DNA from: Arenicellales bacterium | GTDB lineage: Bacteria > Pseudomonadota > Gammaproteobacteria > Arenicellales > JAHEKD01 | Assembly (NCBI GenBank): GCA_028284225.1 | Contig: JANQSD010000007.1 | Span: forward strand, 1-64,000 | DNA length: 64,000 bases | Direction of reading: 5' to 3' | Shown here: in pieces, positions 1-64,000 of the stretch | Position numbering within the stretch: the first letter of the stretch is position 1 | How the letters are laid out: each line of letters opens with the position of its first letter | Notes under the pieces: generated by a model | Told to the model about the DNA's origin: nothing | The model's database searches: none | The model's input: the letters and a program-made list of their open reading frames with translations, nothing else | Translations under genes and position numbers: made by a program

Positions 1-1218
1 CGGCTCAATACGGTATTGGGGCTATCCGGTGACGATACCTTAACGTACTGGGTGAGCGGCCAACCGGGGTATATGCATGTAGCGGGTCTCACCTCAAAAA
101 CCATCGTGACTCAACAGGCGTTAGTGGATCAAGCGGGCGGCAGTGATTACTTGTTAGTGGCGCACCCGGCGTTCATGGGGGCAGATAGCAATGGAGTTGA
201 TCACGTATCGGACTATGCCGACTTCAAGCGCAGTGAGGGGTATACGGTATCGGTGGTGAATTACCTGGATGTGGTGGACAGTTTTGGCGGCGGTCAGGCG
301 GGGCCTGCAGGGTTAACGCAGTATCTACAGGCGGTGAAGTCGGCCCATGGTGCCCTTAAGTACGTGTTACTGGTGGGCGGCAGTGTGTATGATCACCGCG
401 ATTATCAAGGTGCCGGCGCCTTGACGTTTATTCCGGGTCATTACATTGATTCAGGGCACGCCTATTACACGGTCAGTGATGAGCCGTATATTAGACCTGA
501 AAGTGGTGAGTATCTAGCGAGTATCGGGCGTTGGCCGGTGCGTGAGATGGCGAATCTTGCGCATATCGTTCAGACGAGTATACGTTGGGCGACTAGTGAC
601 CGCAGTACAGGCGGTGAGGCGTTATTGATAGCGGAGAACACCTTGGGCGGTGAAGAGATTGACTTTGCCGCGGCGTTAGACGGTATTGCTACAGGATTAC
701 CGGCTGACTATGTGCAGAACAAGGTGTATGTGGATGATATCTTAGAGGCGAATCCGGGGATGAGTGAGGCCCAGGCGATCGCCCAGGGCCGCAGTGCGAT
801 CATTCAGGGGTTGAATGCGCACCCGGATATTGTGTTGTATGACGGTCACGGCAGTGCGCGTCAGTTATCGAATCAGAGTTTATACAAGTGGACCAATGTA
901 GCGTTAACCCAGCCCGGTGGGGCAGAGATGTGGTTACCGATGAGTTGTTATATGACGTATTACGAGAGTACGCACGTGAACACGTTATCGCATCAGTTAT
1001 TATTTGAGGGCAATGCAGTGAGTATTACTGGAGCGATGTTGTTATCGAGTCAGGCCTCGAATCTGACCATGGGGGCGGGAATACTGGCCGGCACCTTTGA
1101 TCAGGGCTTGAGTATTGGTGAGGCGTTGACTCAGGCGAAGGGCCAGCAGGCCACGCCAAGCATTACCGGTAACTGGAGTATGCTGGGGGATCCATCGGCT
1201 TTTCTAAGTCCACAGTAG
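1..1218 (+). CDS. C25-family (gingipain-like) cysteine peptidase, 3' part only
   Basis: The reading frame is open to the left edge, so this is the C-terminal ~405 residues of a longer protein; the TTG at position 16 is probably not the true start. The visible part matches the peptidase C25 catalytic fold. It has an alternating alpha/beta core with LLVGG, a catalytic-type histidine in YDGHGS (codon at 847-849) and a catalytic-type cysteine in MSCYMTYY (codon at 946-948). The spacing and order of His and Cys fit gingipain and related secreted peptidases. The protein ends soon after the catalytic domain (GDPSAF), with no visible C-terminal sorting domain. A hairpin terminator follows. The gene is probably secreted, but the signal peptide would lie outside the window. 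The substrate is unknown. Confidence 0.8.
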   Translation, partial: RLNTVLGLSGDDTLTYWVSGQPGYMHVAGLTSKTIVTQQALVDQAGGSDYLLVAHPAFMGADSNGVDHVSDYADFKRSEGYTVSVVNYLDVVDSFGGGQAGPAGLTQYLQAVKSAHGALKYVLLVGGSVYDHRDYQGAGALTFIPGHYIDSGHAYYTVSDEPYIRPESGEYLASIGRWPVREMANLAHIVQTSIRWATSDRSTGGEALLIAENTLGGEEIDFAAALDGIATGLPADYVQNKVYVDDILEANPGMSEAQAIAQGRSAIIQGLNAHPDIVLYDGHGSARQLSNQSLYKWTNVALTQPGGAEMWLPMSCYMTYYESTHVNTLSHQLLFEGNAVSITGAMLLSSQASNLTMGAGILAGTFDQGLSIGEALTQAKGQQATPSITGNWSMLGDPSAFLSPQ

Positions 1219-1476
1219 TGTCAGACTGCAACGGATTGTTTCAGAAAGTAAGCTAAGTTCGGCCTGACAGGAAAGTATAACCTGTCAGGCCTTATCACAA
1301 CTCACCGAAGTATCTCAATGCTGTTTATACCCTTCGTCGAAGGATAGAACCTAAACACATAGAGGTACTGATTTCATCAAGGGACTCATCCGAAACGATA
1401 ACGATCATCACCGGCACGATGGTAGTATCAGACTGCAACGGACTAATTCAGAATGTAAGTTAAATTCGCCTAACAA
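1215..1476. repeat. Imperfect direct repeat pair in the intergenic region
   Basis: About 55 bases starting at the peptidase stop (1215-1269) recur at 1422-1476, an offset of 207. The shared core TCAGACTGCAACGGA is identical and the rest is diverged. The second copy lacks the hairpin arm, so the 3' untranslated region appears to have been duplicated and then degraded. Confidence 0.6.
1261..1291 (+). terminator. Hairpin terminator after the C25 peptidase gene
   Basis: A perfect 11-bp stem (GGCCTGACAGG at 1261-1271 pairing with 1281-1291) encloses a 9-nt loop, 42 bases after the peptidase stop codon. No long T run follows, so termination efficiency is uncertain. Confidence 0.6.
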
Positions 1477-1528
1477 GATGAGCAATGATTCGAAGATAAA
1501 ACAATTCAGACTAGTTTTGATCTCTTTC

Positions 1529-1612
1529 ACCGGGAAATAATACGGGCCTTAGAAAAAAATGATGATGGTTATATTGTCGTCATTCCGGATCACGACCCGG
1601 AATTCAGATGAA
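1529..1612. repeat. Fragments of two dispersed intergenic repeats
   Basis: Positions 1525-1560 resemble the CCGGGAAA...ACGGGC...AAAAAA repeat found twice at 4895-5066. Positions 1577-1606 (GTCATTCCGG ... CCGGAATTCAG) form a palindrome of the GTCATTCC...GGAATCCAG class, which also occurs inside genes at 34.1 and 35.5 kb. No gene is visible in the surrounding 1219-2292. Confidence 0.45.
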
Positions 1613-1673
1613 GCGTTGAGGGCGACCATGCTATGAGGGAATTACTGAACTGACTAATTTAATACGACCAGTT

Positions 1674-1833
1674 ATGTGCCGCAGCCTGATGGGTGATAAG
1701 GAGCTGGAGTAGATATCCCAAACTTTCTAGTCGTCAAAAGTCGATAAGAGAGCAATCACCTGGGTCTGTACCATTACCTCTCCACCCCCCAACAATACTC
1801 CCACAGGGGTGCAGGCTTAGAGCTGCGGCATAT
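1674..1833 (+). ncRNA. Candidate structured RNA element, copy A
   Basis: The ends pair over 12 bp with one wobble (1674-1685 with 1822-1833). Inside, GGTGAT at 1692-1697 pairs with ATCACC at 1755-1760. An 11-bp hairpin with one mismatch (CTTTCTAGTCG/CGATAAGAGAG) lies between those arms, and a stem of about 9 bp forms near GTCTGTACC/GGTGCAGGC. A similar arrangement recurs in copy B at 1989-2154 with different sequence in the stems. Strand is a guess based on T-rich sequence after the right arm. I do not recognise an RNA family, and a mobile miniature element is an alternative. Confidence 0.4.
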
Positions 1834-1988
1834 TTTACTAGCTAGTCGACACTGAAAAATACTCTATTAGAGTTTAGTAGGACAGAAAAGGAACTTGGCT
1901 CATCAGTGATGGTCAAATTTGATTATAGGAAAACTGTTATGGACCTCAAAGATGTGAAGCATATATTGGCAAATTAAAGTGACAGGCT

Positions 1989-2154
1989 ATATGCCGCGAC
2001 CCAAAAGGTGATAAATGTTGTACGACATATCCACTCCAACTCTCTACGTGTCGTAGAAGCTAGACAGTGACACCTCAGGGCTTGTACAACTACTCCTCCA
2101 CACCCACACTAATCCCTAAACTTCCGGAGGAACAAGTCCAGGGTCGCGGCGTAT
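1989..2154 (+). ncRNA. Candidate structured RNA element, copy B
   Basis: The ends pair over 14 bp with one wobble (1989-2002 with 2141-2154). AGGTG at 2006-2010 pairs with CACCT at 2071-2075. An internal hairpin uses TACGACAT and GTGTCGTA, and GGGCTTGT pairs with ACAAGTCC near the 3' end. Stems occupy the same positions as in copy A but with altered bases. The loop between the last arms keeps a common C-rich stretch (CTCC..CAC.CCC). A weak promoter-like TTGGCA-16-TATATG lies over the left end. Confidence 0.4.
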
Positions 2155-2292
2155 TTTGTATACTACGAAGAGATGCCAATATTACGGTATGATGGATTCT
2201 GTAGGGCAATAGGTAAAATACCGGAGTCAGAGTCAACATAACTCCTCTGGAATAGGGTAAGCAATAGGAGGAAATTTATTTGTCGAATATAG

Positions 2293-2847
2293 CTAGTTTT
2301 CAGCTTGTTCTACGTAAGGACCAACATCACTGGCATTAATTGAGTAGCCTGCTTCAGCTAAGTCGCTACTAACGTGAACGGTCTCCAACTTCCCAACTAC
2401 ACTGACCGGGTACCAGAGTCCATCCAAAGATAAGCCTTGCTCACTTTTAACGTAAACAGTTTGATTTCCGGGCGGAGGAGGTACATGGATGCAGGCGCCG
2501 AAATAGGGAACGAGTAAAAACTCACGAACGTCCTGTTCATCAAAATCCAGTGGTACGGCGTATCCTGATATTCGTACAGTTTGACCGTTGAGTTCATCAA
2601 CAACTGGAGCAAAGTCCATTAATTGCTTTATCTCGGCCATTAATTCTTGGGCTTTTTCACTATCGTCTGTTAAGGCGTAATACTCTTCGTCCGACAACTT
2701 ATCCAGAGGGTTGATAAAAACATAATCACTAGGCACCAGATCTTCCCAGGTTAAATCTACGAAGGCTTGTTCTTTTGCCGCATAGGCACTGGATGAAACG
2801 ATAAAAAGCAGGCCTGCAAACTGAATTAAAATATTCTTTATTTTCAT
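2293..2847 (-). CDS. DUF3299 secreted protein of the zinc-uptake locus
   Basis: A 184-residue protein with an N-terminal signal peptide (about residues 1-23, ending AYA). The DUF3299 hallmark GACIHVPPPP lies at residues 117-126, within a compact beta-rich domain. The family is small, periplasmic or lipoprotein-like, and often sits next to FtsX-type ABC transporters; its biochemical role is not established. The start overlaps the permease stop by ATGA, so translation is coupled. It is the last gene of the ATPase-permease-DUF3299 unit. Given the histidine-rich ZrgA-like gene upstream, I infer a role in zinc handling. Confidence 0.8.
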   Translation of the reverse strand: MKIKNILIQFAGLLFIVSSSAYAAKEQAFVDLTWEDLVPSDYVFINPLDKLSDEEYYALTDDSEKAQELMAEIKQLMDFAPVVDELNGQTVRISGYAVPLDFDEQDVREFLLVPYFGACIHVPPPPGNQTVYVKSEQGLSLDGLWYPVSVVGKLETVHVSSDLAEAGYSINASDVGPYVEQAEN

Positions 2848-4103
2848 AACTTTATAGAGATCCCGTCATTAAGTGAATTCCTGTAGGCTCGATAAGCCGG
2901 GATTAAGCCCATCAATATTGCTGATAATATGACAATTCCCAGCAGTGTGAGTTCATAACCGGATAACATTTTAACTGAAAACACCAGTCCATATCTATCT
3001 TCAATCAGTGGACCGGAGATGAATAAAAGTAAATAGAATAAAACGATTCCGCTGACGACTCCCAATACGGCCAATAATATTGCCTCGCTGGTTAATAAAC
3101 CAACGATGTGTGATGGCCTGGCCCCGGCTGAACGTAAAATTGCCATTTCCCGCCGCCGTTCATTAAGGCTGGATAAAATCATCGCCAGCATGCCGACCAA
3201 CCCAATTGCAATAACAAAAGCAGAAATAATCAGCAACGCGCGTTCGGCTACACTCATCAGGTTCCACAGTTCTTGTAAAGCAACGCCTGGAATAATCGCC
3301 AATAACGGTTCTTCCTTATATTCGTTAATCTCACGCTGTAGTTTGAACGTGCTGATCCGTGATTTTAAACCCAGCATGAAGCCGGTAATTAGCTTAGGGG
3401 ACAAGTTCATTTTGCGGGCGGTTTCGGCATCAATTTTCAGCCCCGGAATTTGAGCTCCGCTCTGCCAATCAATATGAATGGCCTCGATCGCTTCGAGGCT
3501 TACATGAACCGTGCGGTCAACGGGTGTTGCTGTACGCTCAAGAATACCGACAACCGTAAACGGTTTGTCACCATGATCAATAAAACTGACATCACCAGCA
3601 CCATGGGCGACGACAATTTTTGAGCCTATTTGGTAACCCAGAGCCTGGGCAACTTCAGCACCTATTACAGCATCATACAAATCATCAAAGGCTTGTCCGG
3701 ATTGAAATCCCAGGGGTTTTTCTCTGGCATAACGGTAATGTTCAAAGTAATCGGTGTTGGTTCCCATCACCCGAAATCCACGATGTGAGTCGCCTAAAGA
3801 GATAGGAATTGCCCATTTCACCAGCGGATTGCTAACAATATCCTCATAGCTTTCCCAGCTAATGTTATTGGTTGGGCTGCCGATTCGAAAAACTGAATAA
3901 AGCAGCAGTTGAATAGAGCCGCTACGAGCGCCTACGATTAAATCTGTGCCTGAAATCGTATTGGTAAAACTGAGCTTGGCATCATTGCGGACACGTTCAA
4001 CGGCGAGTAAAAGTGCCACGCTTAATGCAATAGCTGCGATGGTTAAAATGGCAGTGAACTTTCTGTTAGCCAAGCTTTTAGAAGCGAGCGTTAATAGATA
4101 CAT
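2844..4103 (-). CDS. FtsX/MacB-type ABC transporter permease
   Basis: An inner-membrane permease of 419 residues. It has a first transmembrane segment near residues 18-36, a large periplasmic MacB-PCD-like domain, and three further membrane segments in the last 130 residues with the FtsX signature region around LNERRREMAILRSAGA. I chose the ATG at 4103 because it opens with the typical LASKSLANRKFTA, has an AGGG ribosome-binding site and begins one base after the ATPase stop. A longer frame reaching 4202 would lie inside the ATPase gene. The permease partners with the upstream ATPase as in LolCDE-like exporters. In zinc-uptake loci of the ZrgA type this pair is thought to support uptake rather than export. 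Confidence 0.85.
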   Translation of the reverse strand: MYLLTLASKSLANRKFTAILTIAAIALSVALLLAVERVRNDAKLSFTNTISGTDLIVGARSGSIQLLLYSVFRIGSPTNNISWESYEDIVSNPLVKWAIPISLGDSHRGFRVMGTNTDYFEHYRYAREKPLGFQSGQAFDDLYDAVIGAEVAQALGYQIGSKIVVAHGAGDVSFIDHGDKPFTVVGILERTATPVDRTVHVSLEAIEAIHIDWQSGAQIPGLKIDAETARKMNLSPKLITGFMLGLKSRISTFKLQREINEYKEEPLLAIIPGVALQELWNLMSVAERALLIISAFVIAIGLVGMLAMILSSLNERRREMAILRSAGARPSHIVGLLTSEAILLAVLGVVSGIVLFYLLLFISGPLIEDRYGLVFSVKMLSGYELTLLGIVILSAILMGLIPAYRAYRNSLNDGISIKL

Positions 4104-4104
4104 T

Positions 4105-4812
4105 TTATTGCCCTGCTTGTGCTGTTGCATTTGCCTGATTAATATCAGGTAAATGAATATGTCGGTCAAATAATCGTCCCAATGAACGTTCATGGCTGAC
4201 AAAGATTAATGTAGAGGAGGATTCTGAGCATTCCTCGAATAACAGCTTTATAAACGCCTCACGTGTATCAGTATCCAGTGCCGAAGTGGGTTCATCGGCA
4301 ATGATGATCTCAGGTTTGCCTATGACTGCACGGGCAGCCGCCACGCGTTGCTGCTGGCCAACGCTTAATTCAGTAACCGGCTTTTTATGAAGATCAGGAT
4401 TGTCCAGACCCAAATGTGTTAATAATCGTAGCGCTTGCTCACGCAGATCACCGGCTTTGGACTTTCTTGATACGGAAAAGTGACAAGGCAAGGTGACATT
4501 TTCGACCATTGATAGATAAGGAACCAGATTGAATTGTTGAAAAATAAATCCAATATGGTCTGCCCGGAAGCTATCTCTTGCAGAGCTTTTTAGTCGGCTT
4601 ATATCTTGACCAAGAATCGTTATTGAACCACTGGTTGGGACTGTGACAGCTCCAATCAGGTTAAGCAGGCTGGTTTTACCACTACCGCTAGGGCCTTCAA
4701 TAAATAAACGTTGACCTGGTTCAATTAGTAGTTGTTTTATATTTAAAACCGGCTGTTGCTGCAGATTCCAGTGAAAGCATAAGTTGTTAATATTGATGAT
4801 GGGATCTGACAC
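4105..4812 (-). CDS. ABC transporter ATP-binding protein, LolD/MacB-like
   Basis: A 235-residue ATPase with all motifs intact: Walker A GPSGSGKTS (residues 40-48), Q-loop at 91-94, signature LSVGQQQ (149-155) and Walker B IIIADEPT (169-176), followed by SALD. It resembles the LolD/MacB class that pairs with FtsX-type permeases such as the gene directly downstream. It is the first gene of a three-gene minus-strand unit. It is separated from the ZrgA-like gene by 325 bases containing a duplicated sequence. No Zur box is visible right upstream, so it may be read through from the ZrgA-like gene. Confidence 0.88.
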   Translation of the reverse strand: MSDPIININNLCFHWNLQQQPVLNIKQLLIEPGQRLFIEGPSGSGKTSLLNLIGAVTVPTSGSITILGQDISRLKSSARDSFRADHIGFIFQQFNLVPYLSMVENVTLPCHFSVSRKSKAGDLREQALRLLTHLGLDNPDLHKKPVTELSVGQQQRVAAARAVIGKPEIIIADEPTSALDTDTREAFIKLLFEECSESSSTLIFVSHERSLGRLFDRHIHLPDINQANATAQAGQ

Positions 4813-4894
4813 GGAGCAAGTATTAAGAGTATTTTAACTCGAGGTACATTTAGGTAATTGCTATATATCTTATTTAATTCGTTGCTGGATGTTT

Positions 4895-5066
4895 AGCCTT
4901 ATGTAAATCTATTTTACAGGATAATGAAACGGGTACTAAAAAAATACCCCACCTAGCCTCCCCGGATAGGGGACGGGCAATGACAATGACTCAATCGCTA
5001 CAGCCTTATGCAACTCTGTTTTACCGGGAAATGAAACGGGCATTAAAAAAGACCCCACCTAGCCTT
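4895..5066. repeat. Direct repeat pair between the zinc-locus genes
   Basis: The segment starting AGCCTTATG at 4895 recurs at 5002 (offset 107), sharing TTTTAC.GG.....GAAACGGG, an A-run and ACCCCACCTAGCC. The first copy forms GGGTA-9-TACCC at 4931-4949. A third, weaker copy lies at 1525-1560. The repeats occupy most of the 325-base gap 4813-5137, where no gene is visible. Confidence 0.6.
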
Positions 5067-5137
5067 AGCTTCCTCTGATAGTGGAGAAATAAATTAATAA
5101 CTTTTATCGCTGCAAACAACTCTAACCTGTGATGTGC

Positions 5138-5878
5138 TTATAAATTAACCTTGGTATTATCTTTGGTTAGGACCTGAGCCGATTGACCGGATAAAGACAG
5201 CACTTGAGCATCAATTTTTTCTGTCGATGGAAATGATTCAAACAGTTTCACGGTTAGCTGTGATAGTTCGCCTGGTTTGTCACAATGAAATTCATATTCT
5301 GCAATGAACTCAGAGTGTGCTTCCCCATCGTTGTCATGGTCATCGTGCTCATGGGCGTGTTCATCTTCATGGTCACCTTCTTCCTTACTTGCATGATCAT
5401 CTCCATGGTCATCATCGTGCTCGTGCGCATGTTCATCCTTATGATCGCCATCATCGTGCTCGCTCGCGTGATCGTCTCCATGATCGTCATCGTGCCCATG
5501 TTCATGCTCATCTTCATGACCGTCCTCATGATGCTCTTCAGCTTCATGTTCGTGGTCATCCATGATAGTGGATTCGACATGAGCGTGTTCTATTTCGCAC
5601 ATTGCTTGCTCGGGCAGGGTGAAAAGGTCATCAGCTTGTTCAAGACGACTGATAGCCTCGCTTATTTGGTCTTCCTGTTCATGATTATTCGGTGCATGTT
5701 CAAAACCGACAATATTGATTGCAGGACTGATGAACTCTATTAATAGTTCATTGTTTTCGACTGCGATATTTAGTGCTGCAGCACCATGAACATGCGAGCC
5801 ATGTTGACGAACTTCCTGCTCTGAGGCGCTGCTGATAGCAGAGCCTAGTAAACCAAGTGCAATAACAATTTTTTTCAT
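5138..5878 (-). CDS. zrgA: ZrgA-like histidine-rich zinc-uptake protein (DUF2796)
   Basis: A 246-residue secreted protein with a signal peptide (about 1-19, ending SSAS). The N-terminal domain starts HGSHVHGAAALNIAVENNELLIEF, the DUF2796 signature. A low-complexity stretch of His, Asp and Glu (about residues 110-185) is made of HEHDDDHGDDHA-like units, and a second beta-rich segment follows. Such stretches bind zinc in the periplasm, and ZrgA proteins of Vibrio take part in zinc uptake. A perfect Zur-type palindrome lies 32 bases upstream of the start, which supports induction under zinc limitation. Downstream genes encode the partner ATPase, permease and DUF3299 protein. Confidence 0.85.
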   Translation of the reverse strand: MKKIVIALGLLGSAISSASEQEVRQHGSHVHGAAALNIAVENNELLIEFISPAINIVGFEHAPNNHEQEDQISEAISRLEQADDLFTLPEQAMCEIEHAHVESTIMDDHEHEAEEHHEDGHEDEHEHGHDDDHGDDHASEHDDGDHKDEHAHEHDDDHGDDHASKEEGDHEDEHAHEHDDHDNDGEAHSEFIAEYEFHCDKPGELSQLTVKLFESFPSTEKIDAQVLSLSGQSAQVLTKDNTKVNL

Positions 5879-5909
5879 CGTGATCTGTTTAGTTAGTTAG
5901 ATTAAGGCA

Positions 5910-5926
5910 ATGTTATAACATAACAT
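5910..5926 (-). promoter_or_regulatory. Zur box upstream of the ZrgA-like gene
   Basis: A perfect inverted repeat, ATGTTAT-AAC-ATAACAT, matches the core of the gammaproteobacterial Zur operator (consensus core ATGTTATANTATAACAT). It lies 32 bases before the start codon of the ZrgA-like gene, a location suited to repression by zinc-bound Zur. No zur gene is in the window. Confidence 0.8.
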
Positions 5927-6064
5927 AAACTTCCTGTAATTATCATTACAAAATATATTTTTATTAGTGACACAAATAAAAACAATATCTCTGGGGATAC
6001 AGATGTATTTCCAACAAGTTGCAAATAATGGATGCTATTGAATCGTTCAAATTCAATTGCCTTG

Positions 6065-8026
6065 TTATGATTCGCAATCCATACACTTGTTATAAACTGT
6101 AAATCTCCAACCGTTATCGTTCATGAAAAAGTCCTTTTTACTGGTGCCGATACTGCACTTTCCATATTCCCAATACACTTCATTCTCTTTGGTGGGAATA
6201 CATTTGGATGACAGTGGGTCGAGAATCGGTTTAAGCTGTTTTTTTGAGACCGCATCACCAAATAATCCACCCTTAAAAATAACTCGATCACAATCTCGGC
6301 GACCATTTCGACCTACATAGTAATAAAAAAGTCCGTACTTCTGGTTTGTACAATCAATTTCTATATACCATTGACTGATAAGTTTCCACAGCGAAGGGGT
6401 CAGTGTCTGGTAAACCCAGGTGGCGAATGCTTTACGGCCATTACTAATAGTTGAACGCTGAACCCATTTATCACTCGGGTTCCAGTTTTCGGTTGCTTTC
6501 TGTTGTCCAACATAGGTTAATAGCTGGCCGTCGCCAACAACAAAATCAAAACTATTATTAATGGCATCCTTATTCTGTTCGCTGATACTAGCAAATGTCT
6601 TCAGTGCCTGTGACCATTTGCCCTGGAAATCATTAGTGTTTGCTTCAGCGAGTCCGGCACTTATAGCAGCAGACAAAATACCGCCCACTGCTGATCCCAC
6701 AGGGCCGGCGATGGAGGAAGCTTTAAGCGGTGCAAGAAATACATCTGAATAAAGTGCGTTAACTTTTTTATTATTTATATCGTCGACATTCAGGTTTTGA
6801 GCGATCGCATCAATAATACTTTTTTGGTCTGCAAAAATACTGGAATATAAGTCCTTTAATTCGTTGAAATAGTCACTCACAAATTGGGCAGAACCCAGTT
6901 CGTGGTAAATTATTTCCGCGACCTGGTTCCAGCTGGCTACAGTCAAGCCGCCAGGGGGGGTAATAGGTGTTTGGCCTAATTTCAGGCAAGTTTCGGTCGG
7001 CAGCTCAGTCCAGTTATTCCATTGATTTTTATTTGAGCCGGTAAATAAACAACTTTGGTAGTTTTCCAGTGCATTGGCATCTGTGTTGTACACGCTACGA
7101 ACTGGATTATCGCTAAGTTTTAAGAACTGATTGATGTATGAGTAGGCTAGTTGTTGATCGCCTGTAAAAGCAGGATAACCATACGCACTAGGGTGATTCC
7201 AGGCATTGCTGGACAATTGATTAAATGACCAGGTGCGGATGCCATATGACCCCTTGGCAATTAATTCGGCAGCCTTGTCACCGTTAATGTTGCCTGTCTG
7301 GATAGTGCTGTAATTCTCAGCTGAGTTCCAACTGTCATCCGCCAGCTTTGGGTTGCTCAAGCTTAGTGTTGTCCAGGTACTATTGTTCCATTTTAGGGTC
7401 TCCAGGCCATCAGTAGCTCTGGCCATAAGTTCAGCCCTTCCATCACCATCAATATCAGCCGTTTGTATGGTGGAATAATAATGTACCTGGTTCCAACCTG
7501 ATTTATTGGAAAAAGCAGGTGATGCAGACGCTAATGTCTCCCATTGTTTACCGTTCCATTTTAGGGTATCGATGCCTTTTGATGAGCGCCCGATTAATTC
7601 ATATGCTTTATCACCATCAACATCGGCAGCTTGAATAGTGCGGTACTGCTCAGGCTTGCCCCAGCCTGATGCATTAGTGAAGGGGCCTGCAGATACAATT
7701 GTATTCCACAGGCCTTTGGATGAATCCCATGATTCGATGATTATGCCGTCGTAGCCACGACCGAATAACTCCTGAACGCCGTTGCCATCTATATCGGCTA
7801 ATTGAATAGTGGAATAATGAGCAGCATGATCCCAGCCGGAGCCATTTGTCCACTGAGGTAAGGTAAATACTGGGCCGGCTGAAGAGTTATAGATTTTAGT
7901 ATCATATTCATCTAGCCCGTAGCAAATGTTAGTCATAGTTAACGCTGTCAGTAAAAGCAATGATTTGACTTGTCGCCCATGCTTATTGTAGTTGCTGTCT
8001 TGCAAATGGCATGTAGAAACCGACAT
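6065..8026 (-). CDS. Secreted FG-GAP/VCBS-like repeat protein
   Basis: A 653-residue protein. The start is fixed by AAAGGAGA seven bases upstream. A hydrophobic signal segment (about residues 22-37, LLLLTALTMTNICYG) follows a basic N-terminus. Residues ~55-280 hold at least four repeats of the form YSTIQTADIDGDGRAELMAR, an FG-GAP-like beta-propeller with calcium-type DxDGDG loops. The middle is alpha-helical with a glycine/alanine-rich hydrophobic stretch (AGPVGSAVGGILSAAISAG). The C-terminus has six cysteines, probably disulfide-bonded. I recognise no catalytic motif. It is the last gene of the tail-collar operon, which suggests a secreted or surface carbohydrate-binding role. Confidence 0.7.
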   Translation of the reverse strand: MSVSTCHLQDSNYNKHGRQVKSLLLLTALTMTNICYGLDEYDTKIYNSSAGPVFTLPQWTNGSGWDHAAHYSTIQLADIDGNGVQELFGRGYDGIIIESWDSSKGLWNTIVSAGPFTNASGWGKPEQYRTIQAADVDGDKAYELIGRSSKGIDTLKWNGKQWETLASASPAFSNKSGWNQVHYYSTIQTADIDGDGRAELMARATDGLETLKWNNSTWTTLSLSNPKLADDSWNSAENYSTIQTGNINGDKAAELIAKGSYGIRTWSFNQLSSNAWNHPSAYGYPAFTGDQQLAYSYINQFLKLSDNPVRSVYNTDANALENYQSCLFTGSNKNQWNNWTELPTETCLKLGQTPITPPGGLTVASWNQVAEIIYHELGSAQFVSDYFNELKDLYSSIFADQKSIIDAIAQNLNVDDINNKKVNALYSDVFLAPLKASSIAGPVGSAVGGILSAAISAGLAEANTNDFQGKWSQALKTFASISEQNKDAINNSFDFVVGDGQLLTYVGQQKATENWNPSDKWVQRSTISNGRKAFATWVYQTLTPSLWKLISQWYIEIDCTNQKYGLFYYYVGRNGRRDCDRVIFKGGLFGDAVSKKQLKPILDPLSSKCIPTKENEVYWEYGKCSIGTSKKDFFMNDNGWRFTVYNKCMDCES

Positions 8027-8089
8027 CTGTCTTCTCCTTTGTTGGTTCGTAAATCTTATTGTTGTTATCTGCTTAAATTTCTTACCTTA

Positions 8090-8401
8090 TCAGGTAAACA
8101 CCGCTTCATACAGCATACCTGATTCATCCGAGCCCACCGGAACCAGGAATAATTCCAGTTGCCCAAGTCCGGCATGTTGGAGCTGGAACACCTGTTGTTG
8201 CGGTGCATCAGTATCCGGACCACGGAATAGTAGCGAGAAAGCATGGCGTTGATCTGCTGCGGGTGCTTGCCCTAACAGTGATACATCCATCAATTCGAAT
8301 GTTTGTGTTGATGTTCCATTCTCTACAAACGAAAACTCATCATTAATTAGAGGTTGAAAATCAGAATCAGTTAATTCATTAAGCCCTTTTTCATTCGTCA
8401 T
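8090..8401 (-). CDS. DUF6916 family protein
   Basis: A 103-residue soluble protein matching DUF6916. It carries a polar N-terminus, then FELMDVSLLG, FSLLFRGP and the conserved end FQLQHAGLGQLELFLVPVG...GMLYEAVFT. DUF6916 genes commonly sit beside tail-collar (microcystin-dependent-type) proteins, as here, and their function is unknown. The start overlaps the end of the acetyltransferase gene by 11 bases, so the two are probably translated together. No signal peptide is visible, which suggests a cytoplasmic protein or a structural subunit assembled by another route. Confidence 0.75.
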   Translation of the reverse strand: MTNEKGLNELTDSDFQPLINDEFSFVENGTSTQTFELMDVSLLGQAPAADQRHAFSLLFRGPDTDAPQQQVFQLQHAGLGQLELFLVPVGSDESGMLYEAVFT

Positions 8402-8882
8402 GTTTCCACTCCATTAAATAATAAACACCGTTACTGTCGATTTTTTTAAAACCCAATCTTACATATAAGTGCATGGCAGGATTGTTATGTTCTACATGTA
8501 TGCGTACCGGTTTGGATTCCTCTCGTGCTTGATCCAGAACTTTATTAATTAACATGTTACCAATGCCATTGCCCCGATACTCTGGCATCAAAGCAATATC
8601 AATTAATCTGATTTCATCCTCACGTATGTCGACATAAAGCCGTCCAATCGGTTGTTCATCTGATAAAACCAGGTCGAAGTTGGCCTCCGGGAATTGTTGT
8701 TGATAAAACTGATGCTGCGTTTGAAATTGCTGGTTTAAAAATTCATGCTTTTGCTCCTCTGACCAGGGCACCATAGCCATTTCCTCTGTTCGTGTGCTTG
8801 CATATAAACGACACAGGAAATTCAAATCAGCATCGATGATCGGTCGAAACTGCAGCGAGGTTACTGTATTTTCTAATTGCAT
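8391..8882 (-). CDS. GNAT-family N-acetyltransferase
   Basis: A 163-residue GNAT protein. It begins with the usual first strand (LQFRPIIDADLNFL) and has the acetyl-CoA pyrophosphate-binding motif RGNGIG at residues 103-108, followed by helix MLINKVL and the late HVEHNNPAMHLYVRLGFKK typical of the fold. The start overlaps the glycosyltransferase gene by 56 bases, but starting later would remove the first strand, so I kept it. It probably acylates a protein or sugar made by the operon; the substrate cannot be read from the sequence. Confidence 0.8.
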   Translation of the reverse strand: MQLENTVTSLQFRPIIDADLNFLCRLYASTRTEEMAMVPWSEEQKHEFLNQQFQTQHQFYQQQFPEANFDLVLSDEQPIGRLYVDIREDEIRLIDIALMPEYRGNGIGNMLINKVLDQAREESKPVRIHVEHNNPAMHLYVRLGFKKIDSNGVYYLMEWKHDE

Positions 8883-10095
8883 GAAAATTATCCGGTTTTA
8901 GTTTCTTATACCATTGATGACGAATCGATGACCAGAGGTAATCGGACTGAGTTGAAAGCTCATATGCCTGTTTCGATCTGACTTGATAATGGGTTTTATC
9001 AGTATAGAGTTTTTCCAGCGCGTTAATGGTGGCGTCCAGCTTCGGAACACTAAGCGCGAGTAATGAATAGTCCGGGACTGCAGCAGGATGAGTGTCGATT
9101 AATTCTGCCGCATTGGCCCATAAACCGCTGCAAGCGCTATGATCAGGCACTATTTGTGCGGCTCCGGTGGCACCGTGCTCAAAACTCACTAATCCCCATC
9201 CTTCACCGGATGAAGTGTTTAAGCCTACATCGCAGCTTTGATATAACCGGTTTAATTCATTATCGGTTACCGGACCGATGTCATCGCCAAAGGGGTTCCA
9301 GATAATTCGATCCTCTATATCATGACGACTAATAGCTGTGCTGACATTGGCGTCGGATTGTTCATCTCGTATTGCTTGATGTAAACAAAGTTTCACATTA
9401 TCCGGTTTATCCCGGCTGAATTCTGCAAAAGCCTCGATAGTTAATTCCACATGCTTGCGAGGGCCGGGTCGGCTGGGGTTGAGGACGATAAAGCTGGTTT
9501 CGGGATGGTTTAAAGCGGGGAATAGTTCGGACTTTATTTTTGCTCTTAACGTAGGATTGAAACTTGATTCGATTAAATTTTCTAACGGAAAAAACGTTTG
9601 GGTTTCCACACCATGAGCTATTACATCTACGTTAGGTAGGGAACGGTCTAATTCACTGAGAGCCGTGCTCAATTGTTTTGCCGCCCAGGGTGTATAAGCC
9701 ACAACATCATCAAAGCTTAATAAAGGCTCAGTAATTTGTGGCTCGGTTATGTTGCCGTCTAAAGGAATATAAGCGATAAATCGTGTCGAGTCTTTTACTG
9801 GCCCAAGCACATTTGCATAGTGCTTGTATTGCCAGATATCAGCGACAATCAGCAAAACTTCATACTGATGTTGTTCTAGTGCAGCTTTGGCTTGAAATGC
9901 GGCAAATATATCACCGCCATTGGGATTGGTAGGATGGATTCGATAACCTTGATTAAGGGCAGGGCCCTGGTAGCCAATACCCAGCCAATCAATATCATAA
10001 TTATCCTTAGCGGTGCTAAGAATTTCTTCCATAACCCTGGACAAGCCCGTACCGGGAGCATAGAAGCCGATAGCTAGAAGTTTCGGGCGAGTCAT
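8827..10095 (-). CDS. Glycosyltransferase, family 4 type (GT-B)
   Basis: A 422-residue cytoplasmic glycosyltransferase. The N-terminal half has a glycine-rich loop (FYAPGTGLSRVMEE) and the C-terminal half has the donor-binding region with NPSRPGPRKHVELTIEAF and SGEGWGLVSFEHG, the E-x7-E-like motif of GT4 enzymes. It sits between the unknown 189-residue gene and the acetyltransferase within the tail-collar operon. I infer that it glycosylates a product of this operon. The acceptor and sugar are unknown. Confidence 0.82.
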   Translation of the reverse strand: MTRPKLLAIGFYAPGTGLSRVMEEILSTAKDNYDIDWLGIGYQGPALNQGYRIHPTNPNGGDIFAAFQAKAALEQHQYEVLLIVADIWQYKHYANVLGPVKDSTRFIAYIPLDGNITEPQITEPLLSFDDVVAYTPWAAKQLSTALSELDRSLPNVDVIAHGVETQTFFPLENLIESSFNPTLRAKIKSELFPALNHPETSFIVLNPSRPGPRKHVELTIEAFAEFSRDKPDNVKLCLHQAIRDEQSDANVSTAISRHDIEDRIIWNPFGDDIGPVTDNELNRLYQSCDVGLNTSSGEGWGLVSFEHGATGAAQIVPDHSACSGLWANAAELIDTHPAAVPDYSLLALSVPKLDATINALEKLYTDKTHYQVRSKQAYELSTQSDYLWSSIRHQWYKKLKPDNFHAIRKYSNLAAVSTDHRC

Positions 10096-10155
10096 AAAAT
10101 ACTCACGTTAGCTCTGGACAAGAAACCACAGTATCGGCTTTTTTACCGGCAACAT

Positions 10156-10725
10156 TCAGGCATGAAGAGAAATGGGTGTGTACAGCATACTGCCGCCTAC
10201 TTCTTCACCCAGTAGTGTGAGTGTCGAAACTGTTGAATGACGAAAAGAGCCTGCTTCAAAACCTGCGCCCGGAGTTCCCATAGTGTCCACCAGGCTATAG
10301 GCCATGCGACCATAGCTACCACAGTTTAGCTGCAAAAACACTTGTTCCAGGCGTGCTAATTGAAGACCGGCTCCGCTTTCACGCAAGAACGCATAAAGAT
10401 CACCCTGGGGCACCAGCAAAGTACTCATGTACATGGTTGAAAATACCAGAATGTGATCGTCATTGTTGTATTGACCGCCATTTTCAAAACCATTTGGTAC
10501 ATCTGTGTTGCTGGTGGTCGTGACCTCATGAGCAATTTTTAGAGAACGTCGATCAAGTGCGACAAACCAGTAGTAGCTGTCTTTATCGTTGATTTTTGCA
10601 CTAGGGTAATAGATCTTCAGGTTTGAACCTTGGCCGATATAAAGTTGATTAAGTTGTCCACCCGTTATATTACTGGTGACAGAAAGGGGTATAAATGTGT
10701 TAGTTGATGTGGTTTCCTCAGACAT
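10156..10725 (-). CDS. Conserved hypothetical protein of the tail-collar operon
   Basis: A 189-residue protein with no signal peptide, no membrane segment and no motif I can name. It is beta-rich and contains LNQLYIGQGSNLKIYYPSA and a mid-region YWFVALDRRSLKIA. The start has a strong GGAGG six bases upstream, in the same GGAGGAYGTAATG setting as the third collar gene, which suggests matched translation of these subunits. Co-occurrence with three collar proteins suggests a structural or accessory role. Confidence 0.6.
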   Translation of the reverse strand: MSEETTSTNTFIPLSVTSNITGGQLNQLYIGQGSNLKIYYPSAKINDKDSYYWFVALDRRSLKIAHEVTTTSNTDVPNGFENGGQYNNDDHILVFSTMYMSTLLVPQGDLYAFLRESGAGLQLARLEQVFLQLNCGSYGRMAYSLVDTMGTPGAGFEAGSFRHSTVSTLTLLGEEVGGSMLYTPISLHA

Positions 10726-10816
10726 TACGTCCTCCTGTTTAATTTAAATAAAATACGTTTTTTTGAATTAAATCATTCTATTCGTGGCTTTTGATGCAAG
10801 TGAGTTGACCAGCACC

Positions 10817-11338
10817 TTAACTCCTCGATGGGAATAGTCCCTGTAAGGCAATGATGAAATTTATGGTCAAAAACGGTTGCATATTGTTATGGGCCTGTGA
10901 ACCGCCGACTATTGGCAATGTCTCATTTGCCATTGCGACCAGGTTCGCGGATGTATGAAATAAATTAGCTCCTACAGCCCTGGATAATGTTTCTGAAGCA
11001 GAAGCGTCGTCTTGATTTCCCGGTACCGGCACCACACCCATGGTATGAGTATGATTAGGCATTTGTGCTTCTGATAAGGTTACATCCTCCACGCCACCTC
11101 TTTCTCCAAGGCGCCTTGATGTCAATCCAGGGCCACGACCGGGATGCATGGGTGCGCGTCCCTGTAGATTGGGTAATGCTGTAGTGGAACGACCATCACC
11201 ACCATAGATGGTGCCGATTAGAGAGAAAAGGGCAGTATTTTGAGCGATCGGCAATAACTGACCATCACAAAACGCCCAACCGCGTGGAGCGAAGTTACCG
11301 GCAAAGATTCTGATTTCTGCAATAAAGGGTTCTGACAT
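10817..11338 (-). CDS. Tail-collar domain protein 1 (MdpB/microcystin-dependent type)
   Basis: A 173-residue protein of the phage tail collar superfamily (PF07484). It opens MSEPFIAEIRIFAGNFAPRG, then WAFCDGQLLPI, GGDGRSTTALPNLQGR, the histidine-rich PNHTHTMG and a C-terminal NNMQPFLTINFIIALQG. The frame extends to 11386, but the ATG at 11338 has AGGAGG upstream and gives the same 173-residue length as the next paralogue. It is one of three tandem copies. These proteins resemble the receptor-binding region of short tail fibres, yet no phage structural or lysis genes are nearby. Confidence 0.85.
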   Translation of the reverse strand: MSEPFIAEIRIFAGNFAPRGWAFCDGQLLPIAQNTALFSLIGTIYGGDGRSTTALPNLQGRAPMHPGRGPGLTSRRLGERGGVEDVTLSEAQMPNHTHTMGVVPVPGNQDDASASETLSRAVGANLFHTSANLVAMANETLPIVGGSQAHNNMQPFLTINFIIALQGLFPSRS

Positions 11339-11348
11339 GATTTTCCTC

Positions 11349-11870
11349 CTAATGACGAGATGGAAAAATGCCGACCAGCGCAACAATAAAATTCACGCAT
11401 AAGAACGGCTGAAGATTAGTATGTGACCGGCTGCCACCAACTGCTGTAACGGCATCGCTTGACAAACCTGCCGTTGTGGGTGGGTTTGAGAAATAAGCCT
11501 GTACAGCTAAATCACTGGCCGTCACGTTGCTTGCAGGATTTGTTTCAGTAGCCGGGTCTTGCGAAGCTTTCATGGTATGTGTATGGGACGGTAGTTGATT
11601 GACAGTAAGTGTTACGTTTTCCTCGCCACCTTTAGAGCCCAGCCTTCGGTTAGACAATCCGGGTCCTTGGCCGGCATGGACCGGTATGCGTCCGCGCATA
11701 TCCGGTAATCCGAAAGTAGTGCGACCGTCGCCGCCGTAGATAGTACCGAATAGACTGAAAAGTGCATCGTTTTGTGAAACGGCCAATAACTGCCCATCAC
11801 AAAATGCCCAGCCACGCGGAGCGAAATTACCGGCGAAAATTCTGATTTCGCCAACAAATGGTTCTGACAT
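11349..11870 (-). CDS. Tail-collar domain protein 2
   Basis: A 173-residue paralogue of the flanking genes. It starts MSEPFVGEIRIFAGNFAPRG and keeps WAFCDGQLLAV, FGTIYGGDGRTTFGLPDMRGR and SHTHTM, ending TNLQPFLCVNFIVALVGIFPSRH. A GGAGG-type site precedes the ATG. Spacing to the next collar gene is 10 bases. The variable part (about residues 100-140) differs most between copies, as expected for a ligand-binding loop. Confidence 0.85.
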   Translation of the reverse strand: MSEPFVGEIRIFAGNFAPRGWAFCDGQLLAVSQNDALFSLFGTIYGGDGRTTFGLPDMRGRIPVHAGQGPGLSNRRLGSKGGEENVTLTVNQLPSHTHTMKASQDPATETNPASNVTASDLAVQAYFSNPPTTAGLSSDAVTAVGGSRSHTNLQPFLCVNFIVALVGIFPSRH

Positions 11871-11879
11871 GATTACCTC

Positions 11880-12380
11880 CTAATTACGACTTGGAAACAG
11901 CCCTTGCAGCGCAATGCAAAAATTCAGCGCGATAAAGGGCATCATGTTATCGTGGGCTTGACCGCCACCAACGCTCGCTATGGACTGAGCATTAAGTGAA
12001 GTTAAATTAGTTGGTGTGTGATAAAGCGTGGTTGTGGCTCTAGCCAATACATTTCCTGCAGGGGTGTCCAGATTGGCATCATCGCTGCTGGCCATCGCGG
12101 TATGATCATGTGCCGGCATTTCGCTTCCCGATAGTGTATGTGTTTCCTCACCGGATTTTTGACCTTCAGTATGACCATTGCCAACATGTATCGGAGTGCG
12201 ACTACGCATATCCGGCAATGCAAAACTGGTGCGTCCGTCACCGCCATAGGTAGTGCCAAGCAGTGAAAAAAGTGATTGGTTTTGATTGATAGGTAAAATC
12301 TGGCCGTCACAAAAGGCCCAGCCCCGTGGTGCAAAATTGAAACCGACAATTCTGACCTCGGCCAAAAAAGGCTCTGACAT
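11880..12380 (-). CDS. Tail-collar domain protein 3
   Basis: A 166-residue paralogue, slightly shorter than the other two. It keeps the domain core (WAFCDGQILPI, GTTYGGDGRTSFALPDMRSR, PAHDHT, NNMMPFIALNFCIALQGLFPSR). A strong GGAGG lies upstream of the ATG. It is the first collar gene after the large beta-helix protein. I infer that three similar subunits may form a mixed trimer, because tail-collar domains normally trimerise. Confidence 0.85.
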   Translation of the reverse strand: MSEPFLAEVRIVGFNFAPRGWAFCDGQILPINQNQSLFSLLGTTYGGDGRTSFALPDMRSRTPIHVGNGHTEGQKSGEETHTLSGSEMPAHDHTAMASSDDANLDTPAGNVLARATTTLYHTPTNLTSLNAQSIASVGGGQAHDNMMPFIALNFCIALQGLFPSRN

Positions 12381-12469
12381 TACATCCTCCTTTTAGAATG
12401 CTGCGAATCCGGCTTTGTTGCTCTTCTCAGATTACGCTCAGGTTTAATTTAACCCCTTTTTGTTTTTCA

Positions 12470-15400
12470 TTACGGTGGTGTTGGGCAATTTCCAGCACTG
12501 AAGGTCGGATTGCCTCCACCACCTCCGGAAAATATCGTCGTTATTGTATTTAAAGCGGTTATATTGGCCGTACTGGTTTGTTCAACCAGTATCGATGATC
12601 CGCCTGAAGATCTGTTGAGAATAATATCATCGTCAAATCCGAATCCGGGAAATGTTTCGCTGCCCAGGAATGTATTTGACCGGATATCGACACAGATTGT
12701 GTTATTACCCGAAGACACAACATTCAATCCGGCTCCTATGTCGTTGGGTATGTTCAGTGATTCATTGTTGGTGATCGTGGCGTTCAATCTTCCGGCACCA
12801 TTGGTGGTGTCGTCAGCTTCAAGACGAATGTGATCAAATCCAAAGCTACCTGTAGCCCCAGAGTTAGTGCCGAAGTCGTTATTATCGATTAATGCGTTAA
12901 CTGTACCATTCTCATCCTGGCTGATGCGAAGACCGAATCCATTTTGTGAAGTGGTGCCATCACCTTGAACGGTGTTGCCACTGATTGTCACATTGCTTGT
13001 GGCGCTGTCATTGTTGAGAATGGTTATGCCGTTGAATTCTGCACCGGTGATGGTGTTGTTAGTAATGATCACGGTGCCGTTACTGGTAGAGGTATTATTG
13101 GTTTGAATAGTGCCGCCACCAAATGCATTGATCGCATTGAAAGTACTATTATCAACCGTCACCGAAGAGGTGCTTGAGCCGGTGCTGTTAAACAATACGC
13201 CCAGGGCACCATTGGTGTTGACATCAAATGTTGTGTTGCCATTCACCACCAGTGCCATATTTGACGTGCCGGCCGCTTCGGCCTGAATCGCGCTTTCGCC
13301 ATTGGTACCTAGATGGTTATTAAAATCACAGCCGGTAACAGTGAGAACATCCTGAGTTCCATTGTCGGTAGTGTTGTTAATATACTCGATGCCGTCTTCG
13401 TTGATGTCATCAAATCGGACGTTGTCAATCAATGAGGTGCCAAACAAATTCAGAATTTTAATGCTGTGTTGATCATCGTGACTTCCGACTGAGTTGCCGA
13501 AGCCGTTAATGATCGCGTCCTGGTAGGTAAAGTTGGTGACAGAAGTGATATCGATCGCATGATCATCACCTGCAGCGCCATCTGCTTGGCTGGCAGCATC
13601 AGTGATATTAAGTTGAGAGATGCTTACATTGGTGGCACTGTTCAAACTTATGCCATCGCCAGTGATATTCTGTATGGTGCCACCGGAACCGTTGCGTGTG
13701 CCACCACCATCACCGGTTACTGTGAAGCTGCCGGTAGTATTACTAAGGATAATGCCGTTAGCACCGTTACTAGCCGATACACTATTAAAGCTGGCAGTTG
13801 GATTACCGCTATTCAGATTTATTGCCACTCCGGCCGTGTTGTTGACACTGACTTCTGACAGAGTCAGATTACCGAAGTTGCTGCCCGTTAGCGCTGTTCC
13901 TCCACTATTACTCAAATCCAGTCCACGCACAGTATTGCCTTGTGCCAGAGTGAGGTTGTTGGTGGTGTGTGCGATTACCGGACGAGCGCCACTTGTGACA
14001 GGTAATGTATTGCTTAACGGTGCAAAAGTGATGCCTGAAATAGTTGCTATTGTATCTGTAGAGCCTTGACCAATTAATTTTTGATTGTTCAGTAAGGTCA
14101 ATGGACCAAAATAATTGCCAGCACCACTTGCAATGAAAATACTATCGCCGGCCATATCTGTTGCACTGATGTTGAAATTGGTAATGCTATTAAACGGTGA
14201 GCCCAGCCGGCCGTCACCATTAGCACCGGAATTATCAATGAACCAGATGCGGTCACTGACGGTAATATTTGCGGTGCAGACCAAACTACCATCTGCTGTA
14301 TAGGTGAAACTGTCGGCGCCATTAAAACCGGCAGGGGGGTTATAGGTGAATTCTCCATTGGCCATGACATTTACATTGCCACCATTATTTGATGTGGCAT
14401 CAAAGGCGGTGACACTGGTTGTACCGGTATCATTAAACAAGACGCTTTGATTAATGCCGTTGGTGCTATTGATGCCGACATTGCCTGTAGCGGTATAAGT
14501 GTCGTTATTACATGCTGCTAGAGCAGTAATCATCAGTGTCACCGTTGCATCAGAGGTGCCGACACCATTATCAAGTCGGTAGTCAAACGTATGGGTGCCC
14601 GGTGTAAACGGTTGCCCGGTTAATGACCAGCTGCCATTTCCGTTTACCATCAGAGAGCCGCCAGCAAATGCGACAGATGCACCAGCAGCATTATCGGTGA
14701 CTGCACCGCCCAATGAGCCGCCACCAAAGTTGGTCAACGTGGCAGGCGGCATGCTCAGGTTATCAGCACCTGAACCATTGTCATTAAATAAGCCTGCTGC
14801 CGGTATATTTTGATTGGTATCGGCAGCAAAATTGTAGCTATCATTTTGAGCAACGGGTGGTTGGTTTGGATCGCTAATCAATAATTTCACGGTATTTCCT
14901 AATGATCCACCCAGTGTTTCTACCCAGATACCGTCATAAATGTTTAATACACCCAGCATGGCCGGTGTGTCATCATCGAACGGGTCATAGCCATTGCCGT
15001 TGTATTTATGAATGGTCTTTGACACGAGTCCTGCTGTATCCGCATCTGAAGGTGTGTATGCAGTGGTGCCGTTTACTTCGACCACCACATCAGCCCAATC
15101 TACATCAAAGGGGAATGGATGGCCGACCATGTTTTGACGAGTTGCCATGTTATTGTCAGGTGGCGTCAGCATGACTTCAAAGCAACCTGCTGCCGAAGGG
15201 CAGTTGGGGTTGCCCATAATCAGTGGTGTGGCTGTGCCTGTAACATCAAATGTCGCTGCATCCAGACTCAGAATCCAGTAGCTTTCGCCCTGATTTAAAG
15301 TCGAAGTTAAGTCGAGTTTGACATAAGTATCGGTGGCTTCATTACGCTCATAAACCACCCACCTGATGTTGTAATTCGCATTGCCTAAATCATCACCAAA

Positions 15401-15595
15401 AACATCTTGAACGGTGGCGCTGGTGGGCATACAAGGTAAAGCGACCATGGTCCAGCGATTAGCGATTAAGCTTGAGCCCGTGCCGCAAACTTGCGCATAG
15501 CTCGCCGAAAAGCTTAATCCTAACAATAAAAATGCCAGGGCTTTAAATAAAAATTGTTTCACCGGAGCTGAAAACTGTAGTTGATTGATACTCAT
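12470..15595 (-). CDS. Large secreted cadherin-like/beta-helix surface protein
   Basis: A 1041-residue protein. I chose the ATG at 15595 because it overlaps the upstream stop as ATGA; a longer frame to 15622 adds nine residues. A signal peptide is visible (AFLLLGLSFSASYA). The first ~230 residues form an unnamed cysteine-containing domain (SSLIANRWTMVALPC). Next come one or two cadherin-like or Ig-like domains (PPVAQNDSYNF, near residue 245). The rest (~430 onward) is Asn/Thr/Gly-rich repeats such as NNTITGAEFNGITILNN, typical of a right-handed parallel beta-helix. The C-terminus (CPTPP) has no membrane anchor or sorting signal. It is probably exported and surface- or matrix-associated. Confidence 0.75.
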   Translation of the reverse strand: MSINQLQFSAPVKQFLFKALAFLLLGLSFSASYAQVCGTGSSLIANRWTMVALPCMPTSATVQDVFGDDLGNANYNIRWVVYERNEATDTYVKLDLTSTLNQGESYWILSLDAATFDVTGTATPLIMGNPNCPSAAGCFEVMLTPPDNNMATRQNMVGHPFPFDVDWADVVVEVNGTTAYTPSDADTAGLVSKTIHKYNGNGYDPFDDDTPAMLGVLNIYDGIWVETLGGSLGNTVKLLISDPNQPPVAQNDSYNFAADTNQNIPAAGLFNDNGSGADNLSMPPATLTNFGGGSLGGAVTDNAAGASVAFAGGSLMVNGNGSWSLTGQPFTPGTHTFDYRLDNGVGTSDATVTLMITALAACNNDTYTATGNVGINSTNGINQSVLFNDTGTTSVTAFDATSNNGGNVNVMANGEFTYNPPAGFNGADSFTYTADGSLVCTANITVSDRIWFIDNSGANGDGRLGSPFNSITNFNISATDMAGDSIFIASGAGNYFGPLTLLNNQKLIGQGSTDTIATISGITFAPLSNTLPVTSGARPVIAHTTNNLTLAQGNTVRGLDLSNSGGTALTGSNFGNLTLSEVSVNNTAGVAINLNSGNPTASFNSVSASNGANGIILSNTTGSFTVTGDGGGTRNGSGGTIQNITGDGISLNSATNVSISQLNITDAASQADGAAGDDHAIDITSVTNFTYQDAIINGFGNSVGSHDDQHSIKILNLFGTSLIDNVRFDDINEDGIEYINNTTDNGTQDVLTVTGCDFNNHLGTNGESAIQAEAAGTSNMALVVNGNTTFDVNTNGALGVLFNSTGSSTSSVTVDNSTFNAINAFGGGTIQTNNTSTSNGTVIITNNTITGAEFNGITILNNDSATSNVTISGNTVQGDGTTSQNGFGLRISQDENGTVNALIDNNDFGTNSGATGSFGFDHIRLEADDTTNGAGRLNATITNNESLNIPNDIGAGLNVVSSGNNTICVDIRSNTFLGSETFPGFGFDDDIILNRSSGGSSILVEQTSTANITALNTITTIFSGGGGGNPTFSAGNCPTPP

Positions 15596-16158
15596 GATGC
15601 AGGCCTCGCAAGATAAACCCACTTGAAACGATGTGTGGTATCAACCATGTTGAAAGTGTAGGTTTGCAGCTGGTTGTGTTTTACGGCCCGAATAATCCTG
15701 CCTGTTTCCATATCGATCAGACGCATGCGCCAAAGCAATCGTATACCATCGTAACCTTCCCAACTTATAGTGATTCTGCGAGGTGTGTCCGATTTGACTA
15801 CAAAATCCCATTCATCACCCAGGCGCCAGTATTTACGTTTGTGAAAATCACTGGAATAATCACCTGCATTTTCAGTCCAGTCAGTATGTGGAAAAACAAT
15901 GGTTAGATAAGGTGAGCCAAAAGGGGGCAGTTCTTTAAGATCGTGACGGTCGTAACCATCATTGCTATTGTTTAAATAGCCCAGGGCATTGCCTTGATCT
16001 TTAAGTTGCTCAGAGGGTGCTTGTGCAATTAAACGGACAAACCATTCGCCCGAGCTGAGTTCGGCTGTATGACCGGGTTTAATAAAAAGGAAAACACAGA
16101 TAAAAAAAAGAAAACTAAAGTATGAAAGCTTTGCTAGTTTCAGCAGAGTTTTTACCAT
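15592..16158 (-). CDS. Secreted hypothetical protein, first gene of the surface operon
   Basis: A 188-residue protein with a hydrophobic signal segment (SYFSFLFFICVFLFI) and a beta-rich mature part (EWFVRLIAQAPS..., GSPYLTIVFPHTDW). I recognise no family. The ATG at 16158 has GAGGAAGTGAGG upstream; a GTG two codons earlier is possible. The stop overlaps the start of the large surface protein, so the two are translationally coupled. This is the promoter-proximal gene of the ~10-kb minus-strand operon ending at 6065. Confidence 0.65.
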   Translation of the reverse strand: MVKTLLKLAKLSYFSFLFFICVFLFIKPGHTAELSSGEWFVRLIAQAPSEQLKDQGNALGYLNNSNDGYDRHDLKELPPFGSPYLTIVFPHTDWTENAGDYSSDFHKRKYWRLGDEWDFVVKSDTPRRITISWEGYDGIRLLWRMRLIDMETGRIIRAVKHNQLQTYTFNMVDTTHRFKWVYLARPAS

Positions 16159-16337
16159 CCTCACTTCCTCATTACTGATTATTAATTTTAATAAATTGAT
16201 GCTTCAATTATTTAATGTATAGCACAGTCTCAATGGAATGTACAGTTGGTCTATTGCGGGCGACAAAAAATATAATTTTATATGTTAATATGTCGCTTAC
16301 GTAAGTATTAAGGATGGTTGTAATGAGGAAAAAGAAA

Positions 16338-16517
16338 ATGAGTAATACTGGTTGTTTGACTGCAAAGGCCAATCAGACCGACTCAGAAATAGATAGTCCA
16401 GAACGTCGTGAGGCTTTGGAAAAACTAGTCAAGTATACACCTCCTGCAATGATTACTCTGCTAGCCAATGACAGTGCCTGGGCACAGATATCAGGCGGTC
16501 CACCACCACCACCTTAA
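16338..16517 (+). CDS. Small conserved-looking peptide, RREALxKLxKYxPP type
   Basis: A 59-residue peptide. The ATG at 16338 is preferred because GAGGAAA lies upstream; two earlier ATGs (16314, 16323) lack a good site. The layout is an acidic N-terminus, then RREALEKLVKYTPPAMITLL, then NDSAWAQISGG and a PPPPP tail. Peptides of similar layout are found as uncharacterised short genes near peptide-tailoring or surface genes. It diverges from the surface operon and converges on a nucleotidyltransferase gene. It could be a ribosomally made precursor or a small secreted factor; no modification enzyme of the radical SAM or cyclodehydratase type is adjacent. Confidence 0.55.
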   Translation: MSNTGCLTAKANQTDSEIDSPERREALEKLVKYTPPAMITLLANDSAWAQISGGPPPPP

Positions 16518-16675
16518 AATAGATTGCCGTTCTGAGGCGATAGCCGAAAAACCTTGTTTAATCTGCTATACGCTTAGGCAATAATGTCAATTAGGTAGCA
16601 GATCCGTGTTCGTTATGCTCGTCAATGACGATAGATCATTGTTTTGATTGAGTTGTATCCCCGAATTAAGTTTGC

Positions 16676-17740
16676 TTATCGTTTGTTTAACAGAAATTTA
16701 ATTTTCGATTTATACCAATTGGGTGTTGTCAGCCGTTTCGGTAGACGTGCTAAGCGTCCAAACCAATGATACAAATCTGCTTTCCTATTATTGTTATTTA
16801 GTCTTGCCAGCATTTTTTTTGTGCGTAGGCGTTGTTCAATTGAGTCGGGTACTGTTGGTTTATCAAGTTGAGTAAAAATAGTATTCGCCATTGAGACATA
16901 GTCTATCCATATCTGTCTATGCTGATTCAAAAAATTGTTTTCAATAAATGACCAATTAATAGTCTGTGAATATTTTTTACGCATCAAATGAAAATCCAAG
17001 AGCTGGCGCAAATCGAGTCGCTGATTTATATGGTCATTACTTTGCAGTTGAGCATGCAAAAATTGATGTAGAAGCCGAAACTCAGGTGTAAAAATAAAAT
17101 AATGAAGATTGTCTTGTTCAACTGGCACTGCATTTTCCCAGGCGTTTATAGAATTAATTGCAGAAGCGGCATTTGTCGACAAAGGTTGTTTATGCAATTC
17201 TAAACGTGCAGGCATGCCTTCTTTGATCATCGGGTCAAGGTGATAATCTGTCCCATCCGTCAAGATATTCGAATATTGATAGCCTGCCGTCGTTAATGCT
17301 GTAATCGTATCATTGATTGACGATTCATCAATGAGCAGGTCGATATCACTTGTCAGCCTTAATTGTTGAATTTGATCGATAGGTTCAAGTAAATAAGAGC
17401 TGCCTTTCAGTAGCAATGGTTGGATGTAATTCTGATTCAGTACACCAATTATCTCTTGCAGTTGCCGCTTAATACGTTGGTTACGGATATTGGTCAGGTG
17501 CCTGACAGCGCGAAGTTCGTTTGTAACCTGTTCGGGTGCCAGTTCAAGTAACTGCCGGGATTCCAGTGAATAATGTAAGTAAGGTAATAGCCAATATGAA
17601 CTAGCTGTATGGCAAAACCTTTGCCAATCAAAGTTAGTGAATGATAGGGTTCTCGTCAGTTCTCCTAACTCAGTATCAGCAAGTTCTTGTGCAGCCAGGC
17701 AGTGACCAATCAGCTCTATAGTCGAACTACTTGAGTTCAT
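16676..17740 (-). CDS. Nucleotidyltransferase-fold protein (NTP_transf_5 family)
   Basis: A 354-residue protein of the uncharacterised nucleotidyltransferase family PF14907. The key region is LLLKGSSYLLEP (residues 110-121) followed by SDIDLLID (131-138), matching the glycine-serine and D-x-D metal-binding motifs of the polymerase-beta fold. Helical flanks follow, with many basic residues at the C-terminus. A second member lies at 54759-55802, but the two are only distantly alike outside the motif. Members often occur with HPr-kinase-like enzymes and small peptides, and the neighbouring 59-residue peptide is a possible target. The substrate is unknown. Confidence 0.75.
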   Translation of the reverse strand: MNSSSSTIELIGHCLAAQELADTELGELTRTLSFTNFDWQRFCHTASSYWLLPYLHYSLESRQLLELAPEQVTNELRAVRHLTNIRNQRIKRQLQEIIGVLNQNYIQPLLLKGSSYLLEPIDQIQQLRLTSDIDLLIDESSINDTITALTTAGYQYSNILTDGTDYHLDPMIKEGMPARLELHKQPLSTNAASAINSINAWENAVPVEQDNLHYFIFTPEFRLLHQFLHAQLQSNDHINQRLDLRQLLDFHLMRKKYSQTINWSFIENNFLNQHRQIWIDYVSMANTIFTQLDKPTVPDSIEQRLRTKKMLARLNNNNRKADLYHWFGRLARLPKRLTTPNWYKSKIKFLLNKR

Positions 17741-17944
17741 GGTGATATTTATTTAGGGTTTGATAAAGCAATTGTACAAAATTTTAATATATTGGTAGTC
17801 GGCTCTTGTCATATTGGCATGTAATCTATGAACATTAACAAACAATCAACTTAAAAAAGTTTAATGCTTTAAAGTAAAAAGATAACATTAAACTGCTGTG
17901 TCAATGATTCAATAACCGGGTATTCCGCTGTATAGTTTCCCATT

Positions 17945-18478
17945 ATGACCCAGATGCTGAAATGTCAAAACTGTGGTGCTAATTTAACCTATCGAGCTGA
18001 TCACTGCGGTTACTGTGGTGCGTCTGTTCGAATAACAAATGATCCAAATAATGAACTCTCAGGTACAGGCAAGTTGAAATTATTTGACTTGCCTGCCGGA
18101 GTTGCAGAATTTGGAATCTCTACTGGTATTTGGCTGATTCTTGGCATTTTGACCTTGGTCAGTTTATATATCTTGGGCTGGTTATATGAAGACACCCGGT
18201 ATTGGCTAGCGACAAAAGCAATGGTTATCTGGACAGGCATGCTACCGGCTGGATTGCTGGTTTTCGCTGCATTATTAAATCTTAAACGCGGGCAAATGGG
18301 ATTAGGAGTTTTAGTATTTATCTTAGTTAGTCTAATCCATCTAGTTGTAATGGTATTGATTCGTGGAAATATTAATGATGATATGGTCGGGATTTCAATT
18401 TTGATTGGAGCAACCTCATTTACTGCCTGGTTAGTCGGGCGATTTTTGCATTTGTGGATTAGATATCTTCGTCAGTAA
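17945..18478 (+). CDS. Zinc-ribbon membrane protein
   Basis: A 177-residue inner-membrane protein. The N-terminus carries a zinc ribbon with two CxxC pairs (CQNCGANLTYRADHCGYCG), followed by four to five hydrophobic segments. Proteins of this layout are common and functionally uncharacterised. It stands alone, with no close neighbour on its strand. No recognised promoter or ribosome-binding site is obvious. Confidence 0.65.
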   Translation: MTQMLKCQNCGANLTYRADHCGYCGASVRITNDPNNELSGTGKLKLFDLPAGVAEFGISTGIWLILGILTLVSLYILGWLYEDTRYWLATKAMVIWTGMLPAGLLVFAALLNLKRGQMGLGVLVFILVSLIHLVVMVLIRGNINDDMVGISILIGATSFTAWLVGRFLHLWIRYLRQ

Positions 18479-18540
18479 AAATCTTGCTGTAATAGCAGTT
18501 TATGTCTGCAAAATACATGATTTATTGGGAGAGAAAAAAA

Positions 18541-18631
18541 TCATTGTGGGTCTGTAAATCAATCTTTAAGACAGAGGGGTAGGTATAGAATAGATTGTTC
18601 ACATTTGACACTAATGCCCGACCCACAATGA
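18541..18631. repeat. 91-bp element with perfect 12-bp terminal inverted repeats
   Basis: TCATTGTGGGTC at 18541-18552 is the exact reverse complement of 18620-18631, with 67 bases between. A poly-A stretch flanks each side. It may be a miniature mobile element or a long-looped hairpin in the 287-base gap 18479-18765, which holds no gene. Confidence 0.5.
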
Positions 18632-18725
18632 AAAAGTAAAAAATAGTTAATCAAAAACTATTAAACATCACATAACACGGCGGGGGACGATACTACTAAA
18701 TGACTGGTTAATCAACACGCATTGG

Positions 18726-18750
18726 TGCATAATGTTATTGCATTAATGCA
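18726..18750 (+). promoter_or_regulatory. Palindromic operator-like site before the LysR gene
   Basis: TGCATAATG at 18726-18734 and CATTAATGCA at 18741-18750 form an inverted repeat 16 bases before the LysR start. Its position and AT-rich dyad fit autoregulation by a LysR-type protein. No divergent target gene is adjacent. Confidence 0.45.
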
Positions 18751-18765
18751 CATTAAATTTAATTA

Positions 18766-19668
18766 ATGACTTCTACTGCTACAACCTTAAACTGGGAACA
18801 AATTCGCACCCTGTATATCTTGGTCAATGAGGGGACAATCGCCAAAACAGCTAAAATACTGGATGTGCATCCCTCAACTATATCACGCCGGATGGCTGAA
18901 CTTGAGAAAAATACCGGGGTTAGATTAGTAAGAAAAAAGTCGGGTATGTACGTGCCAACCGCGGACGGGCAGGATGTTTACCAAAAGAGCCGAATGATGG
19001 CAGAGCAGGCTGCTTGGTTCGAACGCTACCGGGAAAATTCCAGCGCAGAAGTTTCTGGAACAGTGCGAGTGACAAGTATAGAGTCGTTTGTCATTTCTTG
19101 TTTGTTGCCTCATGTACTGAAACTGCGAGAGCAATATCCCAAGTTAAACCTTGAGTTTCTTTCCAGTGATCTTAATCTCAGTTTTAATAAAAGGGAAATG
19201 GATGTGGCTATTCGATTTTCCAAACCGTCTTTGCAGAATGTGGTAATAAAAAAATTGGGTAATATAGGGGTAGCGCTTTATGCAAGTGCACAGATAGATA
19301 ATGATTGGTCAAACTACCAATCGCAGGATATTGACTGGATCACTTACGAAGATGATTATCAGTTTCTACCCGAGGCTCGATGGATAGCCAAAAACATGAA
19401 AAAAAGTACTCCAATTTTAAAAGCCAGTGATGCCGGTACTTTGTTAGCGACCATTAAACAAGGCATAGGTGTAGGGGTGTTGCATTGCTATACCGGAGAT
19501 AAAGATAAAGACCTGATACGTATCAGCGGCAAGAAGCCTATCACTTCGCGTGAAGCATGGTTATTGGTTCATGCCGATTATCGCAGTAACCCCAAAACCT
19601 GCCGGGTCATTGAGTGGTTAATGGATGTTTTTGAACGTGATAAGAAAATAATTGCGGGTATCCAATAG
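18766..19668 (+). CDS. LysR-family transcriptional regulator
   Basis: A 300-residue regulator. The winged helix-turn-helix lies at residues 7-65 (IRTLYILVNEGTIAKTAKILDVHPSTISRRMAELE). A substrate-binding domain of the periplasmic-protein fold follows (residues ~95-295), including GTVRVTSIESFVISCLLPHV and the AGTLLATIKQGIGVGVL region. The ATG follows an operator-like palindrome. The target is unclear: nearby plus-strand genes are a glutaredoxin and a membrane protein. Confidence 0.85.
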   Translation: MTSTATTLNWEQIRTLYILVNEGTIAKTAKILDVHPSTISRRMAELEKNTGVRLVRKKSGMYVPTADGQDVYQKSRMMAEQAAWFERYRENSSAEVSGTVRVTSIESFVISCLLPHVLKLREQYPKLNLEFLSSDLNLSFNKREMDVAIRFSKPSLQNVVIKKLGNIGVALYASAQIDNDWSNYQSQDIDWITYEDDYQFLPEARWIAKNMKKSTPILKASDAGTLLATIKQGIGVGVLHCYTGDKDKDLIRISGKKPITSREAWLLVHADYRSNPKTCRVIEWLMDVFERDKKIIAGIQ

Positions 19669-19754
19669 TATCAACTCGAATCTACTTGACAGATAAGCTT
19701 GAACTAATTAAACCAGCCACCATCTAAAGCCCTAGTTAACATACACATCAGTAA

Positions 19755-20018
19755 ATGTCTAAAATAGAAATTTATACGAGCCCTTTATGCGGGTATTGCC
19801 ATATGGCAAAACGGTTGTTGAATCAAAAGCAGGTTGATTTTGACGAAATCAATGTGTTGGCGAACCCAACAAAGCGTAGTCAAATGGAAAAGCGTAGCCA
19901 ACGTAGAACAGTCCCGCAAATTTTTATTAACGGTGATCACATCGGCGGCTTTGACGATTTATATGCATTAGAGCAAAAGGGACAACTCGATTCATTGATA
20001 ACTTCCTCTGCCGTTTAA
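19755..20018 (+). CDS. grxC: Glutaredoxin
   Basis: An 87-residue class I-like glutaredoxin. The active site is CGYC (residues 12-15) rather than the usual CPYC, followed by MAKRLLNQK. TVPQIFINGDHIGGFDDL gives the cis-proline and the glutathione-binding GG..D. Length matches the GrxC/Grx3 group. It reduces disulfides with glutathione in the cytoplasm. No operon partner overlaps it; a CRP-like site follows 20 bases after the stop. Confidence 0.85.
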   Translation: MSKIEIYTSPLCGYCHMAKRLLNQKQVDFDEINVLANPTKRSQMEKRSQRRTVPQIFINGDHIGGFDDLYALEQKGQLDSLITSSAV

Positions 20019-20037
20019 ATCAAACAAAGATAATGTT

Positions 20038-20053
20038 TGTGAACTAGATCACA
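20038..20053 (+). promoter_or_regulatory. Perfect CRP-type binding site
   Basis: TGTGA at 20038-20042 and TCACA at 20049-20053 are separated by six bases, the exact core of the CRP/Vfr consensus. It lies 92 bases before the start of the small membrane protein at 20146, a typical activating distance once a leader is allowed for. Confidence 0.55.
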
Positions 20054-20145
20054 GAATCCCGGCTATTCTCCTTGTAGTATCTGCTCGATAACAGGGGTGT
20101 CATGAACATCCTTAAATGGTTGATAACAACAAAAAGGAGTCGAAG

Positions 20146-20421
20146 ATGGAAGTTTTATCTGCAGAAGTTTATCAGGCAGTCGGGGTGGCGGGGTTTGTTT
20201 TATATATGCTGTCATACTTTTTGCTGCAAATTGGCAAAATAGAGGGCTCAGGTAATGCTTATATTCTAATGAATTTGTCTGCGGCAAGTTTCGTTCTGGT
20301 CAGTCTTGTCCACAATTTTAATCTGGCGTCTGCATTAATTCAGATTTCCTGGATCTTTATCAGTCTTATCGGTTTGATTCGTTTTAATCTGGTTAAGCAT
20401 TCATTATCCGCTAATAGATAA
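20146..20421 (+). CDS. CBU_0592-type small membrane protein
   Basis: A 91-residue protein with three hydrophobic segments (VAGFVLYMLSYFLL, AYILMNLSAASFVLVSL, LIQISWIFISLIGLI). It matches the small CBU_0592-like membrane family, which has no known function. I chose the ATG at 20146 because AAGGAG lies 7 bases upstream; the frame continues ten codons further back to 20116 without a better site. A perfect CRP-type site precedes it. Confidence 0.7.
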   Translation: MEVLSAEVYQAVGVAGFVLYMLSYFLLQIGKIEGSGNAYILMNLSAASFVLVSLVHNFNLASALIQISWIFISLIGLIRFNLVKHSLSANR

Positions 20422-20810
20422 CCTGGGTTTCGAGATATCTCAACAAAAGCAATACTCTACCGTCCTGATGAGAATAACGAGGAAGTATCAGTTTCCGATA
20501 ACATAATTATCTAAGCGTGTAGCCGATTTAAAGGAGATTCTTCGGCTATCGCTTCTGAATGACCGTCATTTTGAGTTTCAGTTGCATACGAAAGTATTAG
20601 AGGACTGGGGTTGTGGTTTGATTTATGCTAAATGCATAGAGTCAGAAAGACTGAATGTTTATTCAAACACAACTAATGCTGAGCCGAGCTGGGCATTCCA
20701 GTTTGTTTATGATGATAAACGTTTTATTCGTAATTCAAGTGCAGTTGATACCAAAGCTAAAGCCCGTTATCCTTTCGTCACCTCTATACCTTTTGAAACT
20801 TAGGCTTAGA
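20422..20810. other. Intergenic gap without a supported gene
   Basis: A plus-strand frame of 73 codons (20582-20803) starts with TTG, has no ribosome-binding site and no recognisable similarity. I do not call it a gene, although it ends only 7 bases before the oxidoreductase start. Nothing else stands out. Confidence 0.4.
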
Positions 20811-22409
20811 TTGAATACAAACACTTACGATTATATTGTTGTTGGCGCTGGCTCAGCTGGCTGTGTGCTGGCCAATCGTTTGTCGACTGATCGTTCCAAT
20901 CGAGTATTGTTGTTAGAAGCCGGTGGCAAGGATGTAAATCCATGGATACATATTCCAGTGGGCTATTTCAAAACCATGCACCATCCTGCTACCGACTGGT
21001 GTTATGTGACCGAACCGGATCCGGGAATTGCCAACCGTCAATTACAATGGCCCCGGGGCAAAGTGTTAGGCGGTTCAAGCTCGTTAAATGGATTGCTCTA
21101 TGTGCGTGGGCAAAAGCAGGATTATGATCGTTGGGCCGAACTCGGTAACTCGGGTTGGAGTTATGAAGAAATCCTGCCTTACTTTAAAAAATCAGAAGAT
21201 CAGGAACATGGCGAGAGTGAGTACCATGGTGTAGGAGGTCCATTAAAAGTTTCTGACCTGCGCTTGCGCCGCAAGATTGCTGAGCAATTTATCGAAGCTG
21301 CAGTAGAAATCGGTATTCCCAGAAATCCTGATTACAATGGTGCTGAACAGGAAGGTGTCGCCTACTTTCAGCAAACCGCTTACAAGGGGCTTCGCTGGAG
21401 CACTGCTAGAGGATTCTTGAAACCGGTTTTGACGCGTGATAACTTGCAGTTAGCAACTCGAGCTCAAGTCATAAAGCTTAAATTTGCAGGAAAAAAAGCG
21501 GTTGGTATTGAATATATACAAAATGGCGAACGCAAAACCGTTAACTGCGCAAAGGAGGTAATCCTTGCAGCCGGTGCTATAGGTTCGCCTCAAATTCTGC
21601 AGTGTTCAGGGGTTGGCGACGGTGACTTGCTGCAATCGCTGGAAATCCCGATTGTTCACCATCTGGCAGGTGTGGGTGAATCACTTCAGGATCATCTGCA
21701 AGTACGCTTAGTCCATAAGACCAATCAGCCAACCTTGAATGACGAAGTAAATAATCCCTTTCGCAAGATGTGGATAGGTATGCAGTACATGCTCAATCGC
21801 TCTGGTCCGATGACATTAGCTGCCAGCCAGGTCTGCATCTTTACTCGTTCGAATCCTGATGTTACAAGGCCCGATATACAATTCCATATGCAACCATTGA
21901 GTGCAGATAAGCCCGGTGACGGACCGCATAAATTTTCAGCATTTACCTCATCGGTTTGCCAGTTGCGGCCGCAAAGCCAAGGCTATATAAAAATCAAATC
22001 ACCGGATGCAACGGTTTATCCCGAAATTCAACCTAATTATCTGTCTGCAGAAATTGATAGAGTAACAGCGGTTAATGGAGTTAAAGTGGCTAGAAAAATA
22101 GCTTCGGCACCGGCGCTAAAAGACTATGTTATTGATGAGTTTGTCCCGGGTGAACAATATCAATCGGATGAAGAATTATTAGAAGCTGTCCGATTATATA
22201 GTCAGACTATTTATCACCCTACCAGCACCTGCAAAATGGGTAACGATAAAGATGCTGTAGTTGATGCTCGCCTTAAGGTATACGGAATCGAAGGATTACG
22301 TGTTGTAGATGCCTCTATTATGCCGCAAATCGTATCAGGTAATACTAATGCACCAACAATCATGATTGCTGAGAAAGGCAGTGATATGATTTTGGAAGAT
22401 AACGCCTAA
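20811..22409 (+). CDS. GMC-family FAD-dependent oxidoreductase (choline dehydrogenase-like)
   Basis: A 532-residue flavoenzyme. The start is set at TTG 20811, giving [24 protein letters not shown], the N-terminal FAD-binding GxGxxG. Further signatures are [14 protein letters not shown] (GMC signature 1), [15 protein letters not shown] (signature 2), and the C-terminal [10 protein letters not shown] with histidine plus [25 protein letters not shown]. Members oxidise choline or other alcohols. No betaine genes are nearby, so the substrate is open. It is a single-gene unit; there is no good ribosome-binding site before the TTG. Confidence 0.87.
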
Positions 22410-22448
22410 AAAGTTTGAAATAGGTTCCAGAAGTCGGGGATTAACTGC

Positions 22449-22832
22449 TTATTCAATTTCCCACAAGTTTTCTAATGCGGTTCCGTTTTGATAAGCTCTG
22501 ATCGTTTTTTCATCAACACGTACTAAATCATAACAAGCGTTTCCGGAACCCCAGTTTTCGCACCATTTACCTTGTTTAATAAACCATTTTGATTGATAGG
22601 GTTTACCGCCGATATCTCCTTTTATTAACCCTTCGGTTTCACCTTGTTCAATTTCATCATAGACTTGGGTCCATCGTGTTTTGCCATCATATTTAGATAG
22701 TCCTGAAACAGTGATGTCGGAAAAGCTGTCCAGCATTTCTTCTTCGCTCATAAAGGTTTGAGCTACTGCAAATGGGCTCACAATCACATATAGAAGAAGT
22801 ATTAATTTTATTAAGTTGTTGCGATTATCCAT
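22449..22832 (-). CDS. Secreted hypothetical protein
   Basis: A 127-residue protein with a signal peptide (LIKLILLLYVIVSPFAVAQ). The mature part has a cysteine pair in KQGKWCENWGSGNACYDLVRV, which recalls small domains with one disulfide such as DUF995, but the match is too weak to assign. The ATG at 22832 has AGGAG 9 bases upstream. It is a single gene between the GMC oxidoreductase and the LacI regulator. Confidence 0.55.
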   Translation of the reverse strand: MDNRNNLIKLILLLYVIVSPFAVAQTFMSEEEMLDSFSDITVSGLSKYDGKTRWTQVYDEIEQGETEGLIKGDIGGKPYQSKWFIKQGKWCENWGSGNACYDLVRVDEKTIRAYQNGTALENLWEIE

Positions 22833-22955
22833 GTTAATCAACTCCTGAATTATTGATTTAATCTATGCTGTTCGAGTCATAACTTCAACTATATCTCTAT
22901 TTATGACCAGGAGCAATTAGGTCGGCAAAACGTCGGCTACAATTTAAAGTGCTAT

Positions 22956-24011
22956 TTAGTTTGGCGGGCAAGTGGTAGCACGAAGCAACAACTCCGCTTT
23001 AAGAATCTGCGAGCGAATAGGTGTATTGTGTTTTAAAAGCCCCAGCACTGATTCGGCTGCAAGTTTGCCAATTTCCGGCGAGGGAACATTTATAGTCGTC
23101 AATGCGGGTTGCATATGCCGGGTGATCGGCAAATTATCATAGCCGATAATTGAAACATCTTCCGGGACTTTGATCGATTGAGCTTGTGCTTCAAAAATTG
23201 CGCCCATAGCAAGTACATCGTTGCCGCAGAGTATGGCAGTTGGGGGGTCGGCCTGTTTAATTAATTCATTAAAACCATCGCGTCCGGCCTGGTGAATATA
23301 TTCTTTTTCGATAAATAGATTTTTGTCAATTTCCATACCGGCTTTTTTAAGCCCTGTTATAACTCCTCTTTTACGTGCTTTGGCACGGTCGTTATCTTTG
23401 CTGATGCCAGCAATCATGCCGATACGCTGATGTCCAAGAGAAATCAAGTGCTCTACAGCGTGTTGAGCAGGTTTGGCATTGTCGAAACCGATACAAGGGA
23501 TTTTTGCTTTGGTTGCATTGCCCCAGATTGCAATGGCACAAAGTGTGGACTCTTCAATCAACTTCCAGGTCGGATCAGCATGATCCAAGCCGACCAGCAA
23601 TATTGCATCAACACCACGTTCCAACAGTTTTCTTAATTGAATGGTTTCATGCGCATGGTCATAGTTGGAAACTGTAACCAGTAAAGTATAGTTATGATCA
23701 GACAAAGTTTGTTCGAATGCTGCGATGGATGCAGAAAAAATGGCATTGTCTAATGTGGGTAAAATCGCACCTACAGTGAATGAGCGATTAGACGCCAGTG
23801 CTCGTGCAGCGCCGGAAGGTATATAGCCAATCTGATTAATAGCATGAGTTATTTTTTCACGTAAAGACTCACTAACAGTATCTGGCATATTTAATGCCCT
23901 GGATACAGTTGCAGTCGACACCCCTGCGGCTCTGGCAATATCTGTGATTGTAGTTTTGCCGCCGATCTTAGATGAACGCCTTTTAATCTCTGATTTAACT
24001 TTTGTTCTCAT
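22956..24011 (-). CDS. LacI-family transcriptional repressor
   Basis: A 351-residue regulator. The N-terminal helix-turn-helix is TTITDIARAAGVSTATVSRALN (about residues 20-41), then a hinge helix (AARALAS) and a sugar-binding domain of the periplasmic-binding fold (GAILPTLDNAIF, ending in LLLRATTCP). It is divergent from the TRAP transporter operon, with a perfect TGTAAGC-GCTTACA palindrome in the shared gap, so it most likely represses that operon and itself. The effector is probably a sugar acid or its keto form, given the enzymes downstream. Confidence 0.88.
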   Translation of the reverse strand: MRTKVKSEIKRRSSKIGGKTTITDIARAAGVSTATVSRALNMPDTVSESLREKITHAINQIGYIPSGAARALASNRSFTVGAILPTLDNAIFSASIAAFEQTLSDHNYTLLVTVSNYDHAHETIQLRKLLERGVDAILLVGLDHADPTWKLIEESTLCAIAIWGNATKAKIPCIGFDNAKPAQHAVEHLISLGHQRIGMIAGISKDNDRAKARKRGVITGLKKAGMEIDKNLFIEKEYIHQAGRDGFNELIKQADPPTAILCGNDVLAMGAIFEAQAQSIKVPEDVSIIGYDNLPITRHMQPALTTINVPSPEIGKLAAESVLGLLKHNTPIRSQILKAELLLRATTCPPN

Positions 24012-24045
24012 ATGCTTGCAATCTTCACTTATTCGGTTATTATAT

Positions 24046-24059
24046 TGTAAGCGCTTACA
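24046..24059. promoter_or_regulatory. LacI-type operator
   Basis: A perfect 14-bp palindrome, TGTAAGC followed by GCTTACA, with the central CG step typical of LacI-family operators. It sits between the divergent repressor gene and the TRAP operon start at 24141. Confidence 0.75.
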
Positions 24060-24140
24060 TTTTGATAGTGCAGCGCAACTACCGAACTAGAAAATATAAT
24101 TTTCCGGTTCTGTTCACACTTACTTAACAGAGGATTGATA

Positions 24141-25247
24141 ATGCAAATAGTTAAGAAATTGAAAATGACTGTTTGCCTGGTATTTGCAGCAACGTTTTTA
24201 TCACAGGCTGTACAGGCAGATGAAGTAAAGATTCGAATCCAGTCAGTTATCCCTACCACCGCCGATGAAGTGACCATGCTCAATGCATTTGCTGAAGATG
24301 TCAGTGCCCTGACCGATGGCACTGTTCAGATCGAGGTTTTGCCTGCCGGTGCAGTGGTAGGTGTTAAAGAAACATTAGACGCTGTAGATAAAGGCTTGAT
24401 TGAAGGCGGTTTTGCCTGGACACATTACTGGTCTGGTAAACATCCTGCGGCAATGTTATTCGGTTCACCTGTTGCCGGCGCCGGCGTGGGCATTGATAAC
24501 ATCGCCTTTGTTTCATGGTTTTTATATGGCGGTGGACAAGAGCTTTATGATGAGCTGTGGGATGAAATGGGCATGAATGTTAAAGGCCTAATGTTACAAC
24601 CGGTTGGTCCTGAAGCTTTGGGTTGGTTCAGTGAGCCTATTAATTCAATGGAAGATTTTCGTAAATATCGTTTCCGTACTCCTCCCGGTATTCCTGGTCA
24701 AACCTATAAAGATATCGGCGTTGCATCGGTGGCTATGGGGGGCGGTGATATTTTGCCGGCTCTGGAGAAAGGTACTATTGACGCAGCTGAATGGTGTTGC
24801 CCTAAACCTGATAGCGTATTTGGTTTCCAAAAAGTCCTCAAGCACTATTATTTGCAAGGTCTGCATCAGGTTGTGGTGAATGCCGATATGTATATCAATG
24901 GCGATGTTTGGAATTCACTGACCCCGCATCAGCAAAAATCGATGCAAGTAGCAGCTAACGCATCTTTGATCAAAGCCATGAGTTACCGTATTTATGAAAA
25001 CGGTAAAGCACTCAAAGATTTGACCGAAAACCACGGTGTTCAACTCCATGATACGCCAGCTGATTATTTTACTGAATACATGAATGCGGCACGCGCGGCC
25101 TTAGAGAAAAATGCTGCAGAAAATGAGTTCTTCAAAAAGGTTTGGGATTCACAAAAAGCCTTCGCCGAGGTTGCAGTACCGTTTTGGGCCGGTGCACAGC
25201 TATCCAATGCGAACTTAGGTCAAGCATACGCAAAATCGCTACAGTGA
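24141..25247 (+). CDS. TRAP transporter substrate-binding protein (DctP family)
   Basis: A 368-residue periplasmic binding protein. It has a signal peptide (MTVCLVFAATFLSQAVQA) and the DctP layout: FAEDVSALTDGTVQIEVLPAGAVVG, then PLKFRTPPG-like KYRFRTPPGIPGQ with the conserved arginine that salt-bridges carboxylate ligands, then GGDILPALEKGTIDAAEW. The ATG at 24141 has a GAGG site; a TTG two codons earlier is less likely. It captures an organic or sugar acid for the two permease subunits downstream. The LacI operator lies 82 bases upstream. Confidence 0.9.
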   Translation: MQIVKKLKMTVCLVFAATFLSQAVQADEVKIRIQSVIPTTADEVTMLNAFAEDVSALTDGTVQIEVLPAGAVVGVKETLDAVDKGLIEGGFAWTHYWSGKHPAAMLFGSPVAGAGVGIDNIAFVSWFLYGGGQELYDELWDEMGMNVKGLMLQPVGPEALGWFSEPINSMEDFRKYRFRTPPGIPGQTYKDIGVASVAMGGGDILPALEKGTIDAAEWCCPKPDSVFGFQKVLKHYYLQGLHQVVVNADMYINGDVWNSLTPHQQKSMQVAANASLIKAMSYRIYENGKALKDLTENHGVQLHDTPADYFTEYMNAARAALEKNAAENEFFKKVWDSQKAFAEVAVPFWAGAQLSNANLGQAYAKSLQ

Positions 25248-25286
25248 TGCTAAACTAGCAAATCAAGTAATTACGATACACATCCA

Positions 25287-25898
25287 ATGGCAGAAGAGGA
25301 AATACCAGAGGATCTGGATATATCAGATGAGTTGATTGCTGAGCGTCGCGGCGGTGATCTTAGTGATTTACCAGACGACATGCCAACCTGGATGCGTAAA
25401 ACCATTGTATTTATCGACCTGTCCAGTCAATGGGCAGGTCGATTATTTTGTTGGATGCTGGTACCAATGATGTTTGCAATGGTCTATGAGGTTGTCGCCA
25501 GAAAATTATTCGTAGCGCCGACCGACTGGGCTTATGACGTCAGCCGTATGTTATGCGGAGCCATGTTTATGTTCGGCGCAGCTTATGCGTTAATGCGTGG
25601 TGTGCATATCCGGGCAGATTTTATTTACCGCAATTGGGCGCCCCGTACTCAGGGTATGGTTGACTGTGCTTTGTATGTCCTGTTTTTCTTTCCGGCGATG
25701 ATTTTCTTTTTCCTGGTGTCGTTCGAGTATGCTTACAGCGCTTGGGCAACCTGGGAACGCAGCATGGATACAGCCTGGATGGCGCCTTTGGCACCCGCAA
25801 GAACGGCAATGCCGGTGGGTGCTTTGTTATTAATTGTGCAGGGCATTTCAGAATTTTTGAAATCTTTTTATGCTGCTAAGCATAATGCCTGGCCATAA
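25287..25898 (+). CDS. TRAP transporter small permease subunit (DctQ family)
   Basis: A 203-residue membrane protein with a charged N-terminal extension of ~35 residues and four transmembrane segments, matching DctQ. It pairs with the large permease downstream (gap 9 bases) and the binding protein upstream. The long acidic leader (EEEIPEDLDISDELIAERR) is longer than usual for the family. Together the three subunits form a sodium-coupled importer. Confidence 0.85.
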   Translation: MAEEEIPEDLDISDELIAERRGGDLSDLPDDMPTWMRKTIVFIDLSSQWAGRLFCWMLVPMMFAMVYEVVARKLFVAPTDWAYDVSRMLCGAMFMFGAAYALMRGVHIRADFIYRNWAPRTQGMVDCALYVLFFFPAMIFFFLVSFEYAYSAWATWERSMDTAWMAPLAPARTAMPVGALLLIVQGISEFLKSFYAAKHNAWP

Positions 25899-25907
25899 GG
25901 AAATCAT

Positions 25908-27230
25908 ATGAGTCCTGAAATTATCGGCGTAATCATGATTGCGGTACTGTTGTTCGCAATTTTCATTGGTTTTCCCATTTCTTTCACCTTGATATTTCTC
26001 GGCATCGTTTTCGGTGCCTGGGGATTCGGCACCAAGCTGGTGTTCTATCTGATGACCCTGCAATTCAACAATGTGATGCTGGAGCAAACCCTGGCAGCGG
26101 TGCCGTTGTTTGTCTTTATGGGCATTATGATGGAGCAGGCGGGACTAATGGAGCGATTGTTCAGTGCTGTTCAGTTAATGCTGTCCAAGACTAAGGGCGC
26201 ACTTTATATCGCTGTGTTATTTGTCTCGACTATTTTTGCTGCTGCTACCGGAATCGTTGGAGCCTCAGTAACAATACTCGGTATTATGGCGGCTAAAACC
26301 ATGAACCGCTCTGGCTATGATGTAAAACTCGCTGCAGGAACCATCACTGCCGGTGGTACCCTGGGTATATTAATCCCACCGTCGATCATGCTGGTGGTTA
26401 TGGGTCCGGTGCTGGAAGTGCCGGTTACTGATTTATTTGCTGCTGCAATTATTCCCGGTATCATGCTGGCGTTTATGTATACCGGTTATGCATTGATTCG
26501 TTGCTGGCTGAATCCGGAGCTTGGCCCGCCGTTGCCGGAAGAAGACCGGCCAAATGATTACAAGGTTGTTGCCCGTGAATTTTTTCTTGGCCTGGTGCCG
26601 CCTTCGTTGCTGGTGGCATTTGCATTAGGTTCAATATTATTCGGTTGGGCCACTCCAACCGAAGGTGCAGGTTGTGGAGCAGTGGGGGCTTTAATTTTGA
26701 CACTTGCTTATCGCAAAATGACCTTTGAACGCTTCAAAGAGGCCTTGATTAAAACACTTGAGATTTCCGTGTTGATTTTATTCTTGGTGGCTGCATCAAA
26801 TTTCTTCGGTGCAGTTTTTTCACGGTTAGGTACGCCGACCATGCTAACTGACTTTTTACTTGCTTCAGAACTTTCTCCCACCATGCTGTTGATCATTATT
26901 ATGGTCGTTATCTTTCTGTTAGGGTGGCCGTTGGAGTGGGTGCCGATTATTTTGATTATTGTTCCTATTATCATTCCATTACTAGTCAAACTGGAAATCA
27001 ATCTGGTTTGGTTTGGAATCTTGGTTGCGGTCAATTTGCAAACGGCCTGGCTGTCACCACCAGTGGCGTTGTCGGCATACTTCCTCAAAGGCGTTGTGCC
27101 GGAGTGGGATTTGAAGGATATCTATATCGGCATGATGCAGTTTATGGTGATACAAGCTATCGGCTTGATTTTAATTTTGATCTTTCCTCAAATTGCATTA
27201 TGGTTGCCAAGTGTTATGTACGGTAATTAG
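25908..27230 (+). CDS. TRAP transporter large permease subunit (DctM family)
   Basis: A 440-residue integral membrane protein of about 12 segments. Conserved DctM features include FVSTIFAAATGIVGASVTILG and GGTLGILIPPSIMLVVMGP, and the late WLSPPVALSAYFLKGV. Length and topology are normal. It carries out the transport step with DctQ. AAGGAAATC precedes the ATG. It is followed by a short gap containing a dispersed intergenic repeat, then by three dehydrogenase genes. Confidence 0.9.
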   Translation: MSPEIIGVIMIAVLLFAIFIGFPISFTLIFLGIVFGAWGFGTKLVFYLMTLQFNNVMLEQTLAAVPLFVFMGIMMEQAGLMERLFSAVQLMLSKTKGALYIAVLFVSTIFAAATGIVGASVTILGIMAAKTMNRSGYDVKLAAGTITAGGTLGILIPPSIMLVVMGPVLEVPVTDLFAAAIIPGIMLAFMYTGYALIRCWLNPELGPPLPEEDRPNDYKVVAREFFLGLVPPSLLVAFALGSILFGWATPTEGAGCGAVGALILTLAYRKMTFERFKEALIKTLEISVLILFLVAASNFFGAVFSRLGTPTMLTDFLLASELSPTMLLIIIMVVIFLLGWPLEWVPIILIIVPIIIPLLVKLEINLVWFGILVAVNLQTAWLSPPVALSAYFLKGVVPEWDLKDIYIGMMQFMVIQAIGLILILIFPQIALWLPSVMYGN

Positions 27231-27252
27231 CCCGGATAGCTAGAGCCCGTTG

Positions 27253-27279
27253 CAAAATGCTCATTTACGCTAAGTAAAC
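27253..27279. repeat. Copy of a dispersed intergenic repeat
   Basis: CAAAATGCTCATTTAC at 27253-27268 is identical to 41309-41324, and similarity extends for about 60 further bases with gaps. Such elements recur between genes in some marine gammaproteobacteria. Function unknown. Confidence 0.5.
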
Positions 27280-27325
27280 AGTGTTCCTTCGACCATTCAC
27301 CTGATCTTTGCTGGGTTATTCTAAG

Positions 27326-28111
27326 ATGGATTCAATACGTAACAATTATCTCAACAATCTTTTTTCGCTTGCCGGCAAGACGGCTTTAATTACAGGTGCA
27401 TCTTCAGGTATCGGCCGGCACCTTGCTCATGTTTATGCCAAAGCAGGTGCAAATGTTATCGTGCTGGCACGCAGAGAGCAGAACCTGGCTGAATTAGCCG
27501 AGAGTATTAAAAATGATGGCACTGCAGTAGAGTATATTACTGCTGATTTATTAGCCTACGACGATTTTAAGGCCTTAGCGGATCAAATTTCTAAGCCCCT
27601 GGGTCCCCCTGATATCCTGGTCAATGCTGCCGGTATTAACCTACGTCAAGCCGCCGATGATGTTACGCAAGAAGGTTGGGAGAAAACATTAAGGCTTAAT
27701 TTATCCGTACCCTTTTATATGGCTCAGGCATTGGCACCGGTTATGTGTGACAAAGGTTATGGCCGTATAATTAATATCGCCTCACTACAATCCTTTCGAG
27801 CTTTTGAAAACGGTATTGCTTACGGTGCCTCAAAAGGAGGGGTCGCCCAATTGACCAGAGCGATGGCACAAGCTTGGTCTAGTCACGGAGTCACATGTAA
27901 TGCCATTGCACCCGGATTTTTCCCAACTGAATTAACCGCGGCTGTGTTTGATAATGAACACGTGAATCAGCATCATGCCCAGGCAACAGCAATCGGACGT
28001 AATGGACAAATGCATGATCTTGATGGCACGGTAGTATTTCTGGCTGCCCATGCATCAGCATATGTAACAGGGCAAATTATAGCTGTTGACGGGGGTTATT
28101 TAGCCAAGTGA
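27326..28111 (+). CDS. SDR-family oxidoreductase (gluconate 5-dehydrogenase-like)
   Basis: A 261-residue short-chain dehydrogenase. It has the cofactor loop TGASSGIGRH, NAAG, the catalytic Ser (IASLQSF), and YGASKGG with Tyr and Lys. The opening LFSLAGKTALITGA matches the gluconate 5-dehydrogenase/IdnO group. The ATG at 27326 is preferred over an upstream TTG. The stop overlaps the next gene's GTG, so the two dehydrogenases are coupled. The pairing of an SDR with an IdnD-like zinc enzyme suggests two-step oxidation and reduction of a sugar acid or polyol. Confidence 0.87.
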   Translation: MDSIRNNYLNNLFSLAGKTALITGASSGIGRHLAHVYAKAGANVIVLARREQNLAELAESIKNDGTAVEYITADLLAYDDFKALADQISKPLGPPDILVNAAGINLRQAADDVTQEGWEKTLRLNLSVPFYMAQALAPVMCDKGYGRIINIASLQSFRAFENGIAYGASKGGVAQLTRAMAQAWSSHGVTCNAIAPGFFPTELTAAVFDNEHVNQHHAQATAIGRNGQMHDLDGTVVFLAAHASAYVTGQIIAVDGGYLAK

Positions 28112-29103
28112 AAGCGTTAGTTTATACTGCACCTGAGCAGCTTGTTGTTCAGGATATGCCAGAGCCTCAGCCTGGTAATGATGAGGTTTTAGTGAAAGTT
28201 GAATGTGTGGGAATCTGTGGCTCGGATATGCATGCCTGGAAGGGGCATGATGAACGCCGCCCCGCGCCACTGATTTTAGGACATGAAGTGGCTGGGGTAA
28301 TTGCCAGCGGTGACAAGACAGGCCAGCGAGTAACAGTAAATCCATTGGTGACTTGCATGGACTGTGAATTCTGCAATCGAGGTCACACTAATCTTTGTCA
28401 AACAAGACAAATTATTTCCATGCCACCCCGGCAAGGTGGGTTTACCGAATATATTTCTATGCCACAGCGGAATTTATTGCCTATAGCTGACGATGTGAGT
28501 TTTGAGCAGGCTGCATTAACAGAGCCGATAGCTGTCGCCTGGCATGCCGTCGAATTAGCAGACCAAAAATCAGATTTTTATTTGCCAGACAGTAACGCGC
28601 TGATATTAGGAGGGGGAGCTATTGGCCTTGCTTGTGCACTGGTGTGTAATCATTTTGGAATTACAAATGTCTCGATTGCTGAAACCAATTCATTACGTCA
28701 TCAAACGCTTAGTAAGGCAGGAGATTTCAACGTTAACTATCCACAACAGTTTACTGATCAACAATTTGATCTGATTTTTGATGCTTATGGTGGAACTATA
28801 ACCCAAAAAATGGCAAGCAACTGCTGTAAACCGGGCGGTGTTATTGTCAATGTCGGTCTTGCTGGTGGTGAGGTCGGGTTGGATGTGCGCCGGATGACCT
28901 TGCAAGACATTAGTTTTATTGGGTCCTATACCTATACACAGAAAGATTTTGAACTAACCACTGAGGCGATTAATAAAAAGAAGTTAGGAAATCTTGACTG
29001 GACACAAGCTTTTTCGCTGGAGCAAGGGCCATCACTTTTTCAATCTATAAATTCGGGTACAATGAATGCACCAAAAGTTTTACTGTACCCGGAAGGAAGA
29101 TGA
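28108..29103 (+). CDS. Zinc-dependent medium-chain alcohol dehydrogenase (IdnD/sorbitol-type)
   Basis: A 331-residue dehydrogenase. Catalytic zinc ligands are visible in GICGSD and LGHEVAG, structural zinc cysteines in CMDCEFCNRGHTNLC, and the Rossmann loop in LILGGGAIGLACALV. It starts at GTG 28108, overlapping the SDR stop. The closest character is the L-idonate/polyol dehydrogenase group, but substrate cannot be fixed. It lies within the LacI-TRAP operon. Confidence 0.85.
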   Translation: MKALVYTAPEQLVVQDMPEPQPGNDEVLVKVECVGICGSDMHAWKGHDERRPAPLILGHEVAGVIASGDKTGQRVTVNPLVTCMDCEFCNRGHTNLCQTRQIISMPPRQGGFTEYISMPQRNLLPIADDVSFEQAALTEPIAVAWHAVELADQKSDFYLPDSNALILGGGAIGLACALVCNHFGITNVSIAETNSLRHQTLSKAGDFNVNYPQQFTDQQFDLIFDAYGGTITQKMASNCCKPGGVIVNVGLAGGEVGLDVRRMTLQDISFIGSYTYTQKDFELTTEAINKKKLGNLDWTQAFSLEQGPSLFQSINSGTMNAPKVLLYPEGR

Positions 29104-30245
29104 TTGAGTCACAGTTGCGTAAAGCAGCTTCAATTGCAGATTTAAAACGTAAAGCAAAATCACGACTGCCTGGATTCGCCTATGAATATCTGGCAGGAGG
29201 CTGTAATAATGATGTTGCTGTACATAATAATCGAATGCAATTGGATAACATTTATTTAAAGCCGAGCTATCTTAAATCTTGCGATACCGTTGATTTATCT
29301 GTAAACGTTCTTGGGCAAAGATATGCTGCGCCATTTGGCATAGCACCGATTGGCTTAAGTGGAATTGTTTGGCCGAGAGCATCTGAATTTCAGGCTCGTA
29401 CAGCCCATGAGCATAATATTCCGTTTATTCTGAGTAGCGTATCAACAACCGCAATAGAACAAGCAGCTGAACTGGCTAAAGATAATTTCTGGTTTCAGCT
29501 TTACCCACCCAAAGATTTAGCGATGCGCAGTGATATTCTGAAACGCTGCCGTGATGCGGGTTGTAAAAACTTAGTGGTGACTATCGATGTGCCAAGCTTG
29601 AGTTGGCGCCCAAGCGACATTAAAAATGGGTTGGGAATTCCTCCAAAAATAACACTCAAAAGCATTGCCCAGTCAGCGTTGTGTCCGGCCTGGTCGTTTG
29701 CTACTTTAAATTCAGGTTTACCAGAGTTCGCGACGCTTAAGCCCTACATTTCTGAGCAACTTAAAATGAAGGAAACGGCGCAGCAGATTAGGCATGTCCT
29801 GCGGGAAGTGGTTGATCAAACTGTATTAAAGCGGATTCGCGATGAGTGGCCGGAAAACCTGATAGTCAAAGGTATTATCAGTGCTGAAGATGCAAAAATG
29901 GCCGTAGCAACCGGAGCGGATGGCATCATCGTTTCTAACCATGGCGGTCGCCAACTTGATGCTGCTCAATGTCCGGCACAGGTTATCAGCACTATTGCCG
30001 ATGAAGTCAAAGACCGAACTGTTATCATGGTTGATAGTGGTGTCGAATCGGGTGTTGATGTAGGGCGCTATATAGCAAGTGGCGCAAAAATGGTATTTGC
30101 CGGTCGCGCCTTTATGTATGGTGTTGCAGCTTTTGGTTATTTAGGTGCAGACCACGCCAGTTTTATTCTTTATGCCGAATTAAAACAATTATTGGAACAA
30201 CTGCGTTGTTCATCTGTCACACGATTACCCAACCATCTGGTTTAA
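29100..30245 (+). CDS. FMN-dependent alpha-hydroxy-acid oxidase/dehydrogenase
   Basis: A 381-residue flavoenzyme of the lactate dehydrogenase/glycolate oxidase family. Typical features are GFAYEYLAGGCNND, PFGIAPIGLSGI, VVTIDVPS, the catalytic SNHGGRQLD, and MVDSGVESGVDVGRYIASGAKMVFAGRAF. The ATG overlaps the previous stop (ATGA). It oxidises a 2-hydroxy acid to a 2-keto acid, probably peripheral to the membrane. It extends the dehydrogenase series of the TRAP operon. Confidence 0.87.
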   Translation: MIESQLRKAASIADLKRKAKSRLPGFAYEYLAGGCNNDVAVHNNRMQLDNIYLKPSYLKSCDTVDLSVNVLGQRYAAPFGIAPIGLSGIVWPRASEFQARTAHEHNIPFILSSVSTTAIEQAAELAKDNFWFQLYPPKDLAMRSDILKRCRDAGCKNLVVTIDVPSLSWRPSDIKNGLGIPPKITLKSIAQSALCPAWSFATLNSGLPEFATLKPYISEQLKMKETAQQIRHVLREVVDQTVLKRIRDEWPENLIVKGIISAEDAKMAVATGADGIIVSNHGGRQLDAAQCPAQVISTIADEVKDRTVIMVDSGVESGVDVGRYIASGAKMVFAGRAFMYGVAAFGYLGADHASFILYAELKQLLEQLRCSSVTRLPNHLV

Positions 30246-30306
30246 ATCTTTTAACATACCCCCATATCATCGGGTACTTGATCACAATCTAAAATGAGAA
30301 ATAATC

Positions 30307-31182
30307 ATGACTTATACGCCTCCTAAAGTTTGGAAATGGGACGCCGAAAACGGTGGTGAATGGGCCAGCGTAAATCGCCCGATTGCCGGACCAACACATG
30401 AAAAGGAATTGCCGATCGGCAAGCATCCATTGCAACTTTATTCACTGGCAACCCCCAATGGCGTTAAAGTGACTATTATGCTGGAAGAATTGTTGCAGCA
30501 AGGTCATAACGGTGCTGAATATGATGCACATTTAATTAAAATCGGTGATGGTGATCAGTTCGGCAGCGGCTTTGTTGACGTCAACCCCAACTCGAAAATC
30601 CCGGCTTTAATGGATCACAGTACCGATCCGGCCACTCGCGTTTTCGAATCAGGATCAATTTTATTGTATCTGGCTGAAAAATTTTCCAGCCTGATACCGA
30701 CTGACCCAGGCAAAAGAGCAGAGTGCCTGTCCTGGTTATTCTGGCAAATGGGCAGCGCCCCATATCTTGGCGGAGGTTTTGGTCATTTTTATGCGTATGC
30801 GCCAACTAAAATGGAATATCCGATTGATCGCTTTACTATGGAGGTCAAGCGCCAGATGGATGTGCTGGACCGCCAACTTGCAGATAATGAGTATATTAGT
30901 GGTGCTGAGTACACCATAGCTGATATCGCTATCTGGCCCTGGTATGGAGTGTTAACATTTAACACACTTTATGAGGCGGCTGAATTTCTCGATACAGCGT
31001 CTTATAAGAACCTAAATCGATGGGCAAAGCAAATTCAACAACGGTCGGCTGTTCAACGTGGAAGAATGGTTAATCGAACTTGGGGTGAGCTCCAAGAGCA
31101 ATTACATGAACGACATGATGCCAGTGACTTTGAGACTAAAACTCAGGATAAAGTTGAGCAACAGACTTCCGATGATTCGTGA
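30307..31182 (+). CDS. yghU: Glutathione S-transferase, YghU type (disulfide-bond oxidoreductase)
   Basis: A 291-residue protein of the Nu-class YghU/YfcG group. It has the long N-terminal lead with PPKVWKWD, then the thioredoxin-like domain with LYSLATPNGVKVTIMLEEL and NPNSKIPALMD, VFESGSILLYLAEKF (glutathione binding), and the helical C-terminal domain with YTIADIAIWPW. The length matches E. coli YghU. It is the last plus-strand gene of the catabolic stretch and may have its own promoter in the 61-base gap. Confidence 0.88.
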   Translation: MTYTPPKVWKWDAENGGEWASVNRPIAGPTHEKELPIGKHPLQLYSLATPNGVKVTIMLEELLQQGHNGAEYDAHLIKIGDGDQFGSGFVDVNPNSKIPALMDHSTDPATRVFESGSILLYLAEKFSSLIPTDPGKRAECLSWLFWQMGSAPYLGGGFGHFYAYAPTKMEYPIDRFTMEVKRQMDVLDRQLADNEYISGAEYTIADIAIWPWYGVLTFNTLYEAAEFLDTASYKNLNRWAKQIQQRSAVQRGRMVNRTWGELQEQLHERHDASDFETKTQDKVEQQTSDDS

Positions 31183-31241
31183 TTTGTAAGCATATACAGG
31201 AGTGAGCTGTGGCAATTCACTCATTGCAATTTTAAGCGTTA

Positions 31242-31529
31242 CTAATCAAGCAGAAAATTCAATTGTTCAACTGTCTTGGCAGGGGTGATTTCAAGAATTT
31301 CTGCAGCGACAACATTTTCTACTACAAATGGGTCTTGATTGACGCGATGCTGTAAATCTTGCATCGATGTGTTGTTCGCCACTATAGCGCCGCCCAAGCC
31401 GGGTTGCAGGCTACCGGCCAGTAAAAATACGCCGTCATCAAAGCCACTCTTAAGCCATTGATTATGACCTTGCATAAATTCGCTGGCCTGAGATTTGTTG
31501 TTGGAAAATTTCAGTAGTACCACAAACAT
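31242..31529 (-). CDS. YciI-like protein
   Basis: A 95-residue dimeric alpha-beta barrel protein of the YciI family. It starts MFVVLLKFSNNKSQASEF and contains HNQWLKSGFDDGVFLLAGSLQPG with the histidine and aspartate of the family. Enzyme activity of this family is mostly unproven. It is convergent with the YghU gene. Confidence 0.75.
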   Translation of the reverse strand: MFVVLLKFSNNKSQASEFMQGHNQWLKSGFDDGVFLLAGSLQPGLGGAIVANNTSMQDLQHRVNQDPFVVENVVAAEILEITPAKTVEQLNFLLD

Positions 31530-31682
31530 TAAACTTCATCTCCTTTCGTTAATTCATTTTTGAAAGTCTTTATGCATAGTTAAGTCACCGCAATAAGTTA
31601 CCATGGTATTTTCAACCGGCCACAAACACATTCTTAATAGGTAATATCAACCAATCGATAAAACCAAATCTAACCCTTTTGC

Positions 31683-32087
31683 CTATGTTCTGTTTTCTTT
31701 TCTGATAACCAGCTTTAATCCTGACCAAACTTGGTCTACAGCGCATACCTTAACATCCACTAATCCGATCGGAAGAATAACATCTCTAATGACATTTTCC
31801 GTAATATCTGTTTTCACCCTAGAGGCCTTTTTAGGCCATGAAACCCAGATAGTTCCATCTTGCTTGATTTTGGTTATATAAAGCTTTACTCCTGATGACA
31901 ATTTGGTTTTTTCTTTCACAAAAAAATGAATCATGTCCAGATCTTTGCCAAGCCTTGACAAAATCCTCACCTCCGGCGGTAATGGCGAAAGCAATTCATC
32001 ATAGTTATCAGGCGGGTTGATTAGGTACAATCTGAACCCTTGTTTTATGCCCAGTTTTTTCGCAAGCGGTGAGATTTGATTTAGCAA
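31683..32087 (-). CDS. DUF3052 family protein
   Basis: A 134-residue soluble protein matching DUF3052. It has the opening KLGIKQGFRLYLINPPDNY, then WVSWPKKASRVKTDI and the highly conserved end DVKVCAVDQVWSGLKLVIR. Function is unknown. It lies 8 bases downstream of a tautomerase-like gene in a two-gene minus-strand unit. Confidence 0.75.
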   Translation of the reverse strand: MLNQISPLAKKLGIKQGFRLYLINPPDNYDELLSPLPPEVRILSRLGKDLDMIHFFVKEKTKLSSGVKLYITKIKQDGTIWVSWPKKASRVKTDITENVIRDVILPIGLVDVKVCAVDQVWSGLKLVIRKENRT

Positions 32088-32095
32088 GTTAAATT

Positions 32096-32485
32096 TTATA
32101 CCTCAACTTTATAGCCCAATGCTAATTCATCACCTGGCATACCGCGAATTCCCCAGTTTTCCTTAGGTGTTTCAAAAATGGTAATTTCTATATCCTGGGC
32201 AGAAATGCCAACTTGTACTCCTAAGTTAGAGTAGATTTGTTTAATTAATGTTTTCTTGGCTGCAACCGAGCGACCCTCAAACATAGATATTTCTATGATG
32301 ATGTACTTCTCCGACCGATCACTTGGATAGACAAAATCATCCTGCTCGAGCGAAATAAATCTGTGAAACTTCTTTTCTAAGGGATACTGAAGTGCCGCCA
32401 TTACTGATTGATGAATGGCGTTAGATATAGTCAGTTTATTTTCGTCCAGGTTTGATTTCAATCCATATATTTTTACTTGGGCCAT
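32096..32485 (-). CDS. Tautomerase-superfamily protein lacking the catalytic proline
   Basis: A 129-residue protein of the tautomerase/MIF fold (Tautomerase_2-like): VKIYGL, a helix, KKFHRFISLEQDDFVYPSDRSEKYIIIEI, and SAQDIEITIFETPKENWGIRGMPGDE. The ATG at 32485 has AGGA upstream and gives MAQVKIYG. Family members usually start MP, the proline being the catalytic base after methionine removal. Alanine here suggests an altered or lost activity. The TTG two codons upstream would not restore a proline. Confidence 0.7.
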   Translation of the reverse strand: MAQVKIYGLKSNLDENKLTISNAIHQSVMAALQYPLEKKFHRFISLEQDDFVYPSDRSEKYIIIEISMFEGRSVAAKKTLIKQIYSNLGVQVGISAQDIEITIFETPKENWGIRGMPGDELALGYKVEV

Positions 32486-32556
32486 TTTCAATCCTGGTTA
32501 AGTAATAGTAGTTAGATATCAAAATTTTATCAGACTAATTATCAAAATATTTCGTT

Positions 32557-33672
32557 TTAAGTAGTAGTCTTTTCTATCGATCCATAGTCAGACTTTCTAC
32601 CAAGTTTTAGGAAAAAACTTTCAAAGCTCTTATAAGAAATCCAGGCAAGTAATATTGAAAGCAAAAAAGCAGCGCTAGTAACCATAAAGGAGAAGTGTCC
32701 TTGCAAAGCCGGGACAGATCCATTTCTTAACCAGCCATGTAGTAATCCTGAAACAGCCTGGTGATACATGTAAAGACCGTATGATATGCTTCCGAAAAAA
32801 CACAGAGTTCCTGATCTTAATACTTTAGTCAGTCGTGAGTTAGAGTACAAAAGCGCCACAATTAAGAATGTGCTGTAAAAAATTGCAAGTGACAAAAATA
32901 CCAAAGAAGCACTCACTTTTAGTTTTACCAATCCAATTGTCATAACAAAGGTAATTAAAAATAGCATGAAGATAATATGTTTATACGCTTTTAGATCTAG
33001 CCAGAGTTGTTCTTTTCTATAAGTAACGGCTACCAAAACGCCCAGCAATAAAGCGTCCATCCTGAAAGGAAAATTAGTGAATGTGTAAAACCCAGAAAAA
33101 TGTAGTCGTAAGGCAAATGCAATTAAAACCAGTGGCAACAATATCTTAATCCAGATTTTTTCTCCCATAATTAAAATCAAAAGTGGAGCAAGAAGATAAA
33201 ATTGTTCTTCCACAGCCAAAGACCAGGTGATACCAAGAAAATTTCCTCCGAAAGCGCTTTTTAATCCCATAGCGATATTCTGTGTGAATGTCGCGTATGT
33301 CCACCATGGCATGAGGTTGTCGAAAAGCCAGGCAAATCGGGTGTTGTCCAAAATAGATTTCAACACGAAACATGCTAAAAGCAGGAAGACCAGTACGGGT
33401 AAGATGCGACACGTACGGCGAATCCAGAAGACTTTCAGAAAGTTCGGCCTTTTGTGATTGTCCAGTATTATCCCGCCTATTAAAAAACCTGATAGAACAA
33501 AAAACAGATCAACACCTGACCTGAATATTGTCGTTAGTTGCAGCACAGACGAAGCTAAATTTTGCTCAGCAGTGATATCTAATTGACAGGTTATATAGTG
33601 CCATATCAGCACCATCAATATAGCTATTCCACGGATACCGTCAAGTTCACGTATTCGAGCAGCTGTGTTCAT
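32557..33672 (-). CDS. Acyltransferase family 3 (OafA/YrhL-like), membrane
   Basis: A 371-residue integral membrane acyltransferase. It begins RIRELDGIRGIAILMVLIWHY, the conserved RxxxLDGLRG motif with the catalytic histidine after it, then LFFVLSGFLIGG and about ten membrane segments, with SYGLYMYHQAV near the end. It probably O-acetylates a surface glycan. The ATG at 33672 is preferred over an upstream start at 33693. No SGNH domain is fused. It is a lone gene with no clear partner. Confidence 0.85.
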   Translation of the reverse strand: MNTAARIRELDGIRGIAILMVLIWHYITCQLDITAEQNLASSVLQLTTIFRSGVDLFFVLSGFLIGGIILDNHKRPNFLKVFWIRRTCRILPVLVFLLLACFVLKSILDNTRFAWLFDNLMPWWTYATFTQNIAMGLKSAFGGNFLGITWSLAVEEQFYLLAPLLILIMGEKIWIKILLPLVLIAFALRLHFSGFYTFTNFPFRMDALLLGVLVAVTYRKEQLWLDLKAYKHIIFMLFLITFVMTIGLVKLKVSASLVFLSLAIFYSTFLIVALLYSNSRLTKVLRSGTLCFFGSISYGLYMYHQAVSGLLHGWLRNGSVPALQGHFSFMVTSAAFLLSILLAWISYKSFESFFLKLGRKSDYGSIEKTTT

Positions 33673-33713
33673 GAGTGAAATATAGCATTGCACTGAGATT
33701 CAGCGTAACAATA

Positions 33714-35066
33714 CTACTGCCAAATTTCTTGCATGGCGGTGTTGAATTGTTGCCAGTTAAAAATTGGGTTGGATCTGAGGTTTTGTTTGAACTTGTTAAA
33801 AGCAGCATTGTTAGTGATCACTGATTCCGGGAGATAGTCGAAAATGCAATCAAATTGTGTTTTGACTTGTTTGGGGAGTAAATTGTTAGGGTAGCTAGCG
33901 GTACTTTGCCATTGATCTAAAATGTTGGCACTTGGTCCAAGTTGAATTGTTATTTGCCCTGCGTTGAATTGCTTGAATGAGTGTTGCCATTGTTGATTGG
34001 GCCAGTGGTAAGCCATACTGCCGTTCTCGGGTTTATAAACGGCGGTGTATACGGTGCCGAAGTTTTGTTGATAGTTGCCGGAATAGAGAGGTGGTTGCAG
34101 GAAAGCATTGATAATAGATTTTTCTTTATCGCTGCTCTGGATTCCCGTCCCCGATCGTAGCCGGAGATGACGCTCCTGTGCGGGAACGGCGTCCAGTGTC
34201 TGTAAGCGTTCGTCATTCCCACGTAGGTGGGAATCCAGGTTTTGAGGACTTGACTTGACCCCCGTCTTCACGGGGGTGGCGGTGTTATGCCAATTTTGGA
34301 TCAATTTTTCTAAATACTCTTTCCTCTCAAGTGTTTTCGAAAAATTCGCCTGCTCTTGCCATTCAATGGTTTGTTGATGGTTAGTGGCAATTCGATCTTT
34401 GGTAACTCTGGCTTGTCGATCCGGAGCAACATGAACTGTTGCATAATCACCTGACTTGTCTACAACTGTAATGTTATAGGACATGTGCGAGGGAATGCGC
34501 CGAAGTTGTTTAACTGCTTGTTTTGTAGTTTCGCAGGTTTGCAGAATGTACCTGAGAATAATCGGGATGCCAAAGCCGGTACCCACTGCCTTTCGCCCGC
34601 CAAAAGTTAATGAAATTGCCAGGCCTGCATCATTAATGCCATCATCGGCACCCCATAGACATTCGTTGGTGCTAATGACTTTTCTATCTAACCAATCGGT
34701 ATAAAAAATCGTGTTTTCGGATAAATCGGGTGACAAGTCGTAATTACGGATCAATGTCGGCTCAGGATTAGAAAGCACGATCTGTGAGCAATTAATCAGG
34801 TAGGCGGGAGGTTGATGTAAAGTCAAAAATTGACAAGCTACAGGATTGTCATTAACCAAATGCTTTAATTGTTGGTAAATCGGTGTGATTTCCGGCATAA
34901 AACCGTTTAGCGTTTTTTCAGCGATTCTCAAGTTTGTTGAATTAATCTGCCCGTTTTTTCTGGACTGATACCAGCTTTTATATGCGGGCCAGTGAAGATT
35001 AAAGTTATTAAGCCATTGTTGATTGCTTTGAGTATTTTTGATTGCACTGAAAGTAACTGAATTCAC
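33714..35066 (-). CDS. C45-like (acyl-CoA:6-APA acyltransferase family) hydrolase with repeat insertion
   Basis: A 450-residue Ntn-type hydrolase of the C45 family. The likely nucleophile is Cys93 in NCSQIVLS, followed by RNYDL (107-111) and the conserved WGADDGINDAGLAISLTFGGR (138-158). There is no signal peptide. Residues ~265-312 do not belong to the fold. They are encoded by a palindromic intergenic repeat inserted in frame at 34131-34274, giving LDSHLRGNDE and RLRSGTGIQSS. The substrate is probably an amide such as a peptide or acyl-amino acid. Function may or may not be retained. Confidence 0.75.
   Translation of the reverse strand: MNSVTFSAIKNTQSNQQWLNNFNLHWPAYKSWYQSRKNGQINSTNLRIAEKTLNGFMPEITPIYQQLKHLVNDNPVACQFLTLHQPPAYLINCSQIVLSNPEPTLIRNYDLSPDLSENTIFYTDWLDRKVISTNECLWGADDGINDAGLAISLTFGGRKAVGTGFGIPIILRYILQTCETTKQAVKQLRRIPSHMSYNITVVDKSGDYATVHVAPDRQARVTKDRIATNHQQTIEWQEQANFSKTLERKEYLEKLIQNWHNTATPVKTGVKSSPQNLDSHLRGNDERLQTLDAVPAQERHLRLRSGTGIQSSDKEKSIINAFLQPPLYSGNYQQNFGTVYTAVYKPENGSMAYHWPNQQWQHSFKQFNAGQITIQLGPSANILDQWQSTASYPNNLLPKQVKTQFDCIFDYLPESVITNNAAFNKFKQNLRSNPIFNWQQFNTAMQEIWQ
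34131..34274. repeat. In-gene palindromic repeat cluster
   Basis: Three palindromic units lie in tandem: CTGGATTCCCG...GATGACG, TCGTCATTCCCAC-GTAG-GTGGGAATCCAG, and CCCCCGT-CTT-CACGGGGG. The unit class matches fragments at 1577-1606 and in prmC. Its length is a multiple of three, and the host frame stays open through it. Confidence 0.7.
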
Positions 35067-35131
35067 AAAGATTTCCTTGTCTAAGACTGTTACATTAGAA
35101 TGTAGAGCAAGATAAAATTAGTGTCAACACT

Positions 35132-35464
35132 ATGGCTCATGATGTATATAGCAAGGAATTTAAACTAAGCGTTACGACGTCCGATCTACCGGACTTATTT
35201 ATGACTTGGCGTTTGCAAGATAAGCCAATTGTTTATCGTGTTGAGCGCCGTCAGCAGGGTGGCGGGTTTGGCAATCCATCTAATCATCCCTATACCTGGG
35301 CCTTAGCGGTTTATGTTGACGGTCAATTAACCAGTGTTAAAAGTGCACGTGGTAAAGTTCGCGAGTGGAACAGTCTAGACCGGCTGGAAAAATGGTTACG
35401 TCAGCATGGCTTCAGGCAATGGCAAGTGGTTAATGAATTAGACCAGGTGGCGTTGCAACGTTAG
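35132..35464 (+). CDS. Conserved hypothetical protein
   Basis: A 110-residue basic soluble protein with no motif I can name. It contains RVERRQQGGGFGNPSNHPYTWALAVY and WNSLDRLEKWLRQHGF. The composition looks protein-coding, and it diverges from the C45-like gene. Its stop overlaps the 3' end of prmC by four bases, tail to tail. Confidence 0.5.
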   Translation: MAHDVYSKEFKLSVTTSDLPDLFMTWRLQDKPIVYRVERRQQGGGFGNPSNHPYTWALAVYVDGQLTSVKSARGKVREWNSLDRLEKWLRQHGFRQWQVVNELDQVALQR

Positions 35465-36372
35465 GTCATCTGAGCGTATGTTAGCCGAGGTTTATCGTTT
35501 AGGTCTTTTAGGCAAGATACATTTTTATAAGCGCGCCGGGAGTCAGATTGCATGATTCTCCTTTCGGTGGGGATGACATTTTTGCCCGATTTTGTAGTGC
35601 CTTTGAATAATTGTCGTACTTGTTGCTCTTGATCGTAGCCGTGTTCGACCAGTAAATAACCATTGGTTTTAAGGTGTGTTATAGACTGCTGGATAATGTG
35701 CTTTAAATCTTTTAATCCATTTGTGCCTGGGGTTAACGCCAAATCGGGCTCAAAACGTACATCGCCTTCAGATAAATTTTTGTCCTCTGACGCAACATAG
35801 GGCGGGTTGCTGACAATCATATCAAACTGTTGATTGCCAAGGTTTTCAAACCAGTCGGATTGAACAACGCTTATGTTGTTCAATCCATGCCTTTGAATAT
35901 TTTCCTGTGCGACAGCTAATGCAGCCAATGACTTGTCTGTCGCGATAATTTTGACATTCGGTCTTTCCTTAGCAATTGCGCAGGCAATGGCACCGCTGCC
36001 GGTGCCAAGATCAGCAATGTCAAAACAATTGGCTTCAGGAATCAGGGTAAGGGCCGTTTCGACCAGTAATTCAGTTTCCGGCCTGGGAATCAATGTATCT
36101 GCTGTGACCTTTAGTGCTAATGACCAAAACTCTTTTTGGCCGGTAAGATAGGCGACGGGTGTGCCTTGTTGCCTTTTAGTGATGACTTGTTGATAAGCAC
36201 TGACTAGTTCCTGGTCGAGTAGTTGATCAGCTTTGAGTATCAGGTCCACATCCGAGTAATGGCCGACATGGCACAAAAGAATTTTTGCATCCAGTCTGGC
36301 ACTATCAGAGTTTTGTTGCAGCTGTTCAGCGGCCCAGTTAATAAATTGACTTAAGGTTGTCGGATTACTCAC
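35461..36372 (-). CDS. prmC: PrmC: peptide chain release factor glutamine methyltransferase
   Basis: A 303-residue SAM-dependent enzyme that methylates the GGQ glutamine of release factors. SAM-binding [14 protein letters not shown] and the catalytic NPPY (VSNPPYVA) are present. I start at GTG 36372, close to the prfA stop; a TTG at 36387 is also possible. The C-terminus reads VRQLF, then ~27 extra residues encoded by a repeat (about 35524-35604, [16 protein letters not shown]), then [10 protein letters not shown], which is the normal family end. So a repeat lies within an otherwise complete essential gene. It is in operon with prfA. Confidence 0.88.
35524..35604. repeat. In-gene palindromic repeat in prmC
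   Basis: On the minus strand GTCATCCCCACC-GAAA-GGAGAATC resembles the consensus GTCATCCCCGCGAAAGCGGGGATC of common intergenic palindromic repeats. It adds about 27 codons between VRQLF and the conserved [10 protein letters not shown] ending without breaking the frame. Confidence 0.6.
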
Positions 36373-37450
36373 CGGATAAGGCGGCAAGCTGATCGGCCTG
36401 ATATTCCGAGATTAACGGTTCAATGATCTGACCGAGATTCCCCGACATAACTTCTTCAAGCTTATAGAGTGTGAGGTTAATACGATGATCGGTCACCCGG
36501 CCCTGAGGGTAGTTATAAGTACGAATCCGCTCAGAACGGTCACCGCTACCGACAAGATTGCGACGGGTTTCAGCAACTTCTGTGCGTTGTGCCTGTTGTT
36601 CCTGATCAAGTAAGCGGGCTTGCAGGATTGACATGGCACGTGCACGATTTTTATGCTGGGAACGCTCATCCTGGCATTCCACTACAATGCCTGTTGGTAT
36701 ATGAGTAATACGAATTGCAGAGTCGGTTTTGTTAACATGTTGACCACCTGCACCCGAAGCACGAAACGTATCAATTCGCAAATCGTTGGTATTTATATCG
36801 ACTTGTTCAACTTCATCTGGCTCCGGCAATATCGCTACGGTACAGGCTGAGGTGTGAATACGTCCTTGGGTTTCCGTTTCAGGTACTCGTTGCACCCGAT
36901 GGGCACCGGATTCGAATTTAAGCTTGGAATAAGCACCTTTACCAATGACACGGGTGATGATTTCTTTATAGCCACCGTGCTCACCCAGGCTCTCGCTTAA
37001 GATTTCAACTTGCCATTTTTGTGATTGCGCAAAGCTTAAATACATGCGGAATAAATCACCTGAAAATATGGCCGCCTCGTCACCACCTGTGCCTGCTCGT
37101 ATTTCCAGGAAAATATTGCGATCATCGTTAGGGTCCTTAGGTAATAACAGCTTTTGTAAGTCAACTTGAATCTTTTCTATCGATGCTTTTAACTGGGGCA
37201 GTTCTTCCTGAGCCATAGCACGTATCTCGGCATCAGAATCGCTGAGCATTTCATTGGCAGCATCCAGTTCCTCCTGTAAACCACGATAGGTCTGGTACGT
37301 TTGTGCTACAGGATTTAACTCTGCCAGTTCAATTGATAAATCCCGAAACCGGTTTTGATCGCCAATAATATCCTGTGTCGACAGCAGGTGTTCGATTTCT
37401 TCCTGCCGATCTAACAGTTGTTCCAATTTTTGCTGGATATTTGGATTCAC
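36365..37450 (-). CDS. prfA: Peptide chain release factor 1
   Basis: RF1 of 361 residues from the GTG at 37450 ([20 protein letters not shown]), the usual family length; the frame extends ten codons further to a TTG. The catalytic GAGGQHVN lies at residues ~234-240, and the stop-codon-recognition region is normal. It reads UAA and UAG. It is followed directly by prmC, which modifies its GGQ glutamine. hemA, often upstream, is not present; a hypothetical gene and a terminator lie there instead. Confidence 0.93.
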
Positions 37451-37506
37451 AAAACATGCACTGGTTGTATCGGAGGGCAATTGTACAACAAGCCTTGAGT
37501 GAAAAG

Positions 37507-37535
37507 AACAAAACCCGGACTAGCCGGGTTTTGTT
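37507..37535 (-). terminator. Rho-independent-type terminator before prfA
   Basis: A perfect 12-bp stem (AACAAAACCCGG at 37507-37518 with 37524-37535) encloses a 5-nt loop, with T/A-rich ends. It lies between the stop of the upstream minus-strand gene (37636) and the prfA start, so it ends the PPK2 unit. It could act in both directions. Confidence 0.7.
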
Positions 37536-37635
37536 AAAGGTACGATAGTAATGTTGTCAGAGCCCGTTTTATCACTGCCGTTGTGGATAAGTGGATTACC
37601 CGCAAGTACCAACAAATCCAGTTGAATCTGAATGT

Positions 37636-38415
37636 TTAAATTCTGGCGACCATGGGAACCAGAATATCCAGGTTGACACCGAAGAGCTTCTCAAATCGGG
37701 CCATTGCTGGAATACCGAATACAACGACAGGAGGCGTGAATGTTGCACCTGGAGCTGTCATTTGCTCCAGCATTAGCTTGACCATGGCTGTCTGGTAATC
37801 CGCAAACGCATCGATTGGAATAAATATACCTTGATCATCGGGGGCCGCTATCGGTGCGCCATCAATGACACGTTCATATAAGGGTGCATTGTCAGCATCA
37901 ATACCAACGGTTTCAAGCAGTTGCTCCCAACGATAAGGCACGGGGTCAGCTAAATAATCTTGTTGTTCAAGTAATCGCACCGGTGGGTAATGAAAAAATT
38001 GCAGCGACAATTGTGACAACATGGGCAAACCATGGGGCATAAAGAAATGCCATTTGCCGGTGTTATGCGGGTCCCATTGACCATTAGACTTGAGCCTGGG
38101 AATAACCTTGTGCCATGCATCTGCACCGATAGCCAGAAATTTGGGAACAACATCAGAATATGCTTGTGCCCTTAAAGGAAAAGCCTGTTCAGATGATGGG
38201 GCAGTCAAGGTAATAATACCTTGAGTATCGGTGACGGAGACTTGAATATTTAACGATCCGAATCCATCGCGTTTCAGTGTTTGTGAAAACCAATGCTCGA
38301 TAGCTAATTCCACCTTTGACGATGGAGAAGATTCGGGTAATGAATAGAGTGGTGCTAAATAAGAACTGCCCCCGCCTAATTCGATAATCGTACTATCTGG
38401 GACAAGGTCGGCCAC
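37636..38415 (-). CDS. Hypothetical protein next to PPK2
   Basis: A 259-residue soluble protein that starts with GTG six bases after the ppk2 stop, so the two are probably co-transcribed. It contains IIELGGGSSYLAPLYSL, a central region (KWHFFMPHGLPMLSQLSLQFF) and a late FGIPAMARFEKLFGVNL. I recognise no family and no catalytic motif. There is no signal peptide or membrane segment. Confidence 0.55.
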   Translation of the reverse strand: MADLVPDSTIIELGGGSSYLAPLYSLPESSPSSKVELAIEHWFSQTLKRDGFGSLNIQVSVTDTQGIITLTAPSSEQAFPLRAQAYSDVVPKFLAIGADAWHKVIPRLKSNGQWDPHNTGKWHFFMPHGLPMLSQLSLQFFHYPPVRLLEQQDYLADPVPYRWEQLLETVGIDADNAPLYERVIDGAPIAAPDDQGIFIPIDAFADYQTAMVKLMLEQMTAPGATFTPPVVVFGIPAMARFEKLFGVNLDILVPMVARI

Positions 38416-38421
38416 TGAATT

Positions 38422-39387
38422 TTAAACTAGGAATTCATCCTGATCCTCAATGACATGAGAAGACCGTCCCACGATCAGGTTATCAGGAGCATGAATCACG
38501 GATGTGTCTTTATCCGGGTAATCCAGAGAATGCAAGAAATGCAGTATGCAATTTAAACGTGCTCTTTTCTTGTCGTTTGACTTGATCACAATCCAGGGTG
38601 CATCAGCAGTGTCAGTATAGAAAAACATGGCTTTTTTAGCTCGGGTATAAGCATCCCATTTGTCCATTGATTCGCGGTCAATAGGGCTTAGTTTCCATTG
38701 TTTGAGTGGATCGGTTTCGCGCGAAAGAAAACGGCGCCGCTGTTCATCCTGAGTGACCGAAAACCAGTATTTGTATAATCTGATTCCTGAGTTGACTAAC
38801 ATACGTTCCAGGTTTGGAGTTTCTCGCATGAATTCCAGATATTCTGTAGGTGAACAAAAACCCATGACTCGTTCAACTCCAGCACGATTGTACCAGGAGC
38901 GGTCATACAACACGATTTCACCACTGGTTGGAAAATGTTGTATGTAGCGCTGAAAGTACCATTGGCCACGTTCACGTTCGCTCGGTTTTTCCAGGGCTAC
39001 AACGCGCGCACTACGAGGATTTAAATGTTCGGTAAACCGCTTGATAGTACCGCCTTTGCCCGCCGCATCACGGCCTTCAAATAGGAGTATAAACCTTTGC
39101 CCGGTTTCCTTTATCCAGCTTTGTGCTTTGAGTAGTTCGGCTTGAATTTCTTTTTTCTTTTGTTCGTAAGGTTTGCGCTTTAACTTGGTTTTGTAAGGGT
39201 AGATTCCTTCCTTGAAAAGATCCTTGATATTATCAGGGCTATGATGAAGATTATAAAGTGCACTATGATATTCTGAATCCTCTGCAGAGGTGGTTTCAGT
39301 TTTTTCTGCCGATGCCTTGTCCACCTGGTCTTTAGTTGAATTATTTTCCTGTTTTGAATCAGAATTGACTGCTGTTTTTAAATCCAT
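38422..39387 (-). CDS. ppk2: Polyphosphate kinase 2
   Basis: A 321-residue PPK2 family enzyme. It has the Walker A-like GRDAAGKGG (105-113), YDRSWYNRAGVERVMG (Walker B and lid region) and the usual DKWDAYTRAKKAMFFYTDT. A low-complexity acidic N-terminus of ~40 residues precedes the domain. It uses polyphosphate to phosphorylate nucleoside diphosphates (class I) in the cytoplasm. The downstream hypothetical gene is likely in the same unit. Confidence 0.9.
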   Translation of the reverse strand: MDLKTAVNSDSKQENNSTKDQVDKASAEKTETTSAEDSEYHSALYNLHHSPDNIKDLFKEGIYPYKTKLKRKPYEQKKKEIQAELLKAQSWIKETGQRFILLFEGRDAAGKGGTIKRFTEHLNPRSARVVALEKPSERERGQWYFQRYIQHFPTSGEIVLYDRSWYNRAGVERVMGFCSPTEYLEFMRETPNLERMLVNSGIRLYKYWFSVTQDEQRRRFLSRETDPLKQWKLSPIDRESMDKWDAYTRAKKAMFFYTDTADAPWIVIKSNDKKRARLNCILHFLHSLDYPDKDTSVIHAPDNLIVGRSSHVIEDQDEFLV

Positions 39388-39494
39388 TATTGCCTCCGGA
39401 AATACCTTAAAAAATTAAAGGTTATTAGATGTTTTTTAATTTTACAACAATAGTCCTAAAGATTCATTGTTACAAATAAATTTGTATACTAAAA

Positions 39495-39788
39495 CTAAGT
39501 AAATGTTCTCATCGCCCAAACAACGAAAATTCCCGCAATCATGGTGATTGGAAGATTGCGGGTTAATACAGCAACGATCAAGGCGGCAATTGCGCCAGTC
39601 CATTCATTAATCCCTCCACTGCTTAATATGACCGCTACCAGAGATACGATTAAGCATCCCGGTAAGGCGTTTAGGGCTCTAGTCCAGGGACCGCTGGTTG
39701 GTAGATGTTGACCGATCACCACACCCAGGAAACGGACACAAAAGGTCGCAGCAGCTAATAACAGCGTTAGTAATACCGGATCAGACAT
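39495..39788 (-). CDS. azlD: AzlD-type branched-chain amino acid exporter subunit
   Basis: A 97-residue membrane protein with about four segments matching AzlD (VRFLGVVIGQHLP, AVLTRNLPITMIAGI). I start at ATG 39788, which overlaps the azlC stop by 8 bases; the frame continues nine codons further. It forms an export pair with AzlC for branched-chain amino acids. Confidence 0.85.
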   Translation of the reverse strand: MSDPVLLTLLLAAATFCVRFLGVVIGQHLPTSGPWTRALNALPGCLIVSLVAVILSSGGINEWTGAIAALIVAVLTRNLPITMIAGIFVVWAMRTFT

Positions 39789-40473
39789 CGCGAGTAAAAC
39801 TTGCTGTTGCAGCACCTGCTAAACCGCCGGCGACAATTGACCAAGATGAATCAAACAGTTGCAGTCGCGTGCTAATCATGACCACAGCTATAGAAATTAA
39901 CCAGGGCAATAAATCTTTTTTGCCACGCCATAATGATCGTGAGATGGCAATAAAAGCGGCGGTGAAGGCAAAATCAATGGCATAGGTTGCAGGATCGGGT
40001 ATATAACTGGAAAAGATCACACCTAAAATACCGGCTGCAATCCATACCAGCATAATAGTGAATCCTGATCCGACTAAAAACCAGTAACCGACATTAAATC
40101 CCTCTGAGCGTTTGGCCAGAGTCAATGCCCAGTTCTCATCGGAAGACAAATGCGCCCCCAAGGCACGTTGCCAAAGTGGACGAGCTGCAAATAGATCGCG
40201 AATCGAGGCTGTAATTAAAATCAAACGCAGGTTTAATGCTAATCCAGCGATAAAGGCCGTAAACACAGTTGCACCTGCGATTATGCGTTCGACAGCAACG
40301 ATTTGAGCTGAACCGGCAAATACTAATGCTCCCATCATACCGATATTGGTCCAGCTGAACCCGGCTTGTGAAGCTAAAAGCCCGAATGCCAGGCCATACA
40401 TGCCTACACCGATTGCCAGCGGGATGATGGATTTAACCCCAAAGAAAAAATCTTTGTACCAATGTGATTTCAT
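39781..40473 (-). CDS. azlC: AzlC-type branched-chain amino acid exporter subunit
   Basis: A 230-residue membrane protein with the AzlC signature region GMYGLAFGLLASQAGFSWTNIGMMGALVFAGSAQIVAVERI. It has 5-6 segments. It is coupled to azlD. The family exports branched-chain amino acids or analogues. No Lrp-type regulator is adjacent. Confidence 0.88.
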   Translation of the reverse strand: MKSHWYKDFFFGVKSIIPLAIGVGMYGLAFGLLASQAGFSWTNIGMMGALVFAGSAQIVAVERIIAGATVFTAFIAGLALNLRLILITASIRDLFAARPLWQRALGAHLSSDENWALTLAKRSEGFNVGYWFLVGSGFTIMLVWIAAGILGVIFSSYIPDPATYAIDFAFTAAFIAISRSLWRGKKDLLPWLISIAVVMISTRLQLFDSSWSIVAGGLAGAATASFTRDV

Positions 40474-40515
40474 TTTTGATTGATTGAAATTTAACCCGGA
40501 TTATGCAGATGTTTA

Positions 40516-41265
40516 CTAACTCCCTTCCTTCTTATGTTTAAACTCCCCAAACTCCAAGAAACTTAATATCTGTTTAATAACATCATCCTTATTCATAATA
40601 AAAGTATGGCCATGGTCGACAATCAAAAAATCCTTCATCTCATTCAATTTAGAGCTGGTTACCGATACTTTGCCGTCGTCCTCACCGGGGATTAACCAGG
40701 AGAACCAGGGGTCGGAACTTGAATTACCGATAATGATGCCGATCTCACCCTCTATTGGATTGAGTTGATTGGGCACGCTATTTTGATCGGTGCCAAGTTG
40801 TTGGCCAACCGGTCCGGTGATGAATTGGAAGATTTTGAGAGCTTTAAGTTGATCGACGATTTCACTGCCTTTATTAGGCGGGCTTAGCATCACAATTCGG
40901 TTAAGGTTATCGATATTGTGATCCTGTAAATAATAGCGAATCAGAATGCCACCTAATGAGTGTGTAACAAAATTTATCTCGTTAATGCCTTGTGACTTAC
41001 AGAATTCAAGCGCAGGTTCGATAGCCAGTTTGGCTAAATCGGAAATTGGTTTTTCTCTGGACGGATAAGTTTCATTCCATACTTTGTAACTATTTCCGCT
41101 TAATGCATCAGCAATTTTGTTCATAGAGCTACTGGTTCGTCCCAACCCATGTAAGACGATGACGCAGGATGTTGCCTTGGTAGTTGTGCTATTTTCAGCC
41201 ATCATTGATTTACCTAATAAAAAACCAGCCAGCACTAATAAAATCAAAACATATTTAGAACTCAT
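40516..41265 (-). CDS. Secreted alpha/beta hydrolase, lipase/esterase-like
   Basis: A 249-residue hydrolase with an N-terminal signal or anchor segment (YVLILLVLAGFLLGKSMM). It has VLHGLGRTSSSMNKIADAL (oxyanion region) and the nucleophile elbow THSLGG with Ser. A likely acid residue is in PGEDDGKV, and the histidine in DHGHTFIMN. It resembles PGAP1-like or triacylglycerol lipase folds. It is alone on the minus strand between azlC and a PlsC-like gene. Confidence 0.8.
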   Translation of the reverse strand: MSSKYVLILLVLAGFLLGKSMMAENSTTTKATSCVIVLHGLGRTSSSMNKIADALSGNSYKVWNETYPSREKPISDLAKLAIEPALEFCKSQGINEINFVTHSLGGILIRYYLQDHNIDNLNRIVMLSPPNKGSEIVDQLKALKIFQFITGPVGQQLGTDQNSVPNQLNPIEGEIGIIIGNSSSDPWFSWLIPGEDDGKVSVTSSKLNEMKDFLIVDHGHTFIMNKDDVIKQILSFLEFGEFKHKKEGS

Positions 41266-41308
41266 CTCAAAATTCCTATGCGTGTTGATACATTGTTAAA
41301 CACTCACT

Positions 41309-41334
41309 CAAAATGCTCATTTACTCTATATAAA
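41309..41334. repeat. Copy of a dispersed intergenic repeat
   Basis: Contains CAAAATGCTCATTTAC, identical to 27253-27268, followed by diverged similar sequence up to about 41400, ending TTTTGAGATAGGTTC. Confidence 0.5.
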
Positions 41335-41399
41335 TTGCGCTTTTTCGTTCGTTTTTGCCTGGTCTGAACATCGCCAATAAATTTTGAGATAGGTTCTAG

Positions 41400-42758
41400 T
41401 CATGATTCGGCTCTATCGTGTTTATCGATGAGCCGGTTAGCAATCTTAACCAACTTGGCCAACTCACGTTCCAGATTATTGCGCTTGGCAATGAGGTGTT
41501 CTTTGAGACCTCGATTGCGCACGAATAGAAAAAACACATAAATATTTTCCTTAATGCTAAAAATGTCTTTGTGCATTCTTAGTACTATTGCTGAGCCGAC
41601 AACTAAGCTAAAGAAATAAGCCAGCATTATTGTTAAACCGAAATATTGATAAACTAAATAGATTTGCAGGCCCCAGAACATTGTAAACAGGACAAATCCA
41701 AGCAGTATTTTGGTGGTGTCATATTGATCGCTGCTTTTAGCGAAAAACCGTGCCAGGTGGCGAGTTAAATAAAATGGAATAAAACTATTTAGCACAGTCC
41801 AAAAGAATAAAGGCAGGCCTATTAGTAAGATAGTCAGTATTTTCAAGCTATACCAAATCACTAAAAAAGGGCGGTACGCTACAGTCAGATGATAGTCTTT
41901 AATGCCGAGGCTACGGCAGACTTGTTCGAAACGCTTTAAATCTCTGGTGACTTGTTCGATTAATTCGGGCTGTCGCTGACGTAATAGCCGATGTCTGGCA
42001 ATAATACGTTTCAATGTTTGAAAGCGTTGTAATAAATTGCGTTTGCGATATTTGCCATGACGCAGGGCGAAGAAGCGTTCGATCTTCGATACCAGTTCCA
42101 GGTCCTCCCAGTTGTCCGTATTTATCGTTACATCACGAAGACCTTCCGTCAGACGCCTTGTTATCACCCTGACATGCAGTTCATGCTTGATATCATTAGG
42201 AACAGATAAATCAACGGGCTGACCAAAATACACCAAAACATCACCGCGGAATTTGCCTTTGTTAGTAAAGGTCAAACCAACCGGAATCAAAACCGGTTCT
42301 GCTTTACCACGTTCACAGGTGCCTAGTGCCATGCGAGCTGCTCCGGTCTTTAACTGCTGGACTTGCGATTGACTATGGCTTTGTCCTTCGGGGAAAATGA
42401 TAATCCACTCACCTTGTTCTAGTAGTTCATAGACTTTTCTGAAGGTGTCTTTATTTTGAGTTGGATCAGTACCTTGATCCTGAGAGCGATAAATCGGCAC
42501 AGCTCCGATTAATTTTAATACGGGCTTCAACCAGAGCTTTTTAAACAGGCCACTGCGAGCAAGGGGGCGCATCACTTTGCTGCTTGCTGCCTGAACTAAA
42601 ATAGGATCAACCAGAGCATTAACATGATTGGCGCAGAAAATAACACCCCGATCTTTAGGGATATTCTCAAGGCCTGCAACTTCATAATTGCGATAAAAAA
42701 TAGTTATCGCCAGTTGGCAAAAGCCACGCCAGAACTTTAGTGCAAGTGATGTAAACAT
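41400..42758 (-). CDS. Membrane-bound PlsC-like acyltransferase
   Basis: A 452-residue protein. The acyltransferase domain in the first ~230 residues has CANHVNALVDP, FPEGQSHS and PVGLTFTN. Five residues lie between His and Asp instead of the usual four; this NHxNALxDP form resembles Gpt2/GAT1-type glycerol-3-phosphate acyltransferases. The C-terminal half holds at least three hydrophobic segments and a basic coiled tail. It likely acylates glycerol-3-phosphate or lysophosphatidate at the inner membrane. It is a single gene; the 26 bases before yejF hold nothing else. Confidence 0.78.
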   Translation of the reverse strand: MFTSLALKFWRGFCQLAITIFYRNYEVAGLENIPKDRGVIFCANHVNALVDPILVQAASSKVMRPLARSGLFKKLWLKPVLKLIGAVPIYRSQDQGTDPTQNKDTFRKVYELLEQGEWIIIFPEGQSHSQSQVQQLKTGAARMALGTCERGKAEPVLIPVGLTFTNKGKFRGDVLVYFGQPVDLSVPNDIKHELHVRVITRRLTEGLRDVTINTDNWEDLELVSKIERFFALRHGKYRKRNLLQRFQTLKRIIARHRLLRQRQPELIEQVTRDLKRFEQVCRSLGIKDYHLTVAYRPFLVIWYSLKILTILLIGLPLFFWTVLNSFIPFYLTRHLARFFAKSSDQYDTTKILLGFVLFTMFWGLQIYLVYQYFGLTIMLAYFFSLVVGSAIVLRMHKDIFSIKENIYVFFLFVRNRGLKEHLIAKRNNLERELAKLVKIANRLIDKHDRAES

Positions 42759-42784
42759 TAGATTGTTTTATTTATGAATCTAAA

Positions 42785-44413
42785 TTATACGGTCTTTGCA
42801 GATTTTAGATCATATGCAGCATTTAACAATGTGCGAGTATAAGTTTGTTGGGGTTGATTGAAGATTTTGTCACTGTTGCCTTGTTCAACAACCTCGCCAT
42901 TTCTCAGCACCAGGATTTTATGGCTCACAGCTCTGACAACTTTCAAATCATGACTGATAAAGATGTAGGCTATTTTGTGCTTATCTTGTAATTCACGCAG
43001 TAAATCAATCACCTGAGACTGAACCGTGCGGTCCAGAGCAGAGGTTGGTTCATCCAGTACGATTAGCTTGGGTTTGAGTATTAAAGCGCGGGCAATACAG
43101 ATACGTTGGCGTTGTCCACCGGAAAACTCATGCGGATAACGATGGCGAGATTCTGGGTCCAAACCAACCTCCCGTAACGCCTCTATAATAAGATTTTCTC
43201 TTTCAACATCATCGGGACATAAGTCATGTGCAACTAAACCTTCCGCGATAATTTGTTGTATTGACATGCGTGGACTTAAACTGCCGAAGGGATCTTGAAA
43301 GACGATTTGCATATCCTGACGCAAATCACGTAAATCGGAACCTTTTACGGCAGAAATATTTTTGCCAAGAAAAACAATCTCACCTTCAGGCTTATATAAT
43401 CGTAATAACGCAAATGCCAGGGTGGTTTTACCTGAGCCTGATTCCCCAACAATACCAATAGTCTCAGCTTGCCGAATAGTTAGATCAACATCATTAACTG
43501 CTTTAATATGATCGACAGTTCGCTTAAAGACACCTTTTTTAATTGGAAACCAAACCTTTATATTTCTGCCGGTTAGGATTTCCCGGGCGTTTTCAGCAAC
43601 TGGCTCAGGGGCTCCGAATGGCTCCGCATGAATTAGTTTTTGAGTGTATGGGTGCTGGGGGTTGGCATAAATTTCAGTTGTATCTCCTTGCTCGACGATT
43701 TCTCCTTCCTTCATAACTGCAACACGATCAGAAACGTGTTTAACTACATTGAGATCGTGGCTAATCAAAATTACACTCAAACCATGCTGTTTCTGCAAGT
43801 CACCGATCAAATCCAGAATTTGACGCTGAATGGTTACATCAAGTGCCGTAGTAGGCTCATCTGCAATTAAAATCTCCGGTTCATTAGCTAACGCCATCGC
43901 GATCATAACTCGTTGACGTTGTCCACCGGAAAGCTGATGTGGATAATGTTCTAATCGTTTTTGAGGTTCTTTTATTCCTACCTGGTCGAGCAATTCAAGC
44001 ACTCTTTTTTGGGCCTTCGATCGACTCATAGATTGATGAAGAATTAACACTTCGTTAATTTGTTTTTCTATCGTATGTAAAGGATTTAAAGCGGTTAGCG
44101 GTTCTTGAAAGATCATTGCAATGTCATCACCACGAATACGCCTTAGTGTTTTATCAGGTAACGTCAATAAATCTTTGCCTTGATAAAAAATCTTTCCTGT
44201 AGGATGGGAAGCATAGGGATAAGGTAAAAGCTTCATGATTGACATGGCGCTTACTGATTTGCCAGAGCCGGATTCGCCAACAATCGCGAGTGTTTCTGCC
44301 TTCAAAAGATCAAAACTAATATTCTTAACTGCATGCACTACTTGTTTTGTTGTATTGAAATCAACGGACAAGTCTCTAACTTGCAGTACAGGAGAATTTT
44401 GCGCTTGCGTCAT
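42785..44413 (-). CDS. yejF: YejF: ABC transporter ATPase of a peptide importer
   Basis: A 542-residue fused protein with two ATPase domains. Walker A motifs GESGSGKS and GESGSGKT, signatures LSGGQRQRV and FSGGQRQRI, and Walker B ILIADEPTTALD and IVLDEPTSALD are all intact. This tandem organisation is typical of YejF. It energises uptake of peptides (in E. coli, also microcin C) through the YejBE channel. It starts within the last bases of yejE. The order in the operon is yejA-yejB-yejE-yejF. Confidence 0.92.
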   Translation of the reverse strand: MTQAQNSPVLQVRDLSVDFNTTKQVVHAVKNISFDLLKAETLAIVGESGSGKSVSAMSIMKLLPYPYASHPTGKIFYQGKDLLTLPDKTLRRIRGDDIAMIFQEPLTALNPLHTIEKQINEVLILHQSMSRSKAQKRVLELLDQVGIKEPQKRLEHYPHQLSGGQRQRVMIAMALANEPEILIADEPTTALDVTIQRQILDLIGDLQKQHGLSVILISHDLNVVKHVSDRVAVMKEGEIVEQGDTTEIYANPQHPYTQKLIHAEPFGAPEPVAENAREILTGRNIKVWFPIKKGVFKRTVDHIKAVNDVDLTIRQAETIGIVGESGSGKTTLAFALLRLYKPEGEIVFLGKNISAVKGSDLRDLRQDMQIVFQDPFGSLSPRMSIQQIIAEGLVAHDLCPDDVERENLIIEALREVGLDPESRHRYPHEFSGGQRQRICIARALILKPKLIVLDEPTSALDRTVQSQVIDLLRELQDKHKIAYIFISHDLKVVRAVSHKILVLRNGEVVEQGNSDKIFNQPQQTYTRTLLNAAYDLKSAKTV

Positions 44414-45444
44414 CCCCTTGCTCCTGATTTATGCGGGTCAAACGCATCACGCACGGCTTCACCAATAAACACCAGTAAGCTTAAAAGTATTGCTAGAGTA
44501 AAAAAAGCAGAAAAGCCTAACCATGGTGAATTTAAATTGTTTTTGCCTTGATTTAACATCTCTCCTAATGAGGCTGAGCCAGCAGGTAGCCCTAATCCTA
44601 AGAAGTCCAAACTGGTTAACGAAGTAATTGCACCAGTTAAAATAAATGGCATGAACGTCAATATCGCGACCATCGCGTTAGGTAAAGTGTGACGCCACAT
44701 AATAGTAAAGTCTTTCACCCCCAAGGCTTTGGCAGCACGAATGTAATCATAATTTCGAGCTTTCAGGAATTCTGCACGTACAACCGCGACCAATCCTGTC
44801 CAGGCGAAAAGTAGCATTATTCCTAATAGAGAGAAAAAGCCGGGTGTAATAATACTGGACATAATAATAAGTAGATACAGAACCGGCAGGCCTTCCCAGA
44901 TTTCTATAAATCGCTGGGCAATTAAATCCAGGCGCCCACCAAAATAACCTTGAATTCCACCGGCCATGACTCCGACTATGGAGCTGATGATGGTTAAACA
45001 GAGTCCGAATAAAATCGAAATTCGTAAGCCATAAATGACTCGTGCCAGTACGTCACGGGCTTGATCATCTGTGCCCAACCAATGTTTTTTTGATGGTGGT
45101 GCCGGTGCGGGTACTTCCAGATCATAATCAATAGTATTGTAGGAGTATCGAATTAGCGGCCAGATCATCCATCCTTGTTCGTTAATTAGTTCTTGGATAT
45201 ATGGATCTGTGTAGTCCGCTGCCACATCAAAGTCGCCGCCAAATTCAGTTTCCGGATAATAATTAAAAATCGGGGTGTAATATTGTTCTTTGAACTTGAT
45301 TAATAAGGGTTTGTCATTGGCAATAAAATCGGCTAGCAGACAAATAACCAATACAACTATAAATATCCACAATGACCACCAACCGCGCTTATTAGCTTTG
45401 AAATTGTCCAGGCGCCGTTGAGTTAGCGGTGTAGGCTTAAACAT
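44410..45444 (-). CDS. yejE: YejE: ABC transporter permease
   Basis: A 344-residue permease. I use the ATG at 45444 ([23 protein letters not shown]), which overlaps the yejB stop by 8 bases; the frame itself continues to 45495. It carries the periplasmic insert with [19 protein letters not shown], and the EAA-type loop [14 protein letters not shown]. About six membrane segments. It forms the channel with YejB. Confidence 0.9.
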
Positions 45445-46534
45445 CTCTGGCCTCAAAATCGATACGCGGATCAATAAGATGATAGGTAATGTCACGGATG
45501 ATCTGCATGACTAGCCCTAACAGGGTGAAAATAAATAGCACAGCAAATACAACAGGATAGTCACGATTAATAGCCGATTCGTAACCCAATAATCCCAGGC
45601 CGTCCAAAGAAAAAATCACCTCAATTAATAACGAACCGGTAAAGAAAATACCTATAAATGCGGCTGGAAATCCTGCTATCACAATCAACATTGCATTGCG
45701 AAAAACATGCCCGTAAAGCACTTGCTTCTGAGTCAAGCCTTTAGCGCGGGCGGTAATGACATATTGTTGTTTGATTTGCTCGAGAAATGAGTTTTTAGTT
45801 AGCATTGTCAAGCTGGCGAAAGCACCGATCACCAAAGCTGTTACCGGTAGGACTAAATGCCAGAAATAATCGGCAATTTTACCTATGGTTGATAAATCAT
45901 CCCAACCTGGTGAAACCAACCCTCGCAATGGAAATATGTCGAAATAACGTCCACCTGAAAAAAGCACAATCAGTAAAATAGCAAATAGAAAACTGGGAAT
46001 GGCATTGCCAACAATAATTGCTGTGCTGGTCCATACATCAAACTTAGAACCGTCGTTAATCGCCTTGCGGATTCCTAGCGGAATAGAGACAAGATAAACG
46101 ATGAGTGTCGTCCATAGGCCTAAAGAGATGGACACCGGCATTTTTTCAATAATCAATTCAATTACCGTCGCATCCCTGAAATAACTTTCACCAAAATCAA
46201 AGCGCAGGTAATTTTTAAGCATGGTCCAGAAACGTTCATGAGCCGGTTTGTCAAAACCAAATTGCTTTTCTATTTTTTCGATTATGTCAGGCCTTAATCC
46301 TTGCGCTCCTCGATATTTGCTTACGCCGTCGTCGGTTGAGGCTTGTGCTCCCTGAAAATCACCTGAACTGCCAGTGAAGTTTGCTGTAGCTGAGACTGCT
46401 TGACCCTGTAATTCGGCAATAGCTTGCTCAACTGGTCCGCCAGGGGCGAATTGAATAATGACAAAGTTGATCAACATAATGCCGAGCAGGGTTGGAATGA
46501 CCAACAACAAGCGTCTGATTATGTAGGCAAACAT
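45437..46534 (-). CDS. yejB: YejB: ABC transporter permease
   Basis: A 365-residue permease starting [37 protein letters not shown], typical of the DppB-like subunit. It has the long loop before [11 protein letters not shown] and the EAA loop [19 protein letters not shown]. It precedes yejE with an 8-base overlap. It is the second gene after the binding protein. Confidence 0.9.
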
Positions 46535-46569
46535 TTAGGGTTATGTTGGGTTTATCAGAAAGTAAGGTT

Positions 46570-48372
46570 TTATTGTTTCATCCACCAGCTACCGGGGAAG
46601 CCTACAGAATATTTGGGTTTACGTTCAGGTTTGCCAAATTTGTTCCAATAGGCAATCCAGAATTCGTCATTGTAGTAAAGTGGAATCGTATAATAACCTT
46701 GCAAAAGCATACGATCTAATGCTCGATTTGTTGCCTTAAGTGTTTCCAGGTCTTTAGCATTAATAATTTGCTCAATCAGTTCATCAATGACTGGGTCACA
46801 AACACCGATTGAATTGGCAGAACCACGAATTTCAGCAGCGGCACAACCATAGTAAGAGCGTAACTCCGGTCCAGGCGGTGGAAAGAAATTATAGCGTGCG
46901 CTGAATAGATCAAAATCATTGTCGTTTATTCGCTCACGCCATTGTGAAGTGTCAACTTTTCTGATGCTGGCATCGATGCCAACGCTTTTTAAGTTTTCGA
47001 TATAGGGTAGAGAAATACGTTCTGTTTCCGGATTGGCAGTGAGTATTTCCATTTGAAACTGCTCACCCTTGTCATTAACTAATTTTCCTTGTGACAGATT
47101 CCAGCCGGCCTGTTTAAATAGTTTAACTGCTTCACGTTTGTTTTTCCTGTCACGACCACTACCATCTGTGACAGGTGCTTTGAAATCTTCAGTTATGACA
47201 AGCGGGTTAATTCTATCTTTATAGGGTTCTAAAATTTCTAGTTCATGGTTACTCGAAACATCAGTACCAACTCCAAAATCAGAGTTTGGAAAATAACTCT
47301 CAATCCGCTTGTAATAGCCATAGAGTAAGGTCCGTTGGATAGCCTCAAAATCATACAAATAAAGCAGCGCTTTGCGCACGTTCAAGTCTTTAAATTTGTC
47401 TTTTCTAATATTGAAAAAGAATGCACTGATGCCTCTGGGTGTTTCATCCGGCAATTGTGCTTTAATCATTTCTCCGGATTCAATCGCAGGTATGGCGTAT
47501 TCTGTTGCCCAGCGTTTCGCACTATTTTCTGAACGAAAATCAATATCACCCGCTTTAAATGCTTCAAACTGTACAGTGAAATCCAAGTAATAGTCGTAGC
47601 GAATTTCATCAAAATTATTTAACCCTTTATTTATAGGTAAATCCGCAGCCCACCAGTCTTTAACTCTTTGATAAGTCACCGAACGACCTGGATCGACATC
47701 AGTTATCTTATAAGCACCACATCCCAAAGGTGGTTCCAAAGTCGATTCTGTAATGTCTTTTTCTTGCCAATATTTTCGTGAAGAAGGGTTTGAACTAGCG
47801 GCAAGAATTACGGGTTTCATATTATTCGTAGTTTTGAAATAGTATTTAACCTGTTGGTCATTTAAGGCTTCTGCTTTTTCAATATCTTCATAAAATGATT
47901 GTAAAAACGGTCGGCCATGTTCTTTTATGGTTTCCAGAGCAAAGACAAAATCATCAGCAACTATTTTTGAACCATCATGATATTTGGCATTATCGCGTAA
48001 ATTAAACACAATCCAGGATTTGTCTTCCGGGTATTCAACAGATTCAGCAACTTCAGCATAAAGGCTGGAGAGTTCATCGCTAGAACCTGACATCAGGCTA
48101 CAGTAAGTCAGGCCAATGCTGGATGGCCACTGTCCTTTTAAAACATAAGGGTTCAAGGTGTCGAAAGTACCGAAGGCACTTAAAACGATTTTGCCGCCCT
48201 TGGGAGCATTTGGGTCGACGTAAGGTAAATGTTCAAAGTTATCAGCTAACGCTGGCTCACCAAACTCGGCAAGTGCGGTTGCTTTGATAATTTTTTGTTC
48301 TGTCTCCTGGGCATAACTTAGATTCACTAAACTGGCGCTCAGGATAAGGCCTAAAACTGTTCTCAACATCAT
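46570..48372 (-). CDS. yejA: YejA: peptide-binding protein
   Basis: A 600-residue periplasmic solute-binding protein of family SBP_bac_5. It has a signal peptide (LRTVLGLILSASLVNLSYA), LPYVDPNAPKGGKIVLSAFGTFDTLNPYVLKG at the start of the mature protein, and CDPVIDELIEQI near the end. It matches YejA length. It delivers peptides to YejBEF. The promoter should lie in the 102 bases before the divergent mutY gene. Confidence 0.9.
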   Translation of the reverse strand: MMLRTVLGLILSASLVNLSYAQETEQKIIKATALAEFGEPALADNFEHLPYVDPNAPKGGKIVLSAFGTFDTLNPYVLKGQWPSSIGLTYCSLMSGSSDELSSLYAEVAESVEYPEDKSWIVFNLRDNAKYHDGSKIVADDFVFALETIKEHGRPFLQSFYEDIEKAEALNDQQVKYYFKTTNNMKPVILAASSNPSSRKYWQEKDITESTLEPPLGCGAYKITDVDPGRSVTYQRVKDWWAADLPINKGLNNFDEIRYDYYLDFTVQFEAFKAGDIDFRSENSAKRWATEYAIPAIESGEMIKAQLPDETPRGISAFFFNIRKDKFKDLNVRKALLYLYDFEAIQRTLLYGYYKRIESYFPNSDFGVGTDVSSNHELEILEPYKDRINPLVITEDFKAPVTDGSGRDRKNKREAVKLFKQAGWNLSQGKLVNDKGEQFQMEILTANPETERISLPYIENLKSVGIDASIRKVDTSQWRERINDNDFDLFSARYNFFPPPGPELRSYYGCAAAEIRGSANSIGVCDPVIDELIEQIINAKDLETLKATNRALDRMLLQGYYTIPLYYNDEFWIAYWNKFGKPERKPKYSVGFPGSWWMKQ

Positions 48373-48474
48373 AAACGTAGCTATATTCCTTTGTTCGACA
48401 AATTCTACCCAAAAACTTAGTTCGATTAAAATACACCCTCGTAACTATACATTAGAATACCTTTGTAGACTTGA

Positions 48475-49533
48475 ATGTCAGGTGAAGAACTGAAAATCGC
48501 AACAAAGTTATTGCCCTGGTACAAACACCATGGGCGTAAGGATTTGCCCTGGCAAAAGTCCAGGGATGCTTATGGGGTGTGGGTATCGGAAATTATGTTG
48601 CAACAGACCCAAGTTGCGACGGTTATTCCATATTATCAGCGCTTTATGGCGAAATTTCCTACCATTGAAACCTTGGGGCAGGCTCAAGTAGATGATGTGC
48701 TTAGTCTTTGGAGCGGATTAGGTTATTACGCTCGGGCACGCAATTTGCACAAGGCCGCGCAGATAATGGTTGAGAAACATAATGGGTACTTTCCAACTGA
48801 TTTTGATGACGTGATTGCGTTACCGGGTATCGGCCGCTCAACAGCCGGGGCAATACTTGCGTTTTCGGCTGATCAACAGTGGCCGATTCTTGATGGTAAT
48901 GTAAAGCGGGTGTTGTGTCGTTTTTATGCAATTGAAGGCTATCCGGGCCGGCGTGAGGTTGAGAATCGGCTTTGGCAGATTGCCGAAAAAAACACACCGC
49001 AAAAACATGTTGCTGATTATACCCAGGCTATCATGGATTTAGGTGCCACAGTTTGTGTGCGAAAAAAGCCCAACTGTGAGGTCTGTCCATTGAAAGCCGA
49101 CTGCCAGGCACGAACTCTCGGTATTGAGCAACAGCTTCCAACCCCAAAACCTAAAAAATTACTGCCGACTCGGGAAATCTCTATGCTGTTGATTTTAAAT
49201 AGTAAAAACCAAATCCTGTTGCAGAGAAGGCCACCTGCAGGAATTTGGGGTGGCTTATGGAGTTTGCCGGAATGCCAACCAAATGATGATATAAAGGATT
49301 ACTGCAAAAACAGTTTGAGTATTACGGTAAAATCCAAAAACAAGCTTGACTTATTGAAGCATAGCTTTAGTCATTACCATCTGAATATTTATCCTCAGGT
49401 TATTCAAGTCGCTAGGGTGACAACACTTAAGGAAGATAGTTTGGCCTGGTTTGAATTTGAGCAGATCAATCAACTAGGGTTGCCAAAACCAGTAAAATCC
49501 CTAATTAACCAATTGGAAAATTTAAATGAGTAG
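48475..49533 (+). CDS. mutY: A/G-specific adenine glycosylase
   Basis: A 352-residue DNA repair enzyme. It has the helix-hairpin-helix [16 protein letters not shown] with the catalytic glutamate earlier in [11 protein letters not shown], the [4Fe-4S] cysteines [17 protein letters not shown], and a C-terminal NUDIX-like domain. It removes adenine mispaired with 8-oxoguanine. Length is normal. It overlaps yggX by 8 bases, an arrangement common in gammaproteobacteria. Confidence 0.93.
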
Positions 49534-49795
49534 AACGGTATTCTGTATTAAGTTAAATAAAGAAGCAGAGGGTTTGGAGCGTAATCCCTGGCCGGGTGAT
49601 TTGGGAACTCGAATTTATGAAAATGTTTCCAAGCAGGCCTGGCAACAATGGCTGCAACATCAAACTATGTTGATCAATGAAAAGCAGCTTAATCCGCTTG
49701 ATCCCAAAACACGTGAATACATTAGTGAACAAATGGAAGCCTATTTTTTTGGCGAAGGTGCCGAAATGCCTGAAGGGTATGTCCCCGAGGAATGA
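49526..49795 (+). CDS. yggX: YggX oxidative-damage protection / Fe(II)-trafficking protein
   Basis: An 89-residue protein matching YggX end to end: [34 protein letters not shown], and [22 protein letters not shown]. It protects iron-sulfur enzymes from oxidative damage. The start overlaps mutY, and the stop overlaps the next glycosyltransferase gene (ATGA), so a polysaccharide cluster is fused to this core operon. Confidence 0.92.
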
Positions 49796-50814
49796 CTGAT
49801 GTCAGTGTAATAATCCCAACCTTTAATCGCGCCGAGCAGGTGGTGCATGCGATTGAGTCTTGTTTTGCCGCAGCTGAATTGTCTGTAGAAGCTATCGTCG
49901 TTGATGATGGTTCAACTGATAATACCAGACAGTCGATTATTGATGGGTTTTCTGGTTGGCATCTTCAAGAACAACAAGATGAGATCGTTTTAATCGATGA
50001 CTCATGCGTTATTCGATATGTTTATCAGACTAATTCGGGCGCACCAGCAGCCAGAAACCACGGTTTGAGAAATGCTTCGGGTACTTATGTCAAATTTCTG
50101 GACTCGGACGATCTGTTAATTGAAGGCGCTTTAACACAGGAGTTTGAGTTCGCGCAAGCAAATAACTCAGACGTAGTGGTTACCGGTTGGATTGTCCTGG
50201 AGCAGGATGAAAATGGAAACCAAATGTCTCAGACTATACCAGCACCTGATTTATCCCGAGGCCTTGATGATATGTTATTAGGTCGCGCCCCATGGACATC
50301 AGCCGCTTTTTACAGACGTACTAAAATCTCTCATTTAAGCTGGGACGAGAGCATTGAAAAAGCACAGGAATGGATGTGGGCATGGATAGTGTGCTTCGAC
50401 GGTTTAAAGTTTGATACCCTCGATATTCCAAGTGCATATTATGTTCAACATGAAGTGCAGGATCGTATTACCCAAGCAGGGAATGTGCTTTATAAATCGA
50501 CGGTCTGGCGCTTGAAAATTTTGAACAACGTTGAACAAATGATGCGAGAATCTAATTGTCTTACGCAAGATCGTGCCAATCGGCTAATTCAGTATTACTA
50601 TAAGGATGCGCGAGTATTATGCGAGATGGATGTTGATAAATGGCAGCAGTTGCATCGCCGCATGGTGAATTTAAACCCGGACTATAAAGTCTCAGAAAAT
50701 CAGACATTGCCGAATTTGTTAATAAAGATATTTGGATTGAAATGGGGAATGATAGTGTTGGTAAAGTGCAAACTGTTTGTAAAATCGATAATCAAGCCTT
50801 CCGGTAATTCTTAA
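49792..50814 (+). CDS. Glycosyltransferase family 2
   Basis: A 340-residue GT-A enzyme. It has [57 protein letters not shown] with the D-x-D-like metal site. The ATG overlaps the yggX stop. It transfers a sugar from a nucleotide donor, presumably in surface glycan synthesis, and is the first gene of the downstream cluster. Confidence 0.87.
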
Positions 50815-50828
50815 ACAAGGATTTGATA

Positions 50829-51476
50829 TTGAAAATACAAGCCATTAAAACTGCTATACGTGAGTTCTTGAAAGGTCCGTCCGTCAAATTCTGTTTGCTG
50901 ATTACAAATCATACTTCGCTGGCCATTATGCGTCGTCTTAACCATATACAGCTCGATGCTGATGAGTTGCAACTCATCATTAGTCGAATTAAAAACAAAA
51001 GGCCATGCAAACTGCTGGTTTTCGGTCTGGGTAATGACAGTTTGCTTTGGAATGAATTAAACCGTGGCGGTAAAACCTTGTTTGTAGAAGACAATCTTGA
51101 ATGGTTGAATCTGGTTAAAAAAATGTATGGAATCGATAACGCTGTTCTGGTTGACTATGGGACAAAACTTGATCAATGGCAAAGCCTGCTCGATCAACCG
51201 GAAGTCCTCGGTGAAACACTTCATCAGCAGATAAGTGCCCATGATTGGGACTTTGTTCTGGTCGATGCGCCTGCTGGTTGGCATCATGACGCGCCGGGAA
51301 GGATGAAGAGTATTTTTACGGCCGCTGCCTTTTTAGAACAAGGGGCCGAGGTGTTTGTTCATGATTGCAACCGAGAAGTCGAAAATCATTATTGCAACGT
51401 TTATCTAAAACAAAACAACTTTAGGCAGCAAGTGGGTAAATTGCGCCACTATCAGCAAACTGGCCAAGCCACCTAA
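50829..51476 (+). CDS. DUF579-like (glucuronoxylan methyltransferase-type) protein
   Basis: A 215-residue protein. It reads LLVFGLGNDSLLWNELNRGGKTLFVED, then DWDFVLVDAPAGWHHDAPGRMKSIFTAA and VFVHDCNREVE. These match the plant polysaccharide-biosynthesis family PF04669 (GXM/IRX15 type), whose methyltransferase members add a methyl group to glucuronic acid. I start at TTG 50829, with AAGG eight bases upstream. It follows a GT2 gene by 14 bases. I infer methylation of a uronic acid or other sugar in the glycan made by this cluster. Confidence 0.68.
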   Translation: MKIQAIKTAIREFLKGPSVKFCLLITNHTSLAIMRRLNHIQLDADELQLIISRIKNKRPCKLLVFGLGNDSLLWNELNRGGKTLFVEDNLEWLNLVKKMYGIDNAVLVDYGTKLDQWQSLLDQPEVLGETLHQQISAHDWDFVLVDAPAGWHHDAPGRMKSIFTAAAFLEQGAEVFVHDCNREVENHYCNVYLKQNNFRQQVGKLRHYQQTGQAT

Positions 51477-51491
51477 AAATCTACATCAGCA

Positions 51492-52493
51492 ATGTCCTTA
51501 GAAAAAATCATACGGTTACCGGCCAAGCTGTTTTACATGTTAGCGGCGGCCATCATGTATATGGTTTTTTGTTTTTATGTTTGGATCAGCAAAAGAAAAA
51601 TCATTTTATTGGTTAATACGACAGGAAACTTAGGTAATGTAATCTGTACCTATTCACACGTTATATCGGCAGCCCACAAATGTGGGCGAACTGCTTATTT
51701 ATTAAACTCAGGGCTTCATTATGGATACTTCGAGCCAATCGATGATGATTGGCTAAGTCGCTTTCCTCAGCAGACACCTCTATTCAATAAAGCCAGGCTA
51801 TTAAAATACTTTATTGCAACGATTTCTCGTCACTCAATCACTTTCCTGAAATATATACCTGACACTTCATTTTTTGCGACTGTAATGCTTAATGCTCCCA
51901 GGGATCGTTATGATCTTAACAGTAGTGAATTTCAAAGCTTACTGCAAAGCACCAGTCTCTTAGTGTTAAGTGGTTATGGTTTCCGTGACTACCAACAGGG
52001 TAAGGAATTAAAACCCATTCTGGCTGAGTTTTTCAGTCCCTATGACACTGTTCAACCAGCAATAACTGAGCCGATAAATAAATTGCGGGAGCGTTGCCAG
52101 ATTGTTGTTGGGTTGGTGATCAGACATGCCGGCTATGAAGATTACAATTCGGGGAAATATTTTCATCCGCTTGAAAAATATATCGAATTGATGGAAAAAA
52201 TAGAGCATTGTTTTGCGGACAAGCAGATTGGTTATTTTATTTGTTCTGATACTGATCAATCGCAAGAACATTTTAAGCCCTTTGCCTATTATTTCAGGGC
52301 TCAAGCGGACATAGAAAATCGATTTAGTCTTGCTTTATGTGATTATATTGTGACTGTGCCTAGCAGCTATGCAACCTTGCCTGCTTTTGTCAATGATGTC
52401 CCATTTTATTGGATTGAAGATATCAATGATGAGCCGCATGAAAGTAAATTTGTAAAACAAAGGTTTGTTTTCGATTACCCTGCGAGCTCTTAG
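51492..52493 (+). CDS. Possible glycosyltransferase, unassigned family
   Basis: A 333-residue protein with an N-terminal membrane anchor (YMLAAAIMYMVFCFYVWI). The rest looks like an alpha/beta fold, with TTGNLGNVICTYSHVISAAHKCGR, VVGLVIRHAGYEDYNSGKYFHPLEKYIELMEKIE, and CDYIVTVPSSYATLPAFVNDV. The RHxDY..F-type region is reminiscent of fucosyltransferase-like (GT11) enzymes, but the match is weak. It belongs to the plus-strand glycan cluster. Confidence 0.5.
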   Translation: MSLEKIIRLPAKLFYMLAAAIMYMVFCFYVWISKRKIILLVNTTGNLGNVICTYSHVISAAHKCGRTAYLLNSGLHYGYFEPIDDDWLSRFPQQTPLFNKARLLKYFIATISRHSITFLKYIPDTSFFATVMLNAPRDRYDLNSSEFQSLLQSTSLLVLSGYGFRDYQQGKELKPILAEFFSPYDTVQPAITEPINKLRERCQIVVGLVIRHAGYEDYNSGKYFHPLEKYIELMEKIEHCFADKQIGYFICSDTDQSQEHFKPFAYYFRAQADIENRFSLALCDYIVTVPSSYATLPAFVNDVPFYWIEDINDEPHESKFVKQRFVFDYPASS

Positions 52494-52608
52494 CCTTTTG
52501 GGGCCCATAATACAGAAGCCAACTAAACCGTGGTTAGCCGAAACAAAGAGTGAGGGCATTAATTGTCTATCCAGTTTCCAAGTTGGTGAAATCTTATTCA
52601 ATTTAAAT

Positions 52609-53433
52609 TTAGGAGTTTTGATTTCTGAAAGCAAAAATATTTAGCAGCATATCCATGTTTCTGTACGTTTTAATTTGGTTTAGGGGTTGTGGACTGTTTA
52701 GGCTAGGGGAGGATATATTAAAGCGATACCCGGCCGACCGGATTATATCGAGTAATTCCACTAAATGCTGTGTTTCATTCTTAAAAGAATGATATTCGAC
52801 AAATAATCTTTCAACATTTTTCAGCAGATCCTTTATATCATTTAAAACCACCAACTCTGAACCTTCGATATCCAGTTTTAAAAAGTCGATTTTGTTTTGT
52901 TCCAAATAAGGGCGTAATGATGTTGCCTGTATTATATTTGTAGACTCATTAGTAAGATCAATATGGCCTGCATCTGATCCATCCTGACAAAAAGCGAGTT
53001 TGCAGTTTTGATTCCACAAGCCCAGCTTTTCCAAACTGATCCCGCTGAGGTTATTTCTATTGATATTTTCGTTTAGGACTTTAAAAATATCAGGGTCGGG
53101 TTCAAAAGCGATAATGATGGAATTTGGAAACAGCAGCTTGAGGTAAATAGTTGAAAGTCCGATATTTGCGCCACCATCGATGATGACGGGTTTATCAGTA
53201 TTAGTTTTGAAAAAATAAATTTCTTTTTCAAAAATCTCCTCATACATGAATTTAAACGAAATTCTGTCAATAATTTCGACATCAAAGTCCTTGCAGTGAA
53301 CGATTGAAGACATGTACCTTGGTGCGTCATCAGAAAAATTGAAAGGTTTATTTCTCAAGGATTTATAATAGCGGATTGCTTCTGTTAGTTCGGCTGAAAA
53401 TAAGCGTTTAGCTATTTGTTTTAGCAACTGCAT
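52609..53433 (-). CDS. FkbM-family methyltransferase
   Basis: A 274-residue SAM-dependent methyltransferase of the FkbM type. It has VIIDGGANIGLSTIYL (SAM loop), AFEPDPDIFKVL, and FLKLDIEGSELVVL with the conserved DIEGxE. It lies on the opposite strand inside the glycan cluster. It likely methylates a sugar hydroxyl. It differs from the DUF579-like gene nearby, so the cluster may carry two methylation steps. Confidence 0.82.
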   Translation of the reverse strand: MQLLKQIAKRLFSAELTEAIRYYKSLRNKPFNFSDDAPRYMSSIVHCKDFDVEIIDRISFKFMYEEIFEKEIYFFKTNTDKPVIIDGGANIGLSTIYLKLLFPNSIIIAFEPDPDIFKVLNENINRNNLSGISLEKLGLWNQNCKLAFCQDGSDAGHIDLTNESTNIIQATSLRPYLEQNKIDFLKLDIEGSELVVLNDIKDLLKNVERLFVEYHSFKNETQHLVELLDIIRSAGYRFNISSPSLNSPQPLNQIKTYRNMDMLLNIFAFRNQNS

Positions 53434-53595
53434 TTAGTCATTTAGTCTTGGTTGGTGGTAAGTATAAATAAAATTACTAATTAATTTAGAACAAAATTTA
53501 TTTTATCTGCGCATATTGATTGTCGATTTAATTATTCAGATGCTTGTGCCACAATACGATCACAACAACTGGACTCAGTAATTAGTTGGAACTGC

Positions 53596-54735
53596 ATGCG
53601 AATACTTTTTATTACCCATAACCTCTCCCGAACCGGAGCTCCGATTAATTTATTGCATACCATTCGTGAATTAAAACTAACATTTAAAGTTACACCTATA
53701 ATTTTGGTGCATCATGATACGGGTAACATGTCAAAGGAATTCGCTGAGCTTGGCCAGATTGTCTACTATGGAGATAAAAAATTTGGTTCTAACAAGTTAT
53801 TTAGAAAAATTTTGAACCGTCTTTGTTTTTTTTACAACCTGATAAGCATCAGAATGACAGGGAACATAGATGCTGTTTATTCAAACACAATCTGTAATGG
53901 TGGATTATTTTCCCAAATCAAGTTCATTTTTCCTGGAACCCGGTTGCTGGTGCATGTTCATGAACTAGAGAACATGATTTCTAATTGGGGAGATTTGAAT
54001 TGGAATAGGAATTTGAAATATGCTAGTTTATTTATTGCCGCTTCCGACGCTGTGAAGTCAAACTTAATAAATAATCGGGCAGTAAACCCCAATAAGATTG
54101 AAGTTGTGAAGGAGTACATTGATACGAATGTAATAAATGACTATAAATTTCAACCTAAAATAAGATCATCACTAGGGCAAAAAAAAGATGACTTTATCAT
54201 TGGTGGTTGTGGCGTTATTTGTTATCGAAAAGGAACGGACTTATTTATTGAAACAGCGGTGAATTATTTTGAGCAACACCCAAATGCTAACGTGCGTTTC
54301 GTTTGGCTAGGGAGTTTTTCTGATCAAAATCAAATTTACCAAACATCAAGACAGCAAATCCTTTCACTAGGTCTTGAAGAGAAAATAATTTTTATTAATC
54401 AGGTTCCTGATCCGCTAAATTATTTTATTGATTTTGATATTTTCTATTTGTCCTCGAGGGAAGACCCTTATCCTTTAGTTTGCCTGGAAAATGCAGCGCT
54501 TGGAAATCCGATAATTTGTTTTGAGAATTCAGGAGGCATTCCCGAATTTGTAATCAAAAAGTCAGGTATGATTGTTAAAGGCACTATGCAAGCCATGCAG
54601 GCTATCCATGATTTAGTTTCAGATCCATTATTACTGGCAAAGTTAGGTCGAAATGCAAAATCTAACGTAATGTCGAATCACGATTCAGCACTAAATGTGA
54701 GGAAGATAATGAAACTTATAGAGTCTGCTGCATAG
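53596..54735 (+). CDS. Glycosyltransferase family 4
   Basis: A 379-residue GT-B enzyme. It begins RILFITHNLSRTGAPINLLHTIRELK and ends with the donor region GGCGVICYRKGTDLFIETA, YLSSREDPYPLVCLENAALGNPIICFE. It is a normal GT4, likely building the same glycan as the neighbouring genes. It is separated from the FkbM gene by a 162-base divergent region that probably carries both promoters. Confidence 0.88.
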   Translation: MRILFITHNLSRTGAPINLLHTIRELKLTFKVTPIILVHHDTGNMSKEFAELGQIVYYGDKKFGSNKLFRKILNRLCFFYNLISIRMTGNIDAVYSNTICNGGLFSQIKFIFPGTRLLVHVHELENMISNWGDLNWNRNLKYASLFIAASDAVKSNLINNRAVNPNKIEVVKEYIDTNVINDYKFQPKIRSSLGQKKDDFIIGGCGVICYRKGTDLFIETAVNYFEQHPNANVRFVWLGSFSDQNQIYQTSRQQILSLGLEEKIIFINQVPDPLNYFIDFDIFYLSSREDPYPLVCLENAALGNPIICFENSGGIPEFVIKKSGMIVKGTMQAMQAIHDLVSDPLLLAKLGRNAKSNVMSNHDSALNVRKIMKLIESAA

Positions 54736-54758
54736 AATCTTGTTTGTTAACATGAACT

Positions 54759-55802
54759 ATGTTTATTGCGGATCCCAAAAACCACTATAAAGACTTGGCC
54801 AGCGGGTTAATAAAAGGCAAATCGTATCAACTAGATCGCTTAGATTCGACCGAAATTACTGATTTCATCCGTTTTTCGGAAAACCAGGGCGTGCTTTGTC
54901 TATTTGATAATAGCCTGGCTCAAATCGAGGGCCAATGCCCTGATCACTTGATTAAGTCAATTGTTATTGCCCAGGCCAGTTTTAAGAAACTTTTATACAG
55001 CCGGTCAATAGTCATCAAAAAGTTATTTGATGGTCTTGGTCATATCAAAGTCAAGTCTGTATTATTCAAAGGTGCAGCTAATGCATATTTGCTTTATCCC
55101 AAGCCAGAGCTGAGACAACATGCAGATATAGATGTACTCATCGATGCTAATGATTATGATTTAGTAATTGATGTATTGATTGCGGAAGGTTTTGATATCG
55201 ATCCGATTAAGCCCACAAAATTTGGCCCTTATCAAACTACCGCTAAATTAAAACAACCCGGGCAGCCGAATGTTATGGTCGACTTGCACTGGAAAATCAA
55301 CAATCGATTATTACTAGCAGATGTGATAGCACTAGCTGATGTTTGGGAGGATGCTTTACCCATAGAGCAGTATGGCGAGCATGCATATGGATTTGATTTT
55401 GAACATGCGCTATTAGCCTGTTGTATCCATGAGGCAGGTTCATTAGCAGTGGAACGGGGTAAACTCATCGGCTTGTATGATGCATATTTATTAGCAGATA
55501 AGCTGGGCGATACAGGTTTGAGCAATGTTCTCGAGAAAGCATCTACTAAAAACATATTGACCATCTGTAAAGATTATCTCAGGATGTCAATATCGATGTT
55601 TGGTAATGAAGGTCAAATCGAAACACTGGAAGAGTTGATTTCTAGCATGCCCAAAGGCACCAAAGAGCCAAGTTCGGGGTTGCTTAAAACGCAAAGAACC
55701 TGGCTAGATGAACAGATCCTTGATTGGCAAGGCGTTAATGGTATCAGTAACAAAACTGAATATTTAGTAAGTAAACTTGTGCGGAAGTTGAAATTTCGAT
55801 GA
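54759..55802 (+). CDS. Nucleotidyltransferase-fold protein (NTP_transf_5 family), second copy
   Basis: A 347-residue protein of PF14907. The motif region is VLFKGAANAYLLYPKPELRQ (101-120) then HADIDVLID (121-129), with metal-binding aspartates 123 and 125. Its start is 23 bases after the GT4 stop and its stop overlaps the kinase-like gene (ATGA), so the last two genes are coupled. Such pairs (nucleotidyltransferase plus HPr-kinase-like) occur as tailoring enzymes in some lasso peptide clusters, but no lasso B or C gene is visible here. Confidence 0.75.
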   Translation: MFIADPKNHYKDLASGLIKGKSYQLDRLDSTEITDFIRFSENQGVLCLFDNSLAQIEGQCPDHLIKSIVIAQASFKKLLYSRSIVIKKLFDGLGHIKVKSVLFKGAANAYLLYPKPELRQHADIDVLIDANDYDLVIDVLIAEGFDIDPIKPTKFGPYQTTAKLKQPGQPNVMVDLHWKINNRLLLADVIALADVWEDALPIEQYGEHAYGFDFEHALLACCIHEAGSLAVERGKLIGLYDAYLLADKLGDTGLSNVLEKASTKNILTICKDYLRMSISMFGNEGQIETLEELISSMPKGTKEPSSGLLKTQRTWLDEQILDWQGVNGISNKTEYLVSKLVRKLKFR

Positions 55803-56710
55803 ATGTCATACAAATAATACTGGATTCAAATGCGCAACAGCAATTTGCTTACAAAATTTGTGATCAGCTTATTTTATGCAATAAGCAACTGCAGTCATTA
55901 TCTGCGTTTTCGACTACTATGGATGAAGATGCCGGGAAATTTTCACCGAGCGAAGCTCCCATAATTGACAATCAAGAGATTAGCTTTGAAGGAACAAGCT
56001 GGCTGGTGGAAAAGCACCGTAAAATCATTTGCTCCAAGACCATCAATGGATTGATTGTTGATGTGCCGGAAATCACAGCCTTTTTTGTAAGTCATGATGG
56101 CTGTCAGATCACCCAGCTTGCGGACTGCAAAAGTACCACTAAATATTCTGAACTCGAATTAGAATACATTCTTCTTGGCCCTGCGTTCATGTTGGCGTTG
56201 GCGTTGAATCAATTATTTGCTTTGCACGCAAGTGCAGTGTGTTTTGAGGATAAGGCAATACTCTTTACAGGAGCTTCCGGGTTCGGCAAATCCACCATGG
56301 CGCGTGAATTACAGCAAATGTCTGGCTTGGAACGGCTTAGCGATGATATTTCGATTATTTCAAAGTCACAGTTGAATTTCTGCCTGAATGCTGATTTCCC
56401 GCAATTAAAACTGCAGCACAAAAGTCAAAATTCCCAAGGTTCGCTGACCAGCCTGCGGGCAATTATTGTATTAGATCGACAATCGGACACTGACAATATC
56501 AGCCTGATTGCATTAGATTCTATTAATGCCGTTCAAGTGTTATTGAATCACAGTGTAGCAGTGCAGCTATTTGACAGAACACTGGCGACCCAACATTTGA
56601 AATTTATGGCCGATTTGGCAGCCAGAGTGCCAATATATAAACTTGCCTATCCTGATGGATTAGAAAAAATACCCCAAATCGCAGGAATTCTTAAACGTGA
56701 ACTCGATTGA
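55799..56710 (+). CDS. HPr-kinase-related P-loop protein
   Basis: A 303-residue protein of the HprK-related kinase group. It has LHASAV (142-147), the P-loop GASGFGKST (158-166) and LSDD (180-183), as in HPr kinase C-terminal domains. The N-terminal part is unrelated to the HprK N-domain. No HPr-like gene is near. Relatives in peptide clusters phosphorylate a serine or act on a ribosomal peptide. It is translationally coupled to the nucleotidyltransferase. The target is unknown. Confidence 0.75.
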   Translation: MNVIQIILDSNAQQQFAYKICDQLILCNKQLQSLSAFSTTMDEDAGKFSPSEAPIIDNQEISFEGTSWLVEKHRKIICSKTINGLIVDVPEITAFFVSHDGCQITQLADCKSTTKYSELELEYILLGPAFMLALALNQLFALHASAVCFEDKAILFTGASGFGKSTMARELQQMSGLERLSDDISIISKSQLNFCLNADFPQLKLQHKSQNSQGSLTSLRAIIVLDRQSDTDNISLIALDSINAVQVLLNHSVAVQLFDRTLATQHLKFMADLAARVPIYKLAYPDGLEKIPQIAGILKRELD

Positions 56711-56803
56711 ACACTTGACCTTACAATAGCTTTGGTTTCTAATCTCACTCCTGCGATTTAGGTTGGACAACCAGATCAGGTTGCAAGCCCAGTAGCTAAA
56801 GTA

Positions 56804-57043
<240 letters not shown>

Positions 57044-57118
57044 CTAATCCCTTTAAAATCAATAAGTTACTGATTTTAGCAAATTTCCCCAACTGTACCG
57101 TGCGGGACTTTTACGGGA

Positions 57119-57556
57119 CTATACCGAGCATCGTCTCAAAAGAATCAACTCAGGTTTAGTGGTATCGCGCTTTGCAACACGCTCAGCCGACTCAATCAGC
57201 TTGGTAAGTTCTGACGCAGAATAGTGCGTTGTAATACGCCCTGATCTGTGACCAAGTAAGTCCTGACGGTCTTCAAATGACACGCCTGCTTCTCTGAGTC
57301 TCGCGCCAAACGTATGCTTGAGATCATGCACTCTTACAGATTCAAGGTTCGCTGCCTTTCTTGCAGTTAACCACGCGCTGTTAAGCATCCGTGTCATACG
57401 CTTGCCTTTGTAGGTAAAGACATGCTCTGAACCATTGCCACACTTTTTGTTTACGATGCTCAATGCAGTTAAATTTAAAACCACTAAACGATTATCACCG
57501 TTTTTTACATAGGCACCTGACGCAAATTGGTCAGTCGGTATTTGGGCTCCCCACAG
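57119..57556 (-). pseudogene. Truncated tyrosine recombinase/integrase
   Basis: Only the C-terminal catalytic part is present, from GAQIPTDQFASGAYVKNGDN to a stop at 57119. It has RVHDLKHTFGARL, LLGHRSGRITTHYS with the final Tyr. The N-terminal arm-binding and core-binding domains are missing, and a stop at 57557-57559 precedes the frame. The HDLKHT form with lysine is found in a subgroup of proteobacterial phage integrases. Its 3' end faces tRNA-Phe, 75 bases away, as expected for an island integrase. It cannot be active as it stands. Confidence 0.8.
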
Positions 57557-57720
57557 TTACATCAAGGAATGACAACTTAATCCTCTTTTGCGCTTTTAAA
57601 ATCAGTAATTTCCACTTTATATGTATTTCTAAGATGGCACCGTAACACCCCCTTCCGGTGCCAAGTTTGCTGGAATTTAAAAGAAGAAAAAAGGCCACGT
57701 ATCTTATGCACCGGAACTCT

Positions 57721-57749
57721 AAAAAACCGCCCTTGTGATAAAGGGCGGT
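57721..57749 (-). terminator. Rho-independent terminator of radC
   Basis: A perfect 9-bp stem (57726-57734 with 57741-57749, ACCGCCCTT/AAGGGCGGT) with a 6-nt loop is followed on the minus strand by six T residues. It lies just after the original radC stop at 57755, which supports that stop as ancestral. Confidence 0.85.
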
Positions 57750-57754
57750 ATAAG

Positions 57755-58218
57755 TTAAAGGTAGCCTCGTTCGGCCAGGCTCGGGCAATTTGAGCCACTA
57801 ACAATAATATGATCCAAAACTCTGACATTACTAATCCTAGTGCTTCTTTAAGACGCTTTGTGATTGATACATCAGCATTGCTGGGTTCAACTGATCCCGA
57901 AGGATGACAGTGAGCGATTATCAGGGCCGAAGCATGTAAATCTAAGCAACGTTTTACTACTATACGAGGATAGCCAGATACTTGATCAATGGTGCCTGTG
58001 AACAGTTCTTCGTATTTGATAACTCGATTTTTGTTATCGAGAAAAATGCAGGAAAATATTTCCTGATCTTCTCGTGCTAACTTCAGTTTTAAATAACTGT
58101 GAACATCCTTTGGGCTGGTAAGCGCCTCTCCACGCTTGAAGCGGTTTTCGATTACTGACAGAGCTTCCTGAATAAGCTCTGCTTCCGTGTAGAACGATTT
58201 TTCTCTAAGCTGAGCCAT
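57755..58218 (-). pseudogene. radC: radC-type JAB/MPN gene with a frameshift
   Basis: Codons 1-130 read a normal RadC-type protein: [43 protein letters not shown] with the zinc-binding H-x-H, and a Ser and Asp of the JAMM site. At about 57827 one base appears missing. In the shifted frame the family's expected ending [20 protein letters not shown] runs to a stop at 57755, just before the terminator. The unshifted frame runs on to 57577 with unrelated residues. RadC-like genes are common in genomic islands. A sequencing error is possible. Confidence 0.75.
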
Positions 58219-58285
58219 AGTAGTTTGCTCCTGAAAAATGTTAATGAACTACTTTCAGAATAGGAAAAATCCATAAATCTGCCGA

Positions 58286-58396
58286 GGATGGACTTTGTGC
58301 GTATTTGGCACATTTTCAATGACTTGGTGACTTCAGTGACTTTGTTTGGGGGACATGCTCATCGACTCATAATAATGAGCCAGACAATGTCCATCC
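58286..58396. repeat. Inverted pair of the GGATGGACATTGT island repeat
   Basis: GGATGGACTTTGTGCG starts at 58286 and ACAATGTCCATCC (58384-58396) is an inverted match of the same motif. Between them lie GACTT units at 8-9-base spacing (58321, 58329, 58338) and an ATGAG/CTCAT dyad. The segment fills the gap between radC and the next small gene. Confidence 0.55.
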
Positions 58397-58431
58397 TATG
58401 ATAAGCGGAAATTTGCTCCTATCATCATGAT

Positions 58432-58611
58432 ATGGATATTCCAAAAGCAAAAATCGAAAAATACATAGAGCCACATGAAAAACGATTTGATGAAAAAATC
58501 AGCTTTAAGGATGCTAAGACCAGGTTTGAAGAACTGGTTAATTTTTATCTTATGATTGGTCGTCCAGTGCCTGACCAAGATGAAAACACTTCAAATCAGA
58601 ATCAACAATAA
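58432..58611 (+). CDS. Small hypothetical protein of 59 residues
   Basis: An ATG-initiated frame too short for the usual length cut-off: MDIPKAKIEKYIEPHEKR, then FKDAKTRFEELVNFYLMIGRP and a Q/N-rich end. Lys/Glu-rich and helical. It sits between the repeat block and parDE, in the orientation of the other island genes. There is no convincing ribosome-binding site. Confidence 0.45.
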   Translation: MDIPKAKIEKYIEPHEKRFDEKISFKDAKTRFEELVNFYLMIGRPVPDQDENTSNQNQQ

Positions 58612-58672
58612 TTAACAATATTTGTCTTTTTTTGTGTATGTGCTATGCTAAACACAATTAACACATTGCTTT

Positions 58673-58933
58673 ATGAAAATGACAAATACCTTTCATGTTT
58701 CTGTTCCCCAGGAGCTAGAGCAATTCCTGGAAAAGCGCGTTAAGGAAAAGAACTACCGCTCACGCGGCAGTTATGTGCAAGAATTGATTCGCCAAGACCA
58801 AATGCGTGCTGAGAAAGTCAAACTGACCAATATGCTTTTAATGGGGCTGGCATCCGAACGGGAGAAAATGACCAAGAAAAAGTGGGATGCCCTGCGCGAT
58901 GAGACTGCAAGTCAGATTAGTAAGAATAAATAG
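58673..58933 (+). CDS. parD: ParD-type antitoxin
   Basis: An 86-residue antitoxin. The N-terminal ribbon-helix-helix is visible (TFHVSVPQELEQFLEKRV, YRSRGSYVQELIRQDQ), followed by a flexible toxin-binding tail. The first ATG at 58673 is used; a second ATG two codons on is possible. It directly abuts parE. It represses the operon and neutralises the toxin. Confidence 0.87.
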   Translation: MKMTNTFHVSVPQELEQFLEKRVKEKNYRSRGSYVQELIRQDQMRAEKVKLTNMLLMGLASEREKMTKKKWDALRDETASQISKNK

Positions 58934-59305
58934 ATGACGTTTCTTTTATCGGCACTTGCAAAGCAAGATGTTGTTGAGATTGCCACCTATATTGCCGAGG
59001 ATAATCCTCTTGTTGGTGCAGAAGTCTTTGACGATATGTGGCAAACATGCGAGTTACTTTCATCCATGCCAGAAATGGGCTCACCCATTGAGACATTGCT
59101 TGATGAGACTGAAATCAGCAATGAAATCCGTGAAATTCTCCATGCCTTACCGCTGCTTAAAGGTATGCGCCGTTTTCCACTCTCACGATTTAAAAAAGTG
59201 ATGGTGTTTTACAGGGTTGATGGAGGCATGTTGGACATTGTGCGTGTTATCCATGGCAGTCGTGATATTCCTGCCGTGTTTGCGTCAATGGTGACTGAGG
59301 CTTAG
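58934..59305 (+). CDS. parE: ParE-type toxin
   Basis: A 123-residue RelE/ParE-superfamily toxin. It has LSALAKQDVVEIATYIAEDNP, RRFPLSRFKKVMVFYRVDGGMLDIVRVIHGSRDIPAVF. Its ATG follows the antitoxin stop with no gap. ParE proteins poison DNA gyrase. The pair can stabilise the island. A copy of the island repeat begins 43 bases after the stop. Confidence 0.87.
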   Translation: MTFLLSALAKQDVVEIATYIAEDNPLVGAEVFDDMWQTCELLSSMPEMGSPIETLLDETEISNEIREILHALPLLKGMRRFPLSRFKKVMVFYRVDGGMLDIVRVIHGSRDIPAVFASMVTEA

Positions 59306-59348
59306 GATTTTTTAGTCGCCTATTTCCGTAACATCAGAATTTTTCTCG

Positions 59349-59413
59349 GCATTGACCATTTTCTTGATCTCTCGTAGGGTGGACATTGTGCGCAAATGAG
59401 ACAATGACTATCC
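59349..59413 (+). repeat. Island hairpin repeat R1, after parE
   Basis: It starts GCATTGACCATTTTCTTGATCTC and contains GGGTGGACATTGT pairing with ACAATGACTATCC (13 bp, one mismatch, two wobbles). It shares a ~40-base core with R2 (60221) and R3 (63925). It follows a stop codon, as do the other two. Confidence 0.65.
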
Positions 59414-59415
59414 TC

Positions 59416-59442
59416 AAAAACACCTTGCCTAAAGGTGTTTTT
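59416..59442 (+). terminator. Hairpin terminator after parDE
   Basis: AAAAACACCTT (59416-59426) pairs perfectly with AAGGTGTTTTT (59432-59442) around a 5-nt loop. The right arm ends in five T residues. It can terminate in both directions. Confidence 0.75.
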
Positions 59443-59495
59443 GATTTATCCACATACAGTTGTCAAGGATCGAACTTACGTCATGGGAACCACAC

Positions 59496-59594
59496 TTGAC
59501 AAGTCACACCACGATGCTAGAGTGGGTATACGACTACCCAATGGGTATATCCTATTGGACGGGGCTGGGCTTTCGAGCCCAGCCTTTCATTTTT
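59496..59594 (+). promoter_or_regulatory. Promoter plus attenuator-like leader of the NYN gene
   Basis: A sigma70-type TTGACA (59496-59501), 16-base spacer and TAGAGT (59518-59523) precede a short leader. In it GGGTA (59524-59528) can pair with TACCC (59535-59539), or TACC can pair with GGTA (59544-59547), so the two pairings exclude each other. A 9-bp stem capped by a UUCG loop follows (59563-59571/59576-59584), then TTTCATTTTT. It ends 17 bases before the NYN start. Together it looks like transcriptional attenuation; the signal is unknown. Confidence 0.55.
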
Positions 59595-59611
59595 GAGAAA
59601 GACAAAAACAC

Positions 59612-60181
59612 ATGCAAAAATTCCGCGTCTCCAGCTACGTTGACGGCTACAACCTGTATCACGGCATTAAAAGTTTTGGCGTTGACAGCGTGCAGAATGT
59701 TAACTTATGGAGCCTGTCAGACTCACTCACTAGAGATTCACAGGAACTAACAGCCGTTCATTATTTCTCTGCAATCGCTGAGTGGCGCAGTGACCACACA
59801 AAGCATGTCACATATATTTCAGCACTGCGAAAAAACAATATTACAGTGCACCTTGGACACTTCCGTACCAAAAAACGAAGATGTGACAATTGTGGCAATG
59901 TTCGCACTGAACATGAAGAGAAAGAAACTGATGTGAAAATTGCATTGCAAATCCTTGAAGATGCCATGGATGATAAATTTGATACGGCTTTCATTATGAG
60001 CGCTGATGCAGACCTCGTGCCAGTGATTCAGTCCATCCGTAAAAGATTTCCAGAAAAACGATTTGTTATGGTACTGCCAAAAGTACGTTTCAAGCGTGCG
60101 CATGATATGAAGAGTGCCGTTCATGCGGCGATTCCACTGACTGTTGGAAGATTGCGGAAGCATCAATTAACGACCTCTTGA
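59612..60181 (+). CDS. NYN-domain ribonuclease-like protein
   Basis: A 189-residue protein of the NYN/PIN fold. It has YVDGYNLYHGIK (first catalytic aspartate), EKETDVKIALQILEDA, and MSADADLVPVIQSIRKRFP. An internal CDNCG suggests a zinc site. It could cut structured RNA or act as an antiphage or RNA-processing nuclease. The gene sits behind an attenuator-like terminator and is followed by repeat R2, so it looks like a self-contained unit. Confidence 0.8.
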   Translation: MQKFRVSSYVDGYNLYHGIKSFGVDSVQNVNLWSLSDSLTRDSQELTAVHYFSAIAEWRSDHTKHVTYISALRKNNITVHLGHFRTKKRRCDNCGNVRTEHEEKETDVKIALQILEDAMDDKFDTAFIMSADADLVPVIQSIRKRFPEKRFVMVLPKVRFKRAHDMKSAVHAAIPLTVGRLRKHQLTTS

Positions 60182-60220
60182 TCAGAATAACGATAGTTCT
60201 TGTAATCAGAATCCTGTCCA

Positions 60221-60295
60221 GCATTGACCAATTTCTTAATCTCCCGTAGGGTGGATAATGTGACGCGCACGTCACAATGTCCATAGTGTTTTCTA
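60221..60295 (+). repeat. Island hairpin repeat R2, after the NYN gene
   Basis: It begins GCATTGACCAATTTCTTAATCTCC. It then forms a 14-bp stem (60252-60265 with 60270-60283, one mismatch and one wobble) around CGCA. It is closely alike to R3 over ~75 bases. Minus-strand frames read through R2 are derived from the repeat and are not called as genes. Confidence 0.7.
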
Positions 60296-60434
60296 AAACT
60301 GTGTACGATTCCCAACAAGTTGTATAAAACGTTCATTTTGATCCTTTTATACATCAGAACAATTACTTCTTGTCTGATTTTATTGGTTTTTAGTGTGGTC
60401 ATAGGATTAAACCCCCTGCACTGGCTACATTAGA

Positions 60435-60593
60435 TTAGTCCCAAATATGGATGCATCCACATGGACAGTCATCTGTATCGGTGGCCATAATCTTAATGAA
60501 GGCGATGTCGTTACGGATTTCGTAAAGCTTATCCATCACTTCATCATGGCGATCTGTGATACTCACTGGTACACGCTGTGATCTACGCATCAT
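60435..60593 (-). CDS. Small Cys-rich hypothetical protein of 52 residues
   Basis: A minus-strand frame below the usual length cut-off. It reads MMRRSQRVPVSITDRHDEV, then MDKLYEIRNDIAFIKI and ends TDDCPCGCIHIWD. The CPCGC end could bind a metal. There is no Shine-Dalgarno sequence. Its upstream region (60594-60660) resembles the region upstream of the 38-residue minus-strand frame at 63143-63259. Confidence 0.4.
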   Translation of the reverse strand: MMRRSQRVPVSITDRHDEVMDKLYEIRNDIAFIKIMATDTDDCPCGCIHIWD

Positions 60594-60907
60594 AAGCATA
60601 TGTGATTAGAGATTGATTACATCGACCTAATGCAATTTTTTCATCTTTCTAATCCAATTCCTAGATGTATAAAGTGATCAATTTGATCCCTGAAGTTGCA
60701 GGAGTGTGGATAACATTAGATACCGCCACAAACCTTTCCTACAAGCCAATTACCGAGCTTAACATGCTCTTAATTTTTACAAGTTTGATTGTCTAGTTGT
60801 GAAAAGAGATCAATTTGAGCTATGAAGTTGTGAGTTTGTGGATAATTTTTGATGTAAAAAACTTTTTGAGCTATTCTTAAGTAATAAAGTTGTTCAATAC
60901 TTTTTTC
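60594..60907. repeat. Non-coding gap with a 54-bp direct repeat
   Basis: 60661-60714 recurs at 60793-60846 (offset 132), sharing CTAG.TGT..AAAG.GATCAATTTGA, TGAAGTTG and TGTGGATAA. The copies hold a GATCAATTTGATC dyad. AT-rich; no gene is seen. It lies upstream of the RidA-like pseudogene. Confidence 0.5.
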
Positions 60908-61294
60908 ATGAACGAATCAGAACAAAAAGCAGGGCTAGCGAAAACTGCAAATTATGCTTACGCAAAAAGGATCGGTAATTAGTTATTTGTCGCTGGGCAA
61001 GTGCCACACGATGCCGACGGAAATATTGTTGGTAAAAACGATTCAGCAGCACAAGTAAATCAGTGTTTGCAAAACTTAGACACGCTACTTGGAGTACATG
61101 ACTTTGATCGAGAAGATATTCAGAAACTCACGGTATATGTCGTTGGCAATCCTGAAAATTTACATAGTGCATGGGCTGCCGTTGAAAATTGGTTTAATAA
61201 TGAAGTTCCACCTGCAACCCTTTTAGGTGTGAATCAGCTTGGTTACGAGGATCAGCTTGTGGAAATTGATGCGACAGTTATCAAAGAAAGTTAA
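60908..61294 (+). pseudogene. RidA/YjgF-like gene with an internal amber codon
   Basis: A frame starting ATG 60908 reads MNESEQKAGLAKTANYAYAKRIGN, hits TAG at 60980-60982, then continues LFVAGQVPHDADGNIVG to NQLGYEDQLVEIDATVIKES. The two halves together form a normal RidA-family protein, in which the TAG sits where LL or similar is expected, one base from TTG. The downstream frame could start at GTG 61001. RidA proteins remove reactive enamine/imine products; this copy should be inactive unless the stop is read through. Confidence 0.8.
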
Positions 61295-61347
61295 ACTTTT
61301 AAATATTACATTTCCAGACAAAATTAAATAAAACCTTCTGAACATTC

Positions 61348-62883
61348 ATGCAACTAAGAGCCAACAATATCAGCTTCGCACATTCTGAATCAACATTTAA
61401 CGATGTTTCGTTTTCTGTTGCTGATGGAGAGAAAATTGGTCTTGTGGGTGACAATGGCTCTGGAAAATCAACGTTGCTACGTTGTCTTGCTAGGCTGGAA
61501 GAAGTGCACGATGGCTCCATTTCATATCCAAAAAGCTTTCGTATCGGCTATGTTGAGCAAAGCATTCCCAGTGACTTAGAAAACAAAACACTTCACGAAG
61601 TTATTGAGGTGGCAATACCGAAAGGTGAAAGAAGTTGGGCCGGTTACAAAGTAGAATTACTCTTAGAAAGCTTTGGTGCTCCAGACAACCTTTCGTCTAA
61701 AAAGATTTCGGAACTTAGTGGTGGATGGCGAAGAATTGCACTAATAGGCCGAGCAATGATGGATGAGCCCGATTTGCTTTTACTTGATGAGCCAACAAAT
61801 CATCTCGATATGCAGAAAATCCTGAAACTAGAAGCATGGCTCAAGTCATCTGTGCGTATTCCATATGTCATCATCAGCCATGACCGTACATTTTTAGACA
61901 ATTGTACAAGCAGAACATTGTTTCTAAGAGATACGAAGCTATTTGATTTTCCCGCTTCCTATACGACTGCACGACAGCTATTAGCAGAGCAAGATAAAAC
62001 TGCTCTCAAGAAACGTGAAGATGAGGAGCAGGAGGCGGATCGTCTATCGAAAAGTGCGCATACATTGAGAATGAAAGGTATTGATAATTATAGTGATTCT
62101 CTCAAACTAAAGGCAAAGCAAGTACAGAATCGAGCTGATGCTGTAAAAGCAAACTTCACTGAGGTGTATATTCCTCCCGAACGAAAAATTCAACTCGGCA
62201 ATAGAGACACGCATGCAAAATCCTTAATCACCTACAAAGATGCGGATGTACAAGCTCCTAACGATAGTCTACTGTTCGAGATTAAAGAGTTAGAAATCAA
62301 AAAAGGTGAGCGTATCGTGATTTTTGGAGAAAATGGCTCAGGGAAAAGTTGTTTTCTCAAGAAACTTGTTGACGACTATCACTTATCTCAGTCTGGTACT
62401 CGAAAAGAAGATTCGTATTTTACACCGTCTATACGACTGAGCTATGTTGATCAAGAATTGTCTAGTCTCCCCGTGAATGAAACAATCATCAGCTATATCC
62501 AACATACTTTTAACTTAGATGATAACCGTACAATTTCACAGCTTGTTCAAGTTGGCTTCCCGTACCGTGTACAAAACAAGAAAATTGGAGATCTAAGCTT
62601 TGGTGAACGTGCACGTCTGGCTTTCCTTGCTGTCAATTTGGAAAATCCAAATTTGTACATTCTTGATGAGCCAACGAATCACCTGGATTTGGACGGACAA
62701 GATCGCTTAGAGAATGAAATTCTTACCAATGGTGCTACGTGTGTCATCGTGACGCATGACCGACGCATGGTACAAAATTTGGCCACGTCGTATTGTCAAA
62801 TTACCGATGGAACTCTTAAAGAGGTTGATAGTCCGAAAGGTTTTTATGAGCATCTTCTAAAATCAGAGGATGACAGTATATGA
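61348..62883 (+). CDS. ABC-F type ATPase
   Basis: A 511-residue protein with two ATPase domains and no membrane segments. Walker A GDNGSGKS and GENGSGKS, signatures LSGGWRR and LSFGERAR, and Walker B LLLLDEPTNHLD and LYILDEPTNHLD are all present. A charged linker of ~80 residues (residues ~200-290) joins them. ABC-F proteins act on the ribosome, some giving antibiotic resistance; which subgroup this is cannot be settled from motifs. It follows the RidA-like pseudogene by 53 bases. Confidence 0.88.
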   Translation: MQLRANNISFAHSESTFNDVSFSVADGEKIGLVGDNGSGKSTLLRCLARLEEVHDGSISYPKSFRIGYVEQSIPSDLENKTLHEVIEVAIPKGERSWAGYKVELLLESFGAPDNLSSKKISELSGGWRRIALIGRAMMDEPDLLLLDEPTNHLDMQKILKLEAWLKSSVRIPYVIISHDRTFLDNCTSRTLFLRDTKLFDFPASYTTARQLLAEQDKTALKKREDEEQEADRLSKSAHTLRMKGIDNYSDSLKLKAKQVQNRADAVKANFTEVYIPPERKIQLGNRDTHAKSLITYKDADVQAPNDSLLFEIKELEIKKGERIVIFGENGSGKSCFLKKLVDDYHLSQSGTRKEDSYFTPSIRLSYVDQELSSLPVNETIISYIQHTFNLDDNRTISQLVQVGFPYRVQNKKIGDLSFGERARLAFLAVNLENPNLYILDEPTNHLDLDGQDRLENEILTNGATCVIVTHDRRMVQNLATSYCQITDGTLKEVDSPKGFYEHLLKSEDDSI

Positions 62884-62928
62884 CTTTCTGGGATCTTTTG
62901 ATTTATGCAATTACTACTTTGCCATTGG

Positions 62929-62952
62929 GGACTTGGTGGACTTAGGGGACTT
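62929..62952. repeat. Three GGACTT units at 9-base spacing
   Basis: GGACTT occurs at 62929, 62938 and 62947, a strict 9-base period, just after the ABC-F gene. Similar GACTT units lie at 58321-58342, and CGGGACT is doubled at 57103-57120 beside the integrase. They may be protein-binding repeats. Confidence 0.5.
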
Positions 62953-63142
62953 ACTGTGTAATGTGGTATGCTGATTATGTATCACAAGTTAGATTCAATC
63001 TGTGATTTTGAATGTTCGATCAATATTTTAGCGATCGCTTCCCTTCTCTTTTCTAAATCAGAATTTCGAGGTGTAACATCGTCACCCCAACAAATTTAGT
63101 CAAGGATGGCATTTGTCCGAACCCCACAATGACGGCTACTCC

Positions 63143-63259
63143 TTAGAGCGTCCGCTTGCGCGTCACCACTTCCCTGATTCGCTCTGCGATCTCCTCTGTA
63201 CGGTCAAAGCGATCAAACAAATCTTCGAAAAGCTCGTGCAGCAACTCATCACGGTCCAT
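63143..63259 (-). CDS. Small hypothetical protein of 38 residues
   Basis: A minus-strand frame from ATG 63259: MDRDELLHELFEDLFDR, then TEEIAERIREVV and a basic end. It is highly charged and amphipathic. In-frame sequence continues upstream (CYAPEAELF) without another start. It shares an upstream segment with the 52-residue frame at 60435-60593. The rest of 62884-63434 shows no gene; copies of the GGATGG repeat lie at 63104 and 63370. Confidence 0.3.
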   Translation of the reverse strand: MDRDELLHELFEDLFDRFDRTEEIAERIREVVTRKRTL

Positions 63260-63434
63260 GAAAAGTTCTGCCTCAGGAGCATAGCATTTGAGATTTATAT
63301 GCGTGTGCGATTAGAAAACGAATTACATCGACCTGTGCCCATTGTGAATTTAAAAAGCCAATTTTCCTAGGATGGATATTGTGCGCAGATGAGACAAACA
63401 GCACCCTAATTAAAACTCGTATCCCTCAAACTTT

Positions 63435-63914
63435 ATGACATGGATCATCAGTTATGTTGCACCGACGCTTGCAATATACACAACAAGAAAATATGCAGGC
63501 ACATATGAGCTTCTCTATACTCATTTTCTACTTGCCATTTCAATTCTCCTTAGTTGGTTTTTTCTCGATTCTATTTCATGGAATCTTTCTTTGATTCAGA
63601 CCATTATTCTTCTGGTACTGGCCATCGGATCCTGGGCAGTGTTGCAGACGCCAACATATGTAATCTCTGCCATTATTCAGCAGACCTGCATTCTTTTGGC
63701 AGCAACGCTGGCACCGTTATGGGGCCTTCCAATAATTGTTACCATCTTTTCAGTCCTCCATCCAACATGGAAGATGAAAATTGCTACTTTATTCTTGGGC
63801 AGCCTATCAATTTTCCTTTACTTTTGGCTCAATACGATTTTTTACAGCTTTGTTTTGCATATTATCTGTATCACCGCTCTTTTTTATTTCAGAAAGAGAG
63901 TTGCATACTCCTAA
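63435..63914 (+). CDS. Hypothetical membrane protein
   Basis: A 159-residue protein with four to five hydrophobic segments, e.g. LLAISILLSWFFLDSI, TIILLVLAIGSWAVL, IFLYFWLNTIFYSFVLHIICITALFYF. No family is recognised. The plus-strand orientation and the repeat right after the stop match the other island units. Confidence 0.6.
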   Translation: MTWIISYVAPTLAIYTTRKYAGTYELLYTHFLLAISILLSWFFLDSISWNLSLIQTIILLVLAIGSWAVLQTPTYVISAIIQQTCILLAATLAPLWGLPIIVTIFSVLHPTWKMKIATLFLGSLSIFLYFWLNTIFYSFVLHIICITALFYFRKRVAYS

Positions 63915-63924
63915 AGAATTTTTG

Positions 63925-64000
63925 ACGTTGACCAATTTCTTTATCTCCCATAAGGATGGATAATGTAACGCGTACGTCACAATGTCCATAGTGTTTTCTA
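63925..64000 (+). repeat. Island hairpin repeat R3, cut by the window edge
   Basis: It is about 85% alike to R2 by eye over the whole stretch, with the hairpin GGATAATGTAACG...CGTCACAATGTCC and the shared end ATAGTGTTTTCTA. It begins 11 bases after the membrane protein stop. It may continue beyond the window. Confidence 0.7.

Follow-up and report, generated by a model that had tools for sequence, protein, structure and literature searches.

Two neighbouring stretches of ~165 bases, elements A and B, lie in the intergenic gap that separates a C25 peptidase gene from a convergently oriented DUF3299 gene; they have one fold, with about a third of their letters differing. A and B share common ancestry, a fold, retained pairing within that fold and a strand bias, and they very probably represent a real RNA structure under selection. 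We read them as paralogous stand-alone structured RNAs, most likely a trans-acting regulatory pair, and our confidence in this reading is about even. Coordinates refer to the window, by which we mean the whole 64,000-nt stretch of DNA that was analysed.

Table 1. Positions of elements A and B and of their parts in the window.
Feature	Position	Strand	Remarks
Element A, whole, 164 nt	1672..1835	+	covariance model match 162 bits; MFE -57.2 kcal/mol, z -2.95
A P1 5' arm, ATGTGCCGCAGC	1674..1685	+	inverted repeat; helix 1, 12/12 paired
A P1 3' arm, GCTGCGGCATAT	1822..1833	+	inverted repeat
A P2 5' strand, GGTG, within conserved GGTGATAA	1692..1695	+	
A P2 3' strand, CACC	1757..1760	+	
A internal hairpin, CTTTCT...AGAGAG	1723..1752	+	MFE and centroid prediction
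A P3 5' strand, GGGTCTGTAC	1762..1771	+	partner 1809-1818
A C-rich P3 loop core, CATTACCTCTCCACCCCCCAACAA	1772..1795	+	TAC..CTCCAC.CCC conserved with B
A P3 3' strand, GTGCAGGCTT	1809..1818	+	
Element B, whole, 170 nt	1987..2156	+	covariance model match 194.2 bits; MFE -58.4 kcal/mol, z -6.08
B P1 5' arm, ATATGCCGCGACCC	1989..2002	+	inverted repeat, 14 nt
B P1 3' arm, GGGTCGCGGCGTAT	2141..2154	+	inverted repeat, 14 nt
B P2 5' strand, GGTG, within conserved GGTGATAA	2007..2010	+	
B P2 3' strand, CACC	2071..2074	+	
B internal hairpin region, CTCTCT...AGACAG	2040..2067	+	MFE prefers CTACG/CGTAG inside region
B P3 5' strand, GGGCTTGTAC	2078..2087	+	partner 2130-2139
B C-rich P3 loop core, AACTACTCCTCCACACCCACACTAA	2088..2112	+	
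B P3 3' strand, GAACAAGTCC	2130..2139	+	

The two elements are spaced 315 nt, measured from P1 to P1, and both have inverted repeats of 12 to 14 nt at their ends, with one G-U pair in each. Nowhere else in the 64-kb window does an inverted repeat of 12 bp, allowing one G-U at most, occur at a spacing of 120–160 nt. When aligned with MAFFT after a two-base spacer had been placed by hand, A and B were identical at 101 of 160 aligned bases (63%). The fold common to both consists of P1 (12 common pairs), P2 (GGTG/CACC), a CTYTCT/AGASAG hairpin and P3, in which GGGYYTGTAC pairs with its partner strand over 10 positions. A reading made earlier from the sequence only had described a tandem pair of similar layout, with paired ends, a GGTG/CACC helix in matching position, an internal hairpin and a 3' stem, and we found every one of these parts in both copies, the 3' stem being 10 bp long. 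Its further claim of a C-rich loop core also held, as CTCCAC lies in the P3 loop of A and of B; part of the C-rich loop of B is itself paired in the predicted fold. The conserved motifs GGTGATAA, ATATCC and CTCCAC.CCC fall mostly outside helices. Folding B as a single sequence gives identical MFE and centroid structures that contain P1, P2 and the outer portion of P3; the MFE structure of A has P1 and the hairpin, its interior being partly paired otherwise (z-scores in Table 1).

Pairing has been retained through sequence change. Twelve of the 32 modelled pairs vary between A and B, and ten of these are still standard: both partners changed in three (A-U/G-C and G-C/A-U in P1, C-G/U-A in P3) and one partner in seven. 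The remaining two are lost in one copy. The consensus fold of the + strand has an energy of -33.05 kcal/mol compared with -10.7 ± 3.2 kcal/mol in 1000 column shuffles of the alignment that kept gaps and column identity (z = -6.95; 0/1000 as low). Of 5000 simulated runs of unconstrained drift from B to 37% divergence, 0.02% retained 21 or more of the 22 P1 and P3 pairs; A has 22 of 22. Sliding the partners by 1–3 columns lowered the fraction of paired cells from 97% to 33–50%. A pair test with 500 shuffles gave 72/500, at low power, two rows permitting few arrangements. The same column-shuffle test on the minus strand gave a consensus fold with z = -4.1. Read on the + strand, the wobble pairs of P1 and P3 are G-U; on the minus strand they would be A-C mismatches, and we therefore take + to be the folding strand.

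These results sharpen two earlier claims. That stem bases differ while pairing is kept is true of P1 and P3, which hold the three two-sided changes; it does not extend to P2, which is invariant and fits the fold while supplying no covariation evidence, or to the internal hairpin, which has five invariant pairs and one lost and supplies almost none. That the structure is selected draws support from the fold statistics, the two-sided changes and the G-U bias of the + strand, and pairing is kept through two-sided changes beyond what chance would give, as judged on two sequences. The earlier reading had named a lack of further homologues as a ground for refuting it, and within the reach of the searches described below none was found; because the covariation thus comes from one pair of sequences, significance of the R-scape type is out of reach.

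The elements were also said to match no known RNA class, and this stood: a search with Rfam 15 at the gathering cut-off and, on the local stretch, up to E 5 returned no match to A or B; two chance matches on the minus strand fall outside the elements. A covariance model built from the two sequences, as had been proposed for searching related genomes, recovered both elements in their own genome with the scores given in Table 1, the next best being a 12.6-bit partial match. It found no convincing homologue in the order (109 genomes), the class (369 genomes) or the phylum (398 genomes), nor, with laxer filters, in 38 relatives. One genome of the same genus was among those searched and is 75% complete, which makes absence there weak evidence. 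We rejected one match within the order (L017; 20.8 bits, E 0.09) because it lacks a GCCGC-like P1, several of its pairs are broken and its best stretch is a 13-mer present in B only. No phage or plasmid record matched the A/B pair in BLAST, and copy B gave only chance matches of 20–24 nt in 60 relatives. A core-pattern scan of a collection of genome contigs produced 7 matches, about the number estimated by chance and none with the whole fold; scans of viral contigs likewise gave chance-level matches, none of them with the fold (for one pattern, among the 80 of 120 matches checked). The element was absent from other DUF3299 loci, and the literature yielded nothing useful on a similar RNA. So narrow a distribution suggests that the element was acquired recently or is a regulator specific to the lineage.

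Upstream of A lies the end of the C25 peptidase gene (16–1218, + strand), and downstream of B the convergent DUF3299 gene, which is accompanied by an FtsX/ABC pair. Because these neighbours converge, a leader or leader-type riboswitch role is excluded for both of them. A and B have no open frame in common and so do not look coding. One earlier claim failed, namely that the upstream flanks are alike: local alignment was no better than shuffles (up60 6.1 versus 7.0 ± 1.3), and scores stayed within the shuffle range for 40–130 nt upstream and 100–145 nt downstream. Homology between A and B therefore ends at the P1 arms, an edge that fits either a duplicated unit with drifted unconstrained flanks or a copied unit.

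The surrounding DNA is repetitive in other ways. The 3' end of the C25 peptidase gene, together with the tail behind it (1205–1552), is a multi-copy, partly tandem repeat, 74–84% identical, with further copies in the same genome at C15:62107-62636, C21:48-616, C23:176-502, C25:1377-1590 and C7:48-244; A and B lie outside it. Because these copies often sit at contig ends, the assembly probably breaks at the peptidase paralogues. A part of this tail of ~75 nt (1482–1551) recurs at some 20–25 dispersed genome sites in the manner of a short interspersed repeat, and the GTCATTCCGGATCACGACCCGGAATTCAGA region at 1577–1607 is a REP-like palindrome, of which contigs C1, C4, C17 and C18 carry similar copies. 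Farther along the window, 5138–5878 encodes a zinc uptake protein of the ZrgA family in which a long repeat region is rich in His, Asp and Glu, and 10817–12380 holds three consecutive tandem genes for similar proteins beginning MSEPF..E(I/V)RI..(F/G)NFAPRGWAFCDGQ, which we take to resemble phage tail-collar (Mdp-like) proteins.

In the reading that we prefer, A and B would be transcribed from the + strand within the gap between the two convergent genes. Each RNA would form a three-way junction closed by P1, with the hairpin carried on P2 and with P3 displaying the C-rich loop YCTCCAC.CCC; P1 and the junction would stabilise the RNA. The CU-rich loop could then pair with G-rich, Shine-Dalgarno-like stretches of mRNAs, the two copies either being redundant or having targets of their own. 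That A and B are transcribed, pair through the loop and have a regulatory role is what we infer, and the C-rich P3 loop no more than hints at base-pairing with targets. Counting against an sRNA pair are the number of sequences (two, from a single genome), the partial pairing of the C-rich loop in B, which may leave less of it free for targets, and the outcome of the signal scans, which found no convincing, correctly placed promoter for A or B and no classical terminator for B. Only one promoter-like pair keeps its register between the copies; with the conserved TATRTG serving as the -10, it would place the start inside P1. Because the promoter evidence is poor, A and B may be released by processing of a longer transcript or may have an atypical promoter.

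It is conceivable, if unlikely, that A and B are structured RNAs with a non-regulatory job, as an RNP scaffold, a catalytic RNA or the RNA of an unseen defence or phage-derived system. The junction fold, the closing stem of 12–14 bp and the conserved unpaired motifs exceed the needs of a simple base-pairing sRNA, but no partner gene lies nearby, and no Rfam ribozyme or RNP RNA matches up to E 5. A bolder version, which we consider rather improbable, would make A and B the founders of a new bacterial class of structured RNA, an RNP or catalytic RNA and not a simple antisense regulator, characterised by the three-way-junction fold and the three conserved motifs named above.

We are equally doubtful that A and B are two old non-autonomous MITE-like copies, whose P1 arms would be terminal inverted repeats (TIRs) bordered by TA and whose unit would have been copied without its flanks. 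MITEs and ERIC- or NEMIS-like repeats do resemble A and B in their terminal inverted repeats, TA borders and length (~165 bp), and homology has a sharp edge at the P1 arms, with unrelated flanks and TA at each end of both copies. TA is too short for a verdict on target-site duplication, and no empty site in synteny was identified. A plain duplication would also leave unrelated-looking neutral flanks at 37% divergence of the constrained element. MITEs occur as multiple genomic copies sharing TIRs, whereas this genome has two copies only, 37% diverged, and the TIR motif (at most one mismatch) is near background, with 43 occurrences against 38 for the reversed control and no other facing pair seen. 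P1 and the internal helix P3, moreover, keep their pairing through two-sided changes, a co-maintenance that decaying TIRs would not show.

It is less probable still that A and B are not separate genes and serve the C25 peptidase mRNA as processing or stability hairpins in its 3' region. They do lie on the peptidase strand, ~450 nt past the stop codon at 1218, but a strong hairpin (~1261–1290) directly follows the gene, and the other genomic copies of the C25 tail are without A and B. That the shared pairing is functionless, a product of coincidence and common ancestry, would agree with a single sequence pair whose homologues were not found, but it is highly improbable, being contradicted by the fold and drift statistics and by the rarity of such inverted repeats, of which A and B are the only ones in 64 kb.

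The novelty is real at the level of the family, on the evidence of two sequences from one genome. If transcribed, A and B would constitute an RNA family absent from Rfam and visible only through two diverged paralogues lying side by side, and within-genome duplication could then reveal structured RNAs that cross-species alignment misses.

Two known systems that share features with A and B were set aside. Integron attC sites are, like A and B, tandem imperfect palindromes that retain their fold as the sequence diverges. They have a GTTRRRY core and an RYYYAAC inverse core and a length of 57–141 bp (PMC3053210). A and B are longer, their pairing favours + strand RNA, and their ends, which read TATGTGCCGC/GCGGCATATT and TATATGCCGC/GCGGCGTATT, are missing the RYYYAAC and GTTRRRY core sites, which excludes attC. 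Retron msr-msd RNAs resemble the elements in length (~165 nt) and in their paired ends; this reading is disfavoured because the sole RVT_1 match of the genome lies on another contig (C14), the neighbours of A and B being the C25 peptidase and DUF3299 genes with no reverse transcriptase beside them. At L207 1111-2469 (C14 ~407021-407476), the RVT_1 match falls within an open frame of 452 aa, after which come a short frame and a nuclease-like gene.

The sibling sRNAs LhrC and NmsR and the cuckoo-type sRNAs of alphaproteobacteria are paralogous, trans-acting and equipped with C-rich loops, which are able to pair with purine-rich ribosome-binding sites. A and B are like them in being diverged sibling copies, intergenic and bearing a C-rich loop. 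The known siblings are mostly simple hairpins of ~70–110 nt, whereas A and B, which match no Rfam family, combine a closing stem of 12–14 bp with a three-way junction.
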